DNA from: Arbacia lixula
Lineage: Eukaryota > Echinodermata > Echinoidea > Arbacioida > Arbaciidae
Length of the DNA stretch: 64,000 nt
Assembly: GCA_963669155.1 (NCBI GenBank)
Contig: OZ022586.1
Location: 387,501-451,500, forward strand
Reading direction: 5' to 3'
Shown here: in pieces, positions 1 through 64,000 of the stretch
Layout of the letters: each line of letters opens with the position of its first letter
Numbering within the stretch: position 1 is the first letter of the stretch
Notes under the pieces: model-generated
Told to the model about the DNA's origin: nothing
The model's database searches: none
The model's input: the letters and a program-made list of their open reading frames with translations, nothing else
Program-made: the position numbers and the translations under genes

Positions 1-57
1 CTACCTGCCTACTTTCTCAAGAATAGATGCATTTAAACCACACCTCTTTGGTTGAGT

Positions 58-307
58 ACTGCCCTACTCTGACAAAAGGAAGCAACTAACAAAAGAGACT
101 TTTTTTGTAAATGAGCAAAATGTGTCTGTCACTTGCATTGGCATCAGTGCATCACCACATCATGTTAGATTGAATATCTCGCAGCAAGATGAATATTTCT
201 TGTCCAGATTTTGCCTGTATATAGGGAATGCTGGATACAATCTAAGAATATCAGTAACCCAGATTTGAGTGATTTGTCACTTGCTTCCTTTAGTCAGAGA
301 GGGCAGT
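58..307. mobile_element. MITE-like inverted-repeat element, family A copy 1
   Basis: The ends are imperfect inverted repeats: the left end reads ACTGCCCTACTCTGACAAAA and the right end is its near reverse complement (TTTAGTCAGAGAGGGCAGT). About 250 bp with no ORF. A second copy of the same length lies at 45276-45525 in the opposite orientation; it shares the ends and the interior (GGGAATGCTGG, CTTGCTGGGAG-type motifs). Non-autonomous DNA transposon is an inference from structure; the superfamily is unknown. Confidence 0.7.
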
Positions 308-1296
308 GAAAAAGTAAAAGAAAACCAATGAGTTCAACTAGTGGGAAAATGTGCATGTGTGTGGATGGTATGAGTCCACTGTGTGCAATCTTTGGGGGGC
401 AAATAATTTATCTGACAACAAATTCACAAAAAATCTGAACAGAATCACACTCTAGAGCAGAATATATCACAAAATTGGTTGGGGCTGTATTTGCAGATAG
501 TTTTCCCCACACTTTTTACCTTTACATGGCAATGTTAACAAAATGATTTTTGCTTCAGGTGTACTTGTAAATGGCCCTGTATCAATGGTTATTGATCTAT
601 CTTATTGATACATCACATGTTTTTTTTACCAATTAATCAAACAAAGCAGAAAAAATAAGTACAAATGAAATCTAAATAAATGAAAACTTTGCAAATTTTG
701 AAGAAATAGTATGTTCTGTTTGTTTAAAGATCAAGAAAATAAGCATGGAAGAGCTATGTTTAATGGGTTATATTGATATACTGTAGTATGTACATATGTG
801 TACAGTTGTATTTAAAAATGAACAAACTCTTGATCAAATTAAAGCTATTTGAATCTGTAATCTGTATTTACAATACATATGTGATTTTGATATTGTACAT
901 ACTTTATTGACACCTTATACATAGAAAGCTTTTATAAATTGATATTGATTATATTTTTCTCAAAAATCATAGTATTTTTTTTACTATCATGTGTGTTACT
1001 ATCTGTAGATTTTGAAATATGATATCCGTCCTAACTGTATATGAATATTTTCCATCTTGTAACGTACATGTATCGAAAACTTCATGTGAAGTAACTAGAA
1101 CAATAGTGTGTTTCATGAATTGGTTCTGTGTCCTTGTATGTATAAGTGTGATGTTTGTTTAGAAAGATGTGTGGTACAAAATGTGGAGATGTTATAAGTT
1201 TCCGGTATGTACATTTTTGTGATGTAGTGCAGGGAAAACACTGTGAGGCCTTAATGTGTATGTGAATGACAGTCAAATCTATCCATTAATACCATC
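308..1296. other. AT-rich non-coding stretch
   Basis: No credible coding exon is visible. The only open frames are short and of AT-rich composition. It holds T and A runs and scattered TACATGT motifs. I see no structured repeat in it. Confidence 0.5.
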
Positions 1297-1424
1297 GTCT
1301 ATAAAGACCACCTATCTGAAAAGACCACTGAAGTGGACTCCCTTCAGCGGAGTGCACAAGTCATTGCACCTGTCTTATAGTAAAGATCCCTCTCTCTTCT
1401 TTTCTTGTGGTCCTTATAGACTGG
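1297..1424. repeat. Short inverted-repeat element with TCTATAAAGACCACC ends
   Basis: The left end has CGTCTATAAAGACCACCT and the right end has GTGGTCCTTATAGAC, imperfect inverse complements about 130 bp apart. A related sequence starting GTCTATAAAGACCG lies at 1915, with a weak partner (GTGGTCTTTGGAGAC) near 2150. A similar AAGACCACA/TGTGGTCTT pair bounds 45844-45944. Likely a small MITE family. Confidence 0.5.
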
Positions 1425-3256
1425 TTTAAAGGGATTAAATTAATTAAATTGGTTTGAATCGAATAAAAAGCATGAAACAGACATATTAGTTGAGGTTTGT
1501 CAAACTTTTACTGACCTGTTTCTTTCATGTTTTTGTTTTCATTAAAATCAATTTTTACTTCAGGAGCTTTATTTTAATGTATTGATGTACAATTCAGTCC
1601 ATCGTATTATTCATCATTTTGTCTTTCTTTGTGTTATTATTGTTGTTGAATTGGTTCATTTTATGTCATAATTTATTTTTGTTAGATACTATTCACTTTG
1701 AAAGCGCCTTAAAAATCACCAGACGCCAATTTTCATTTCACTGCAGTTTTTAATTTTCTTTAGAAATTAAGACGTGTGGTATAAAATCAATTGCAAGTGT
1801 TTTGTTCAGTTTTTAGATTGTTGTGATGCCGTCCAGTACAATTATTCTGAGGCCTTTAGAAGTACATGTATATGAATATGCATTCAAACTTATTTACAAA
1901 GACTATGTATGTGTGTCTATAAAGACCGTTTGCCAGTAAAGACAGCGTAAATTGAATCCCTTTAGAACAGTCCGATCATGTAATTGCACCCAATTTAAAG
2001 GCCACCTCTACCTTCAGTGATCCATACATACAGCAGGGCAAAATTCCCTCAAAGAAAATATAGTCAACCTAGTGTGGAAAGACAATCTAATGGAAATAAA
2101 CAAATAGATCTTTATGGGCAGGAAATCTTTATATAGACAGTGGTCTTTGGAGACAGGTTTAGCCTAATGATAACTTGGAAACTCACTGGGAATCTTCCGT
2201 GGTTCAAGCATGCATCGATCTGAAGTGTACCGTACTAGAAATCTGGGGGTCATAAAATGTGCAACATCAAGTCAATTTATATGCATGCGTGACTCACTTT
2301 CAACTAGCTTCCTGCCAGCGTTTACATACCACAGAATAAACCAATTTATGTCTGCACTGCACTCTTTAACGACTGTTATCATACATTTTGCTCAAAATGT
2401 TCAGATTGGTGCTCCATGCCTGCACCACTAAATTTCTCTCCAAAATATCTGAGCTGGAAACAATTTGCTCCATTGTTGAAATGTGCAGGAACTTCATTGT
2501 GCAAGAAATTTTGTGCATACCATTGCTACAATTTTTCTATACTTATGTTTTCTAGTGATGTGAACCACATTTGTAAGGAATCAAATCAAATAGGATTGAT
2601 TCCTAATCATGATGTCTTATGTGATGACCTTTCACATCATTGTGCATATTTTCATCAGGGTTGGCAATAGGACTCATGCATGATATGCATATGTATATTC
2701 TTCGCATACCAGGTGTTAATTTCCTGTAATTATTTGTATGTTTCTGAGTCTTTTTGATGTATATGAACTTATCATGACAATTTAAATCAAAATAAATGTT
2801 TCCTGCACACACTAAATCCTGTGTATATTATATATGTTAATGACTGAATAATGGATATTGTTGTAATCTTGAGTAGACTCAGATAGGATGACTCGAACAA
2901 GGCTTCTACTTCAAACTTTATTGCAGCAGGCTATACATGTGTGTGGTGGTGCTAGTTGCCATCTTAAGAAGTCTCCTAGTCTTGTCTCAAGACTTACTAT
3001 CGTTAAAGATATAACGTGGTTTAACATGATGTAATAATGCAAACAATTTTCTTCTCATTTTCTACCCCTGGGCCTTCTCCCCCCTTTCTCTCTTTGTCAT
3101 TCTCTCTCGCCCATTCACTCTGCCTTACTGGTTATTGTGATTTATTGCAGTCAATCACTGTTCAAACGCATGCAGCTGACTGCTCTTGACTGCAATCCAT
3201 TGCAGATGCATGCTGGGAAGGTGCTCTTGGGCATGATCCACTGTACCTTCCAATCT
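1425..3256. other. AT-rich non-coding stretch
   Basis: No exon is recognised on either strand. The open frames at 2210-2670 have no family resemblance and AT-rich codon use. A weak second copy of the TCTATAAAGACC element may occupy 1915-2160. Confidence 0.45.
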
Positions 3257-3477
3257 TTCAAAGGGAAAGCTCAACCTGAAATTTGGTTGGTTTCAATAAA
3301 AGCAGAAACATGAAAAAAACATTGACGAAAATTCGATGTGATGTCACAAATCAGAACTTTAAAAGATTGTAACTTTCTTAGCCGTTCACGGATTTTCATC
3401 AAACCTTCACTCATGTTTCTTACATATTTCTGCTTGTAATGAAACCGAATTAATTTCAGGGTGAACTATCCATTTAA
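3257..3477. mobile_element. MITE-like element, family G short copy
   Basis: It starts AAAGGGAAAGCTCAACCTGA and ends CAGGGTGAACTATCCATTTA, imperfect inverted repeats of the GGGATAGTTCACCCTG type. The interior (ATGTGATGTCACAAA, TTTTCATCAAACCTTCACT) also occurs in the longer copy at 61596-62006. About 220 bp, with no coding capacity. Confidence 0.7.
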
Positions 3478-3711
3478 AATCTTACCAAGGATGTATGAAT
3501 TGTTGTACGTTGAGGTCCAGTAGGCTACCGAACGGTGCATCTTGTATCTTGTACTTCTTTCTGTACAGCGCATAGGGACATGTTTAATCAGTATGTGTTA
3601 TGCACTATAAAAGAATGACTTATTATTATCATCATCATCATTACATCCTTGGTCTTACCGGTCCATGTACTTACACAAACAGTACAATACACATGACCTG
3701 ACCTTATCCCA

Positions 3712-3745
<34 letters not shown>

Positions 3746-3985
3746 ATGACACACTAGTATTAGCTTATATGTCCTGCAGTAGGCTAGCTATCACCTTGTA
3801 TAAACACGGCTCTTCCTTCCTCTTTTCATCCCTATCCCTTCCTTCCTGGGAAAAAAAAACTGAAAGAAGAAAAAACTCTGATTGTTCACACCGAGTATGT
3901 GAAACTTTAAATTGACTTGCACCGTTGCCTGTTTAAGCTGTTCACATTGTTCTGATGCAGTGCTACCCTTGTAAATCGCCCACTC
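3478..3985. other. Non-coding stretch with CA microsatellite
   Basis: Contains a TATCATCA-type run near 3630 and an interrupted CA dinucleotide array at about 3711-3745. No exon or other structure is seen. Confidence 0.5.
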
Positions 3986-4147
3986 CTGGGGCCAGTTGCA
4001 AAAAACTTATCATTAATGGTAACTGTCTTTAATGGTAACTACTATGGTAACATCACTTAACAGCCAATCAAATTTAAGGTTTCCATAGAAGTTGCCACTG
4101 ATAGCAAAGTTACCATCAATGGTAAGTTTTATGCAACAGGGCCCTGA
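3986..4147. mobile_element. MITE-like element, family B copy 1
   Basis: The ends are GGGGCCAGTTGCAAAAAACTTA on the left and, inverted on the right, TAAGTTTTATGCAACAGGGCCC. Inner inverted blocks read TTAATGGTAACT and ACCATCAATGGTAA. A second copy at 47753-47904 shares the ends and the inner block AGGTTTCCATAGAAG. Length about 160 bp, no ORF of its own. Confidence 0.75.
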
Positions 4148-4336
4148 TGGCTTGTGTGGACACCGCTTGAATGTGAGATTTAAGAGAGGATGGATGTGTG
4201 AAGATGCAGTGTGGAAGGATGGAGAGATCAAGCCAAAGCATTTTATCATTCTGTATGCATCGTCTATCATACCTATTCTGCATGTGAGTAGGTTAACACA
4301 CATTCACACAACATGTACAGTATCAATTTACAGACC

Positions 4337-4767
4337 TGGGCGGTGTTTCACCAAGCTGTTCGTAAGTTACGAACAACTTTATGAACGACTGGTGATCCCT
4401 TCTTGTGCTAAATTAGATTCTCAATGAACAAAGTGTGGTATTGCATTTAGCACAAGAAGGGATCACCACCAAGGGTGGTATTTCACCAAGTATGAATGAC
4501 TTTACGAATGACTGGTGATCCCTTCTTGTGCTAAATACCACACTTTGTTCCAGTTTTAACCTACTGAAAGTTAATTTCCAACAATCCAAATTTTTGACAG
4601 ATCATGAGCTTTGTATTCAGACACAAGAATTTTCATTTATAAACATTATTTGAACTTAGGCTGATGGGAATCAAAATGATTGAGAATGTGATTTAGCACA
4701 AGAAGGGGTCACCAGTCATTTGTAAAGTCGTTCATAGCTTACAAACAGCTTGGTGAAACACCCCCCC
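4337..4767. mobile_element. Compound foldback element, family C
   Basis: The outer arms are GGTGTTTCACCAAGCTGTT (left) and AACAGCTTGGTGAAACACC (right). Inside, blocks with TGGTGATCCCTTCTTGTGC occur twice direct (about 4391 and 4515) and twice inverted (about 4450 and 4690), so two or more hairpins are nested in about 430 bp. This looks like one MITE inserted into, or duplicated within, another of the same family. Confidence 0.75.
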
Positions 4768-5589
4768 TTGGCCATGTTGCACATGGGCACATGACAAGAC
4801 AGCATAAATCAATAGCATGAATATCCATTGTACACCTTGGCATAAACCTTAATCCCTTTGAGTACGTACATGTACCCCCCACCCCCACCCCCACCCCTCC
4901 CCCTCTCCCTTCCTCCAATCGATCCTCTCACATTCAACATACCCACACATCTATACACACAAACAGACAATTTATATAGCACATTTCAATGCATCCAGTA
5001 AAATGATCCATGTATACCAATGGTTTATTGAGTTAATAACAACAGCTACAATGCACATACATGTGTAAGCCATTGGATACTCTACAGCATACATGTACAC
5101 ATACTCTCTATCAAAATGTCAAAGCAGATGAATTAGAAAATGCATAATTGATATTTTTCCTTTATAAAGGTGGTTACAAAACTAACCCTCCGATCAGTCT
5201 TAAATATGGTGAAAATATATACAAAGTACTTGTGTCTTGAGGGAAAACAATGAAAGCAGTTCTATCAACATTTAGTATTTCATCAAAACAGTTATTGGGA
5301 GTAATAAATATAAAATAAGTGTACATGAACAAATACAAACAGTGTGCCTAGCGTGCAATGGCATGTTTGTATACACAACAACAATCACACTTGCTAAAAG
5401 GGCCAAGTGGAGCGAGATTTAAATTTCTTGTTTTTACCACATTCTTACTTCCATCGATCTCCATACAAATGTGTTTTTTAATTATATATTCAGCATGATC
5501 TACAGAAGTCACAATACGAAACACTATCAACAGAAAACATGACACAACAACATACATGTACATGTACAAAAAAATGGCTGGTTCCTTTT

Positions 5590-5620
<31 letters not shown>

Positions 5621-6360
5621 ACACACAAAATGTATAGGGTAATGTGGAACAATACATATTTCAACACAGAGCCCTTTATACACATACAGTACTTTAATTT
5701 CATTTGGCCCATACTTTACATCGTCATCGTACAAATTGAACATGTACATGTACGTGTAGTACATGTATACGGCAACATGTATACACAAAGCACATGCACA
5801 TACAGCATTCTGTACATTTATGACTTTTGGTGCTTTGCATTGTAAAAACACAGATGGGCAGCATTTCTACCCATGAACAAATACACAGGGCTCAGGATGC
5901 TTACTGTAGGCCCTGTGATACCACAAAGAGCCCTTGTTCACAATAAGAGTGCCCCTGTCAAAATGGTCCTTTTCTTTATTTTTGGCCCGTCCCTTTTATA
6001 AACATCTGCAAACTTCAGGAAAGTTTACACATATTTAGCACGTATCTTTGGGATACCAACTGAAATTTTAAGGTCTCCCGTAGAATAAATGAAATTCTTT
6101 AAACTAGCTTTCACTGAGATTTGACTATTTTCATGGTACAAAAAAAGAAAGCTCTATCAATTATGCATGTATCAATTATTGAATATAATTTCCTCAAAAC
6201 CAAATATTACGCTTTATCAATTCCAGGGAAAGGTCATATAGCCACTCTCTCTAAAATAATGACAAAGTCAGGAACTTTCAGAAATAGGTCTACAAAAGGG
6301 ACGGGTTATCTTTAACGGTATAAAACACTGCACAGGTTAGTGTGCTCGATTAATGATATC
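4768..6360. other. Non-coding; possible distal 3' UTR of the sulfotransferase gene
   Basis: No exon is seen. It contains a C homopolymer at about 5592-5616, CCCCAC runs at 4876-4900, and many TACATGTA motifs (5540-5560, 5735-5770). A minus-strand AATAAA (TTTATT at 5024-5029) could be a poly(A) signal for the minus-strand gene at 10258-11323, but the distance makes this speculative. Confidence 0.35.
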
Positions 6361-6362
6361 CA

Positions 6363-6497
6363 GATCCTATCTTATAAAGAGTTGCAATTAATCTGAATAA
6401 ATTGCTAGTCCTTTTTTTTATATCTCATGCAGAGTTATGATTGATAACACTCGGAAGTCAAATTGCGACCAGTTGCAAATCTTTATAAGACAGGGCC
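6363..6497. mobile_element. MITE-like element with CTTATAAAGA ends
   Basis: The left end ATCCTATCTTATAAAGAG and the right end CTTTATAAGACAGGGC are imperfect inverted repeats, followed inward by GTTGCAA and its inverse TTGCAA. About 135 bp. A half-element (ACTCTTTATAAGACAG) lies near 44398. Confidence 0.6.
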
Positions 6498-7180
6498 CAA
6501 ATTTGGAAAGTACAGCACATGTTGCCGCAACAAATACATTTTCATGTTATCCATGAGTTGGACTGCAAAGTGCAGAGGGATACGTATACCCAAAATATCA
6601 TCCTACCCATGACATAAAATAGAACATGTACAAAAACAATGCCTGACTGATGATGCTGTCAGAATACCGGGTACTGCCAATGTGCAATTCCATGGCAGTA
6701 TGTGATTTAACTAACGATGCAACTAACTTGTGTAACTTGGCTGCATGTGTACACTGAGTAAATGACAAGTCAATACAAACTATTACCATACATACACATA
6801 TCGTGTTGGTCTACACATAAAGTCTACAAATTGTGGCATTTTCAGAAAGTGCTATTCCATGCCACCACATGTACTTGACTTCACTTTCTCCAGCAAAATA
6901 AAGCGGTGCACCCAAACCGAGGAAGCCGACTGTATCTCTATGTCATGGTACAATGTACATTCACATTAAGTAAATGATCAGTCATCAGGGTATAATAAAA
7001 ATATTACAAACACATAGCATATCTGTCTACAACTACAGTAAATGAGTTGTGGCATTTCCAGAATGTTTAGAATGTGCAATTTCAAGCCTGTAAACACACA
7101 ACAAAATGCAGAGATGTATGTGACATTTTATTTTATAAACTCGCTGTTTAACTGTACATTTAAAATTTGCAAGTGGCAGT

Positions 7181-7370
7181 AATAGTCCAGTTTACTAACA
7201 TGTTCAAATCTTATGCATACCCGTTTAACAAAGGCTACCCCTGACAACCGGAAAGCTTGCCCAAGGTTTGCCCGACATAGCAACAACTAATGTATGCAAA
7301 GTGAATTCCAAGTACTGAAATACCATTGTTAGGTACAGGATAATGGAATAACTCGTTACTCGGCCCCAAA
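7181..7370. mobile_element. MITE-like element, family F copy 1 (end-truncated)
   Basis: Shares about 190 bp with copies at 14176-14402 and 43526-43760, including GACATAGCAACAACTAATG, AAGTACTGAAATACCATTG and ATAACTCGTTACTCGG. It begins AATAGTCCAGTTTACTAACA, matching the terminal repeat. The other end lacks the terminal AAACCGGTCTA, so this copy is truncated. Confidence 0.75.
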
Positions 7371-9361
7371 AAGAATACAAAAGAATTGGAAGATTGATGA
7401 GACACTATCAAGTTACTTTTCTTTCTGTGGAATGCTAAATCATTACAGATTATCTCTCTCATTTCCTTTAGCATGGATATGTGAAGTATGGCAATGGGAT
7501 TTCCAAGGCCTGGTAATGTCAGGGTTAATATTAGTTAAGCTCCCTACATCCTTTTTCTCCTGTGCATAACATTAAACACTGTACATGAACATGATTTAAT
7601 GACCTTTACCAATTCAAAAAGCTACATGTGTACATAACTGGACAAAAAGGGCAAATGATGGTACACATAAGTTATATTCAGTTCACTGCACACATGTCAC
7701 CGTTTATCACAGGTAAAGTTACAGTGTACTTAACCCCTTTGGCAGACAAAACCATAATACATGTAAACAGAACCACAAGACCAGCATAAAAATAAAGTTT
7801 GTAAAATGAAACCCAATAACAAAAACGTTGACTTCTTCACATAAGGCATAAAAAAAAAAATCTTTGTGGTCTCTTATTTTCAGCTTCTTCTTTTTTTACA
7901 CGTTACAGCTCAGAATCACAATTTTCCACTCACTCATATTAACCCAATCATAACCCGCATCTGTTCAAGAACAGAGTGTTTACAATGTTTAAAATCTGAA
8001 TATGTAGAAAGTCATTTAGTTTTAAAAAGATAAGGAAAAAAAAGGAACTAGGATGCATACAACACAAATCTGATAGAACTTTTGATGGTCAACATTACAA
8101 TACTAACTGTGTAAGGTTAGCCTGGTGTAATGGTGAAAAGGTATAAAAACATATTTTTAGATGCCCCGCCCCAATTCAAATTCAAGTGTACCAATAGCCA
8201 ATAAAAGCCAGTTAAAACTCACTATGTTGTGCCTTAAGTTTGAGGAGAGTTCTTAAACAATATCTTCTTCTATATAAACATGTACCATGGCATTTACACA
8301 ACATCATATCTTACATGTGCTGTAGGTCTGCAAAAGGGATATGCCATCTTTGAACAGCTAATTTCTTACAAAGTTTCTATCCAATAACCTACATGTCCCT
8401 CCATTGAGTGATCCATCATTGTATCACCTTGAGTGACCTCTGATCTCTGAGAAAATCTGGATGGACAACACAAAAACAAAATGCCTCTGGCCACCTTGTG
8501 GCAGAAATACCAAAACCTTCAATGATGTAGTCTTCAGCAGTTATTATTTCTCAACATACACTCAACATGAACACATGAACATTGCAAGTACAATAACTTA
8601 TAAAATGACATACATATAATGTTTACATTACGAGGTATAATTACAACATTTCAAAAAGCAAGTTACCCCAAATCGTACATGTGTTATGCAAAAAACAAAG
8701 GAAATTATGTTTATTTGGCACACTGCACAATGAAGAATCTCAAAGGGAGAACATCCATACTGTACAGTCACATGCACAAAGATTCTCCTTACAGCTTCTA
8801 CTACTGCCCAATCATAAAAGGTGGGTAACAGTGGGTTTGTTCGGAAACCTTTTTTTAGTGTTTTTTAGATTAAGAAAAAGGATGACCCTGTTTTTAAGGG
8901 GATTGACTGTAAGTATGTGCAGCAAATCCCATGTGAAAACCTTTAATACCAGTTTACAGTGCAAAACCTAGTTTGTATTGAACATCTCTGAGGTATGTCT
9001 AGCATTGTAAGTGTCAGCTTTTATACTACATTCTTTAATTTAGCTTCAAAATCTGCTGTATGTTTTTTTCAAACTGAACAAGTAAGGTGTCTTAGCTATA
9101 ACATTTGTTGGCAACACTGATTACATGTACATGTAACATGCTAAAGTCATATGTATTTTTACACACATAACTGTTCATGTAAACACAATGACAATATTTA
9201 TATTTTTTTTTAGAAAATGGGGTGGGTGATAAGTACATGGGATTGTTCTATTTATAAATAATGTCTTCTAACAGTCATAAGTGTCTTGAAACATTTCAAT
9301 TTTAGGCATAATTTCTTTCATACAAGTTGCCATTGGTATCCTCATGGTTAACCTAACATGA
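7371..9361. other. Non-coding stretch, possibly 3' UTR
   Basis: AT-rich, with A runs (7851, 8036) and no exon seen on either strand. The open frames at 8619-8971 show no family resemblance. It lies downstream of the minus-strand sulfotransferase gene and may be part of its 3' UTR. Confidence 0.35.
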
Positions 9362-9582
9362 TTACTGTATACGCCATATATTTCGCAGGGGGTTTTATTT
9401 TAATTCGCGAATCTGGACTATTAGCGAATTGAACAACACGCGAATTATGAATATATCGTGCATGAGCACATGTACTACTACTACTAGTACTCCTCGATCG
9501 CGAATTTAACCACTCACGAAATTGTTGTGAAGTCTTTATTCGCGAGAAATTAGACTCGCGATATATATGGCGTATACAGTAA
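9362..9582. mobile_element. MITE-like element with TTACTGTATACGCCATATAT ends
   Basis: The outer inverted repeats TTACTGTATACGCCATATAT and ATATATGGCGTATACAGTAA are nearly perfect over 20 bp. The interior is rich in CGCGAA/TTCGCG motifs (TTCGCGAATC, TATTCGCGAGAAAT), also arranged inversely. About 220 bp. The minus-strand open frame crossing it (9348-9710) follows from the repeat and is not a gene. Confidence 0.85.
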
Positions 9583-10255
9583 CTGCCTGTTTGCCTTCTT
9601 GAATAGAGAATTGTTTGTGCAATGTGCATAGCAGCTGAAGAAATGACCCATGACGGAACAGTGAGGGGAAAAGTCTTCATCATGATGTTATTTTTAGGAA
9701 ACTTGTCCATTTGAAATTACAGGCAATGTTTTCCCTTAAAACCCTTGTAGAATACTGACCTCAATTAAAACTAGCAAAATCAAGCAAGCATATTTCAGAA
9801 TGCCAAAATCTTAATCACTGCCATAATACTACATGTGGTAAAACAAGGTTTAAAATATTCATTGCCTTCTACATCATAGAGTGTAGAAATAAATTAAATT
9901 TTATTAAGCTACACACACCAAATGGATCAAAAAAAATAATTGTTTGTTTGCATACTCTAGAGCAGACTAAATAGATGAATGTGATAGGACTTGATGGTCC
10001 ACAGAATTGCCTGGAGAAATCTCATCGATCATGAGGATTGTACATTGCCTGATTGTTGAATTGTTCTTCACAATGGCCATGGGCATGTAGTTAGGTTTCG
10101 GGGGGCAAGTTTGCCTTGTAAATATGTTTAAATGCAAATGTACATGTAATGTACATGTTTGTCAAAGCAGGATGGAGCTTAAAAAATAGGCAAATGTATG
10201 TACAACGGATGAAAAAGAAGAGACATATCCAATGTTCTTATCAAAGTGTATTCCA
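9583..10255. other. HS3ST5: Probable proximal 3' UTR of the sulfotransferase gene
   Basis: Directly downstream, on the minus strand, of the stop codon at 10256-10258. AT-rich, no exon signal. Assigned as 3' UTR only from position. Confidence 0.45.
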
Positions 10256-11323
10256 TCATGACCACTCAAACCTGCGGCCAATCAGCTCAAAAAACTTCTC
10301 GTTGTAGGGCCTAAAAAATGTCTGCAGTTCATGCAGTACATGTGGGTTCACATCTGGATGCGACTGCCCTTTCTTATCTCCCAGGCATTTTAACTTCTTA
10401 GATTTCAGACAATAAAACCCCTTCGTCTTGTTGTAGACAAAGTTCTTCTGCGTGAAAAAGCTCGGCAGACCCAGGAATGACTCAACGAGTTTCATCTCCG
10501 GCAGCGGATTCACGATCAGCTTTGAGCCGTCCACGAACATGAGTTGGGAAGCAGGGAAGTGCTGCAACCACACTTTGGCGTGATTGACATAGATGCTGGT
10601 CCGCACGGCCTGGTAGCTCGTGTCTATCTTCCCATTATTCATCACCTTCTCTTCAAACTTGGGGAACTTGCGGTATTTGTTTGGCGTGTGGCTGAGGATC
10701 TGCGTGTAGTCCGACACAGTACGGACCGTGGGGTCCCTCACGATTGCCAATAGCTTGATAGAGCTATTCATGCCATAGATTCGCTCCGGCGCCTCAGGCG
10801 TAATAAAATACCCCGGCGTTTTCTCCATGGTGATCTGATCTGCATAGGAGAAAGGCATCTGCTCCTTGTACCACTCCATCCCGTTGTCGTAGTTATCGTC
10901 AAAGAAATGGATCTCGGGATTAGCAGCGGCAATGCCCGGGTGCATGCGCAACATCTCGATCAGTGCCCGCGTCCCACACTTGCGCACGCCCATAACAATA
11001 GCCTGGGGCAGGCGCTGCTCAAAGGTTCCGCGGTGGTTGACAGCCAGCTGCATGATCTCGTCATTGATACGATCCACGCTGACCTGAAAGGCGTTGCCCC
11101 CAAGGTCGCTGTCCACCCCTTCCAGGCCCGAGCCTCGCATGGAGCACAGCAGCCGCCGCATCTTCTGCCGGTCGGAGATCTGGTTGGTGGACAGGAAGAG
11201 GAAGAGGAAGATGACCACCACGGAGGCGATGATGATGCGACGTCGAGCCATGAGTCGGTAGAAGAGCACCTTCATCGTGCTGACCCCACGCCCTGCTTGC
11301 ATCGCCTCACAGGGGACAGACAC
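10256..11323 (-). CDS. HS3ST5: Heparan sulfate glucosamine 3-O-sulfotransferase, HS3ST5-like (single coding exon)
   Basis: Transfers sulfate from PAPS to the 3-OH of glucosamine in heparan sulfate, in the Golgi. The exon begins at 11323, just after a strong acceptor on the minus strand (CTTCCTTTTTTCTGCCAG). The first in-frame ATG is at 11302 (MQAGRGVS), giving 348 aa, close to my recollection of vertebrate HS3ST5 and longer than HS3ST1. The protein is type II: a basic RRR, then one hydrophobic segment at residues 23-37. Family signatures: PAPS 5'-phosphosulfate loop GVRKCGT (105-111), catalytic Glu in PEIHFFD (E130), 3'-phosphate site IVRDP...SDYTQ (188-201), YQAVRTSIY, and the paired cysteines of FYCLKSKKLKCLG (298, 306). 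The pattern MNSSIKLL.IVR.PT and the FLGLP motif favour HS3ST5 over HS3ST1. One oddity: Cys sits where most family members have the first Gly of RKGGT. Upstream reading to 11350 lies in the intron. The 5' non-coding exons were not located. Confidence 0.92.
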   Translation of the reverse strand: MSVPCEAMQAGRGVSTMKVLFYRLMARRRIIIASVVVIFLFLFLSTNQISDRQKMRRLLCSMRGSGLEGVDSDLGGNAFQVSVDRINDEIMQLAVNHRGTFEQRLPQAIVMGVRKCGTRALIEMLRMHPGIAAANPEIHFFDDNYDNGMEWYKEQMPFSYADQITMEKTPGYFITPEAPERIYGMNSSIKLLAIVRDPTVRTVSDYTQILSHTPNKYRKFPKFEEKVMNNGKIDTSYQAVRTSIYVNHAKVWLQHFPASQLMFVDGSKLIVNPLPEMKLVESFLGLPSFFTQKNFVYNKTKGFYCLKSKKLKCLGDKKGQSHPDVNPHVLHELQTFFRPYNEKFFELIGRRFEWS

Positions 11324-11645
11324 CTGGCAGAAAAAAGGAAGATCATTCAAAATTCACAAAAACAGAACTTTGTAAAAAATGTGATAAAACATGTCAAATT
11401 CTGATCATATATTTCCCAAGTTCACGATCATGATCATATTGCTTTATTACAAATAGTCCCATAGTGACTTCAAGTGTCACTGAACACAGATCTGTTAAGC
11501 TAGATATGCTTGGTTGGCTGGAACTTATAGGCCTACTCATACTACACACACTGCAGTTAAAGCCCCATCACACTTATTCAGAATCAACAGGAATCAAGCA
11601 GAACCAGCCGGAAGGAAAATTTTTCAAAACATTTTGAAAACACTG
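11324..11645. other. Intron/5' flank of the sulfotransferase gene
   Basis: Begins with the minus-strand acceptor polypyrimidine tract (about 11326-11340). No upstream exon is recognisable in it. Confidence 0.5.
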
Positions 11646-11885
11646 CATGTACACTCCAGCTCAAAGGAATTGGCATAGGGAAAGGGAAAGGGAAGAAGGG
11701 GAAGGAGCCGCAGTTTTAAACCACAGTATATTTTGTCCAGTTCAGCATGAAACATGATCTTTAGACCAAAGAATCGTGTTTCATGCTGAACTGGACAAAA
11801 TATACTGTGGTTTAAAACTGCGGCTCCTTCCCTTTCTTCCCTTTCCCTTTCCCGATGCCAATTCCTTTAAGCTGACTTGTACATG
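11646..11885. mobile_element. Foldback element, family D copy 1
   Basis: A nearly complete palindrome of about 240 bp. The left arm runs from CATGTACACTCCAGCTC through CAAAGGAATTGGCAT, a GGGAAA-rich tract, GGAGCCGCAGTTTTAAACC and TATATTTTGTCCAGTTCAGC. The right arm repeats all of this inverted (GCTGAACTGGACAAAATATA ... ATGCCAATTCCTTTAAGCTG). The arms are about 110 bp with a loop of about 15 bp around ATCTTTAGACCAAAGAAT. A second copy is at 25086-25329. No ORF. The RNA from either strand would form one long hairpin. Confidence 0.9.
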
Positions 11886-13019
11886 ACAGAAATCAAATTT
11901 TAAAAAAAGAAGAATCAAAGAGAAATATTTTACAATTGCGAAGGTGGCGACTCAAACAAATGTGCATGCAGTGCAAAGCCAATTGCTTCCTTATCATCCA
12001 GATCTCAGAAAATTCTTTTACTTCATCAGACAGCTCTTAAACTCAGTCTCTCAGATTCTGATTCTATTCTAGCTAGCACTATTGTTGAATTGAGTAAAGG
12101 TTAATGTTAAATTTCAAATGTTCACAAAATCACCAAAATAGAATGAGTAAACAACTTATACTTATAATTTACATACATGTAATACTGATTTCCGGCGCGC
12201 TTGCGTAGTTTCACTAACTTTCACGTTGACAATTAAGGCAAGAGATGGCATGGTCTAGCACGCACTTGACAGTGCTATCTCTAATTGGCCATGGCTCGCT
12301 TTTGGGCGGACCAAACCAAAGCTGCAGCGTTTAAACTGCAGAGGAAACCCATTCACCATGGCATATGATTAGCATCATCACTTTTCAGCGTCTCTAGTTT
12401 TTCCACGATATTGATAAATCATCTCGCAATCACTAAATTACAACAACAAAAAATATTAAATCATGTCAAGTACTATTCGGTATTCCATTCAAAGCTGCCT
12501 CAATCTCTCATGATCAGGATGAGAATCAAGGCCAGGGTCTTCGGTCAGGGCCAGGGTCGCGGTCGGGACACGGTGGGGTGGGGCAAGCGCGAGCTCGGTG
12601 GCCGGACTAGCACTGACCACTGTCATCGGCATGTCTGGCCTGTTTGGACTGCACACTTAAACACACATACAGACAACACCGCACCACACTCTCAGTCTCA
12701 CAAACATGACTCACTCATATCATAATAGAGGCAGGGGATTTATGGACGATTATGGGAAGCATGAGCAATAAACACTTACATATCTCAGCAGCTGGAGACA
12801 TAGATGTACGCTGGTACCGAAAGCTTATTAGTTCTAGACACCAGATTCAGAAAAGTACCTAAATTAACAAGAGAACCACGATAGGTCCTTGACCAAGGTA
12901 GCTACGCATATAGGAATACAATACACATCTAGCTCTCACTGTACAAAAACGCTATAGAAATACTGTGCATGTACGCCGACCACTGATAGATGGCGCTATT
13001 GTTTTTTGCACAGACGTTA
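11886..13019. other. Non-coding stretch
   Basis: No exon is recognised. A short G+C-rich island at about 12525-12610 (GGTCAGGGCCAGGGTCGC) contains CpGs and could be promoter-like for the minus-strand sulfotransferase gene, but no core promoter motif is clear. GC-rich CACGATA-type sequence around 12185-12330 is also unassigned. Confidence 0.35.
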
Positions 13020-13040
13020 CTGCATTCCAAAAAAAAAAAT

Positions 13041-13071
<31 letters not shown>

Positions 13072-13100
13072 GGGGGGTGATGGGGGGGGGGGGCTATATT
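13020..13100 (+). repeat. A, GT and G simple repeats
   Basis: An A run, then a short GT array, then two G homopolymers (about 13056-13077 and 13082-13093). Long homopolymers like these are also where assemblies err. Confidence 0.85.
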
Positions 13101-13804
13101 TTGAATAGAATAGTAAAGACATTCAAAAGAGCTCTTTGTTGTTTTGTTAACTCTGCCCAAAGTTGTTGTTGTTCACAATTACTCTTCATCCTCGTCTTAG
13201 CAGCTTTCCTTCTCATACTTTCTTCTTAGTCTTCACACTTTCACATCCTTCTAATCCCCCTCTTTATTTTTTATTTTCCTTCCTGAATCGACTATCTCCA
13301 TGAACTCATTCTGAACAAACTTTTTTTTCATTCCCGACCTCTTTACTATTTCGTTGATAGGGCCTTCTCGTATTACAGATTTTGTGTGACTTCCTATTTT
13401 TTTCCAACTTCTTTTTTTTTCTGTTAGTCTTTCTTATTGTTATTTGTGTATTAAGTGTATTTGAATGTTTCTTATTTTGTTATGTTTGCGTGATTTTATC
13501 GCAGGACTCATTTGGAAATGCAGTCCTCGAAATGAGGGGAGACCCAAAACGACATCTTCTCCTCTCCTTTCATCCCTCATCGCTATATCCCCCTTCCCCC
13601 ACATTCTCCGTTCCCCAGCATTTCCTGGCCTACTATTATTTTTCTTCTTCTCCTTCTTCCCCTCCCCTCCTCCTCTCCTTGTCCTCCTCCTCTTACTCTC
13701 CTCTCTTCTCCTCCATTCTCTTACCTTCCCCCAATTTCCACTTATTCTTCATCCTTTCCTCCATCTTAGATATAAAGATAAATTATCATTAGGGACAAGT
13801 ACAT
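13101..13804. other. Pyrimidine-rich non-coding stretch
   Basis: A T/C-rich plus strand (13190-13790) with CTCCT and TTCTTC tracts. The open frames across it translate to Ser/Leu/Phe/Pro runs, as expected of pyrimidine DNA. No gene seen. Confidence 0.5.
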
Positions 13805-14520
13805 CTAAATGCCAAGAAGACCGTCATGACCGTCAACGAGGAAGTTGATCATCAACCTATATGTATCTGCACTACAGATGGTAGCCAACTCAAAGAGGTC
13901 AAGGACTTCTAGGATCCTATGTTGCCGACAGCAAGAAAGACTTCCTGTCACGAAAAGGACAAGCTTGGAATGCCTGGCAATCTGGTATCTCCAATTCAAC
14001 CGAGCTGAAATTCTTTAGAGCTTGTGTAGAGAGTATCCTGTTGTATGGATCTGAGATCTGGACCATGAACTATACAGGATAGACTGGATGGCACCTACAC
14101 CAAGCTTCTTATATGCGAGTTCAAAACACATCCTGGCGTGAGCACAAGACCAAAGCACAGATCTATATCCCTCCAATAGACCGGTTTAACATATTCAAAT
14201 TTTATGCATACCAGTTTAACAAAGGTTGCCCCTAACTACCAGAAAGCTTTCCCGAGGTTTGCTCGACATAGCAACAACTAATGTTGCATAGTGGATTCCA
14301 AGTACTGAGATAGCATTGTTAGGAGAGGTTAATAGAATAACTCGTTACTAGGCCTCGAGGGAAGAAGCATCCATAAATTTGACTACATTAGTAAACCGGT
14401 CTATTTCTTCTGTTGCCCAACGCCATGCACGATTTGCTGATCACTGTCATCGTGCGATCGATAAAGTAGTCTCAGACGTCACATGTTGGAAGTCACCGTG
14501 CCAACCGTGCAGGCATACCT
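13805..14520 (+). mobile_element. Fossil RTE-like non-LTR reverse transcriptase, interrupted by a MITE
   Basis: Broken reading frames give the C-terminal part of an RTE-type endonuclease/reverse transcriptase: NAKKTVMTVN at 13808, DGSQLKEVKDF to about 13910, then after a frameshift GSYVADSKKDF, FRACVESILLYGSEIWTMN (14010-14070), RLDGTYTKLL (14085-14115), NTSWREHKT and IPPI (to 14176). After the family F MITE it resumes with ISSVAQRHARFADHCHRA and VVSDVTCWKSPCQ (14402-14510). At least three frameshifts and an in-frame stop show it is dead. The YLG, RATVESILLYGSE and RLDGTYT-like motifs are typical of this family. Confidence 0.8.
14176..14402. mobile_element. MITE-like element, family F copy 2, inserted in the RTE fossil
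   Basis: Bounded by AATAGACCGGTTTA on the left and TAAACCGGTCTATT on the right, a terminal inverted repeat of about 12 bp. The interior matches the copies at 7181 and 43526 (the latter in inverse orientation). The flanking RTE reading (PPI before, SSVAQR after) shows that this is an insertion. Flanking TA or AT dinucleotides are present at both ends, compatible with a 2-bp target duplication. Confidence 0.85.
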
Positions 14521-14575
14521 CCCCCCCCCCCCCCACCCCACCCACGAGCTTCCAAACAATTAGGAGGTATGCTTT
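14516..14575. repeat. Small hairpin with C-rich loop
   Basis: GCATACCTCC at the left and GGAGGTATGC at the right enclose a C-rich segment of about 40 bp that ends the RTE similarity. Confidence 0.5.
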
Positions 14576-15030
14576 GTCATGTTTGTTAAACGATTTAAAC
14601 GATTGTCAACTTTCCCTTTGAAGCTCAATATGCCAGGACTTGCAATCACATCGTTGACATATGATAGCCATTCATTAAACTAATACAATGATTCAATCAA
14701 GTACGCGGCAATATTTAGTGGAAATAAGGCCGGATCATTGTTTGGTACACTAACAATAGAGTAGCTAAAGTATGACGTCAACTGAGCACGTTGGCAAGAC
14801 GAGACGACTACATGTATGTGGGTATATAGATCAAACAGCTGTATTCACAACAGGATTTCTCAAAATTGGGAGTGACCGACACTTTCCCGCTAGACAATGT
14901 CGGACCAGTGAAAATTTCACCTGAGTGATTTTGTTTAGAGCCAGCAGTAACCTGCATATTAACATTGGATAATGACGTCACCACTTCGGTACTCCATGCT
15001 GTCTTTGATCGTAGCTTCGTAAAGATGTTC
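14576..15030. other. Non-coding stretch
   Basis: No exon seen. Holds AT-rich sequence with several TGACGTCA-like and CACTTCGGTACTC motifs; the latter recurs as a hairpin at 43393-43446. Confidence 0.4.
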
Positions 15031-15193
15031 AGTAGGGCATTTCATGAAAGTTGTCAGCACTGACTAAATATCAGTGCTGACAATTTCAGTGAAATCATCG
15101 GCTTTGATTGGCACTAGCCTCTAATTGTTACTATGGTAACTGTCGGAGAAAGACAACTTGTCAGACGAAAAATGTTGATGAAATGCCTCCCAG
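15031..15193. mobile_element. MITE-like element, GGCATTTCAT family copy
   Basis: The left end AGGGCATTTCATGAAAGTTGTC and right end GACGAAAAATGTTGATGAAATGCCT are inverted repeats; an inner hairpin ATTGTCAGCACTGA/TCAGTGCTGACAAT lies at about 15051-15087. It resembles the element at 62471-62612 in its ends (GGGGCATTTCATCAAAG) and overall design. About 160 bp. Confidence 0.65.
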
Positions 15194-15560
15194 GTTTCTA
15201 ATTCTTCACTTTGTCGATCTGATTGTTCAGGTAATTAGACAGCCATGTTAACACTCCCAGTACCACACTACTTAATATTAAATTAGTGGGCTTTTAACTC
15301 ATTGGTACCAAGAAAGTAATCAACCCTTCTCTTCACCCTCAACTGCAATCTTTACTCCACTGAAAGCTCGAGGCTTGGCGTCAAACGCTTTTTTTTCATG
15401 GACATTTTTTGGACATTTTTTTGGGTCAATAATAAAAATAAAGCTGATTACGTGAAAATCATTTAAACAAAGAGAAAAAGCTCTTTGTAATCCGTTCATT
15501 GACCAGTCGCTCACTATCATTCCATCCTGCTATATACCCAGCCAGCCAGCCATACGGTCA
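15194..15560. other. Non-coding stretch
   Basis: No exon or structured repeat recognised; it borders the AATC array to the right. Confidence 0.4.
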
Positions 15561-15590
15561 GTCTCACATGAATCTGTTCTTTGATCAGTT

Positions 15591-15645
<55 letters not shown>

Positions 15646-15784
15646 TTCCACCCCTCCATTCATTCATCCATACGTTCGATTATCAATTCGTACATTGCAT
15701 CGGTGCATTAATCTATTACATATTTTATCCATCAATCCATCCATTCATCAATCCGTCCATCCCGCAGAAATCCATTCATTATTC

Positions 15785-15819
<35 letters not shown>

Positions 15820-16545
15820 CATTCCTCGATCCAATCACCCATACGTCCCATTAGGCTCTGTCTATGATGATCTATCCGTCGATCAATCCATTTTTAGATT
15901 TATCTACCAATCCACCTATCTATCCATCTGTCCATCCCGCAGAAATCGGCGTTAATCAATCAATCAGTCAATGATCATTCCACCCATCCATACGTTCGAT
16001 TATCAACATCCGTCTATCAATCTACCCATTAATCAATCCATTATTCATTTATCCACCAATCCATCCATCTATCCATCTGTTCATCCCACAGTAATCCATT
16101 CATCAATCAGATAATCAATCAATGAATCAATCAGTCCATCCCTCCATCCATGCATACTTTTGTTTATCAATATGAGATAACGGTCTATCAATCCCTCCGT
16201 AATTGTCCATGATTTACATTTATCCACCAATCCATCCATCCATCTGTCCATCCCGCAGCAATCCATTCACTTCTTAGTTAATCAATCAATCAGTCAATGA
16301 TCATTCTATCCATGCATACATTCGTTTATCATTCATACATATCCGTCGCTCGATCATTCTACCCATCAATCCATGATCCACCAATCGATCCATCCATCCA
16401 TCTATCCAGTTCTTCAATCAATCACAATTAATTAGTCTATTAACCAACTAATCAATCAATCATTCCACCCATCCATCCATTTATTCGTTCGTTTATCAAT
16501 CCATTCATTCATCTATCAATTCATCCATTCATCTACACGTCATCA
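15561..16545. repeat. Degenerate AATC/ATCC array with higher-order repeat
   Basis: About 1 kb made of AATC, ATCC and related tetramers. On top lies a longer period of about 150-175 bp, marked by CCATCCCGCAGAAATC at 15757 and 15931, a variant at 16081 and CATCCCGCAGCAATCC at 16247, each followed by ATCAATCAATCAG-type runs. The open frames here (QSINQSIN patterns and their complement) are repeat translations. The array abuts the 5' end of the retrotransposon. Confidence 0.9.
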
Positions 16546-16599
16546 ATGGCAATTATCAAGCGTACTTGTTGCGTGGGATTCGATATTTAGCGCGCGCAT

Positions 16600-17253
16600 G
16601 TGCAGGGGCGCGCACAATTTAAATGCCAGTGCAGCGCCACAGCGCCACAGCGTTGTGTGCGCTGCGGGGGCAACCACTCATTTAATGACTGTCCCAACAA
16701 AGAAAATCCAACCTGCTGCAGATGCAACCAAAATCATTCTGCTGCGTATAAAGGTTGCTCTGGGTATAAGGACGCCATAAAAATCCAGCAGATTAAACTA
16801 AACGAAAAAATCTCTTACGCAGATGCGACAAAAAACTTTCATGCCGCCAAGCGGGAAATGTCATTGAAAGTACCCACAGAGGTAAGTATCCCTCAAGCTC
16901 AACCAACAATCGCCCCGCCCCCACTTCCTCAACGCCCTTCCACTTCAAAACGTTCGGTACCACACAACAACGGTGCTACCAATGCTAGTACCCAACCACT
17001 CCCTTCTACACAACCCAAACAGATGACAATAGGAACCCAAAACAATGAAGCTGGTACTAGCAATGAAACCTATCAAGTTCCCATCTCTATTAACCCCATC
17101 GACTTTTTATCTTTCATTGTACATGTTATTAATAACATGAATCCAAATTCCTCTAACTCTAACAAAATCAATCTTGTCATCGATGCTGCCCAAAAATACT
17201 TAAATATACCGGCAGTCTCTCCCGAAGTAGTTCAAACTCGACTTACAGCATGA
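16600..17253 (+). CDS. Retrotransposon ORF1 (Gag-like), N-terminally truncated
   Basis: The frame is open from 16591 after a TAG at 16588; 16600 is GTG, so there is no proper start and the N-terminal part is lost. Two zinc knuckles remain: CVRCGGNHSFNDC and CCRCNQNHSAAYKGC, with the remains of an earlier one (FKCQCS), as in Jockey/I-type ORF1 proteins that bind nucleic acid. GYKDAIKIQQIK and SYADATKN follow, a common sequel in this family. The rest is Pro/Ser/Thr/Asn-rich linker and a C-terminal hydrophobic helix-like stretch (IDFLSFIVHVIN). It ends at TGA 17251-17253, overlapping the ATG of ORF2 as ATGA. Confidence 0.85.
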   Translation: MQGRAQFKCQCSATAPQRCVRCGGNHSFNDCPNKENPTCCRCNQNHSAAYKGCSGYKDAIKIQQIKLNEKISYADATKNFHAAKREMSLKVPTEVSIPQAQPTIAPPPLPQRPSTSKRSVPHNNGATNASTQPLPSTQPKQMTIGTQNNEAGTSNETYQVPISINPIDFLSFIVHVINNMNPNSSNSNKINLVIDAAQKYLNIPAVSPEVVQTRLTA

Positions 17254-20200
17254 ATAGGGGGCTTTTGTTTACTCGCTCCCTCTGGTTTAAACCCAGACCG
17301 TTTTTAGTCTTTTCGTTTATCATGATTCATATCTTACAGTGGAATGCTCAGAGCATGAACGCACATGGAATGGAATTCTATTATTCGATGTTACGGAGCA
17401 GTGAAACACCATATATTATATGTCTCCAAGAAACATGGTTTCATGATTTCAATACTCTTGATTTTCCGAACTACACTTTATTAACAAAAAACAGAGCAGA
17501 TAATCACGGAGGGCTAGCTTTTTATATTCATAACTCAATACCTTATGATATCATAGATACTCCTCCAGGAAAAGAATTCCAAAAAGTCAATATATATCTC
17601 GATCATGTCTTCTCAGTTGTAAATTATTATAACCCCTGCAAAAAAATAGAAGCTGAAGATTTGCAGCTCTTGCTTCATAACTTGAAAGATAATTATGTTA
17701 TATGTGGTGACTTCAACTCGCATAATGTTATATGGGGAAGTGACCATACAGATAGCAATGGCAAAACTATTGAGGAGTTTATTACCGCAAATGATATTGT
17801 AATAGTTAACGATGGCTCCCCTACCAGATTAGACCCACACTCTGGAAAATATTCAAACATTGATCTTACTCTGGCTTCGAAAGCTATATCGAGCAAATGT
17901 CAGTGGAGCGTTACAAACGACTGTTTTGGTAGCGACCACCTTCTTTTAAATTGTCATATAGGAGTACCTCTTCCACCAAGCGCTAACTGCATCAATCCGA
18001 AGAGCAATATTTCTTTTAAGAATGCTGATTGGAAAAAGTATAAAAAGTCAATAACTAAATACTTTGGTGCAATTTGCCATACGACATACTCAAACTTAAA
18101 CATACAAGGTAAATATGATTTTATAGTAGAGGCAATACTGAAATCTGCATCAGAAATTCTTCGTAAAACGAAGGAAGGTAAGTTCAAAGATCCGGTTCCC
18201 TGGTGGAATGAATCCTGTAAAAAGGCTATACAAGAAAGAAAAACTGCTAGGAATAAGCTAAACAGACGATCTTTTTCCTCGGATGATGTTTTATCCTATA
18301 CAGACAAAAAACGAATTGCACAGAAAATTATTCGCAACGCTGAACAGGAATATTGGATTTCCAAAAGCAAAAACATGAATCGGATGACAGATCTGGGTGA
18401 AGTATGGAACAAAGTTAAACGCATTAGAAATAGCAAAAAGAAAATACCAGATCTAATCGTAAATGAAAAACCTATTACTACACCAAAAGATAAGTCCGAA
18501 ATCTTCTTGGACATCTTCAGTAATAACATTTCAAACTTAAATAAAGAAACATCTCAAAAGAATGAAGACGATTTCTTTCAGAAAGTAGATATACATTTAG
18601 ATGATGAATCAAATGAAGATCTAAATAAACCTTTCACACTATGGGAATTAACGGAAGCTCTGAGAGCAATGAAAGATACAGCACCTGGTCAGGATGGAAT
18701 CCGATCATGCCTGATCACTAACCTACCAGAACCTTTACATAAGTACCTCTTAAATTTATTCAATGAAATATGGGAGAATTCTATTTTGCCATGCCAATGG
18801 ACTCATGCCATTTTAATTCCAGTTCTAAAACAAGGTAAAAACCCAGTTAATCCAAATTCCTACCGTCCCATATCTCTTACCCCAGTACTTTGTAAACTAA
18901 TGGAAAGATTGGTTAAAAATCGTCTGTCCTGGTTTATTGAACGATATGATTTGATTACGCCCTTACAGGCGGGTTTTAGAAAGGAGAGAAGTACAACAGA
19001 CCATGTTATTAGACTAGAAACTGACATCCATAAAGCTTTAGCAAACAAAGAATATACAGTTGCAGTGTTTCTAGATCTAGAAAAAGCGTATGACATGTTG
19101 TGGCGTCGGGGCCTCGTTATCAAATTATATGAAAAAGGCATTACTGGAAATATTCTCAAATGGATCGATTCCTTTTTAAAAATCAGAACTTGTCAAACAA
19201 GATTAGAGGGACAACTCTCATCTCACAAAGTACTAGAATGTGGAATTCCACAAGGCAGCGTACTTAGCCCTTTACTCTTTAATTTTATGACAAATGATTT
19301 TTCTAATGTCTCAAATACAGTAAACATTTCCATTTATGCTGATGATTTATGTATCTGGTTCTCCAACCGAAATATCAAGTTTATTCAGCACAAACTACAA
19401 TTAGCCCTATCACAAATAGAATCAACATGCAAGTGCTGGGGCCTACGTGTTTCGTCTACTAAGTCTTGTGCAATCGTCTTTGGGAAAAAACGATTTCAAG
19501 ATATTGAATTGAAAATAAATAACGAAAATATAACTCAGAAAAAAGAACACAAATTTCTAGGTATATGGTTTGACGCCAAATTAACATGGAATACTCATGT
19601 CAATAAGCTAGTTGCAAAATGCAAGAAACGCATCAATTTGTTACGTTGTATTTCAGGAACTTCCTGGGGGAAAAATGCAAATATACTGTTCATGATATAC
19701 AAAGGCCTTATACGCTCAGTAATAGACTATGGGTGTGAAGCGTATGATGCGGCATCCTCCTCTGTTTTAAAAAAAATAAACTCAATCCAGCATGAATCAT
19801 TGTGCATTGTTACTGGCGCTACAAAAACTACCTCGCTAGCCGCCCTCCAAGTGGAATGTGGAGAACCCCCACTAGAACTTAGGAGAAATCTTTTTGTAGA
19901 CAAATATAAATTCTATCTTGAAACTCGAAAAGAGAACCACCCAACAAAAGAGGTTTTGAAAAGTTGCTGGCAATATGAATATGACAAATGGCCCGAAGGT
20001 AAAGGACCAATACGCAACAGAGCATGTAAATTACAGGTCTCTCTCTTGGAAAAGCAATCAGACTATATTCACAATATACCTTTCTGGACTTACGCTAGAC
20101 CGCAAATATCATTAGATATCCACACACAAGTATCCAAACAAAATAGCTTACCAGCTGAATTACAGTTGGTTACAAACGAAGTCGTCTCAACAAAATGGCA

Positions 20201-21041
20201 AAATTATGTAAAAATATTCACGGATGGGTCTAAGCTAGCAGATGGCATGACAGGAGTTGCTTATTATATACCATATTTTAAAATAGAAAGACTATACAGA
20301 ATTTCCCCAGTAGGGATCATGAGGGCAGAATTAATTGCTATTCTTCTCGCTCTGGGATGGATTGAAGAGGCCCTCCCCCTGTCTGTTGTCATCTTAAGTG
20401 ATTCGATTTCCGCTATCGAGGCAATACATAATTTGAAAGAATCCTGTATCATAAGGGAAATATCAGAAAAAATAACATATTTGAATACTTATGGTATCAC
20501 GGTTCATTTTGAATGGGTTCCTGCTCATTGTGGTATAGCCGGAAATGAGCATGTAGACTATTTGGCTAAAAAAGCTGCCCTAAAAGAAAATATTGACATA
20601 GCAGTCCCCAGATGCAGAAAAGAACTAGTTAATCACATGATTTATTTTTACAAACAAATTTGGCAAATGCAGTGGGATTCCAATACAACGGGTAGATTCT
20701 TTTACTCTCTTCAACCTATTATACAACCAAAATCTCAGATCAATCTCAGTAACAGAAGAGATGAGAAAATCATACACAGATTAAGACTGGGAAAGTGTAA
20801 CTTAAATTTTTATAAATTTCGTCTTAACAGACATGAAAGCGGGCTTTGCGATTACTGTAAAGTGCACGAAACAATTGAACATTTTTTACTGCATTGTAAG
20901 GAATACAAGGAACAAAGAAAACAACTCTTTACGTGTATCCGGGAAAAAAACATAACCATAAAACATCTGTTAGGTACTAAACAGAACCATGCTCTAGTTA
21001 TACGTTACATCAAAACAACAGATAAATACAAGTATATTTGA
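17250..21041 (+). CDS. Retrotransposon ORF2: endonuclease, reverse transcriptase, RNase H
   Basis: 1263 codons without a stop. The APE-type endonuclease occupies about residues 25-240 (ILQWNAQSM, LQETW, GDFNSHN with D154, and a GSDHLLL end). Reverse transcriptase follows, about 465-770 (PGQDGI, SYRPISLTPVLCKLMERLV, QAGFRKERST, FLDLEKAYD, GIPQGSVLSP, and YADD with Y696). RNase H spans about 988-1110 with its D-E-D-H-D set visible: D992 in TDGS, E1027 in MRAELIA, D1051 in SDS, H in PAHCG and D1103 in HVDYLA. A C-terminal knuckle is C1200, C1203, H1211, C1216. All catalytic residues look intact. Start: ATG 17250 overlaps the ORF1 stop, suggesting reinitiation; ATG 17322 directly before the endonuclease is an alternative. 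Confidence 0.95.
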   Translation: MNRGLLFTRSLWFKPRPFLVFSFIMIHILQWNAQSMNAHGMEFYYSMLRSSETPYIICLQETWFHDFNTLDFPNYTLLTKNRADNHGGLAFYIHNSIPYDIIDTPPGKEFQKVNIYLDHVFSVVNYYNPCKKIEAEDLQLLLHNLKDNYVICGDFNSHNVIWGSDHTDSNGKTIEEFITANDIVIVNDGSPTRLDPHSGKYSNIDLTLASKAISSKCQWSVTNDCFGSDHLLLNCHIGVPLPPSANCINPKSNISFKNADWKKYKKSITKYFGAICHTTYSNLNIQGKYDFIVEAILKSASEILRKTKEGKFKDPVPWWNESCKKAIQERKTARNKLNRRSFSSDDVLSYTDKKRIAQKIIRNAEQEYWISKSKNMNRMTDLGEVWNKVKRIRNSKKKIPDLIVNEKPITTPKDKSEIFLDIFSNNISNLNKETSQKNEDDFFQKVDIHLDDESNEDLNKPFTLWELTEALRAMKDTAPGQDGIRSCLITNLPEPLHKYLLNLFNEIWENSILPCQWTHAILIPVLKQGKNPVNPNSYRPISLTPVLCKLMERLVKNRLSWFIERYDLITPLQAGFRKERSTTDHVIRLETDIHKALANKEYTVAVFLDLEKAYDMLWRRGLVIKLYEKGITGNILKWIDSFLKIRTCQTRLEGQLSSHKVLECGIPQGSVLSPLLFNFMTNDFSNVSNTVNISIYADDLCIWFSNRNIKFIQHKLQLALSQIESTCKCWGLRVSSTKSCAIVFGKKRFQDIELKINNENITQKKEHKFLGIWFDAKLTWNTHVNKLVAKCKKRINLLRCISGTSWGKNANILFMIYKGLIRSVIDYGCEAYDAASSSVLKKINSIQHESLCIVTGATKTTSLAALQVECGEPPLELRRNLFVDKYKFYLETRKENHPTKEVLKSCWQYEYDKWPEGKGPIRNRACKLQVSLLEKQSDYIHNIPFWTYARPQISLDIHTQVSKQNSLPAELQLVTNEVVSTKWQNYVKIFTDGSKLADGMTGVAYYIPYFKIERLYRISPVGIMRAELIAILLALGWIEEALPLSVVILSDSISAIEAIHNLKESCIIREISEKITYLNTYGITVHFEWVPAHCGIAGNEHVDYLAKKAALKENIDIAVPRCRKELVNHMIYFYKQIWQMQWDSNTTGRFFYSLQPIIQPKSQINLSNRRDEKIIHRLRLGKCNLNFYKFRLNRHESGLCDYCKVHETIEHFLLHCKEYKEQRKQLFTCIREKNITIKHLLGTKQNHALVIRYIKTTDKYKYI

Positions 21042-21240
21042 TTAAGTACTCCAGAATCAGCAAAATGACAAGGAAGTTCGTCCCACATGCGCATCCCCTT
21101 CATTCACAAATTAGCATTGATTTATATGTGTGTATGTGTATGTGTATATATGTATATGTGTACATATATTTATATATATATATGTGCATGTGTGTACGTA
21201 TATATGTATTGTATTTGGTTTATTTATGTATATTTAATCA

Positions 21241-21299
21241 CTGGAAGAGCGATCACACAAGTATGTAGTTGCCCTCCCAAACCAAACCCTTTTTTCTTA

Positions 21300-21300
<1 letters not shown>
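21241..21300. other. Flank of retrotransposon
   Basis: Short unique-looking sequence between the retrotransposon tail and the T tract. Confidence 0.4.

Positions 21301-21347
<47 letters not shown>
21301..21347 (+). repeat. T homopolymer of about 46 bases
   Basis: Uninterrupted T run. On the minus strand it would be a poly(A) tail, but I see no retrogene or LINE body ending there in that orientation. Confidence 0.9.
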
Positions 21348-22002
21348 CGAGCACACTTATGTGCTTACAGTATGTTCATCTGGAAAAGTAGTTACATGCA
21401 TGTGGTTTGAAATTGTTTCGAAATTGTTTCAACATTGTTTGTGGTTTGAAATTGTTTTGAGGAAATAAAATGAAGTATAGTTTGTTGTTTATCGCTGTTT
21501 GTTCCCCTCTTCTGTGTGTGTATGTATATGTGTATGTCTAGATATACCCATGACATCTTGCTATATCATATATCAAAAAGCATGAAACAAGGTGAGCAGA
21601 ATAATAAACATTTTATTCTTGTGTCTTGTGTCTTGTGCATTGCATTAAGATATCAATTACAGTAGTTCGGTCAGTAGCTATCTCAAAGGGATAGTTTTGA
21701 GACCAATCACTTTTTTGTACATTCTCTAGAAGCGTGAACATGATTATCAGATTGTTCCCATAGATTAAATTTGTTGTTCTTTGTTCTACAGTATCTATAT
21801 GAGAGAACGTTAACAAGGTTGCACTTGCCTCTCACAGGAACTACAAATGCTAAACATGTTACAGTATTTACAGTATCCAAAACATTATGCTCTTCCTTTT
21901 TTTTTTTTTTTTTTTTTTTCTCTCTCTCTCTTCTTTTTCTCGATCTCCTTCTCCCTCAGTCTGTAGTTTTTGTATTATACATGTCAAAAGAAAGTAAGAA
22001 CT

Positions 22003-22034
<32 letters not shown>

Positions 22035-22380
22035 AGAAAAATATGCTCGCTGAAAATCGTGAGAGAAAGAGAGTTAAATAAATTATCAAAGAAAAAAAAA
22101 ATGTAACAATCAACTTCTAATCAACTTCAATGCACCTCTAACAAAAATTATTAACAACATAAATTCTAAACAGTAAACTAAACAAACAAACTTAATATGC
22201 ACAGTACAGGGTCGTAGACTCCTTTCCGGAGAGCCAGCCACCTCCTCAGTGACGTGTAGCTGCTTTCGACCCACTACAATGCCGGCGTGTACATAATCTG
22301 GTGTGATTGAACACGCGCCTAAAATCAACCAGCAACAACAACAACAACACAGTACTATAGCTGGAACGTCATTCATTTCT
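21348..22380. other. Non-coding with two further T tracts
   Basis: T tracts at about 21897-21919 and 22004-22033. No exon recognised. AAC trinucleotides occur at about 22333-22349. Confidence 0.45.
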
Positions 22381-22510
22381 CACGTCACACGTGTGCATGC
22401 ATCATCAGCGCAATCCATCAACGGTTACAGTGGTTTAACGTAACCTACGTGCTTGACTCAAACATTTGGATTTGGATTTGGATCTCGACAGTTCAGCAAA
22501 GCTTTAGACT
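22381..22510 (+). promoter_or_regulatory. Possible untranslated first exon ending at a strong donor
   Basis: The sequence CTTTAGACTG is followed by GTAAGTTCG at about 22511, a near-consensus 5' splice site. It lies 3.8 kb upstream of the stathmin start codon, in sequence with several CpGs (CACGTCACACGTG, CGCGCC). It could be a distal non-coding exon of the stathmin gene. There is no further support. Confidence 0.2.
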
Positions 22511-22689
22511 GGTAAGTTCGATTTTGCCATCCAATAATTTCTGACCTGGGATACATCTAGATGAAATATATATTTCACTAGGATTAAGATCAGATAAACA
22601 TGGAAGCTTGTGTCACTGCCTCCAACTAACTCAAATGAGAGCGCTGTGACTCTTGAGGTGTGGCACTTTCAGTTGTTGCCTTTGATTTC

Positions 22690-22712
22690 TGTGGGTGGCG
22701 GCCGCGCGCGGC
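22690..22712. repeat. GC palindrome
   Basis: GCGGCCGCGCGCGGCCGC is an 18-bp perfect palindrome containing two NotI-type octamers, in a CpG-rich patch (22675-22735) unlike the AT-rich surroundings. Confidence 0.7.
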
Positions 22713-25085
22713 CGCGAAGAATCGAGCTCGCAACTGTTTCATGTAATGTGGCATGTTCTGTGAGTGATAAAGCAGCAAATGACACTGCTTTAGCGTTTAT
22801 CGGGCTGCATGTCCGACAGTGTGGTAGTGATAGTGATACCCAAAAGTACAAAAGAGGCAGTTTATGAATGATGTCTAGACTTACGAAAGTGTAACTGTAA
22901 GGCTGTGCGGGGGCGTAAATTGATTTCACACAATCATAATTTGAATGGAAAGTATCCCAGCAAACTATGCTAGATCATAGATGTATTGTTAAGTTCCATA
23001 CTTTTGCTCTCTGCTTTGTCAAAGGCTGGTCAGATATAACAAGATTTTATTGTTAATTACCAAACATTGTCATAAACACAGGACAGGTGCTGGATATTGA
23101 AAAAATATCAAGTACTTTTTCAAGTAGCTCAGGAATTGTTACATCTACATTTTAGTGAGATGTAGGATCTAGGAAGGACAGATGTGAATCACATCTAAGT
23201 TAAGGTGGTTCTAAGTCAAGACCTTGCACTAAAATTTACAATGAAGCGTACGTCCCCAAATTAAACTCAATCCCTTAAGATTAAACGCAACTTTATATTT
23301 AACCACAACTCTCCATGTGCAATGTGTGATAAGTCTCGTTCAATGTTTGTATTTAAAGCAAGTTGCATTTAATCATAATTTTACTTAAAGTGCAAGATGC
23401 CTTTTTAAGACTTAAGAGCGTACTACTCGATCTTCATTTCTACTTTCATTCTCTTTCTTTCTTTTTTTCTTTCCATACAGGTTTTCAATCTATTTGTTGT
23501 TTTTTATCTTCAAGTATTTATTTCTTTGTAGTTTTTGTCCATCTTCAATGTATTCATTTCTCTTTCCCTGCTGTATAGTCCCTTTTCATCCTTTAATTTT
23601 TCTTTCTTCATTTTTTCCGATCATTCTATAAATCTCACAACTCTTTTTCTTTCATTTGATATGTTCCTCATTTTTATTTCTTTCATTATCTCAACATAAA
23701 TCTCACATTAGATTGCATTCTTTTCATTCTGTCACTTCCCTCGATTTCTAATCTTTTTCTATTTGCTTTCTTTATCCTTGAATACTTCCTGCAGTATAAT
23801 GTATTTCTTACTTGCTTTCTTAATCATGTTAACCATTTTAAAGAACCATGGGCTGATAATCCACTGAATTAAAAAAAAAAAAAAAAAAAAAACTACAATA
23901 GAGTTTTGTTCCTGAAGCTGTGCCAGATAGTGAATATAAAAACCCTTCACAACATGACCCATCAACAATAGAGCCAGGTGCATGTCTTGGAATGTTCTTT
24001 TACCATGATAGTGAAAGAACCCTTCCAAGTATAGAGTACATGTAGCCTTTCTTATGCAGGTCTGTGGTTCTAAACAACATCCCTCAAGAGAGCTTTACTG
24101 GTCTGACATTGTCTAGTGGGCTAGTTTCCCCACCAAGTCCCAAGAAGAGTCCAATAGGTAAAGGAAAATCAAGGACATCAAAATGTACATGCACACAAAA
24201 GAACATGTACTTCCAGTACATGAAACAAAAATATATTTAGGAGCTAAGACAAATTAAGACTATTAAAAAAAATGTATTGTGGTTCATACAAATTTTTGCA
24301 GAATAAAGTAAAGGGAAAGTACAACACCTTGAAATCTTCTGTCTACATTATCCATTTGAGTGCTACAATGTAGATAAAATGGTGCTCTATGGGATAGCAT
24401 GCGACTAAATCTACATGTGGCACACAAAGAGTTAACTCCACAAACATGAAGGCATTTGAATTATACACTGCACAACCTCTATGAAGTCGCCAATATGCAC
24501 AGGGAGTTAAAAAAAAAAATGGTTACCAGTTCATATGCACGTTGTGCTTAAAACACAAAATGGTATTCAATTTTACTGTGAAAGATTCACAGTGGTGTTT
24601 ACTGTGGGGTTTTGCGGTAGTTTTATAACCATCCTAGTTGGGGAAGCATTCCGTAAAATTGTATGAGTCATGTGTTGTGTGCATTGTGTTAGCAATGGCC
24701 AAGACATACATTCATGTATGAGATACAAGTAGCTCATGAGACGTGAGTCATGAATGATGCACGCTAACATTAGTGTGCGATGACATTACTGAGAACCTCT
24801 CTTTGATGCAGCCTATTTTTTTTAAGCCTGACGTCATTAATTGTAAACGCTGATCCATGCTGTTCAGTATACCCTGTAAAAAGAATTCAGTTCTTATGTG
24901 GGCTCTGTTCTTACATGCATATTTATGGAGTTGTTTTTTCTTTAAAATTGTGGCGTAAGCGCTTTAAAGTGAACAGGAAAGAAGGTGCAATTTGTAGCAA
25001 AAGTTGAGTGTTTAAGGTACCTGCTTTTAGAAAATGATACCGGTATGCACTGGTTTCTGTTCCCCTGGTCCAAAGGTTTAATGTA
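22713..25085. other. Non-coding stretch
   Basis: No exon recognised on either strand. Contains a weak inverted pair near 23210-23240 and 23390-23412 (CTTGCACT/AGTGCAAG), T/C-rich sequence at 23425-23760, and an A run at about 23870-23892. The small open frames show no family resemblance. Confidence 0.4.
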
Positions 25086-25329
25086 CATGTATACACTACA
25101 GCTCAAAGGAATTGGCATAGGGAAAGGGAAGAAAGGGAAGGAGCCGCAGTTTTAAACCATGGTATATTTTGTCTAGTTCAGCATGAAACACGATGCTTTT
25201 TAGGCTCAAGCATGGTGTTTCATCCTAAACTGGACAAAATATACTGTGGTTTAAAACTACGGCTCCTTCCCTTTCTTCCCTTTCACTTTCCCTTTCCGTA
25301 TGCCAATTCCTTTGAGCTGCTGTGTACAT
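25086..25329. mobile_element. Foldback element, family D copy 2
   Basis: Same palindromic design and sequence as 11646-11885: CAGCTCAAAGGAATTGGCAT at the left, a GGGAAA tract, GGAGCCGCAGTTTTAAACC, then the loop around GATGCTTTTTAGGCTCAAGC and the inverted arm ending ATGCCAATTCCTTTGAGCTG. Arms differ by scattered substitutions, more than in copy 1. It lies about 1 kb upstream of the stathmin start. Confidence 0.9.
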
Positions 25330-26287
25330 CTAATGTGCATTCCAAAGAACCAAAGAAAATGGAAGAAAGCACATCCATTTCCCCCCAGTCCCTTCCCTTC
25401 AAAGTTGAAACAGATTTTGTCCCCATGGTAATACCATTATTAGTTAAAGTATGGAGTGATTGTAGCTCCATGGTTGAAGTATGATACCTGAGCAGCAAAA
25501 AAAAAAAAAAATCATAGGGATTAGGGTGAATTTGCCCCTGCAATGCAAGAATGAGAATAAAAGATTCCCTTGTGATGGTTATAATTCACAGCCTGGTTTA
25601 TGGTGCCCCTTTTTGACATTACAATTCGAAAGTAACCCCTTACACGTTATGATTTTTACCCTTGATGTACAGTATGCAGATTACTGCCTGAGAAAAAAAT
25701 AAACTCATTTTTACAGTGGAAAGCTGTAAAATTTCCCTCTTTTGCAGCCCCTTTCAATGACTTGTACAGATAGAAATGGGGATTGAAACAAAACTGCAAA
25801 TTGCCGTCGCCCCTGGTGACCGCGCTGTATGCCTTGCCCATAATCAGACATGCTGATGAGATGCACAAGCCGCTATGACTCACAGACGCATGCGCCTGAT
25901 TTCCCTGCATCAGACATCTATAGTGTGCAAATCAGGCACTCTCCATGCACTGTATATACACACACACACACACTCACACACACTTCAGTGCCTACTCATT
26001 CTTTCTCACTGTTCTCCCATCTCCCGTCTACAGAGTCGCTCCACTAGGTGTTGCCCTTACCCAGATCAGTAGCTCCATCCAGCCAGTGCAGAACATCCCA
26101 CGCAACTTTCCCGTGCCTTATTTGCAGAGCAGTTTACCTTCGTTTTGGGAGCGTGCGTGCGTTACCTCGTCTCGAGTATCTTTTGCATCGGAGAAGTCAA
26201 CAGAGCGCAGACGGGTGTTGTCAACAAGAGATCAACCTCCTTAGAATTCTTTCTTGCACAAAGCTTATCTCACATCCATACATCAAT
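25330..26287 (+). promoter_or_regulatory. 5' flank and 5' UTR region of the stathmin gene
   Basis: Upstream of the ATG at 26288. Contains a CA array (25960-25983) and a TATATA at about 25949-25954 (CACTGTATATACACAC). A pyrimidine tract ending CCGTCTACAG at about 26032 could be a 3' splice site for the exon that carries the start codon. Transcription start cannot be fixed from the sequence. Confidence 0.3.
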
Positions 26288-26297
26288 ATGCCTTCAG
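26288..26297 (+). CDS. STMN1: Stathmin coding exon 1 (MPS)
   Basis: ATGCCTTCAG followed by GTAAGT, a consensus donor. Ten coding bases, phase 1. A very short first coding segment is usual for this family. It was chosen because phase and donor match exon 2. Confidence 0.8.
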
Positions 26298-28621
26298 GTA
26301 AGTCTCAAGTCAAGTGGAAAAACAAGCATTTCTTCAAAATGTACTCTTTTTTTGCAGTTCATTCCATATTTGTAGTGTGTGTGTGGGTGTGTGCGAGTGT
26401 GTGCGCATCTAATGTTATGTGAAACCTTTGGAAATTTTATGTGAATTTTGAATAGCTATTGCAACATGGAACATATTGTAGCTTTTCAACAGTATTTTGT
26501 AACTTATTTGTGGCAATGATAAATATCTTGTTTGAGATCAAGTGGAAAAACATGCATGTTTAATGTTTCATGTTTGCAAATTAAGCAGGGCCTCCTGAAC
26601 AGCATTAACCAATGAACAAGCTACCCTATTTGAACTAATACTGAAGCAATGAAAGTAATGAATCAATATTAAATACAGAGTCAAAGTGGTCATGATTTCG
26701 GCCAGTAATCATGGCAGAACTCTCCTGCCGTCATCAATGTGACCGTATTCCAGATACTCTTTATCAAACACGTGGTATGATGCACAATATTGATGATTCA
26801 TCCTTTTTCTGCTGAATCATTGACTCATGCATGTAATATAGGATGGTGCCTCATTTGTGCCACACGTGGGGAAGTACAGTATGTATCATGATGATGAAGT
26901 GTGGATGTTCAAAATGGACAAAATGAAAAGGACATGAACACTGCTTTTCTTTAAAAAAAACAGGTAATGCATGTTCCTTGTGTACACACATGCACAATGT
27001 GTGTGCTCTTCCTTGGGAATAGTTTCAGCTTCAAATTGTACAGAGAGAGAACGAGAGAGAGGGAGAGAGAAAGGGGGGGGGGGTAGAGACAGAGTGAGGG
27101 AGAAAGGGAGATGCACTGTAGATAGAATAAAGAGAGAGAAACTAAGATAGGAAAAAAGGGAGGCACAGAATGATCTACATGTAAAGAGAGAAAGGGATGA
27201 AATAGGGAGAGAGAGAAAGAGAGAGGTGGGAGGGGGGAGAGGCCGGGAGTGAGTGAGTGTGTGTGTACAGTATGAGAGAGAGAGAGAGAGAGAGAAGAGA
27301 TAAAAAAGAGAGCGAGAGAGAGAGGGAAGGAGAGAAAGACAAAGAGTAGAAAGATACTAGAATGAAGGAGAGAATTGAAAAGAGAAGAGGAGTAAGGTAG
27401 GGAGAGGGGAAAAGGGGGAGAGAGACAGACTCTCGACAGAATTAAAACAAAACGAGGGAGAGAGTGAGAGAAAGAAACAAAAGGACTGGGGGGGGGGATA
27501 GAATCTGCCACCATCCTTTGTCACGAGACACCTTGCACTGTCCTTGCAACCGTGTATCATGCGCAGTGTGCGTTGAAGGCCGTACGAGGGGCACTCCAGT
27601 GGAAGGAGTGACTCATAATTGCTTCTAACGCGGATGCTTTGACTCCGGCGTGTGACAGTGATATGTTACGTGAAGCCCCATCAGCAGTAGATGTGAAGCT
27701 ATTTTGGGCAATGTGCCAACATGTCTGGAGCAGTGTGCAAGATCATACTCTGCTTGTATACATGTAGACTTGTGTATTGCACTGTAAGGGTGTGTTATAA
27801 ATGTACCTAGATGCAGTTCTGGCTACTGTTCCTGTCTGTAGATTGTTACAGTTTGCATTTTCAATGTAGCGAGCTAAAAAGTGCTAGTAGGACACAGCTC
27901 TTCTGGAGCACTTGGAGAAACCTTTGAAATGCCCGACAGGAATGGTCGTTCTGGAAGCTGAAGCAGCAATCTGCCTCTGTACATAGTCACACAAATACTG
28001 TTAAAAGCCGTAAAATTACATGTATAGGTATTAAAGTCCTTAGCAGAAAAAACATGCAAGACTGTACAGTGTACATACAGTACATGAATGATACTGTACG
28101 TACATGTATACCCAGAAGGTAGTTTGTTCGCATTCCAATAATCTTTGACAGAAATATTGTCAGAAGTTTCCAAGATAGCTTTTAGGTTACATTTATGTGA
28201 TAAATTTATGTGATATCATTTAAATTTAATCCATACAAATTACTGTACAATGCAAAAAACCTACAGTACATATTTACAGTGCAGTATCTTCATAGTAAGA
28301 TGTGAAACCGATATTGACACTGACATAAATAGAGCATACAAGTTCAAAATCATACAATTATGATTAATGTTAAACTAGAGGGCATTCAGTTTCATTCCAA
28401 AGCTTGCATAAGGTTGCAACATAGCAGCAATACATGCACTGTACACTATACACTGTACTGGTACCAATAGCATGCATGTGTTGTACAATTCATGTGTTAT
28501 AGTGAGTAATCACTGGCCAAAAAATTGGCAGAGAGAGAGAGAGAGAAATAAAGAGAATGAGAATGACGGATAAAAAGATAGGGAAAGAGCTACACTGTAG
28601 ATAGAGAGGACAGAGGGACAT

Positions 28622-28660
<39 letters not shown>

Positions 28661-29886
28661 ACAAGAGATAATGGCAGTGACAGAGAAGGGGAGAGAGATA
28701 TCGAGAGAGGAGAGAGAGGGGGGGGGGGAAGAAAGAGAAGAAGAGAGAGCATGAGAGATAATGACAGTGACAGAAAAGGAGAGAAGGAAGAGAGAGGAGA
28801 GGGGTGGACATGGAAGGAGAGAGAGAAAGCGAGAGAGAGAGAGAGTGAGTGAGTGAGTGAGTGAGTGAGTGAGTGAGTGAGTGAGTGAGTGAGAGAGAGA
28901 GACACTATCCAAATTGATATGATGAGATTACTATTTCAGATTGCCCCAATGATGAATATGATGGAGCCTCGGATCTCTTAATGAACAGTCCTTGTTTTCA
29001 CTCCCCAATCAATGGGTGATGACTGATGACTAACTCTGAGTGTCATACGCTGCTGCCGTGATGGCCTTCTGTTGATAAAAATGATTGGGATGTGATCACT
29101 TGGCCATCCAGACACAAGTACATGATGTTTACAGTACAAACTCTATTTGGATGAGTCATAATGATTGGGTTGTACAAGATCTAGAACATGTATTGTTTTC
29201 AGGATACTTTGGTAATTCTGCAATAATTGGAAGGCTATATATAGCTCACATGTTTTTTTTTCTTGCTGGATAAAAAATCTTGTACGAATACAGGGCTTTC
29301 GGTCACTGCATTGTATTGGTATGACATGCCATTTTTGTGCCATTCATTTTACAGCGTGCGATTTTTATGACCTGAAGCAAGCCAAAATCAATTTTTGAAA
29401 ACCATTTGATCTTAAATAAAACTGATGCTTTAGTTTATGAAGTCACTCTAGTGTGCATATATTCTTCAGGTACATGCAGGAGTCCTCATGTCCATGTCCA
29501 TGCATACTATGTGCACTGTTATTGCACAAGTAACTATAAATGTTGTTGTGCTCAGATTCCAATCTGCGTCAAAGTCCTTCACTCAAACCCAGTTGAGAGG
29601 ATTAGCCTGCGTAAAGCTGTGCACCATCTCCACTATATAGTGTGTGTGTGTACATGTACATGTATGTGTTTGAAAGAAGGGGGGGGGGGGTACTACATGT
29701 ATGCCTTCCTGACATTTTACATTTACACATATACATGTAGTACAGTACAGTATGGGGGGAAAGTCATGTTCAAAGTATGTACACAAACTATGAGCAGTGT
29801 GTTGTGATGTACATGTACAACGTATGGATGTTACATTGTGACAATGTAGAGAAGAATAGTGTGTGATACCCTTGGGCCCCAATCAG

Positions 29887-29944
<58 letters not shown>

Positions 29945-32900
29945 CTCGATCTCCTTGAGACACTGAATGGAAAACAATCCTGATTTTCTTGCGACTGTCA
30001 CAGAAGAAGTTGAGAATGTGTAGTGGCTTCCTGATCGCTTTTCAGGCTGGCTACATTAGAAGTTCAGCCCTTCTGACTCCTACATGTGTCAAAGCGATGA
30101 ATATTTCATGCTTAAATCATATTACCACGTCGTGAAGTAATCTGCAAGGAAGGGAGTTCAAGAGTACATACTGTACATTATCCAGCTTGTCTCAACTGTT
30201 CATGTGTCTCTTCACAAAGTACTAATGTGTGCCGCTACATGTGGATATTACGGAGCTTTCTAACCCGAGACCGAACGTCAGCTACTACGAGTTAACTGGT
30301 GCGTATCGAGGTTGTGCAGATCTCGTTCGTTCTGTCGCAGAAGCGCTTTCGGTTAACGACGGGGCCGCGGCCTTCGGCGATACCACGTGACTATATGTTC
30401 AGATCAAAGACCGTGCGTAGAGCGGTGCGAAGCTTCGCCAGCGTTATGGTCGAATACATCGCACGCTGAATCATCCGAAATGGCGAGCTTCAGGCTCCGG
30501 CGCAGGCTTTAACTTACACCGATCTAGAGATATGCTGGCATTTGCAGAGGCCTACTGTCTGCGATATGCTGGACAATAGGCCTAGTAATTTCTTAAACAT
30601 AAAAGTTAACCCTAACAATGTTCATAAACGAGTATTTTTGTGCAAATACCTGCGCTTATACCGATAGCTAAAACCATTTGGGCTAGGCTACTCACCCGAT
30701 GTATCGCCCGCCAGCCGCGGCGGCCGGCCTTGTCGATTTCCGCTGGGAAACATGACTTAGGCTAAAACATGAAATTCAAAACTTTCACTCAAATTTACAT
30801 GATCTAAGAAACGATTTCATGAAAAATGTGATCGCATAATGATTGGTAGTTTATATTTGAAGCCCTCTCAAGAAACTATTTTATGATGCAAGAAGTAGAA
30901 ACAACAAAATAGACCTACCTATTCCGATTGTTTAGACAAGTGAATCGCACTCACGTTGTCGTTTTCACCACAACGTGGAATCGGGGAAATTTCCCCCGAC
31001 TCCCGTCGTCAGAATTGGACGGCGACGCGAGTGTAGGCTTTCGGGCATGCGCAGTGGCAAAATATGACGTCACTCGTAGTAGCTTGACGTTCGGTCTCGC
31101 GTTAGAAAGCTGCCTATTGTCACTGAGACAGCTGGTCCTAAACTTTATGAACAGTACAATGGGCATTTACCCAACCTGTAGTATGGACAGGTGGCTACAA
31201 ACATTTACTGTACTAACCATGTTGTGTTTGTGAATAGTTACATGTAGGGCTCCATTTATTCCATTTTCCCCTGGCATGAAATAATGAAACGTGCATTTCT
31301 GCATTATTTTACATTACTGTGTTAAAAACATGCTTAGATTACAATTACTTTCTGCAGACACGTTCTGTGTTTTTGTTCACAGTATTTTTTCAGGATGGAT
31401 ACATTTTATGGATACATGTAGGTTTTACACAATTTGTTTTAAAGCTGTAAGTCTAAACTGTATGAATGTAAATGATGTGGAAAGGGCCATAAGCTGAGAT
31501 GCTACATTTTAATTGTATTGACTCTTAATGCTAACAAAAAAGTATTTATTAGCTCGGAGATGCATCAGTGGGTGGGGAACTAAATCATATGTATGCCGTA
31601 TCCTGCAGTTATCATCTGCGGAGTAACCAGATCTGATGCATGTGTGTGTCAGTTAAGTAATGAATTTTTCATCATGAAGAAGTCAGGACTTCATAATGCA
31701 TTAAAACGGGTGCTCGCTGCTTTCTGGCAAAATGCCTCCTTCATCCCTCTCTCCCCCCCACCGTGCAGTAAAAGCCATTTGGGGCCAAAGGCAGGGTACG
31801 TTGCATGAAAAGGCTCTTTGTAGCATGACATAGTACAGGCTGTGGTATATTTGGAATGCAAATGCCATCTGCAGTATGTGTAACTAGCTTCTGTCTCTTT
31901 CACTTTATGATTGACATTTTTGTCCAGTTCTGTTTTGCACATTTGAGCGCTGGGATTGTAATTGAACATTTTATTGATAAATTGCGTGCTGGGACATACA
32001 TTGAATAAAAGTCTTTTGACACTGATCAAACAGACCTTATGCACAGTTGGAATGGTCATTAAAGGAAGAAAATCAAGGAGGAAAAGGCATGTAAGAAGAA
32101 TGCAACAAGAACGGGGGGGGGGGGGGGGGGGTGGCAGGAACTAAGATGAAATGGACAAAGAGGAGAAAAGGAAATGATAAGAAAATTGGGAAATAGTGAT
32201 TACAGAGTAAAAGAAGGAGAAGAGTGAGGAGAAAGGGATAAAGATGAAAAATACAAGGTGATTTTGTACATGTGGGATGATGACCAAAATTCTCAGGAAG
32301 AAATGGTAATAATTGTACCTGTACATGTTAAAAAAATTTAAACCAAACATCTGGAAACATTTTAACTGGAGACGAAAGCAACTACAGTTTGATTCACTGT
32401 GTACATGCATGCATACTGACTATACAATGCATTACAGTTTATTGTCAATGAGTCCCTCCACTATCAGTTGAGGCATTATAAACATGTACTTGTGTATGTG
32501 AATTGCTCCTTTAGAGTATGATGGAGCACATTCATTTTAAAGTGTAATCCATTTTATATTTCATAAACTGGAGCCCCAACCCTCATGTGAGGTCTGTGCC
32601 GCCATTCTGTATCTAGTCATTACTCAGTAAGGTTGGTGAGATTGTCAGTTATAGTGAGGGAGTGGCTGGCTTGGGCAGACATGAAGGCGGGGGCAGAAAT
32701 CACTAACTAGCATCTCGCTTCCTCATACACACACTCTCTTTATCTCTGTCTCGTTCTTTCTCTAGAGCTGTCCATCTCACTCTGCGTGCCTATTTCTCTT
32801 TTTCTCCTTTCATTGTCTCTATCTCTCTCATCCCTCTCTCCCTCCCTTTTCCCCTCTCTCTCCCCATTCTTTCTCCCATTCTCTTTCCCTCTCTCTCACC

Positions 32901-35900
32901 TTTCTCCCCCTTTCTCTCACCCTATCTCTCCCCCTATTGCCCCCCTTCTTTACCCCTCCCTCCCCCTCTCTCTCCTCTCTCTCTCTCTCTCCTCTCTCTC
33001 CTCTCTCTCCTCTCTCTCCTCTCTCTCCTCTCTCCACTCTCTCCTCTCTCTCCTCTCTCCACTCTCTCTCCCACCCTCTCTCCCACCCCCTCTCCCCTCT
33101 CTCTCTTTCTCTCTCTGCCTCTCTCTGCCTCTCTCCCTTGCCCTCTGTCTCCCCTCTTTGTTTCTCTCTCTAAATCTCATCATTCTCTTTTCTTTCTCAT
33201 GGAAGCCAGAGCAGTTAACATTTGAAAATCTATGAGCAAATGCCACTTTACCTGCAAAAATTAGTTTGTGATTAGAAAGGCCCTGCAATTGGCAAAAATC
33301 ATACACTGTACATTAAATCTGTCAAAATGGATGATTAACTCTGTATACGCGAGTGAGGCATTTCTGCACTGGTAATACATGTACACACTGTTCTCATAGG
33401 GCTGTATGGAGTCTCGCAGAGAAGGGGTTAATGTGTTTAATGTTTGCTCTCTTTTCTGTGCCTTTGCTCGGAGTAGAAGTCAAGACCCCTGGCGGCCTGG
33501 CCTTTGAGCTCGTCCTGGATGAGAACAAGAAACCAGACCCCTCAAAGCGCCCCCCTTCCCCTCCCAAGAGCAAGAGCACCACATCGCTGGATGAGATCAA
33601 TGCCAAGCTGCAGGAGGCTGCCAGGAGGAGAAGGGTGAGCAGAAGGGGTGGAAATAGGGGGATGGGTGGTGGTGGTGTGGTGATGGTGGTGGTGGTGGTG
33701 GTGGAGGTGGTGGTGGTGGTGGAGGTGGTGGTGGTGGTGGTGGTGGTGGTGGTGGTGGTGGTGGTGGTGGTGGTGGTGGTGGTGGTGGTGGTGGAGGTGG
33801 TGGTGGTGGTGGTGGTTGTGTGGTGGTGGTGGTGGTGATGGTGGTGGTGGTGGAGGTGGTGGTGGTGGTGGTGGTGTGGTGGTGGTGGTGGTGGTGGTGG
33901 TGGTGTGGTGGTGGTGGTGGTGGTGGTGGTGGTGGTGGTGGTGTTTGTGGGGTGATGGTTGTGGTGGTGGTGGTGGTGGTGGTAGTGTGGTGATGATGAT
34001 AATCTGGTGATGGTGGTGGTGTGCTGGTGGTGGTTGTGGTGGTGGTTGTGGTAGTGGTGTGATGATGATGGTATTGTGGTGGTGGTGGTGGTGGTGTGGT
34101 GATGGGTGGTAGTGGTGGTGAAGGGGATGTTGGCAGTAGTGGTGGAAGTGTTGGAGGTGTTGGTGGTGTTAAAGTTGGTTGTGGTTGCAATGCACGATTA
34201 CATTATTGTGATAGAAACGATGCCATGTTATAGAAGGCTGCCAGGACGAGAAGAGCAAGCATTAAAGAACAAAAATGCCTAATATTTAGTGTCACAGGAT
34301 TGGAAGAGAAAACTGTGCTGTCATTTGTCAAGGCATTTTGTTTCAGTGACATAAAATGAGTGAGTGACATAAAATGAGTGATATAAAACAAGTGAGGATG
34401 TGCTGTCATTTGTCAAGGCATTTTGTTTCAATGACATAAAGTGAGTGAGGGACATATACTGAGTGAGTGACATAAAACAAGTGAGGACTCAAGCTGATCA
34501 AGCTCAGTTACAGACATGTCTCCAGACAGTCAATTTTACCAATGTTAACTTGACTTTTTACGCACACATAGCATGTGCAGAATTGTGCAGATAAGGGTAC
34601 AGTAACAATCACCGAAGCTTAGGCATATTTTGTGGGGGTGTTGCTTTGAAATGCTTTGTTACTACCCTGGTAGAGATGTGCTGCATACATTATCATTTAA
34701 ATGAAGTGGTCTATTCTCAGTTCCGACATGATGTCATTTATACACCATGGAGACCACATCGTGGCTGAAAACAAAGGAGTTGCACTAGAGCGTGAACCCA
34801 GTTCATTATGATCCCACGCATAGCGTTCGCTGATATACTGCGGTCGCGTTCATTGACATGTATTAATTTGTATGTACACAGTTTTAGAAAATGTATGTTG
34901 TAATCTTCTTATTGTAATTTAGAATCAAGATCAGATGTTTGGGCTTCGTAATTCATGACTTAACTTGCTTGTTACTGCACAGTATTGGGCTCAGCCCCCG
35001 AAATTATTTCACACACAAAACAATAACTTCTGATTGATGTGAACTTTGAATCCTAGTTTACGTGAAGCGTCATCGTTTGCTTTAATTTGGGGGCAAAATA
35101 TTGATTTGTGCGATGGAAAATAATGACAACTTTGTAGTAAATGATATCTTGTTGTTTTTCACGGTTTAGGGAGATGGAAAATAGCAAGGACTTCCCTTTC
35201 ATCATATTATGATTGTGACAACCTACAGCACAACTTTTAAGCTATTTCAGTTATTTTCCGTGACAGAAAGATGAAAAAAAACCCAGTCACTTCGTCTTCA
35301 CAACACGGCGACGTGTACAAAATGCATACGCTGCTTTGCGTAGCTAAGGAGTTGTTTTCACCCAGGCGATGCGGGGGTCCAAAAGTACCGGGATGACCGG
35401 AACCAAGAATAGCCTCTTTCAGATCCATGAATAATCATCTTCTAGTGTATAGTATTTGTGGTAAACAAAAATGCCAGTGTGTGTGTGTGTGTACATTTTG
35501 TTACCATTTTTATCAAAGGAAAATGAATCACGATAAGGATTCAAATGAATAAAATCAAAGAAATGAAATGGCAAATTTTTTAAACAAAAGTAGAATCACT
35601 ATTCCTGTAATTTGGCTTTGTAAATTATACAAATTCCTAGGCAAGTGATGCTACTGGTATAGCCTCATGTACGCATGGTACACAGGAACAACAATTCACC
35701 CAGTGAAACTGAATGGCTATGGACAGGTCACACAGGTGGATGTAGTAACCCATATATGCAGGAGAAATGTTTCCATTTAGCTTACATTTATGTTAAATAC
35801 ATTCTCAAAATAGCTCATAAATTCAAGAGCATGGCTATTCCCATTATGGTCGACTACACCTTTGCCTGGAGGGAGTGTTATGAATTATTAATCACACTCT

Positions 35901-38900
35901 CTCTCTTTCTCTCCTTGTCTTCCTCTTCTTCCCTGCCTCTTCTGCTACCTTTGCTCCTTTTGAGCCCTCTGTACTTCTTTTGATCCCTTGTTCCCCCTCT
36001 CCCTCCCCCTCTCTTTCTTCTCATCACTCCTTCTCTATTTATCCCCAAATCTATCCTTGCCTCTCTTTCTCTTTCCTCTTCCTCATTTTTCCCTCTTCCT
36101 CTTCTGATCCCTTACCCTCTCTTCCTTTTTCCTGCCCTCTCCCTTTCCCCACCCCTCTCTCTCTCATCATCTCTCCCCTCTATCTCTCCCACCTCTCACT
36201 CATTTTCTCTCTGATTTCCATCCCTCTCTCCCTTTCCCCCTTCCTCCCTCCCTCTCCCCCTTCCTTTCTCTTCCATTCTCTGTCCCCTGTATATATCTCT
36301 CCCATCCTCTCTCCCTCTATTTCTCCCACCTCTCTCTCCTCTTATCTCTCTCTCTCTCCCTCTTCCCTTCCCTTTCTCTTCCATCCTCTGTCCCTTCTAT
36401 ATATCTCTCCCATCCTCTCTCCCTCTATTTCTCCCACCTCTCCCTCCTTTTATCTCTCTCTCTCCCTCTCCCCTTTCCTCTATCTTCCATCCTCTGTCCC
36501 CTCTATATATCTCTCCCACCCCCCTCCCCTCTATCTCTCCCACCTCCTAACTCCCTTTCTCTCCAATCTCCATCTCTCCCTCTCTCCATCTCTCCCTCTC
36601 TCTCTCTCTCCCATCATATCTCCCCTCTATCTCTCTCACCTCTCACTCCCTTTCTCTCCAATCTCCATACCTCCCTCTCTCCATCTCTTTCTCTCTCTCT
36701 CTCTCTCCCATCATATCTCCCCTCTATCTCTCTCACCTCTCACTCCCTTTCTCTCTAATCTCCATACCTCCCTCTCTCCGTCTCCCTCCTTCATACAGTC
36801 GGTAGAGACCCAGATGCTGGAGAAGCTGGCGGAGGAGAATGCCCGCATCCTGGAAGCCCAGGCCAAGGTGGCCGAGAAGGAAGCCCAGCGCAAGACAGAG
36901 GCTGAGAAGCAGCTGGTAGAGAAGATGTCCAAGGTGGAGGTCAACCAACAGGCCAACATGGATGCCCTCAAGTCTAGGTTCCAAGAGAAGGTAAAGACAG
37001 GAGAAGGATGGGGAGTGTGGTTGGTGAGGTTGAGGGTAGAGGTAGGGATAGGGGGGGGGGGGGTAGGGGATGTCCAAAGTGGAGGTCTACCAACAGGTCA
37101 ACATGGATGCCCTCAAGTCTAGGTTCCAAGAGAAGGTAAAGACAGGAGAAGGATGGGGAGTGTGGTTGGTGAGGATGAGGGTAGGGGTAGGGGTAGTGGT
37201 GGGGGGGGATGGGGGTGGGGTGTGGGTGGGGGGGGGTAGGGGATGTCCAAGGGGGAGGTCAACCAACAGGCCAACATGGATGCCCTCAAGTCTAGGTTCC
37301 AAGAGAAGGTAAAGGCAGGAGTTGGGGGTGGGATTAGTAGATGAGGGTAGGGGTTGGGGTAGCGGTTGGGGTGGGGGTAGGGGATGAGAAGATAAGGTGG
37401 AGTTCACTCAATATGCCAATATGGATGCTCTCAAGTCTAGGTTCCAGGAGAAGGCAAAGGCAGGAGCAGGTGTTGGGCGGTGGGGGTGGGGGTATGAAGG
37501 TAGAGGTACATGAGAGGGGTTGGTGCGAGGGGGGAGCAGCTAGTCGAGAAGATGTCCAAGATGGAGATCAACCAGCAGTAACCTTCACTGAACAAGAATA
37601 AATCAAGTGATGGCCTGAACTTTTGATGTAGCTTAATTCAACAGATGTTATGTGCATAATATACTGTCAATGTAGATAGACTGAGATATTTAATATTGTA
37701 TTTTTACACCATACACGGATACTGTTCATGACATTTTATTAGTGTTTACAAAATTGATACATCCTGCTAATTTCATCAATTCTGATAAATCACCACTTCC
37801 AATACCAACTGAGCTGTGAATGAGTGCATGCATGACATCCACTAGCTCTCACTCCTTGCAATATTGCAATAGGGCGGTAATTGAATAATGGCATCAAGCT
37901 GCCACATGCCATTAAGCTAGTATCCTCAGTTCATTGATTTGACACTAAATGGTCAGCATGGGTCAGTGGTGCCCTTAGGTCTTTAACCAGTATGAGTCAT
38001 ACATCAGAGCATATATTATCACCTTCAAGCTTTGAGAGTGTCAGCATATAGGCCTTTCCACTTACACAACAGTCATTAATCTCGATGTGCAGTGTGCAGT
38101 TTATTTAACTATATGTTTTAAAGATACATTAACATGTATGGTATAAAAATATAATGTCCATATCTACATCTACTGTAGATTATGAACATTTCACTGTACA
38201 TGTAGTCAACACATTCATGTTCAGTGAAGCTGTGCTAAATGTATATGAGTCACATGCTTCGTTATTTACATTAAGTGAACTGTAAAGATACATGCATGGT
38301 GTAAATTATACGTCGAATGTTCATCCCAGTGTACATGTACATCTAGATCTATTCTAGATTATGCACAATTTATGCAGTGGAAATGTTGATGATCAATAAG
38401 GCTGCGCAAATGCTGTCACTAGCTTTTCAAGTTTAGTGAACTGTACTTTAAAATGATACATGTAAATGTGTGCAAATGCAAAATTGCATCTGTACATTGT
38501 TAGGTATTTACATCTACAGTAGATTATGAACATTGCCTACAGGTAGCAAGCATGTTGCTGTTCAAATACTAGTACTAAATGTTCGTGCCATCACTTTCTC
38601 CTCTTAAATTAAGTGAACTGTACATTGTAAAGGGACATGTATGGTGCGCAAATACAGCATTAAATGCCTAGATCTACATACTAGTATTAGTTCTCTACAT
38701 GTAGACATGTATGGAACTAATACTAGTATGTACATTGCAATTTAGAAAACAGTTAGGTAACAGATAGTATTACACCATCGCTTCACTCTTCAGCATCGCT
38801 GCAGAGTAATTTCAATTGCTAGTATGAGAAGGGATCATTGATTTGGGTTCAGAGTAATTACCGTGGACACGGCGCCGGTAGGGCATCAATTAGTCTGGTG

Positions 38901-39814
38901 TGGATTCATTGGCTTAATCTCATGGGGCCGTCTTAACCCATGTACTCTCACAAGCCTTTACTAGTATCATTCTGTTCTTTTTATGCTTATGAGACAAATC
39001 CATCCCCAGATTAGTCTGACTCCCAGCCTGTTGGAAATTTCTAATCCTAATCCAAACTGAAAAATAGTCTAGTACGCATAAGACTAGTACCTGTAGCTAT
39101 TTCATGAATTTCTCCCCTGTTTTCATTCCATCCCATACCTTGTGAAGGAATCGAGAATGATTAGTCTACTGCAGCCAGACTTGTTTATTGCATAATGTGG
39201 CTTGGATTGGCAATACCTGGAGGCTAGAGGCAAGGCTATTAGACAGCTTAGATGGGCAACTCTGAAGCTGTCACACAATTAGTTTCCCATGACCACAGAG
39301 AGCTGATAGTACTTCTCCAGAGAATGTTGCTCTTACAGTACAACATTCCTTGGTCATGCACATTGTTCTTACCCAATAAAAGGTTGTAATAATTGTTAGA
39401 AAAAGAATGATTTCCCTCATTAACATATTCTTGTTCATTGATTGGTTTAGCATGTGTCACAAGTAGATAAATAATTTGCAAGATAGAGAGCAAAAGAGGA
39501 ATCAGAAGGAAAAAGACGTCTATTTCTCTATGTCTCAATATGCATGCTATCAATTCTTTCACTGTAATCGATACAACTTTTTGGCACAGTGAAAGAGGCA
39601 AATCTCACTTTTGAATTTATTTTTTAATCAATGATATGAAACAAATATTTAGTGATCTTATTCGGGATCTTTGGGCATGATTGTGACATATTTGTTTTTA
39701 TTCCTTCTTTCTCCAATTGGGTTCCAGAACCAGAAGATCAAGGAGGTGCAGGAGCGGAAGAAGGTCATTGGAGACAACGGCGACGCCCAGCCAGACTGCG
39801 AAGAGAAACAATAG
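26288..39814 (+). CDS. STMN1: Stathmin (tubulin-binding phosphoprotein), four coding exons
   Basis: Stathmins sequester tubulin dimers and promote microtubule catastrophe in the cytosol. Coding exons: 26288-26297, 33474-33634, 36799-36990 and 39728-39814; all junctions are GT-AG and the phases (1, 0, 0) fit. The joined frame gives 149 aa, the same length as human stathmin-1. Exon 3 is 64 codons, matching my recollection of the vertebrate exon and its boundaries. Features: GLAFELVL (residues 11-18) is the GQAFELIL element that caps the tubulin complex; SPPK with Ser32 aligns with the proline-directed Ser38 site; SLDEINAKLQEAARRRR starts the long helix, which continues through exons 3 and 4 (LEKLAEENARILEAQ, EKQLVEKMSKVEVNQQ, IKEVQERKK). 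No N-terminal palmitoylated Cys region as in SCG10 is seen, so this is a soluble form; an alternative first exon cannot be excluded. Confidence 0.93.
27040..27450 (+). repeat. GAGA-type purine array in stathmin intron 1
   Basis: GAGA with G runs (27076-27085) and interruptions. The minus-strand Ser/Leu-rich frame over it (26951-27514) is a repeat translation. Confidence 0.85.
28528..28900 (+). repeat. GA array and GAGT tetramer array in stathmin intron 1
   Basis: GA dinucleotides (28530-28548, 28624-28658, 28686-28720), a related block at 28735-28830 (GAGCATGAGAGATAATGACAGTGA repeats one at 28655), then GAGT/GTGA tetramers 28845-28892. Confidence 0.85.
29885..29945 (+). repeat. CT dinucleotide array
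   Basis: TCTC run of about 55 bases ending CGATCTCGATCTCC; in stathmin intron 1. Confidence 0.9.
30252..31113. mobile_element. Non-autonomous DNA transposon with about 40-bp terminal inverted repeats
   Basis: Left end GAGCTTTCTAACCCGAGACC then GAACGTCAGCTACTACGAGT (30253-30292). The right end has the inverse, ACTCGTAGTAGCTTGACGTT then CGGTCTCGCGTTAGAAAGC (31073-31112). The 860-bp interior is CpG-rich at both sides and AT-rich in the middle and has no transposase frame. The element sits in stathmin intron 1. No other copy in this window. Confidence 0.8.
32115..32135 (+). repeat. G homopolymer
   Basis: A G run of about 18 bases in stathmin intron 1. Confidence 0.85.
32735..33180 (+). repeat. 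CT-rich polypyrimidine tract before stathmin exon 2
   Basis: About 450 bases almost purely C and T on the sense strand, with an inner CTCTCTCCTCT repeat (32970-33060). It ends about 290 bases before the exon 2 acceptor. Frames over it are Ser/Leu/Pro translations. Confidence 0.9.
33474..33634 (+). CDS. STMN1: Stathmin coding exon 2
   Basis: Encodes VEVKTPGGLAFELVLDE and on to QEAARRRR. The acceptor is a tandem GAGTAG (33471-33476): use of the first AG starts the exon with TA (G|TA, Val), use of the second with AA (G|AA, Glu), both in frame and differing by one codon. The donor AGG|GTGAGC is at 33635. Contains the Ser-Pro site SPPK and the start of the tubulin-binding helix. Confidence 0.93.
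33660..34190 (+). repeat. GGT trinucleotide array directly after exon 2
   Basis: About 450-500 bases of GGT with scattered GGA, GAT and GTT units, starting 25 bases inside intron 2. The sense strand is G-rich. The Val/Gly/Trp and, on the other strand, Pro/His/Thr frames are artefacts of the repeat. Confidence 0.95.
34233..34260 (+). repeat. Partial copy of the 3' end of stathmin exon 2
   Basis: GAAGGCTGCCAGGACGAGAA resembles the exon 2 end GAGGCTGCCAGGAGGAGAAG (33613-33632) with two to three differences, and continues into a GAGCAAGC that matches the exon's GTGAGCAG donor region with the GT lost. The GGT array lies between the two copies. Confidence 0.6.
34315..34486 (+). repeat. Tandem duplication, about 84-bp unit
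   Basis: GTGCTGTCATTTGTCAAGGC occurs at 34316 and 34400, each followed by GACATAAAATGAGTG-type subrepeats and ending AACAAGTGAGGA. Two units inside stathmin intron 2. Confidence 0.85.
35893..36790 (+). repeat. Polypyrimidine tract of about 900 bases before stathmin exon 3
   Basis: Nearly pure C/T on the sense strand up to the acceptor of exon 3. It contains two minisatellites: units with CCATCCTCTGTCCC/TATATATCTCTCCCA (36275-36520, period about 105) and units with CTCTCACCTCTCACTCCCTT (about 36545-36780, period about 90-105). The 380-codon open frame running into exon 3 is mostly this tract. Confidence 0.9.
36799..36990 (+). CDS. STMN1: Stathmin coding exon 3
   Basis: Acceptor TCCTTCATACAG, then SVETQMLEKLAEENARIL through SRFQEK, 64 codons, phase 0 at both ends; donor AAG|GTAAAG. 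It encodes most of the long tubulin-binding helix; charged heptad-like Glu/Lys pattern with no helix breaker. Downstream, its last third is repeated four times in the intron. Confidence 0.95.
37067..37135 (+). repeat. Intact-frame copy 1 of the end of stathmin exon 3
   Basis: 69 bases that repeat exon 3 from MSKVEV to FQEK, preceded by GGGGTAG and followed by the same donor GTAAAGACAG. If used as an exon it would start with Gly and be phase 0 on both sides (23 codons). Three changes from the parent: one silent, Asn to Tyr, Ala to Val. There is no pyrimidine tract in front, only G-rich DNA, so normal splicing is doubtful. Confidence 0.75.
37240..37308 (+). repeat. Intact-frame copy 2 of the end of stathmin exon 3
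   Basis: Same 69-base design as copy 1, phase 0 on both sides, with donor GTAAAG. The only protein change from the parent is Val to Gly in MSKGEV. Again a G-rich run ending in TAG lies in front. Confidence 0.75.
37381..37453 (+). repeat. Degenerate copy 3 of the end of stathmin exon 3
   Basis: Matches in ATGGATGCTCTCAAGTCTAG and TTCCAGGAGAAG, but a small deletion at its start brings a TAA into the phase-0 frame, and the donor is GC (GCAAAG). Confidence 0.7.
37535..37579 (+). repeat. Partial copy 4 of stathmin exon 3
   Basis: GCAGCTAGTCGAGAAGATGT through AACCAGCAG, extending further 5' than copies 1-3 (it includes EQLVEK) but stopping earlier; the frame then meets TAA. Confidence 0.7.
37580..38089. 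other. Stathmin intron 3, unique part
   Basis: AT-rich intron sequence, no exon or repeat structure seen. Confidence 0.5.
38090..38690 (+). repeat. Degenerate tandem repeat, about 170-bp unit
   Basis: Recurring order of TTAAGTGAACTGTAAAGATACATG (about 38272, 38436, 38616, and a weaker start near 38105), ATGGTGTAAAT-like, then ACATCTACAGTAGATTATGAACAT (about 38166, 38335 weak, 38512). Three and a half diverged units in stathmin intron 3. Confidence 0.7.
38671..38736. repeat. Hairpin with 18-bp arms
   Basis: ACATACTAGTATTAGTTC and GAACTAATACTAGTATGT face each other across about 25 bases that themselves contain TACATGTAGACATGTA. Confidence 0.85.
38737..39727. other. Stathmin intron 3, remainder
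   Basis: No exon seen before the exon 4 acceptor (TTTCTCCAATTGGGTTCCAG). The minus-strand open frame at 39248-39601 has no recognisable domain. Confidence 0.5.
39728..39814 (+). CDS. STMN1: Stathmin coding exon 4 with stop
   Basis: Encodes NQKIKEVQERKKVIGDNG to the stop TAG at 39812-39814, 28 codons. It replaces the DKHIEEVRKNKE-like helix end of vertebrate stathmin and finishes with a short polar tail (DAQPDCEEKQ). Confidence 0.92.
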   Translation, partial: NQKIKEVQERKKVIGDNGDAQPDCEEKQ

Positions 39815-42800
39815 GATGCACGCTCATGGCTCATCCCTGAAGAGTGCAGACAAGACGCATTGTCATAAGGCTAACCGGTCAAAGAGAAAGATAAAACCAC
39901 CAAGAGGAGCGGTCATTCAGATACAAGTTTAGAATTGACAAAAAATTGTACTAAAATGAAGAAAAAAAAGAAGAAAAAGACAAGTATACATGTATCTGCT
40001 GTAAATGCTGATTATATTTGTGATGTGGAAGAGTTTTCTTTTATTTGTCATCAAGATTTATAAGAGGAAAAATGAAAAATTATACTACTGCCTTTTATTC
40101 ATTTATGAATATAATTATCATTTATTTTAGGTCAAATGCCTGTTGATGGTTATTTTTTTTTTCTTGTGGTCATGTCTGCTTATTCCTGGCATGTAATTGA
40201 TTATTAATGCTTAACCCGCGTACTGCCATAGGTGCATGAAATGTGTAATAAGTCCATGGGATTTACCTGGCTTGGTAGAGAGAGGCTTAATGCCCACTGA
40301 TCCACCCAAGTCCACATTAAACTGTTCAACTCTTCATGTACCAGTGTGGTCTTTTTCATCATGAATGTACACAAGTCTCATATCAGGTCAGCTTGTCGGA
40401 ACACAGAGGGTTATGGAGGACTTCGGTCATGTTGTAACAAACGAGGAACACCGTGCTGTGCATAGCTCTTTCATTATTTTTGCTCGGAGTTGATGGAAGT
40501 TACCATGGCAATGCCAATTCAATCATTGGTCATCTTTATTGAGCATCCCATCAATATTGAGCTCTGATAACTGAAATGCTTTAAAAAGCATATCCCAGAT
40601 GCCATTTTCATCCAAATGACAAGAAGCAAACTGGACAGGGTTGTACATATGACTAACCCAAAGATATGTTTGTAAAGGAGGTGATATGCATTAAATGATG
40701 CCGCAACCCAGTGCTATTTTCTTAAATCATGTGCTATGGCACAAAGTAAGGGAGGAGGCGATCAGTTTGAAGTTCTACAGAATTACTGTGCTTTCACACC
40801 ACTACTAAAGACAGCTGTAGTTGGCACAAGATGAAGCATGCTCTACACTTCATTCTTAGATATGAGTTCTTTTCCCGCTTGGCGTAGGGGAATTTGCACC
40901 AAACAGTGATCAAGTTTTCATAAAATGAAATTCACATAGTGGCCAAGCATGCACAGAGAAAATATATATATATATGCCATGTATTCAATACATATATGTT
41001 GTGAGCCTAGCCAAGAAAACAGTGCATAGTAGACGTCCTTCATTGTTGCATGAGTGTGTCTAGATAAGCTTCTAGACGGGCTTGATATGATTTGGTTTTA
41101 GTTTGGTAGGGAAGCATCCCTATCTTATCTTGTCATCCTAGTCTGTAGTTGTGAAATGATAGATGTATTTGCTGTAGATGTTTGATGTATTCAACTTGTA
41201 GTTGTGTAGCAATCTTATAAAAAAAAAAGGAGAAAATCTGTAAAATATAGTGTTGGACATATTTGGTGTTGCAGAATTCCATATGTCATTTAAATTCTTG
41301 AATTCATTTTGTTTGATTATGCATTCCGTTGGCTTCCAATTTTGAGTTCATATATGTTTTCAAAACAACTCAAAATGTATTGTACATAAAAGTCAAATAT
41401 GGTGTGTGCAGATACTGCATGCTCATCTGTTTGTTCCGTTTCATTTTGTTTACACTTTTCTAATATTATACTTTTGACAATTTACAAAAGTTTAGAAAAA
41501 AGTAATGAAGTATTGTGTTTGAATTGTTTTGAATTCCAGGAGTGCTTTATGGTATGTTCGTGTACCAAGTTTTTCTAAGCTGTTTGTAAGATTACTTGGT
41601 TCTTGTTACGAATTGAGGCAGCATTTTGTTTGTTCTATGGATGTATTGTTTTATTAAAACAGTTAAGGGGTAGACGAAGAGATTGACAGGAGGGCAGATC
41701 GCACCTTAACAGCTGTCACTCAGTAGAAGGAACTCATTTGGAGTACAGAGTAAAAAGAAAACGTGATGTAAATTATAGTTGAATAGATGTTTTAAAAGGA
41801 CTAGGTGTTTTCCTCATGATCAATGAAATATGCATACCAAGGAATGCTGCCATCATCATTGGGTGATACAAACTCACAGAAACGCTCCAATTCAAAATTA
41901 AACAAATCATCAACTTAAAGTAATTCAACATAAAGGTTTACTACATGTAGGTGAGAACTGGCAACTCAGTGAAATGTTACATCTTCAAAGAAATCTTGTA
42001 ATGGATGTATAAGGTATGGAGCCAGCTTTTGCAGTGTTTATGCAATGTGTTAATATTTGAAATATCTTTATATCGTATATTGTGATATAATGTGTGTTTA
42101 CAGACATTTTGGTGCTTTTATCCATAATCGCAAAGGCAAATCCCACCCTAATCATAGCAGTTCAATGTTGAAGTTATTTGAATAAAAATCAAAGCTTCTT
42201 ATACACAAGAAATGATTGAATATCAACTTTGCCTTGTTATAAAATATGCTTTCCCTTTTACCCATGTTTCATTAGGTCAATTCAGTACACATGTAAAATA
42301 AATGAGAGAATTTTTTTGGTTAAAAGTGAAGCTTTGTCTTACTAGTTCATAAACATGATTATATGACTGTTTGCATATTGAATACATTCTAATCCAAACC
42401 AGTGATCACAGAGATTATATAATCAGAGAATGCATCATTCAACATGCATACTTCCATCTTCAGCTGAGTTTTATGAAAAATGTGATGGTCAGTATGGCAA
42501 GATAAATAAAAAAAATAATTGAAAAATAATACTTGATTAAAAATACACGAGTAACTTATGAAGACGAGTGTTCTAAAGCAGGTTACCAATTAGAGAACTA
42601 GGTATTCAAATGCAGCTTAATTACGTTGAGCATATTTTACAATGTTGTCAGTACTAAATCCTATTTTTGTTCATTCCACCGAAACTTGTGACCAAAATAC
42701 AAATGTTATATATACTGATGAATATAAATTTAGACTAATACTAAATTAAGATTGTGGTTTGTAGTAGAGTGAACCATATGAAAGTAGGTGTTAAAAGAGA

Positions 42801-43225
42801 TTGTCCTCTGTGTAATTCTGCATGTAATGCCCTCTTAAAGTATTTGCTGAATGCAAGTCTATTGGCCGTCTAACATTGATATAACTAGCAATTTAGTCAA
42901 GAAGAAATCATTAATATTACATTACTTTTTTTTTTTACAATTTATATGCTCATGATAAACATTAATAACAAAAGGAATCTTTCATGATTTCACATTAGCA
43001 CCCTTGGCAGTATTTAATTTTGTCTTTCAAATATTAATCATATAACAAACGTATACCATTGCCCCTTTCTTGTCGATGTTTTATTTTGTGTTGACAAATA
43101 TTCAAAACCGGATATAAGAGAGCATTCTGAATTTGCCAGAAGTTTGTGTTTGCCTTAAGCACCCTGTACTGTGCATTATCTGTATGGAGCGTTTCTTGTC
43201 TTTGTCGAAATGGGTGAATAAAAAC
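39815..43225 (+). other. STMN1: Probable long 3' UTR of the stathmin gene
   Basis: About 3.4 kb of AT-rich sequence with low repeat content and no exon, compatible with one long terminal exon. Candidate poly(A) signals on the plus strand: AATAAA at about 42181 and at about 43216. Which one is used, and whether the whole stretch is transcribed, is not decided by the sequence. Confidence 0.45.
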
Positions 43226-43392
43226 TTGTGTGAAGCGATAGAAAAAAGCTTTGACCGTGTTGAAATTGTTACGTTGTGAAAATTGCCCGCAAATATATTA
43301 TTATGTCATAGAGAAATTTTAGTTCCATTTACAACCTGTCATATGTAAATGAGGCTGGTAAAGGTGGTCATGGTTGTACTGATTTGTATGAC

Positions 43393-43446
43393 GACACCAC
43401 TTCGGTACTCTATTAGATCTATTAGAGTACCGACATGGTGTTGTCA
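43393..43446. repeat. Hairpin CACTTCGGTACTC type
   Basis: GACACCACTTCGGTACTCTA and its near inverse TAGAGTACCGACATGGTGTT enclose ATTAGATCTAT. Half-copies occur at about 14980 and 43850. Confidence 0.75.
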
Positions 43447-43525
43447 ATGAACATGTTGTCAAGACAACAAAATTACTCCAGTAAGATGTTAACGGTCCGT
43501 TCGTGGGGTAGTGTCGGGCATTTCC

Positions 43526-43760
43526 AATAGACCGGTTTACTAATGTCAAATTTATGGATGTTTCTTCCCTCGGGGCCTAGTAACGAGTTATTCCATTAAC
43601 CTGTACCTAACAATGGTATTTCAGTACTTGGAATCCACTTTGCATACATTATTTGTTGCTATGTCGGGCAAACCTCGGCAAGCTTTCTAATTATCGGGGC
43701 AATCTTTGTTAGACTGGTATGCATAAAATTTCAATATGTTAGTAAACCGGTATACAGTAT
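43526..43760. mobile_element. MITE-like element, family F copy 3
   Basis: Starts AATAGACCGGTTTACTAATG, ends GTTAGTAAACCGGTATA. Interior is the reverse complement of the copy at 14176 (TAACGAGTTATTCCATTAAC, TTGTTGCTATGTCGGGCAAA). TA at both edges is compatible with a TA target duplication. Confidence 0.85.
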
Positions 43761-43939
43761 TAGAGTCCCCGCTGTGATCACTCTGCTCTACCATGTCTAC
43801 CGGCATAGTTAAGAACCACTTGTCTCGACAATGTACTCAAATGACGTCATACTTCAGTACTCTATAGAGAGGTTTAGATTGCTACAACTATGACTGACTG
43901 TGACGTGGAATCTGCATGTCCTGTTGTAGCATCCAGGTG

Positions 43940-43957
43940 GATGATGACGACGACGAC

Positions 43958-43990
<33 letters not shown>

Positions 43991-44335
43991 AATAATATTA
44001 ATCATGACGGTGGTGGTGCTGATGGTAATCTTTATGACTGGTAATGGTGATGGGCATAATGATAGCTGATGATGAGTGACGAAAATGATGGTGGTAGGGG
44101 CGGCGACAGTGGTGATGATGGTGGTGGTATTGGTGGTGGTGGGGGTGGTGGTGGTGGTGGTGGTGATGGTGGTGATGGTGATGGTGGTATTGGTGGTGGT
44201 GGGGGTGGTGGTGGTGGTGGTGGTGTTCATGCTGATGATGATTATGATGATGATGATGATATGATGGTGATGGTGGTATTGGTAATCTTGATGATTGTGG
44301 TAATAGTGGTGATGATCACGTAAGGAAATGGTAAA
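43940..44335 (+). repeat. GAT and GGT trinucleotide array
   Basis: GATGAT run at 43955-43990, then GGT-rich sequence with a 60-bp tandem unit (GGTATTGGTGGTGGTGGGGG at 44126 and 44186), then GAT again. Frames over it are low-complexity translations. Confidence 0.9.
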
Positions 44336-45275
44336 TTTTATCATGAATGTAATGGTGACACTGACAGTGACGATACATGATGATGAGATCATTCACAACT
44401 CTTTATAAGACAGTTCCCCACTGTTTGCACAGACAACTAAACTTGAATTCTTTCTTTCCAGGTAATGATTATGTAATTGCCCTTTTCTTTTGGATTCGGT
44501 TTCCCAAAAGGTAGTCTTACTACGATAAGTTTGACTGTATAATCACATCAGTCACACAGAATGATCTGGCGTCAATTAAATCAACTCTGATGTTATTACG
44601 AACAACTTCAAACTCCAAGCTGGCTGACTGAGCAGTTTGTTAAAGATTCTCAATTTCACTTGAAATATTTAGTATACTAGTAGTATGTCTGTGCAAATAA
44701 ACCGAAAGAGCGCCCTCTCTGTACGTGTGAATAACCTTCGTTTATTGATGATATATCTACGTATAACATATACTGTCTCCCTATCTACTTCGATGGTGTG
44801 TTTTTTTTTTTGTGGGAAAGTATTATGCACATCCATCGGAAGAAAAATATCCTTACTTTTGTTAAATCTTCCATGTCATTGTTCCGAAACACTATTAGCC
44901 GATCGTACCCTTTAGCATATCCGGCATACGAGTGTGATATTTTGTATGTTTGTTTTCTTCAATCATGCAGAACATGTTTTTAAAATGGTTGGCGAAATTT
45001 GAGTTTGAAATTATTATAATTTTAAACGTGTTTTAAATTAGTATTCACATTTGATGCTTTTCTTTGCTTAAAAACACTTATAGGCTTAGCAATACGAAAT
45101 CGGAGGGTAGAGAGTTAAATAGTGAACATTGGTGAAAGAGGGAGACAATGTTGGAAAGAGAGGGAGAGAGAGGACGAAGGGGTGGGGAGATAGATTTAGA
45201 AAATAAGAAAGGCACTTCACACAGTGATACATGCTTTAGCGACCACCTCTATAGAGAAACCACCTGCCAATATTT
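44336..45275. other. Non-coding stretch
   Basis: No exon recognised. Contains half of the CTTTATAAGACAG element (44398) and a short GA-rich stretch at 45135-45190. Confidence 0.4.
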
Positions 45276-45525
45276 ACTGCCCTACTCTGACAAAAGGAAG
45301 TAAGTGACAAGTCATTCAAACCTGGGTTATTGATACTCTTAGATTGTACCCAGCATTCCCTACGTATAGGCAAAATCTGGGCAAGAAATATGTATCTTGC
45401 TGGGAGATATTCAATCTAGCATGATGTGGTGTTGCACTGATGCCAACAATGCAAGTGACATACACATTTTACTAATTTACAAGAAAAGTCTTATGCTAGT
45501 TGTTTCCTTTTGTCAGATTAGGGCA
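45276..45525. mobile_element. MITE-like element, family A copy 2
   Basis: Starts ACTGCCCTACTCTGACAAAA; the right end is TTTTGTCAGATTAGGGCA. It is the inverse-orientation counterpart of 58-307, with shared interior such as CAAAATCTGGGCAAGAAATA-like sequence. Confidence 0.75.
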
Positions 45526-45555
45526 CAACATTTTGTTGTTCCTTTCGAACACTGT

Positions 45556-45606
45556 TCTTTTATTTATTTTATTTTATTTTATTTTATTTTATTTTATTTT
45601 ATCTTA
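45556..45606 (+). repeat. TTTTA pentamer array
   Basis: About nine TTTTA units in a row. Confidence 0.9.
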
Positions 45607-45843
45607 TTGGTATTTTTTACCCAGGGTAGCCCCTTCAGTGGTTGAACACTGTTCTACCAGGGGGCCCTGCTTTGACATATAACACAATATGGTTTACATT
45701 TATACAAACAAATATCATGTATAGTTCAGTGAGAAATAAACACCATTTTGGAATTTGCATTTTATCTGTGGACAATAACAGTTGAAAAAGTATACTCGAG
45801 AACCATGCATTAGAACAACCTGTACGTAGAAACTATTCGCTCG

Positions 45844-45944
45844 TTAAGACCACATTTCTTCTCTCCCCTGAGTGGTCTTATATAAACAGCCAAACCTGTG
45901 TAGAAAGGCCACTCAAGGGAGACAATAAATGTGGTCTTTAGAGA
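45844..45944. repeat. Short inverted-repeat element with AAGACCACA ends
   Basis: TTAAGACCACATTTCTTCTC and, inverted, AATAAATGTGGTCTTTA; an inner pair GAGTGGTCTTATA/GAAAGGCCACTC is present. Related in style to 1297-1424. Confidence 0.55.
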
Positions 45945-46068
45945 GAGAGAGAGAGACAGAGAGAGAGCGTGAGAGAGAGAGAGAGAGAGAGAGAGAGCGA
46001 CAGAGAGAGGGAAAAGAGAGAGAGAGACAGAGAGAGAAAAATAGAGAGAGAGAGACACAGAGAGAGGG

Positions 46069-46135
<67 letters not shown>

Positions 46136-46263
46136 GAGAGAGAGAGAGAGAGACATACAGAGACAGAGAGAGTGAGAGAGAGACAGGGAGAGAAAAGAGT
46201 AAGAGAGAGACACAGAGAGAGAAGAGTGAGAGAGAGAGAGAGATAGATAGAGAGAGAAAGAGA

Positions 46264-46309
<46 letters not shown>

Positions 46310-46320
46310 TAAGGAGAGAG
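45940..46320 (+). repeat. GA dinucleotide array
   Basis: About 380 bases of GAGA with ACAGAG, AAAAG and similar interruptions. The long Arg/Glu and Ser/Leu frames over it are repeat translations. Confidence 0.95.
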
Positions 46321-46696
46321 AGATTTGGTGAATGGACTCAAAAAATGATTTCGTACGTCATTTTTTTTTAATTAATTCTTCATCTGCAATAAAGCATCGT
46401 TACCATGACGTTCTCATTATTCTGAGACAGGACCTGGCAATTAATGACCTTCAATTTAATGAAGTCTCTCTTCAAATTAACTTATCTTCGAATTCCAATT
46501 TCAACAACACAATGGCGTATCAAGAACACCTGTGCCAATATGTATCAGACCAGTCACAGGCAATTCTAATCAGGATTACTTACATGTCACTACAAATTAA
46601 CAATGGACTTCTGTTTCCAGTCATTTTCTGCGGGTTTCGTGTTTGGGCAGTTAGCAGCACGAACGACAGTGAATTTGTTAGTATGAAACTAAAGAG

Positions 46697-47612
46697 TTAA
46701 TTTGGGGGTTCTCTTTCGAGTGAGAGCTTAAATTGTTCGAATTCTAATTCAGTGAATTCTTGAAGGAGTAGATTCCGAATCGCTTGATTTCTCTGTCTCG
46801 GTTCGTATTTCGCAACTGAGAGTTGAAAGTAGAGGAGGCTCTCATGTAAATGATATTCACTAGTCCATGCATGTTTCCACGGAGCCTCGTCATGCGCATG
46901 CGCCATTTCGTGCAGTTCAGAAAAATGTCGAGAGCGCTGGCGCTTCATTTCGTCGTCATCATCGTCGACGTTGACGTCATTGTCACCCATGAAGTTTTCG
47001 AGGAGTTTTGCGCGTAACGCGCTGTCAATTGATTTGATGTCATCGCTCTTGCACTGACTACGCGCACCCGATGCGTTCACGTAGCGTTCTCTTTCCCGTT
47101 CTTCTGCGACAAGCTGTGCGTACTCGATAATTAGACGGCAGATGTGGTGTTTTCTTTCTGCACTCATCGTACCGGTGCGCGTTGATTTTCCTGACTCATT
47201 CGTGACGTCACGATGTTGTTTTGATCCTAGCGTGTGTAGTTTTTGTCCAGCACTCTTAAAAAGTTCAAGTACTTTAAAAGTGGTTTTGCGGGTCTCTGTC
47301 ATCTTACTTTCAACACATTCCTTTTCATCGTTTCCATCTAATTGTTTTTCTTTCACGATCCCATCCACGATTTCAATATCTGACTCACTCGATGTAGTAT
47401 TGGTATCTGGTTGGTTGTGGTCGTGATCGTAGAGCTTGTGCGCTATCCTTGTTCCGCTGAGGTCAAAAGTCGTGTAGAAGTCAATGATGCGCATGAGCAC
47501 TGACCCCAGGAATGGGAGGCAAGGAGGGGATTTCATAGCCTCATCTAATTCCGGGTCGTTGCTAAGGGATCGATCTTCGTCGTTTGCGAGTTCCAGGAGC
47601 TGTTGCCACGTT
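46697..47612 (-). CDS. GARIN-RasGEF gene, coding exon 2 (C-terminal RasGEF part)
   Basis: Starts at 47612 after the acceptor CATTTCACATAG (minus strand) with one base completing the Glu codon; then TWQQLLELAND. Stop TAA at 46699-46697. The final helices of the RasGEF fold (YFQLSVAKYEPR, LSLEREPP) are at the end. Upstream in-frame sequence to 47653 (MLCSCGSVHF) is intronic. Possible minus-strand poly(A) signal ATTAAA near 46370. Confidence 0.85.
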
Positions 47613-48690
47613 CTATGTGAAATGAAATGTACAGAGCCACATGAGCAGAGCAATACAAAGATTGACTTTCTTGCCTATAACATTTCATTGATGCTCAAGA
47701 AAGAATGAAATGCGTGTTACCATGCTGACAATTATTAGCTTTTTAGGAAATTGGTCCCGTTGCATAAAACATACCAGTAATGGTAACTCTGTTATCAACG
47801 GAAATTACCATGGCAACATCACTAGATAGCCAATAAAATTCAAGGTTTCCATAGAAGCTGCCATTGGTAGCAACCATCAATGATATGTTTTATGCAATAG
47901 GGCTATGGTTTGTGAACACATGACTTGAGAACTGAATGATACAACTGTTGGTGCTATGCATACTTGGATATTACTTGGATACTAGGAGAAATCTTATTAT
48001 TTTGTCAGGCATGATGATGCTTATTGTACAATGGAAGCACTTTCTCCGTCCCATTAGATTGTAAAGTATTACATGTGTTCGTACAAACAAGACTACTACA
48101 CAACATTTCTAATGCACTCATATACCAAATGTATGTTTTACAGTTTGAAAGAAAACAAATGTTTCAAATCAATGAATCATCATCAACCATCATGTATTCA
48201 AATAAGCAAATCCAGGATTTTACATAAATACAATCCAATATTCGGAGAATGATAGAGTACGTCTATGCTCTACTACGATGTTCGGTGCGAAAATAAGCTC
48301 ATGTCATGATATGAACTGTGCTGTTATGTTGGAAAGGATATATTTTTGAATGAGAAATGATAAGCCTGGGAGATATGAACGTCAACCCAAATACACGAAT
48401 TATGCCCATTGTAGCCTGGTTCGGTTAATAGCTCACGTTATTATCACATTCATTGGAGGGAAAAATTTGAATTTTCATTTTGAAAATTAGAATTCCCGTT
48501 TTGCTCTTATAATAGGGTTATAGCAATGAGAGTTCATTTCATCATAGCTTGGCGAGGAAGGTGATATAAAATCGTATGAATTAATAATTGAAAGAGAAAC
48601 GAGAACACGAAAAATACTATACATTACGATTGAGAGATAGGCACGGAAAGATGTGTATATAAAGTAAGAGAGATAGCGAAAGGTACATAC

Positions 48691-48737
<47 letters not shown>

Positions 48738-48944
48738 CATGAGCATAGACAGAGGGAGGTGGATATGGGGAAGCCGATAGGAAATTATAGAGAGGGGAGA
48801 CAAAGACAGACAGAGATAAAGGGTGAGAGACAGAGACAAAGACAGAATGAGATAGAAAGAGAGAGGGGGGGGGGGAGGGATATACATTGATATGGGATGC
48901 AGAGGGGGAAGGGGATGTGAAAAAATACAAAGACAGAATGAGAT

Positions 48945-48997
<53 letters not shown>

Positions 48998-51262
48998 GAG
49001 AGAGATTTCTTTTACTTTTTCCTTAAGATGCAGAAACATGTGGAAACCTTCAACTTACTCAAAGTGAGAATCATGCTGTTCTTCGACAATCTTCCACGTA
49101 TCTTGCAATCTGTAAACAGCGGGCGACTGCAGACCCGCTACGATCGCTCGAAGAGAGTGAAAGTTTTTATTCGCCCGCAAACTCTCCGCAACGTTCAGGA
49201 AATGAACAACAGTCGAAGCACGCTGTGATGACGTCACAGGAAGCAGAACCTCTGCCGTGACCCGTCGCGCAATGCGCTTGAAGAACTGAACAGCGCGCAC
49301 GACGTTGGGTGCGCGGTAGACCCGATCTTCCTTCAGCCACATGCAGCCGACTAGCTCCGCCTCGTGGATGCGCAGACAAAGTTCCGCGTCGATCGCCGTC
49401 AGCTCATTGGCCAGTTCGCTGGATTCGACTTGACTCAAAGTTTCATAACGTCTTTCGAAAGGCGATTCATCCAGAACGGAAAGCTTTTGAATTGTAGGCC
49501 TACCTACGAAGAAAATGCTCTTCCATTTACCCTTACTCGCTCCTGGTCTGAGCTGCTGGGAACTATTCTTTGTACTGCCTGTTACGAGACTGTCAAACTT
49601 ATTTTGCCCTTTTTTGTTCAAACTGTTTGGTAGTTGTTCTTTATTCTTCGTATGTATTTCGTATTTCATTCTCGGATCCAGCTCCTTATTTCGAATCTTC
49701 TCAATTTCATGGTGAAGGTCAAGCTGCTGCCTTGTAAGAAACATCACGTGTCCATTGACCACGTGCGGACTCCGACTGTCGTCCTCGTTCTCGAGGTCAA
49801 GGTATACCAGGGAGAGGCGATGGGTGACGTCATCAGCGTTCGGCAAGTCCTCAAGGAAACTCGCCTCACCTTCCAGAATGTCCGGAACAGATGCCGTGTG
49901 ATGTAGCTGCGCCTTGTCGATGTTAAAGACGTCCTCGTCCGATGATTTTGGACAACCGGGGTCGTCCTCCAGTAGCACGTCGAGTCGGGTCATGGACGCC
50001 ATTGGCCGAGTCCTTCCGGTGTGGCCATGTGCATGTGCTTCGAAGTTGACCTTGCCGAAGAGGTCACCGAGACAGAACAAGAGCCCAACCCTCGTGTCCC
50101 TGGCGTGGCGGTTGGTCCAGCTCTCCGCGTTGCTGGACACGATGCTCCCGACGCTCTGAATGTCCTCGAGGCTTGACATGGAATCCTCCCCGCTGACCAC
50201 GTCCAGAACAGAGAGCATCATGCGACCCTTCGGACCGTGTCGGCCTGGGTGACCTTTGACCTTACTTCGTGAGCTACGGACGTGAGAAGATGAGTGAGTC
50301 AAAGAGCCATGTGACTCGCCCCAGACGCTGGGTGATTGCTCGGTCAGTTTGCGGGAAGAGGAGTGGTCTATCATGAAGAGAGGATTACTTCCGGTGTTCT
50401 GAGGGGTGCGGCCTGACTTTATGCTATGCCGATGGCCGTGCATGTGGCCGGCGTCATCATCGTCGTCGTCATCGTCTACGTTTAAATCCTCGTTGTGGTG
50501 ATCAATCATGTGTTCGGCAAAGTGATGGACCCATCTGTGCGCGGTCGACTGCTTCCTCCGCGTTGGACGTCCGAGGGCTGGTCTGTTTGCCGCCCCCACC
50601 GGCATATGTTGCTTATTTCTTGTTGATGTCGTGGGAATACCACTATCAACACTTCTTACCCCTGTATCTGCAGCGGTTTGTAGATTCGCGTTACTACCCT
50701 GCCCCTCGATTGATCCAAGATTGCCCTTGATCAATGAGCCGCTGCCCATCTTCCCCCGCATGAAGGCCTCTCTGTGCCGCCTCCTCTCCTCCTTCTTCGC
50801 GCCCCTTCTTCTCTGTTCCAGCTCCTGGATCCACCACACCCACTCGTGCCACTTGTCCTCACGATGCCTCGGGTCCGACAGCTCCAGGTACCACGTGCTC
50901 CCGCTGCACAGCCGAACCCGCATCACCCGCTCCCCGATCTCATCCGAATGCGTCCGAACTGAGAGCCGAACGTTACCGAGCGGGAAGAGGTAGATCAACT
51001 CGAATAACTCGATGTCCGAGTTGCATTCGCGGGCTGGGCGCTGGATCGCCTGATTGGCCGGCGACACGGAAGGCAGTTTGTCTTCGGCTATAAGGAGCAC
51101 TGATGACGTCAGACCTACCTGTACCATACGGATCTTGCTTCCGTGTCTCACATTCAGCACAAACGCGCTCTCGAGGAGAACGACTTCATCCGTCAGAGAA
51201 AAATATTCTTCTGTCCACAGCAAACGCTGGATTCGTGAGTTGCACGCCAGAGCTGGATCCAT
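46697..51262 (-). CDS. GARIN-like (FAM71) plus RasGEF domain protein, two coding exons
   Basis: Predicted guanine nucleotide exchange factor for a Ras-like GTPase. Exons: 51262-49059 and 47612-46697, joined by a consensus donor (GA|GTAAGT) and an ACATAG acceptor in matching phase; 1039 aa. Residues 8-150 match the PH-like GARIN/FAM71 domain (IQRLL..EY, MVQVGLTSSVLLIAEDKLPS, LFPLGNVRLSV, RVRLCSGSTWYLELSDP), which in vertebrate GARINs binds Rab2. Residues 155-610 are a low-complexity linker with His-rich and poly-Asp runs. RasGEF begins at 613 (SSELANELTAIDAELC, TSSQRASTVVHFLNVAESLR, NFHSLRAIVAGLQSPAVYRL, TWKIV), crosses the splice junction, continues with SPPCLPFLGSVL (764-774) and ends in FEQFKLSLEREPP (1026-1038). 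About 200 acidic/polar residues are inserted between these last parts. I know of no standard family with this pairing. Start is ATG 51262; the open frame upstream uses GTG. Confidence 0.85.
47753..47904. mobile_element. MITE-like element, family B copy 2
   Basis: GTCCCGTTGCATAAAACATA at the left and TATGTTTTATGCAATAGGGC at the right; interior matches 3986-4147 (ATGGCAACATCACT, AGGTTTCCATAGAAG). Confidence 0.8.
48690..49010 (+). repeat. GA array in the GARIN-RasGEF intron
   Basis: Two GA blocks (48690-48735 and 48950-48995) around a G run (48865-48876), with a duplicated ACAAAGACAGAATGAGATAG at 48835 and 48929. Pyrimidine-rich on the sense (minus) strand. Confidence 0.9.
49059..51262 (-). CDS. 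GARIN-RasGEF gene, coding exon 1
   Basis: 2204 bases, phase 2. Starts MDPALACNSRIQRLL and ends at the donor GA|GTAAGT (minus strand, 49060-49053). Codes for the GARIN-like domain, the low-complexity linker and the first 123 residues of RasGEF. Such a long exon without stop, with higher GC than its surroundings and clear domain similarity at both ends, is secure. The His/Asp cluster (NVDDDDDDDDAGHMHGHRH) lies at about residues 270-290. Confidence 0.92.
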
Positions 51263-51600
51263 TTTGTATTTTCTATGTTCCACTCATTAGATTATGCCAT
51301 TTTTGGGGGGTAAATTTGCTATTCAGAGGTGCCCCCGAATGGGCATTTCAACTTTTCATCCTACATTATACATGTTGTTGTGTGCCGAATGCCGTTTTGT
51401 AATAACTTGGATACTTCTTCAATACTACGTGTGTTTCTTCACACGTTGCGTAGGAACTACTGCGTCTGTTGGTGCACAGTCTTACGCATGCTTTTATGAC
51501 GTCATTAATTGATGCGCGCAGTACGTGCGCGAAGTGGTAAATGCTCAACCATGGATGTCAGCGTGTATAAGTTTATACTGGCCTTGGTAATACACTCAGA
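51263..51600. other. 5' flank of the GARIN-RasGEF gene
   Basis: No upstream coding exon seen on the minus strand. No clear TATA box; the promoter is not located. Confidence 0.4.
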
Positions 51601-51654
51601 ATGCTTACAATTATGAAGTTGGTTATTTGTGTCTTTGTGTCTCTATATTGTTAT

Positions 51655-51709
51655 CCATATCTATCTATCTATCTATCTATCTATTTATCAATCTGTATAT
51701 CAATCTATC

Positions 51710-51752
<43 letters not shown>

Positions 51753-51765
51753 TTATCTATCGAAA
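51655..51765 (+). repeat. ATCT tetramer array
   Basis: ATCT/TATC units with a few substitutions. Confidence 0.95.
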
Positions 51766-51929
51766 CGTCATAAAACTCTTCTCTCACTCCTATCTCTCCC
51801 ACTCATTATCAACACACTCCCTCTCTGCCATTCATTAGCTGATACACCTCTCCCCTCCCCACTCTCTTTATCTCACTCTCTCTACGTTTCCCTCTATACA
51901 TCGATATCCGTATCCCCCAATTACATGTC

Positions 51930-51932
51930 CCT

Positions 51933-51993
<61 letters not shown>

Positions 51994-52001
51994 TTCACCC
52001 C

Positions 52002-52043
<42 letters not shown>

Positions 52044-52110
52044 TTCTCTCCCTCTCTTTCTCTCTTCTCCTCTCTCTCTTTCTCTTTCTTTCTCTCTCTA
52101 TATCTGCATT
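51930..52110 (+). repeat. CT dinucleotide array
   Basis: CT repeats with CCCCCC and TTTC interruptions. Confidence 0.95.
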
Positions 52111-53456
52111 GTTTATCGCTCTATCTCTCACCCCCACACATACACAAACATTATCTCTCTATTTCTCATGCTACATTGGCGATGAGAACACGTCGTCGTG
52201 GCCGTTTCCATATTATGTTGACTACATTCATTGTCTCGCCAGTCAAACTCGGTGACTCTGCATCTTCAATAAAATATACTCACTTATACATCCCAATCAT
52301 CCCAATCCCAATGTTTACAATGGCTAAATGAAGATGAATATGTCTGAAGGAATCTTGTTATTGTAATTTCTTCACAACCATGATAACCATGACGATAATT
52401 CGCTTGAAAGGGTGTTGCTATCTATATCCTATATCTCCATTGTTATCGCTGCATTTCTTTCATTATAGAGAAGCTATCGTGTATGAATAAAAGAAACCTT
52501 TCTCACGCACATACACATAAACGCACATGTGAACAAACACACACGCATACACACTATCATCAACAGTTGAGATGCGAGTGATGGTAACCATGGTAACTAT
52601 TCGTTCATTGTCATCATTACCAATGCCCCCATAAAAAGTTAGTGCCGCTGTAAAGTTCCCCCAAACACTTCTATCAATACAGGAACAAACACGGAGAAAT
52701 TGCAATGTTTTCTAACTAAAGACGCTACATACTTTTTTCAGGGTTAACTTGCAATCCCTTATTAAGCATTAATTTCCGTTAATAAATTTCCTGGTTTTGT
52801 AATCATTCGTGTAAACATGCAAAACAATGTGGTACATCATGGATCGATTTTCACATTATCTTTCGGAATAAAGACGAGTGCACTATTTATCATAATTAGT
52901 ATTGTTTAAGATTATAAGATAAAATATTGCGTTCCCCGTCGTTTCCTCTGGTTACCCTTGAGGTGAATCTTGTCACCACGAGTAAACGGAATTGTTTAAT
53001 CTTCGAACTCCCATGACTGCGTTACAATACGTATTAGCTCAATGTGCTTTTCAATGTTTGGTACTGAAAGGATTCAGGGGAGTGGACTCCAATTCCTTTC
53101 GATATTGATGTTCATCTTTTCGTTTGCATTGACTGTTTGCCCAGCGCAGAGGCTCAATTAATAACCTCTTTCCTCTCCAGCTTCCTTTTCATTGTCCGCA
53201 TCGCCCTTGTTATTGACAGGTCGGGACTTTCGACTGGAGTGAAGGCTACTGCAGATGAAACGATCCGATCAGTTGATCGACGCAGCCACTGGCTGAATTG
53301 CAGAACCCAGTCGTATCATCAAAAGTCTCACGAATGCGTAATCGCGGCAAAAAAAATGTCGTTTGCGGGGTCCGTCACGTGCTTGGTAACGCACTGACGG
53401 ATGGTGAAGTAAACATGCACTTAACATCGCGCGCCGTCTGGATCTCAACTAATGCT
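52111..53456. other. Non-coding stretch
   Basis: No exon recognised. ACAC-rich segment at 52503-52553. The open frame at 53137-53397 has no recognisable domain. Confidence 0.4.
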
Positions 53457-53550
53457 TAGGTCCCACTGTCGTGCGATCCGATACGAAAACCCCGGTTGGC
53501 AGTTCGTAGCTGGTCGTGGAATTGTTGTGATCGCACGACAGTGGAAACCT
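53457..53550. repeat. Inverted-repeat element with 22-bp arms
   Basis: TAGGTCCCACTGTCGTGCGATC at the left, GATCGCACGACAGTGGAAACCT at the right; 94 bp in all. Likely a very short MITE. Nearby sequence (53575-53790) is unusually rich in ATCGT/ACGAT. Confidence 0.75.
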
Positions 53551-53869
53551 GCAGGCCGTAAGCAGTGATACCCAATATGATAGAGGGGTTATAGATCGTT
53601 ACAGATTGTAGGTGATTGCAACGCAGCCTACCAGAGTGTCGTGCTAGAGTGTCTTGTTCGAATCCGAGGTCGTTGCCGATCATCACGATTAGATGTGATA
53701 CGTCTCGTTTTGTAACGATCTGATGCTATGATTACGATTTCCAATTAATCGTTTTGATCGTGCAACGCTTTTGACCTTTCAATAAATGTTCTGTGATCAA
53801 CAATAATAGACACGAGCGACCTAAGATTTGATGGAATCACCACGATTTGCGGCACGATTTCATTATACG

Positions 53870-53924
53870 ACTGTCTATCTATCTATCTACCTCATCTATC
53901 TATCTACCTCATCTATCTATCTAC

Positions 53925-53957
<33 letters not shown>

Positions 53958-54099
53958 GTTCTATCTATCGTTCTATCTATCGTTCTATCTATCGTTCTAT
54001 CTATCTATCTATCTATCTATCTATCCATCTATCTATCTATCTATCTATCTCTGTAAGAATTACATACATGTATCTATCTACCTATATATATTTCTATCA

Positions 54100-54134
<35 letters not shown>

Positions 54135-54160
54135 GTTCTATCTATCGTTCTATCTATCGT

Positions 54161-54199
<39 letters not shown>

Positions 54200-54248
54200 C
54201 TGTAAGAATTACATACATGTATCTATCTACCTATATATATTTCTATCA

Positions 54249-54304
<56 letters not shown>

Positions 54305-54305
54305 G
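53870..54305 (+). repeat. ATCT array with higher-order duplication
   Basis: ATCT units containing CGTTCTAT variant blocks (53957-54000 and 54133-54165) and an identical stretch starting CTGTAAGAATTACATACATG at 54051 and again at 54200. The 149-bp spacing marks a duplicated higher-order unit. Confidence 0.95.
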
Positions 54306-54479
54306 TTTATCTGTCTATCCGTTTATGTAAATATTTTATATCTATCAACTGTACACCCGTATATTTATATGGTTATGCGAATCTATCTACCTACATGTAC
54401 ATATCTGTTTTTCTTCCTATCTATCTATATATTTTTCTATCCATCTATCTATCCCTCGATCTATTTAATTTTCTATCTT

Positions 54480-55430
54480 TATATCTATCCACCTGTCCCA
54501 TACCGCCCCTCCCCTTTTCGATCTCATTCTTCCACCCTTCTCCTCTCCTGTTATTTACTTTTCTTCATTCTGTTTTCCATGAACATCATATTCACCAGGC
54601 AACCAATATAATAAGCAGACGATTAGGAGCAAACATACATCACTCATCTCTCTGAGACTCAACATTCGTTCATGCAGTATAAATACATATATGTATGCAC
54701 CTTTCTATGTACCACCTATCTATATAACCATATATCCATCTCTCTATCTATATAATCTACCTATCGATTTGTCTTTCTATGAATATATTCATCCATCTAT
54801 CAATCTATCTTCATCACTGTTTATCTACCTACAGTATATCTGTATATCTGTATCTATGTTGTAATCATTTTCCACCTGTCACCCCTTGTCCCCTTGTTCG
54901 CTCCCCCTATTTCATCCTTCTCATGTCACCCTACTCTCTTGCTATTTCATTTCTCTCACTTACCAGGAACATAATGTTGACAAGGAAACCAACGTCTGGA
55001 GACGTCTACGAACAAACATTCATTATTCATGTCTCACATACATCACTCTCTATCTATTTATCCATCTATTTTACTATCTATCAATCTTTCCAAATAGCAT
55101 ATTTTTATATACATGTTTATATCAAAGTTTCCATATATTTTTTCTATTTATCCCTCTTATGTATATATAGCTATACACAATATATATCTTAATATCAATC
55201 GATCTATCTATCCATCTATCTATTTATCTAAATATCTACATCTGTCCACTCCTTTTCCGTTAACCCTCCTTCGTACACCCATCTCATCTCTTTCTCCTCT
55301 TTTTATCCTGTTTACCAGGCACATCATATTCACCAGGCAACCATGGCTTGGAGACGGATATGTGCAAACATATATCATTCATTTCTATCGACATTCCTTC
55401 ATGAACACTGATGAAGTATAAATACATTCC
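54480..55430 (+). repeat. Three diverged tandem units of about 370 bp
   Basis: Each unit has CACCTGTCC-type start, a C/T-rich part, then CAGGAACATCATATTCACCA-type sequence, GGAAACCAACG/GGCAACCA, GGAGACG, GCAAACAT and ATTCATTTC. Units begin near 54489, 54875 and 55247. Frames over them are not conserved between units, arguing against a gene. Confidence 0.75.
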
Positions 55431-55624
55431 ACTCAGCTATACCGCACAACGTTGTTCCAGGCTAACTATATATACCATTACTTTTCTCTTGCACTTGGCA
55501 TGCTTGGTGAGCTGCTATATGTAACTTCTCATTTATTGATTAAAATGAAGGCATGCATATATATCTATACCTCTGACATCACAAAACTCAGAGTCACGGA
55601 AAGTGCGATGGAAAGAATCATAAT

Positions 55625-55718
55625 ATCACTGTGAACATGGTCTTCTGTTACCCGGGCAAACTTTCAAAGGGACCCTTTTAAATTTTGTCCGCATAATAAG
55701 AGACCATGTTCATAGTGT
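55625..55718. repeat. Inverted-repeat element, GAACATGGTCT arms
   Basis: ATATCACTGTGAACATGGTCT on the left; AGACCATGTTCATAGTGTAA on the right; about 94 bp with a short internal spacer containing CCCGGGCAAACTTT. Confidence 0.75.
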
Positions 55719-55835
55719 AATATGAATCACAAGATAAGACGCCAAATGCGGCTAAAGTGGACGATATTATCTTTACCATGTGCATTATGATTTCATAATT
55801 ATCTGTTTGATAAAGATATGTAAAAAAAAAAAAAA

Positions 55836-55878
55836 ATTCACCGACACATGACTATTAAATAGTCATGTGTCGGTGAAT
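55836..55878. repeat. Perfect 43-bp palindrome after an A run
   Basis: ATTCACCGACACATGACTATT, one central A, then its exact reverse complement. No mismatch over the 21-bp arms. An A run of 14 precedes it. Confidence 0.95.
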
Positions 55879-57785
55879 TGTATTAGTATTAAACATTTTT
55901 GGAGCATTCACATATACACGTTTCAACAATCATTTCTTTTTTCTGTAGGCCTTCAACGATATAAAGCAATTAATATTGTCCTTCACCTAAAACAAGTCTC
56001 CCTCTCCCTCTGTTCAGGCATTCCGTCGAGCTTTTGTTCTATAATAATCATGTCTATTGACAGAGGACACGCGCATGCGCGTAACGATCAGAGTCTCGCT
56101 CCATTATACAGTACAGTTATTGCGGCGCACTATCGGTTTGAGAACGCTCTATCCTTCAATTCTTCTTCATTTCCAATCGGAATGATCGGTAATGTAAGTC
56201 GCATGTTTGATAAGCAGAGAGAATTTCATATCCGCCATTCATTGTCCATTAGTTCATCTGACATATTGACTCGCGCTCATTTGTTGGAAACGAACGCGGT
56301 CGAAAACCATGCAGAAAATTGAACTTCTGACATCGCGTTTATTTTACCTTCTACCGTGATAACAACAGAATGTAATTTACGGGAATTCCAAACTTGGTGC
56401 ATCATACGTATATTGAGAGCATGTGGAAGAAATGCGAAACGGGCAACTTTCAGAACCTTGAAAGAAATATCATCTTCAAGGTTTGAAAAAGGGGAGTTTT
56501 CAGACATTCTCATCAGCTGTGTAACAACTTTGAAAAGGGTGGAGCAGGCAACTTCTAAGACGTGGCATCTGATACTAATGAAGAACCTATGGATGTTTCG
56601 CGGGAGTTGCGTTAATTCAATAAAATCAAGTTTCGCGTAAGGCGCGTTCATCTTTGCTCTCGGCTCCTTATAGCTTGTATGATTTCGTCCAAATAATTGT
56701 TTTCAAACATTAAATCCTGAAAAGGAGAGTATTTAGGATTCCGAGTGAGCGTCTACGTCTTGGAAAATCATCGTAAGGAATCAGCTCTACTTCGAGGTAG
56801 AGGTTAAGAGAAATGGCAAACAGGTTAATCCTATGAACGCCGTGCTGCTCATTGCTTCATTCATGATGGCTACGATCAGGATGATGTTATCTAGGAAAGT
56901 GGTAAGTTGAAACTATCAGTATCTTTCATCAGCATTTGAATGATCAATAAAATCTTCTCCATCTGTACCAACGACAGAATTGTGATATATGGGCATATAC
57001 TATGGATGGCCAATTGTATCAAAATTTACAAATCGAAATACAGATGGAGGACGGACTCAAAAGAAAGACAAAGCAAAACGCATAATCAAGATCAGTTGAT
57101 CAGAGAAAAGACGTGTGTAAAATTGGACCACGGTCAGAGCATGTCAAAATTTAAAACTCGAAAAACAGACAAATGACGACCTAGAACAGAGAAAGGATGA
57201 ACTTGAAAGAAGAACAGAGCAAAGAACATAAAAACGATATTATAATATTACTGGCACATTCAGCTTCGCAGGAGGTGCACATCCAATTGCCTATAAAATC
57301 ATAGTTATTGCAGATTTAACATGCATTCTCCCTGCGCACATCTTTACTTCTATTGAATCGTTTAGAATGGGTTTTACAAAATTAATTTGTGATAAACGGG
57401 TTAGCTAATATACGAACAGACAGAACGACTACGCGACGACTGTTGTGCCATTTCTTAGACAAAACGAATCAAGTGACACTTTGACTTAATGTCGCAGTTT
57501 TCTCATTTACAAGAAAAGAAGCGTCGCGTTACCATGGTTACTTATGTTTGTCAGAGTAAGGCAGTAGCCCTGTACGGCCATACAAAACCACCAGTTGGCC
57601 AGAAACAAGTCCATTAGTACTGCAACGATCAACGTGATATCCTTAAGACTCAGTCTTCGCTGAGAGAAGATGTTGAGCCTTATTCTACGTAATCTATATT
57701 AATTTGGCAAAATGTTATACTTAAAGCCTGCAAAAATGACACACTACCTTTAACAGTGTATGTACAGTATATATGTGTTACGACT
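55879..57785. other. Non-coding or unrecognised stretch
   Basis: Less repetitive than its surroundings. The open frames at 55867-56322 (plus), 56277-56651 (minus, 124 codons) and 56940-57176 show no domain I recognise, no clear splice sites and ordinary composition. I call no gene. Confidence 0.35.
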
Positions 57786-57925
57786 ATGTGTGTATGTACG
57801 TATGTATGTATGTACGCATGTGTGTGATTTGTGCACTCATGTGTGCGTGTCTATGTGTGAGGGTGTATGTGTGTGTGCGTAAAGATATATATTGGGAGAG
57901 AAGGAGAGAGAGAGAAATGGAGAGA

Positions 57926-57965
<40 letters not shown>

Positions 57966-58080
57966 AGAGAGAGAGAGTGAAACACAAAGAGACAGAGAGA
58001 AAGAAAGATAGAGAGGGGGAGGGGAGAGAGAGGGGAGAGAGAGTGGAGAGAGAGAGGGAGAGGGGGTAGAAAGAGGAAGA
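57786..58080 (+). repeat. GTAT/GT and GA arrays
   Basis: GTAT units at 57790-57815, GT at 57840-57880, then GA with a G run (57956-57965). Confidence 0.95.
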
Positions 58081-58500
58081 CAGAAAAGGAAAAGGGAAAG
58101 TTAGTCCTTGGAATAAATCTCCTACAAATATGAAACTGATATCAATACATACAATATGCATCAAATGTCGATTCCGTAATATCAATATGATTAGGACGTA
58201 TAAGCAGATTATACTAATGCAGATAGGACAAAGCATCGAGTTCTTTGTGTAGGATTGTAGACGTAGCCTTGACTGGCTGTTAAAATATTTTTTGAGAGTA
58301 GAGTGGTTTTTTGGAGATTAGGAAGGGTAAGGTCGGATTAGGTTAATGGAAAATAATCAATCACAGGAATTCTGCTATGAAGGCTGATTGATTACTTCAA
58401 TCAGGTGGAAGGCCTATTCATATGAAGCATCCGGTGCCATTTTGTTTTGGCGCATACTCGTCGTAAAATGTCTAAATATAAAGTTTACATTGTACAATTT
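58081..58500. other. Non-coding stretch
   Basis: No exon. A hairpin-like pair GATTGATTACTTCAATCA (58385) is noted only as low complexity. Confidence 0.4.
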
Positions 58501-58514
58501 CGTATAGTCATGAC

Positions 58515-58703
58515 TGTATGCGTGTGCATGCGCGCGTGTGTGTGTGCGTGTGTGAGTGTGTGTGTGTGCGTGTGTGTGTGTGTGCGTGCGTGTGTGTGTG
58601 TGTGTGTGTGTGTGCGTGTGGGCGTGTGTGTTCGTATCTGTGTTTGTGTATGCATGTATGTATGTATGTATGTGTGATTTGGATGCGTGTTTATGTGTGG
58701 TTG

Positions 58704-58736
<33 letters not shown>

Positions 58737-58795
58737 GTCTGTGTTTGTGTGTTTGTTTGTTTGTTTGTTTGTGTGAGTGTGTGCGCGTGTGTAGA
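58515..58795 (+). repeat. GT, GTAT and GTTT arrays
   Basis: GT with GTGC variants to 58650, GTAT units at 58655-58735, GTTT units at 58750-58775. Alternating purine-pyrimidine. Confidence 0.95.
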
Positions 58796-59460
58796 AGGGC
58801 GTGGGGCGGGGGACGAGGATCACGTTTATTATTGAAACAAGGTCCATAATTCATTATAACTATAGCTCCAAATTCGGTGTTAATTATCATAGGAAAGAGG
58901 AGCTAGCCTAGAGTTTCAGGAATATAATCCCGTTACCATGGTCACGTCTTATATTTAACCTTCATCATGTAAGCTCACGGACGCTCTATTATGTTATTGA
59001 TGTGCCGTTGGTGCTCAAACAATCAACAGTCCAGGTGAATCAGGATTTGGGGTTTACATGGTTTAGGGGAAGGGAAGGTTGTGTGGGGGATGGGGTAGGG
59101 GAGGGGTAGGGGAGGGAAGGGGAGGGGATGGTGCAACCATGCTGGCCATACTGCGTCTTGAACCTACAAACCTGTCTACACTAGTCCACCTGTCTGAAAC
59201 TAATCAAAATGCATACCCTTCAGACTAGTTTGCAAGAAATTCATTATTTTGTAAAGAAATATCACCTTTTCTGTTTTCCTTGAAGTCGTCTTTATAAACA
59301 GTTTGACCGCAAACTGGCTTGTATTTCATTTAACATGGACACACGATTTTGTTAGACACAGACACACAGTGTCGATAAGGGATAGTGCTTTATCGGAATG
59401 TGAAGATATGATAGCATAGCCAGGGTATTGAATTATACTGTATTTCCATTGATAAAAAAC
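58796..59460. other. Non-coding stretch
   Basis: G-rich GGGGA tract at 59065-59130. No exon seen. Confidence 0.4.
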
Positions 59461-59564
59461 ATAGAGAGAAAATGGGAAAAGACATGGGGAGAGGAGAGAG
59501 CAGAGAAGGAGATAGGGAGAGAGAGAGATGGGGGGGGGGAGAGAGGGGGGAGAGAGAGAGAGGG

Positions 59565-59612
<48 letters not shown>

Positions 59613-59723
59613 AAGATAGAGAGAGAGAGACAGACAGGCAGACAGACAGAGAGAGAGGGAGAGACAGAGAGAGATACAGACAGACAGACAAACAGAGAGG
59701 AGAGAGAGGGAAGAGCAAGTGAG

Positions 59724-59769
<46 letters not shown>

Positions 59770-60022
59770 AGGGGGGGGGAGAGGGGGTGGAGAGAGGGGG
59801 GGAGGGGGGGGGGAGAGGGGGGTGGAGAGAGGGGGGGAGGAGTAAAAAAAAAGGGTGTGAGAGAGAGAAGTAGAGAGGGGAGGTGGAAGGGGGGACGAAA
59901 CGAGGGGTGAGAGAAAAAACGAAAAGAAAGAGAAGAAAAGGGGAAAACAGAAATAAAAAAAATGGGAGAGGGGGTGAGTGATCCAGCAATAGAGAGAGAG
60001 AGAGAGAGAAAGAGAGCGAGAT
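59461..60022 (+). repeat. GA and G-run purine array
   Basis: About 550 bases of purine-rich DNA: GA blocks (59570-59610, 59727-59762, 59990-60015), CAGA blocks (59628-59695), and a GGGGGG-rich part with a duplicated GAGAGGGGGGTGGAGAGAGG unit (59770-59840). Confidence 0.95.
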
Positions 60023-61595
60023 GTTGGTTGAATATTTGTTCATTGATCAGCGATAATGGTTAGCTGAATAGCTACACCTATCAATCATTCATGCTTCCAT
60101 CAAACTTAAATAGGCATAATCACGTATTTTTGGTAAAGGCTTATGGCCGAAATATCAAGTGAAATATAAATCTCTGGCGTGTTTATATGTTTGTCTTGTT
60201 GTTTATCTCTATCGCCAACGCAACCTTCTGATTTCTAATTATTACAGTCAAGGCTATGATGTGCCCTGTAGCAAAACTACTATTGGAGCAATACGTATTA
60301 CATAATTATGTAGATGAAACTATTTGAAGGTACTCTACATTTTTGTACCACTTTTGTTGTTATAATAGACAACGAATTTTACCTGTAGGCTAATGTACTG
60401 ACCAAAATCATTTTCAATCTACATTTCTCACTACATACAATTATGATAAGTGGGGGAACTACACGAGAGAGAGAGAGAGAGAGAGTGCATCTGCAATGCT
60501 CGTTAAGATACCCCTTTCGCATTTCAAATAAATATAATTTGTGGAAATACCACGAAAATAGAGGAAAATACTGCGTAGGAACTTCCATCACCATGCTCAC
60601 TATATTGGAAATGGAAAAGGTCTTTAAAGCGGAATTATATTGGTTTCTAGGGTTTTTAAATGAGTTTTGGACGGGTTGTCCCCAACTTGTCCGTAACCTA
60701 GCGGTTCCTGTAGCTTAGAGACCCAGAGACTGTCCTAGCATACGTCACGGCTCTACGCACCATAGTGATGCGTTGACGCAAGCCGCGAACCGCTGCCGCG
60801 CTGACCAACGCACTAACCAGTACAATACGGCATATGAATGCAGACCAGGGTCCCTACGAAGCTGGGTATTTCAAACTTAAACAAAGAATAGTCTTTCACT
60901 TTTCCTGATAAGGTTCGTGGAGCTATGAGTGTGAAATGCTCTAAAATATTTCGTTGGGATATATTGCTGCGCGGTACCTTTAAGATGAATATGATTATTT
61001 CTAAATGGCACCCACTGTGTATAGCCGCCCTTTTTGCTTAATTCGTTTTACCTAATATGCTTTTGTGGGAAACATTCTTATAAGCGATATCGAGAACCAA
61101 TTTTATGTCAAAATGATGCTTCTAAAACGGTACTGCTGTCGTCATGGTTACGGTAACTGGTTCTGATGCGAGCTTTTGTCATGTCTACCGTAGCTTGAGT
61201 TTATGTCGAATACAACACATGTATATTCATATTTAATTTCACCTTTGTTTGTAAATGGAAAGCAACCCTCAAGGTATGTGTCAGACCGAATGCAAGTTTT
61301 ATGTGAATTACATGTAAATAAGGTAAATATCGATTTTGGCTGTCTGGTATTGTGTCCGTTTTCATGGTGGTTTGAATTTCACAACCGACTGGCGAAATTC
61401 GTTTTTCCATTTTCATAATTGCCAAATTTCAGCTGAGGGAATGTGACATGATGTGAAACGCGAACAATAGTTGTGATATTGCATTTAGGTGAGGTGCCAT
61501 AACATGGACACTAATGCAGGGAATACACTTATACACGAATACAATAATGTGTGTATGCGCATTCATACAGCGGTGTACATAATAAAGTTTGTTTC
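60023..61595. other. Non-coding stretch
   Basis: No exon recognised. A short GA run at 60466-60486. CpG-containing sequence at 60715-60820. Confidence 0.4.
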
Positions 61596-62006
61596 TTAAA
61601 GGGATAGTTCACTCTGAAGGCTTCAATAAAAAGAGACACATAAAAGAAGCATATTACATATTAGTGAAGGTTTGATGAAAATACTTCAAAGGAAATGGAA
61701 GTTATGATCTCTTAAATTGTTAATTTTGTGACGTCACGCGCGAGTTGCTCTCCCATTGTTGTGAACATTTTGTTTCGGAAATGTGCATTTTCTCAAAGAA
61801 ATGTGCATCCTTTTACTTGTGCATTTAATACATCATTACAAATTTGTACATACATGACCGCCTCGCACGTGATGTCACAAAGTTGGAATTTCAAAAGATC
61901 ATAATTTTCTTATCATTCAACGGATTTTCGTCAAGCCTTCACTAAAATGTTTCTTTAATTTTGTTTATTGAAACCAACTCATCTGCAGGGTGAACTATCC
62001 CTTTAA
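61596..62006. mobile_element. MITE-like element, family G long copy
   Basis: Ends TTAAAGGGATAGTTCACTCTG and CAGGGTGAACTATCCCTTTAA form a strong terminal inverted repeat. The interior is also symmetrical (GACGTCACGCGCGAG versus CTCGCACGTGATGTCAC; AAGGTTTGATGAAAAT versus ATTTTCGTCAAGCCTT). About 410 bp, no ORF. TTAA at both ends could be a target duplication. Confidence 0.9.
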
Positions 62007-62470
62007 TGCACCCAAAGCCAAATGAGTATGTCCCACGATTCGAGCCACGATTGACTTCGGGACGCGAATCGATCGTGGGTTAATTGTGGTGATCCTAATC
62101 AGTTCTTATCAGATCTTGAAGTCAATCGTGACAATCGTGTTGATCATAAAAAATATTTGGAACGTTCGAAAATTTCCAACGATCAATTTGAATAATTGTC
62201 AATCGTGATCGTTGCATCAGATAGTTACGAGGCAGCAAATCGCATCTACTCACCCTTTATAGTCAGTTCAAACAAATGTTTTGCCAAATGTGTTTTAATG
62301 CCATTTTTTTCTCTGGTTATAAATATGCTAATAATTCAATATGGACTGGTCTTGAGGGAGATACAACATTTTATTGCCTGAAGTAGCATTGTATCATCGA
62401 GGACGAGGGCACTACGATCAATATTATTTATTAGACCTAGCGTGGATAAAACTCTCTGCAAGTCTGCGCT

Positions 62471-62612
62471 CTGGGGGGCATTTCATCAAAGGACTTGTCG
62501 GATATTTTATCCGACAAGTTTGCTCTCGGCCAATAAGATGCAAGCATTTCAGTAGCTTATAACAGTTTGTCCGATAAAACGTCCGACAAGTCCTTTGATG
62601 AAATGCCCCCAG
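62471..62612. mobile_element. MITE-like element, family H
   Basis: CTGGGGGGCATTTCATCAAA then GGACTTGTCGGA; right end TCCGACAAGTCC then TTTGATGAAATGCCCCCAG. Inner hairpins of GTCGGATA/TATCCGAC. About 140 bp. Design like 15031-15193. Confidence 0.9.
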
Positions 62613-62883
62613 GACTTCATGTACAAAAAGCAATGGCACTTTTCGCGAAGCTATCGATATCGTACGAAAACCAATGGCAATGTTCGCGATATGGTGATCG
62701 CGAGAGATTTGAAACAATTTCACTTTACATGTAGTGTATTGCCCGCTATTGTACACTTCTTTTCGGCCGCTTTTTCTTTGGCTTGTATAAAGAGGGGCAA
62801 TTAAATGTAAAAAATAACCTGGTTAAGATATCTGATACGAGTGATAATACATTATTCCTCCTTCTTTATGATTTATAATATAG

Positions 62884-62965
62884 CTGGCTCTTCTTTTACT
62901 CATCGGAGCTACATGTGGTATTGAACAACCAACCCAACTGGCAAACGCCACAGAATGTAGTGCTG
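62884..62965 (+). CDS. Candidate exon encoding a signal-peptide core
   Basis: Flanked by ATTTATAATATAG (acceptor) and GCTG|GTAAGG (donor). In phase 0 it reads LALLLLIGATCGIEQPTQLA then NATECSA, a hydrophobic core followed by a small-residue/Cys stretch and an N-glycosylation sequon (NAT), as in a secreted or membrane protein. It leaves in phase 1, the usual phase after a signal peptide. The start codon would be in an upstream exon not identified. Too short for certainty; could be chance. Confidence 0.35.
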
Positions 62966-63469
62966 GTAAGGAACCGGTCTTTATTTCAATTTGATTGAAA
63001 GAATTTGCCATTGTGATGATATGTATTATGTGTGATTGAGTTTTATGTGAAATGCTTTTCCTAGTTTCATTTGCTAAGATAGCCGAGGGAGGACCTAATA
63101 TATTTATTTTGACAGTGTTACGTTGGATAGCATTGTGCTCTCACAGCCGCTGACAGCCTCCAAAATTACATTGGATAAAAGAAAATGTCCCGCATGAGGG
63201 CGCGTATGTATTTGTATTAACCAATGGGTCTTGTCGTTCAAGCTACTTTCGTTTCCTCTTACCTAAAAAACATTGAAATAAACCTGTAATGATAGGCAGG
63301 CTTAAATGTAACCATGATAATCAAATTCCTAACATGCTAGCCGTAATTTTAAAATATTCATTCAAAACATTGACTGTTATTTTTGTTAGCTCAAACATTT
63401 TGTAAGATAGAGAGTCTGAAATGAAAGAGTCTACCTTCATTACATATGCACATGTCTTTATTGGAAGCC

Positions 63470-63815
63470 GGTATCAACTAGTCTCAGTTGGTGTGCGACT
63501 GCCAATCAGATCAGATCGCCAAAATTCCACCACCAATCTCGACCAAGCCCGATTTTTTTTACGTGACATCAATTTTCGCGTAGGTAGCCGAGCAAGGTAG
63601 ACCACCCCAACCATCCCGACCACTCCCGCCGAGCAAGCCAAACCAGTCTCTGAACGCTTGATCAGGCCTGATCGACTTAATCTGATCGGGTGCGGGAACC
63701 TCGCAATATGCAAAAAAAAGTAGGAAGTGATGACGTTTATATCCCCTTTATTTCTTAGCCGCGCCTCCAAGACAGAGCTGGACGCCTTGGTATTCCAGTA
63801 TTGACTCACTCACAG
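63470..63815 (+). promoter_or_regulatory. CpG-containing segment, possible promoter
   Basis: Higher GC and CpG than its surroundings (63590-63700), directly before a candidate exon. No TATA box or defined factor site. Contains GATCAGATC-like and CTGATCAGGC-like palindromic pieces (63505-63515, 63658-63690). Confidence 0.25.
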
Positions 63816-63844
63816 ATATGGGAGAGTCGGAGAACTTTACTCAG
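63816..63844 (+). CDS. Candidate short exon (MGESENFTQ)
   Basis: CACTCACAG is followed by ATATGGGAGAGTCGGAG and ends ACTCAG|GTAAGC, a good donor. As a first exon, ATG 63818 has G at -3 and +4. As an internal exon its two leading bases complete the phase-1 codon left by 62884-62965 (G|AT, Asp), giving a continuous frame with another sequon, NFT. Either reading is tentative. Confidence 0.3.
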
Positions 63845-63879
63845 GTAAGCCCCCTTGAAGATGGTTGATAATCTACATA

Positions 63880-63925
63880 TCTATCTATCTATCTATCCAT
63901 CTATCTATGTATCTATATCATATCC

Positions 63926-63966
<41 letters not shown>

Positions 63967-63985
63967 ACTAACTATCTATCTATCT
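63880..63985 (+). repeat. ATCT tetramer array
   Basis: ATCT units with ATCC and ATGT variants, reaching the window edge. Confidence 0.95.
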
Positions 63986-64000
63986 ATATTAAGCAAATAA

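Follow-up and report, generated by a model that had tools for sequence, protein, structure and literature searches.

Does a single gene of the sea urchin Arbacia lixula join a GARIN/FAM71-type domain to a RasGEF catalytic domain, and what could such a protein do? The question is raised by a locus on the minus strand of contig OZ022586.1, within a stretch of 64,000 nucleotides that was analysed as a whole (here called the window). The initial annotation, made from the letters of this DNA, described a two-exon gene (51262..49059 and 47612..46697) with a product of 1039 aa, an N-terminal GARIN domain of PH-like fold and a C-terminal RasGEF domain. GARIN proteins are described with an N-terminal RAB2-binding domain, both for FAM71F1 (PMC8602946, in excerpt) and for GARIN1B and GARIN3 (PMC11236154, in excerpt), and the FAM71 family has been presented as restricted to vertebrates (PMC6639074, in excerpt). 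On balance, we hold it somewhat probable from the sequence that the locus is one gene for a RalGPS-type RasGEF without a detectable REM domain, in which an N-terminal GARIN/FAM71-type targeting module would be recruited by Rab2 and the exchange activity directed at Ral.

Gene structure and splice junction

Exon 1 (49059..51262, minus strand) codes for residues 1-734 and holds two of the three bases of codon 735, and exon 2 (46697..47612, minus strand) runs from the end of that codon to residue 1039 and the stop codon. The start ATG at 51262 lies in a good context (aaaATGG), with an in-frame stop immediately upstream. The intervening intron (47613..49058, minus strand) is of the GT-AG type (GTAAGT...CACATAG) and in phase 2, and it interrupts the RasGEF domain at residue 735. 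The two-exon structure, its coordinates, the 49059/47612 junction and the length of the product were all confirmed from the sequence. Long (GA/CT)n repeats occur inside the 1446-bp intron. In a tblastn search of the 64-kb window the product matched at just two places, with residues 1-735 and with residues 736-1039, a tRNA scan of the window found none, and neither AATAAA nor ATTAAA is present within the 97 bases inspected 3' of the stop codon.

Joining the exons raised the Pfam score for RasGEF from 101.1 to 118.7 bits and lowered the E-value of the best PDB match, RalGPS1 (3qxl), from 2e-16 to 4.1e-22. The 49059/47612 splice is supported because the joined exons score higher against this structure. 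Exon 2 alone showed no RasGEF family in Pfam (one unrelated family, E 0.24) and no RasGEF match in the PDB search. It is very improbable that the locus consists of two adjacent genes or that the splice model is wrong, even though the exonic bases at the donor (TGA) depart from the consensus and, among the 14 AG sites inspected as acceptors, 47693 has a better pyrimidine tract (13/15) than the proposed 47612 (10/15). Used with the same donor, acceptor 47693 leads to an in-frame stop after six codons, and within the 400 bases inspected no donor, the proposed one included, agrees with the consensus at five or more of seven positions. Both the Pfam and the PDB score rise on joining, and the RasGEF domain begins in exon 1, which contains the GARIN-type domain, a long linker and Pfam positions 1-116 of 181 of the RasGEF profile, and continues in exon 2. 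Since one uninterrupted open reading frame holds the GARIN-type domain together with the beginning of the RasGEF domain, the domain fusion is independent of the splice, and separate genes for the two domains were rejected for the same reason.

The linker (49448..50806, minus strand; residues about 153-605) places the catalytic domain about 470 residues from the GARIN-type domain. It is rich in S, R, G, D, and H, with eight consecutive aspartates at 263-270, and no Pfam family passes the cut-off in it (an unrelated one is listed at E 0.11).

The RasGEF domain and its nearest relatives

A C-terminal RasGEF domain, as initially annotated, is clearly present: in the joined protein PF00617 matches residues 616-778 with 118.7 bits (E 3.4e-34) against a gathering cut-off of 23.1, and the match spans positions 1-160 of the 181 of the profile. 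Ranked among PDB chains, which represent the families with a solved structure, RalGPS1 (3qxl) is the nearest relative with 82.1 bits (E 4.1e-22), followed by a runner-up with 58.2 bits; weaker matches include RasGRF1 (2ije, 7.4e-15), SOS2 (6.7e-13), RGL2 (4jgw, 6.7e-10), and RapGEF4 (1.3e-9). The SOS, RasGRF, RasGRP, RapGEF, and RalGDS/RGL proteins resemble the gene product in their RasGEF domain, as weaker matches than RalGPS1; to our knowledge they have other accessory domains, and none of them a GARIN-type domain. In the alignment, Q712 is common to the gene product and RalGPS1, while SOS2 and RasGRF1 have N at this position. Together with the rank of RalGPS1 among PDB chains, the shared Q712 suggests that the substrate leans to Ral.

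RalGPS proteins are not known to carry a REM domain, and Pfam found none in the joined protein either. Pfam also listed no PH domain at E up to 1, either for the joined protein or for exon 2. This is a point of difference from RalGPS2, which is described as a Cdc25-like domain with a PIP2-binding PH domain at the C-terminus (PMC8699646, in excerpt), whereas the candidate targeting domain of the urchin protein is N-terminal and of the GARIN type. A second difference from RalGPS is the long C-terminal part that follows the hairpin region in exon 2 and has no match; residues beyond about 797 found nothing when searched alone. The C-terminal helices of the catalytic part and its long insertion are therefore treated as putative.

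The catalytic residues bear on an alternative in which the RasGEF domain is weak or dead and serves as a Rab2-bound scaffold. Q659 occupies a site that matters for exchange in SOS1, and there the three relatives compared carry R (SOS2 and RalGPS1) or K (RasGRF1) instead. Divergence also marks the C-terminal third, with its long matchless stretch, and activity independent of GEF function has been described for RGL-1 of the worm (PMC6534338, in excerpt). However, R681 and R718 are kept and align with R of RalGPS1, RasGRF1, and SOS2, and the PPCLPFLG segment is retained at residues 764-771, in exon 2, followed by a hairpin region that aligns to RalGPS1. A scaffold of this kind is unlikely in our estimation; it overlaps with the other readings considered here, and the probabilities given to them are not meant to sum to one.

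The N-terminal domain

The GARIN/FAM71-type domain (50807..51262, minus strand) comprises residues 1-152, and within it the match to PF12480, the Rab2B-binding domain, covers residues 87-145 (51004-50828). All scores stay below the gathering score of 22: residues 1-171 gave 14.0 bits (E 0.06, match at residues 87-145), residues 1-152 gave 14.2 bits, and residues 82-152 gave 16.8 bits (E 0.0078). PF12480 was the sole family listed for each of these three pieces, and none of seven shuffled or reversed controls matched it. Because the family had been named before searching, the E-value can be read for a single family, as 0.06/24,736 or about 2e-6. The GARIN domain as initially annotated, along residues 8-150, is thus recovered in part, for residues 87-145 and under the cut-off.

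It is quite unlikely that the N-terminal match is a chance or generic similarity and the gene a plain RalGPS-like RasGEF with an unclassified N-terminus. PF12480 remained under 22 throughout and was absent from the list when the whole 1039-aa protein was scanned at E up to 1, and unrelated families appeared at similar values in the same searches (0.075 for residues 1-81 and 0.11 in one of the seven controls). Against chance stand the value of about 2e-6 for a family named in advance and, as a lead, a comparison with two provisional GARIN-type sequences (PF12480 at 7.5e-26 and 6.7e-31). Residues 1-160 scored 65 and 97 with these sequences and exceeded all 2000 shuffles made for each (maxima 60 and 52), whereas six further blocks from elsewhere in the protein scored 22-33. 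Upstream of the Pfam region, residues 1-85 were equalled by none of 2000 shuffles for one of these sequences and by 308 of 2000 for the other. The domain is probably homologous to GARIN, and we describe it as GARIN-like, short of formal family membership.

A single-sequence structure model of residues 1-171 places seven strands before a long helix, presumably the order of a PH-like domain, with a mean pLDDT of 39. At this low confidence, too poor for a fold search, the model agrees with the PH-like fold of the initial annotation in the order of strands and helix and does not establish it. The same residues had no PDB match at E up to 10, and three pieces compared with NCBIfam, a bacterial and archaeal library, gave no family. 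For the fusion as a whole, the RasGEF half is clear and the exons complete one domain, and the GARIN half is probable.

A further explanation, which we consider possible but rather doubtful, is that the N-terminus is of the GARIN type by descent, does not bind Rab2, and targets the RasGEF domain through lipids or another small GTPase. The sub-threshold PF12480 scores point to a divergent sequence, and a PH-like domain could bind PIP2 in the way reported for the PH domain of RalGPS2 (PMC8699646, in excerpt). Binding also varies within the family, since GARIN3 is reported to bind RAB2A/B in the CA as well as the CN form and GARIN1B in the CA form only (PMC11236154, in excerpt). On the other hand, the Pfam match falls on the very segment named for Rab2B binding, residues 87-145.

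A possible link from Rab2 to Ral

For the favoured reading, a Rab2-recruited exchange factor directed at Ral, we infer Rab2 binding, exchange activity, Ral as the substrate and the site of action. The GARIN domain would bind GTP-Rab2 on membranes of the Golgi itself or on secretory or acrosomal membranes that derive from it, and concentrate the RasGEF domain there, which would load GTP onto a Ral-type GTPase. Ral-GTP could then engage the exocyst and render Rab2-marked vesicles competent for tethering and exocytosis; RalA is described as working via Sec5 and the exocyst (PMC8699646, in excerpt). As targeting module, the N-terminal GARIN-type domain would stand in for the PH domain that RalGPS carries at its C-terminus.

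The gene product resembles GARIN/FAM71 proteins (GARI, GARI-L) in its N-terminal Rab2B-binding segment of the PF12480 type, here sub-threshold. Other vertebrate GARINs are not known to have a RasGEF domain. In carrying this domain the gene product differs from FAM71F1, for which 'no other functional domains' are reported (PMC8602946). One proposal for how GARINs act downstream of Rab2 comes from the same paper, which suggests that FAM71F1 restrains Rab2 as a negative regulator; this is a counterpoint to a Rab2-recruited effector that acts on another target.

Relatives were sought in several places. Scans of viral contigs gave seven pattern matches for the N-terminal domain and 38 for the RasGEF part of exon 1, and a scan of prokaryotic genome contigs gave 21 matches; none was a relative. 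No GARIN-RasGEF fusion appeared in open-access titles or abstract openings among the matches listed, which for several sets of terms were a small share of all matching papers (in one case 15 of 6,927). In PMC12302650, which had seemed relevant, 'Garin' is the name of an author. The fly gene CG34393, considered as a possible relative, was found in two papers only in gene lists and was dropped.

More tentatively, and with a likelihood that we put on the low side, the gene may represent an ancient and still nameless family of animal proteins in which the GARIN domain, by binding Rab2, sets a Ral exchange factor to work and couples Rab2 directly to Ral in a cascade on vesicles of Golgi origin. Under this reading the RasGEF half would have been lost in the descent of the vertebrate GARINs, of which some take part in forming the acrosome, and the description of FAM71 as vertebrate-only would be wrong. 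The fusion gene could supply the vertebrate GARIN family with an outside relative. A naturally occurring fusion with an exchange factor is also a 'Rosetta stone' clue, suggesting that Rab2-bound GARIN domains work beside Ral-type signalling, a link that is testable in both vertebrate and invertebrate sperm.

Gene model and RasGEF domain

As read from the sequence, the gene lies on the minus strand and consists of two exons, 51262..49059 and 47612..46697, separated by a phase 2 intron of 1446 bp and together encoding a product of 1039 aa. An open reading frame from 51283 to 49055 contains the ATG at 51262 (context aaaATGG) and a GTAAGT donor at its end. Re-derivation of the coordinates agreed with the two exons, 49059/47612 junction and protein length of the initial annotation, and a tblastn search of the window with the product matched these two exon stretches only. 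A different splice model, for example one using another acceptor, would find support in the exon-side bases of the exon 1 donor, which are off consensus, and in an upstream AG at 47693 with a better pyrimidine tract than the proposed acceptor; however, joining this AG to the same donor leads to a stop after six codons. The intron also holds an imperfect inverted repeat resembling a small MITE (47760-47897), whose 25-nt arms are 88 percent complementary and lie 88 nt from each other.

The RasGEF domain claimed for this protein was readily recovered by Pfam, where PF00617 (the CDC25 domain) matches residues 616-778 of the joined protein over profile positions 1-160 of 181 with 118.7 bits, far over the cut-off of 23.1. 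Exon 1 from residue 321 onward scores 101.1 bits, and exon 2 alone gives no RasGEF match in Pfam, just one unrelated family (E 0.24). Among PDB sequences, RalGPS1 (3qxl) is matched at 2e-16 by the exon-1 part and at 4.1e-22 by the joined part, while exon 2 alone gives no RasGEF, only two artificial scaffolds (E 0.19 and 0.4). We regard this rise upon joining the exons as the best evidence available for the predicted splice. Among the 28 distinct PDB sequences matched by the joined part at E <=0.01, RalGPS1 ranks first (82.1 bits), followed by RasGRF1 (58.2), SOS2 (up to 51.7), SOS1 (up to 49), yeast-type Cdc25 (41.9), RGL2 (41.8) and RapGEF4 (up to 40.9), with RasGRP2 (36.4), RasGRP1 (27.1) and RasGRP4 (22.2) lowest. 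Neither a REM nor a PH domain is listed by Pfam in the protein.

The displayed PDB alignments, which comprise RalGPS1, RasGRF1 and three chains of SOS2, place both R681 and R718 opposite R in all three proteins; Q712 is shared with RalGPS1 and replaced by N in SOS2 and RasGRF1. Q659 (49286-49288, minus strand) occupies a position that is R in both RalGPS1 and SOS2 and K in RasGRF1, which would count against exchange activity and may indicate altered activity or specificity; in SOS1 this site is important for exchange. After the catalytic hairpin region, residues from about 797 to 1039 (46700-47428, minus strand) form a long, partly acidic stretch with no match in Pfam or PDB sequences, apparently an insertion in the end of the CDC25 domain or a divergence of that end. 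The protein terminates in KLSLEREPPN, which presumably resembles the end of the RalGPS CDC25 domain and serves as a lead only.

A GARIN-like N-terminal region

The initial annotation had assigned a GARIN (FAM71) domain to residues 8-150. For residues 1-171, PF12480 (GARIL_Rab2_bd, presumably the former DUF3699; 71 positions, cut-off 22 bits) is the sole family listed by Pfam, with 14.0 bits (E 0.06) and a match at 87-145; the Pfam match covers this segment and not 8-150, and stays below the cut-off. Trimmed pieces, picked after this result was known, again list PF12480 alone, with 14.2 bits (E 0.051) for residues 1-152 and 16.8 bits (E 0.0078) for residues 82-152. In the whole 1039-residue protein PF12480 is not listed at E <=1, nor does it appear in any of seven controls (six shuffles, one reversal). 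One control matched a different family (E 0.11) and residues 1-81 an unrelated one (E 0.075), so an E near 0.1 means little by itself. Since the family had been named ahead of any search, a single-family test is fair, giving 0.06/24736, or about 2e-6.

Two GARIN-type sequences, which Pfam assigns to PF12480 (7.5e-26 and 6.7e-31), were used for local alignment; they serve as leads, as they were written down once the protein had been read. Residues 1-160 scored 65 and 97 (maxima of 2000 shuffles each, 60 and 52). Five 160-residue blocks and one 79-residue block from elsewhere in the protein scored 22-33. Residues 80-152 alone scored 62 and 72, reached by 0/2000 shuffles in either case. Upstream of the Pfam match, residues 1-85 scored 49 with one sequence (0/2000 shuffles) and 29 with the other, a value reached by 308 of 2000 shuffles and amounting to nothing. 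A single-sequence structure model, made without an alignment (pLDDT 39), places strands at 27-30, 33-40, 43-50, 86-90, 96-103, 109-120 and 123-129 and a helix at 138-169, an order that fits a PH-like plan and is no proof of it. Together, the profile matches and sequence alignments make kinship of the N-terminal region with GARIN very probable; because the gathering score is not reached, the domain is termed GARIN-like here and the protein is not counted among the members of the family.

A candidate link between Rab2 and Ral

RalGPS2 is reported to pair a Cdc25-like domain and a PH domain with affinity for PIP2, and RalA to act via Sec5 and the exocyst (PMC8699646). Whereas RalGPS2 carries that PH domain, the present protein has none listed by Pfam and a putative Rab2 address instead. 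The simplest model would be an enzyme of the RalGPS kind in which a Rab2 address takes the place of the lipid address: Rab2-GTP would recruit the protein, the RasGEF half would load Ral, and Ral would then engage the exocyst. FAM71F1 has its RAB2-binding domain at the N-terminus, with residues 28-207 proposed (PMC8602946). GARIN1B interacts with RAB2A/B solely in the CA form, and GARIN3 with the CA as well as the CN form (PMC11236154). Another kind of exchange factor, ARFGEF3, is bound by Rab2-GTP, its recruitment being the authors' inference (PMC6639074). FAM71F1 itself is proposed to restrain Rab2 (PMC8602946), which counts against the Rab2-recruitment model. In the open-access literature, no GARIN-RasGEF fusion is described in titles or abstract beginnings among the matches listed, which for three sets of terms were 20 of 60, 12 of 3,379 and 15 of 6,927 papers.

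Other features of the window

A LINE-type element and a heparan sulfate 3-O-sulfotransferase-like frame make it very probable that the window is DNA of an animal. The LINE-type retrotransposon occupies 16591-21038 on the plus strand, and its single 1292-aa open frame (17163-21038) encodes an endonuclease, a reverse transcriptase and an RNase H. The preceding, overlapping frame has no Pfam family at E <=0.01 and appears CCHC-like by eye. On the minus strand, 10259-11353 holds a heparan sulfate 3-O-sulfotransferase-like open reading frame, with HS3ST5 as its closest solved relative (3.9e-93).
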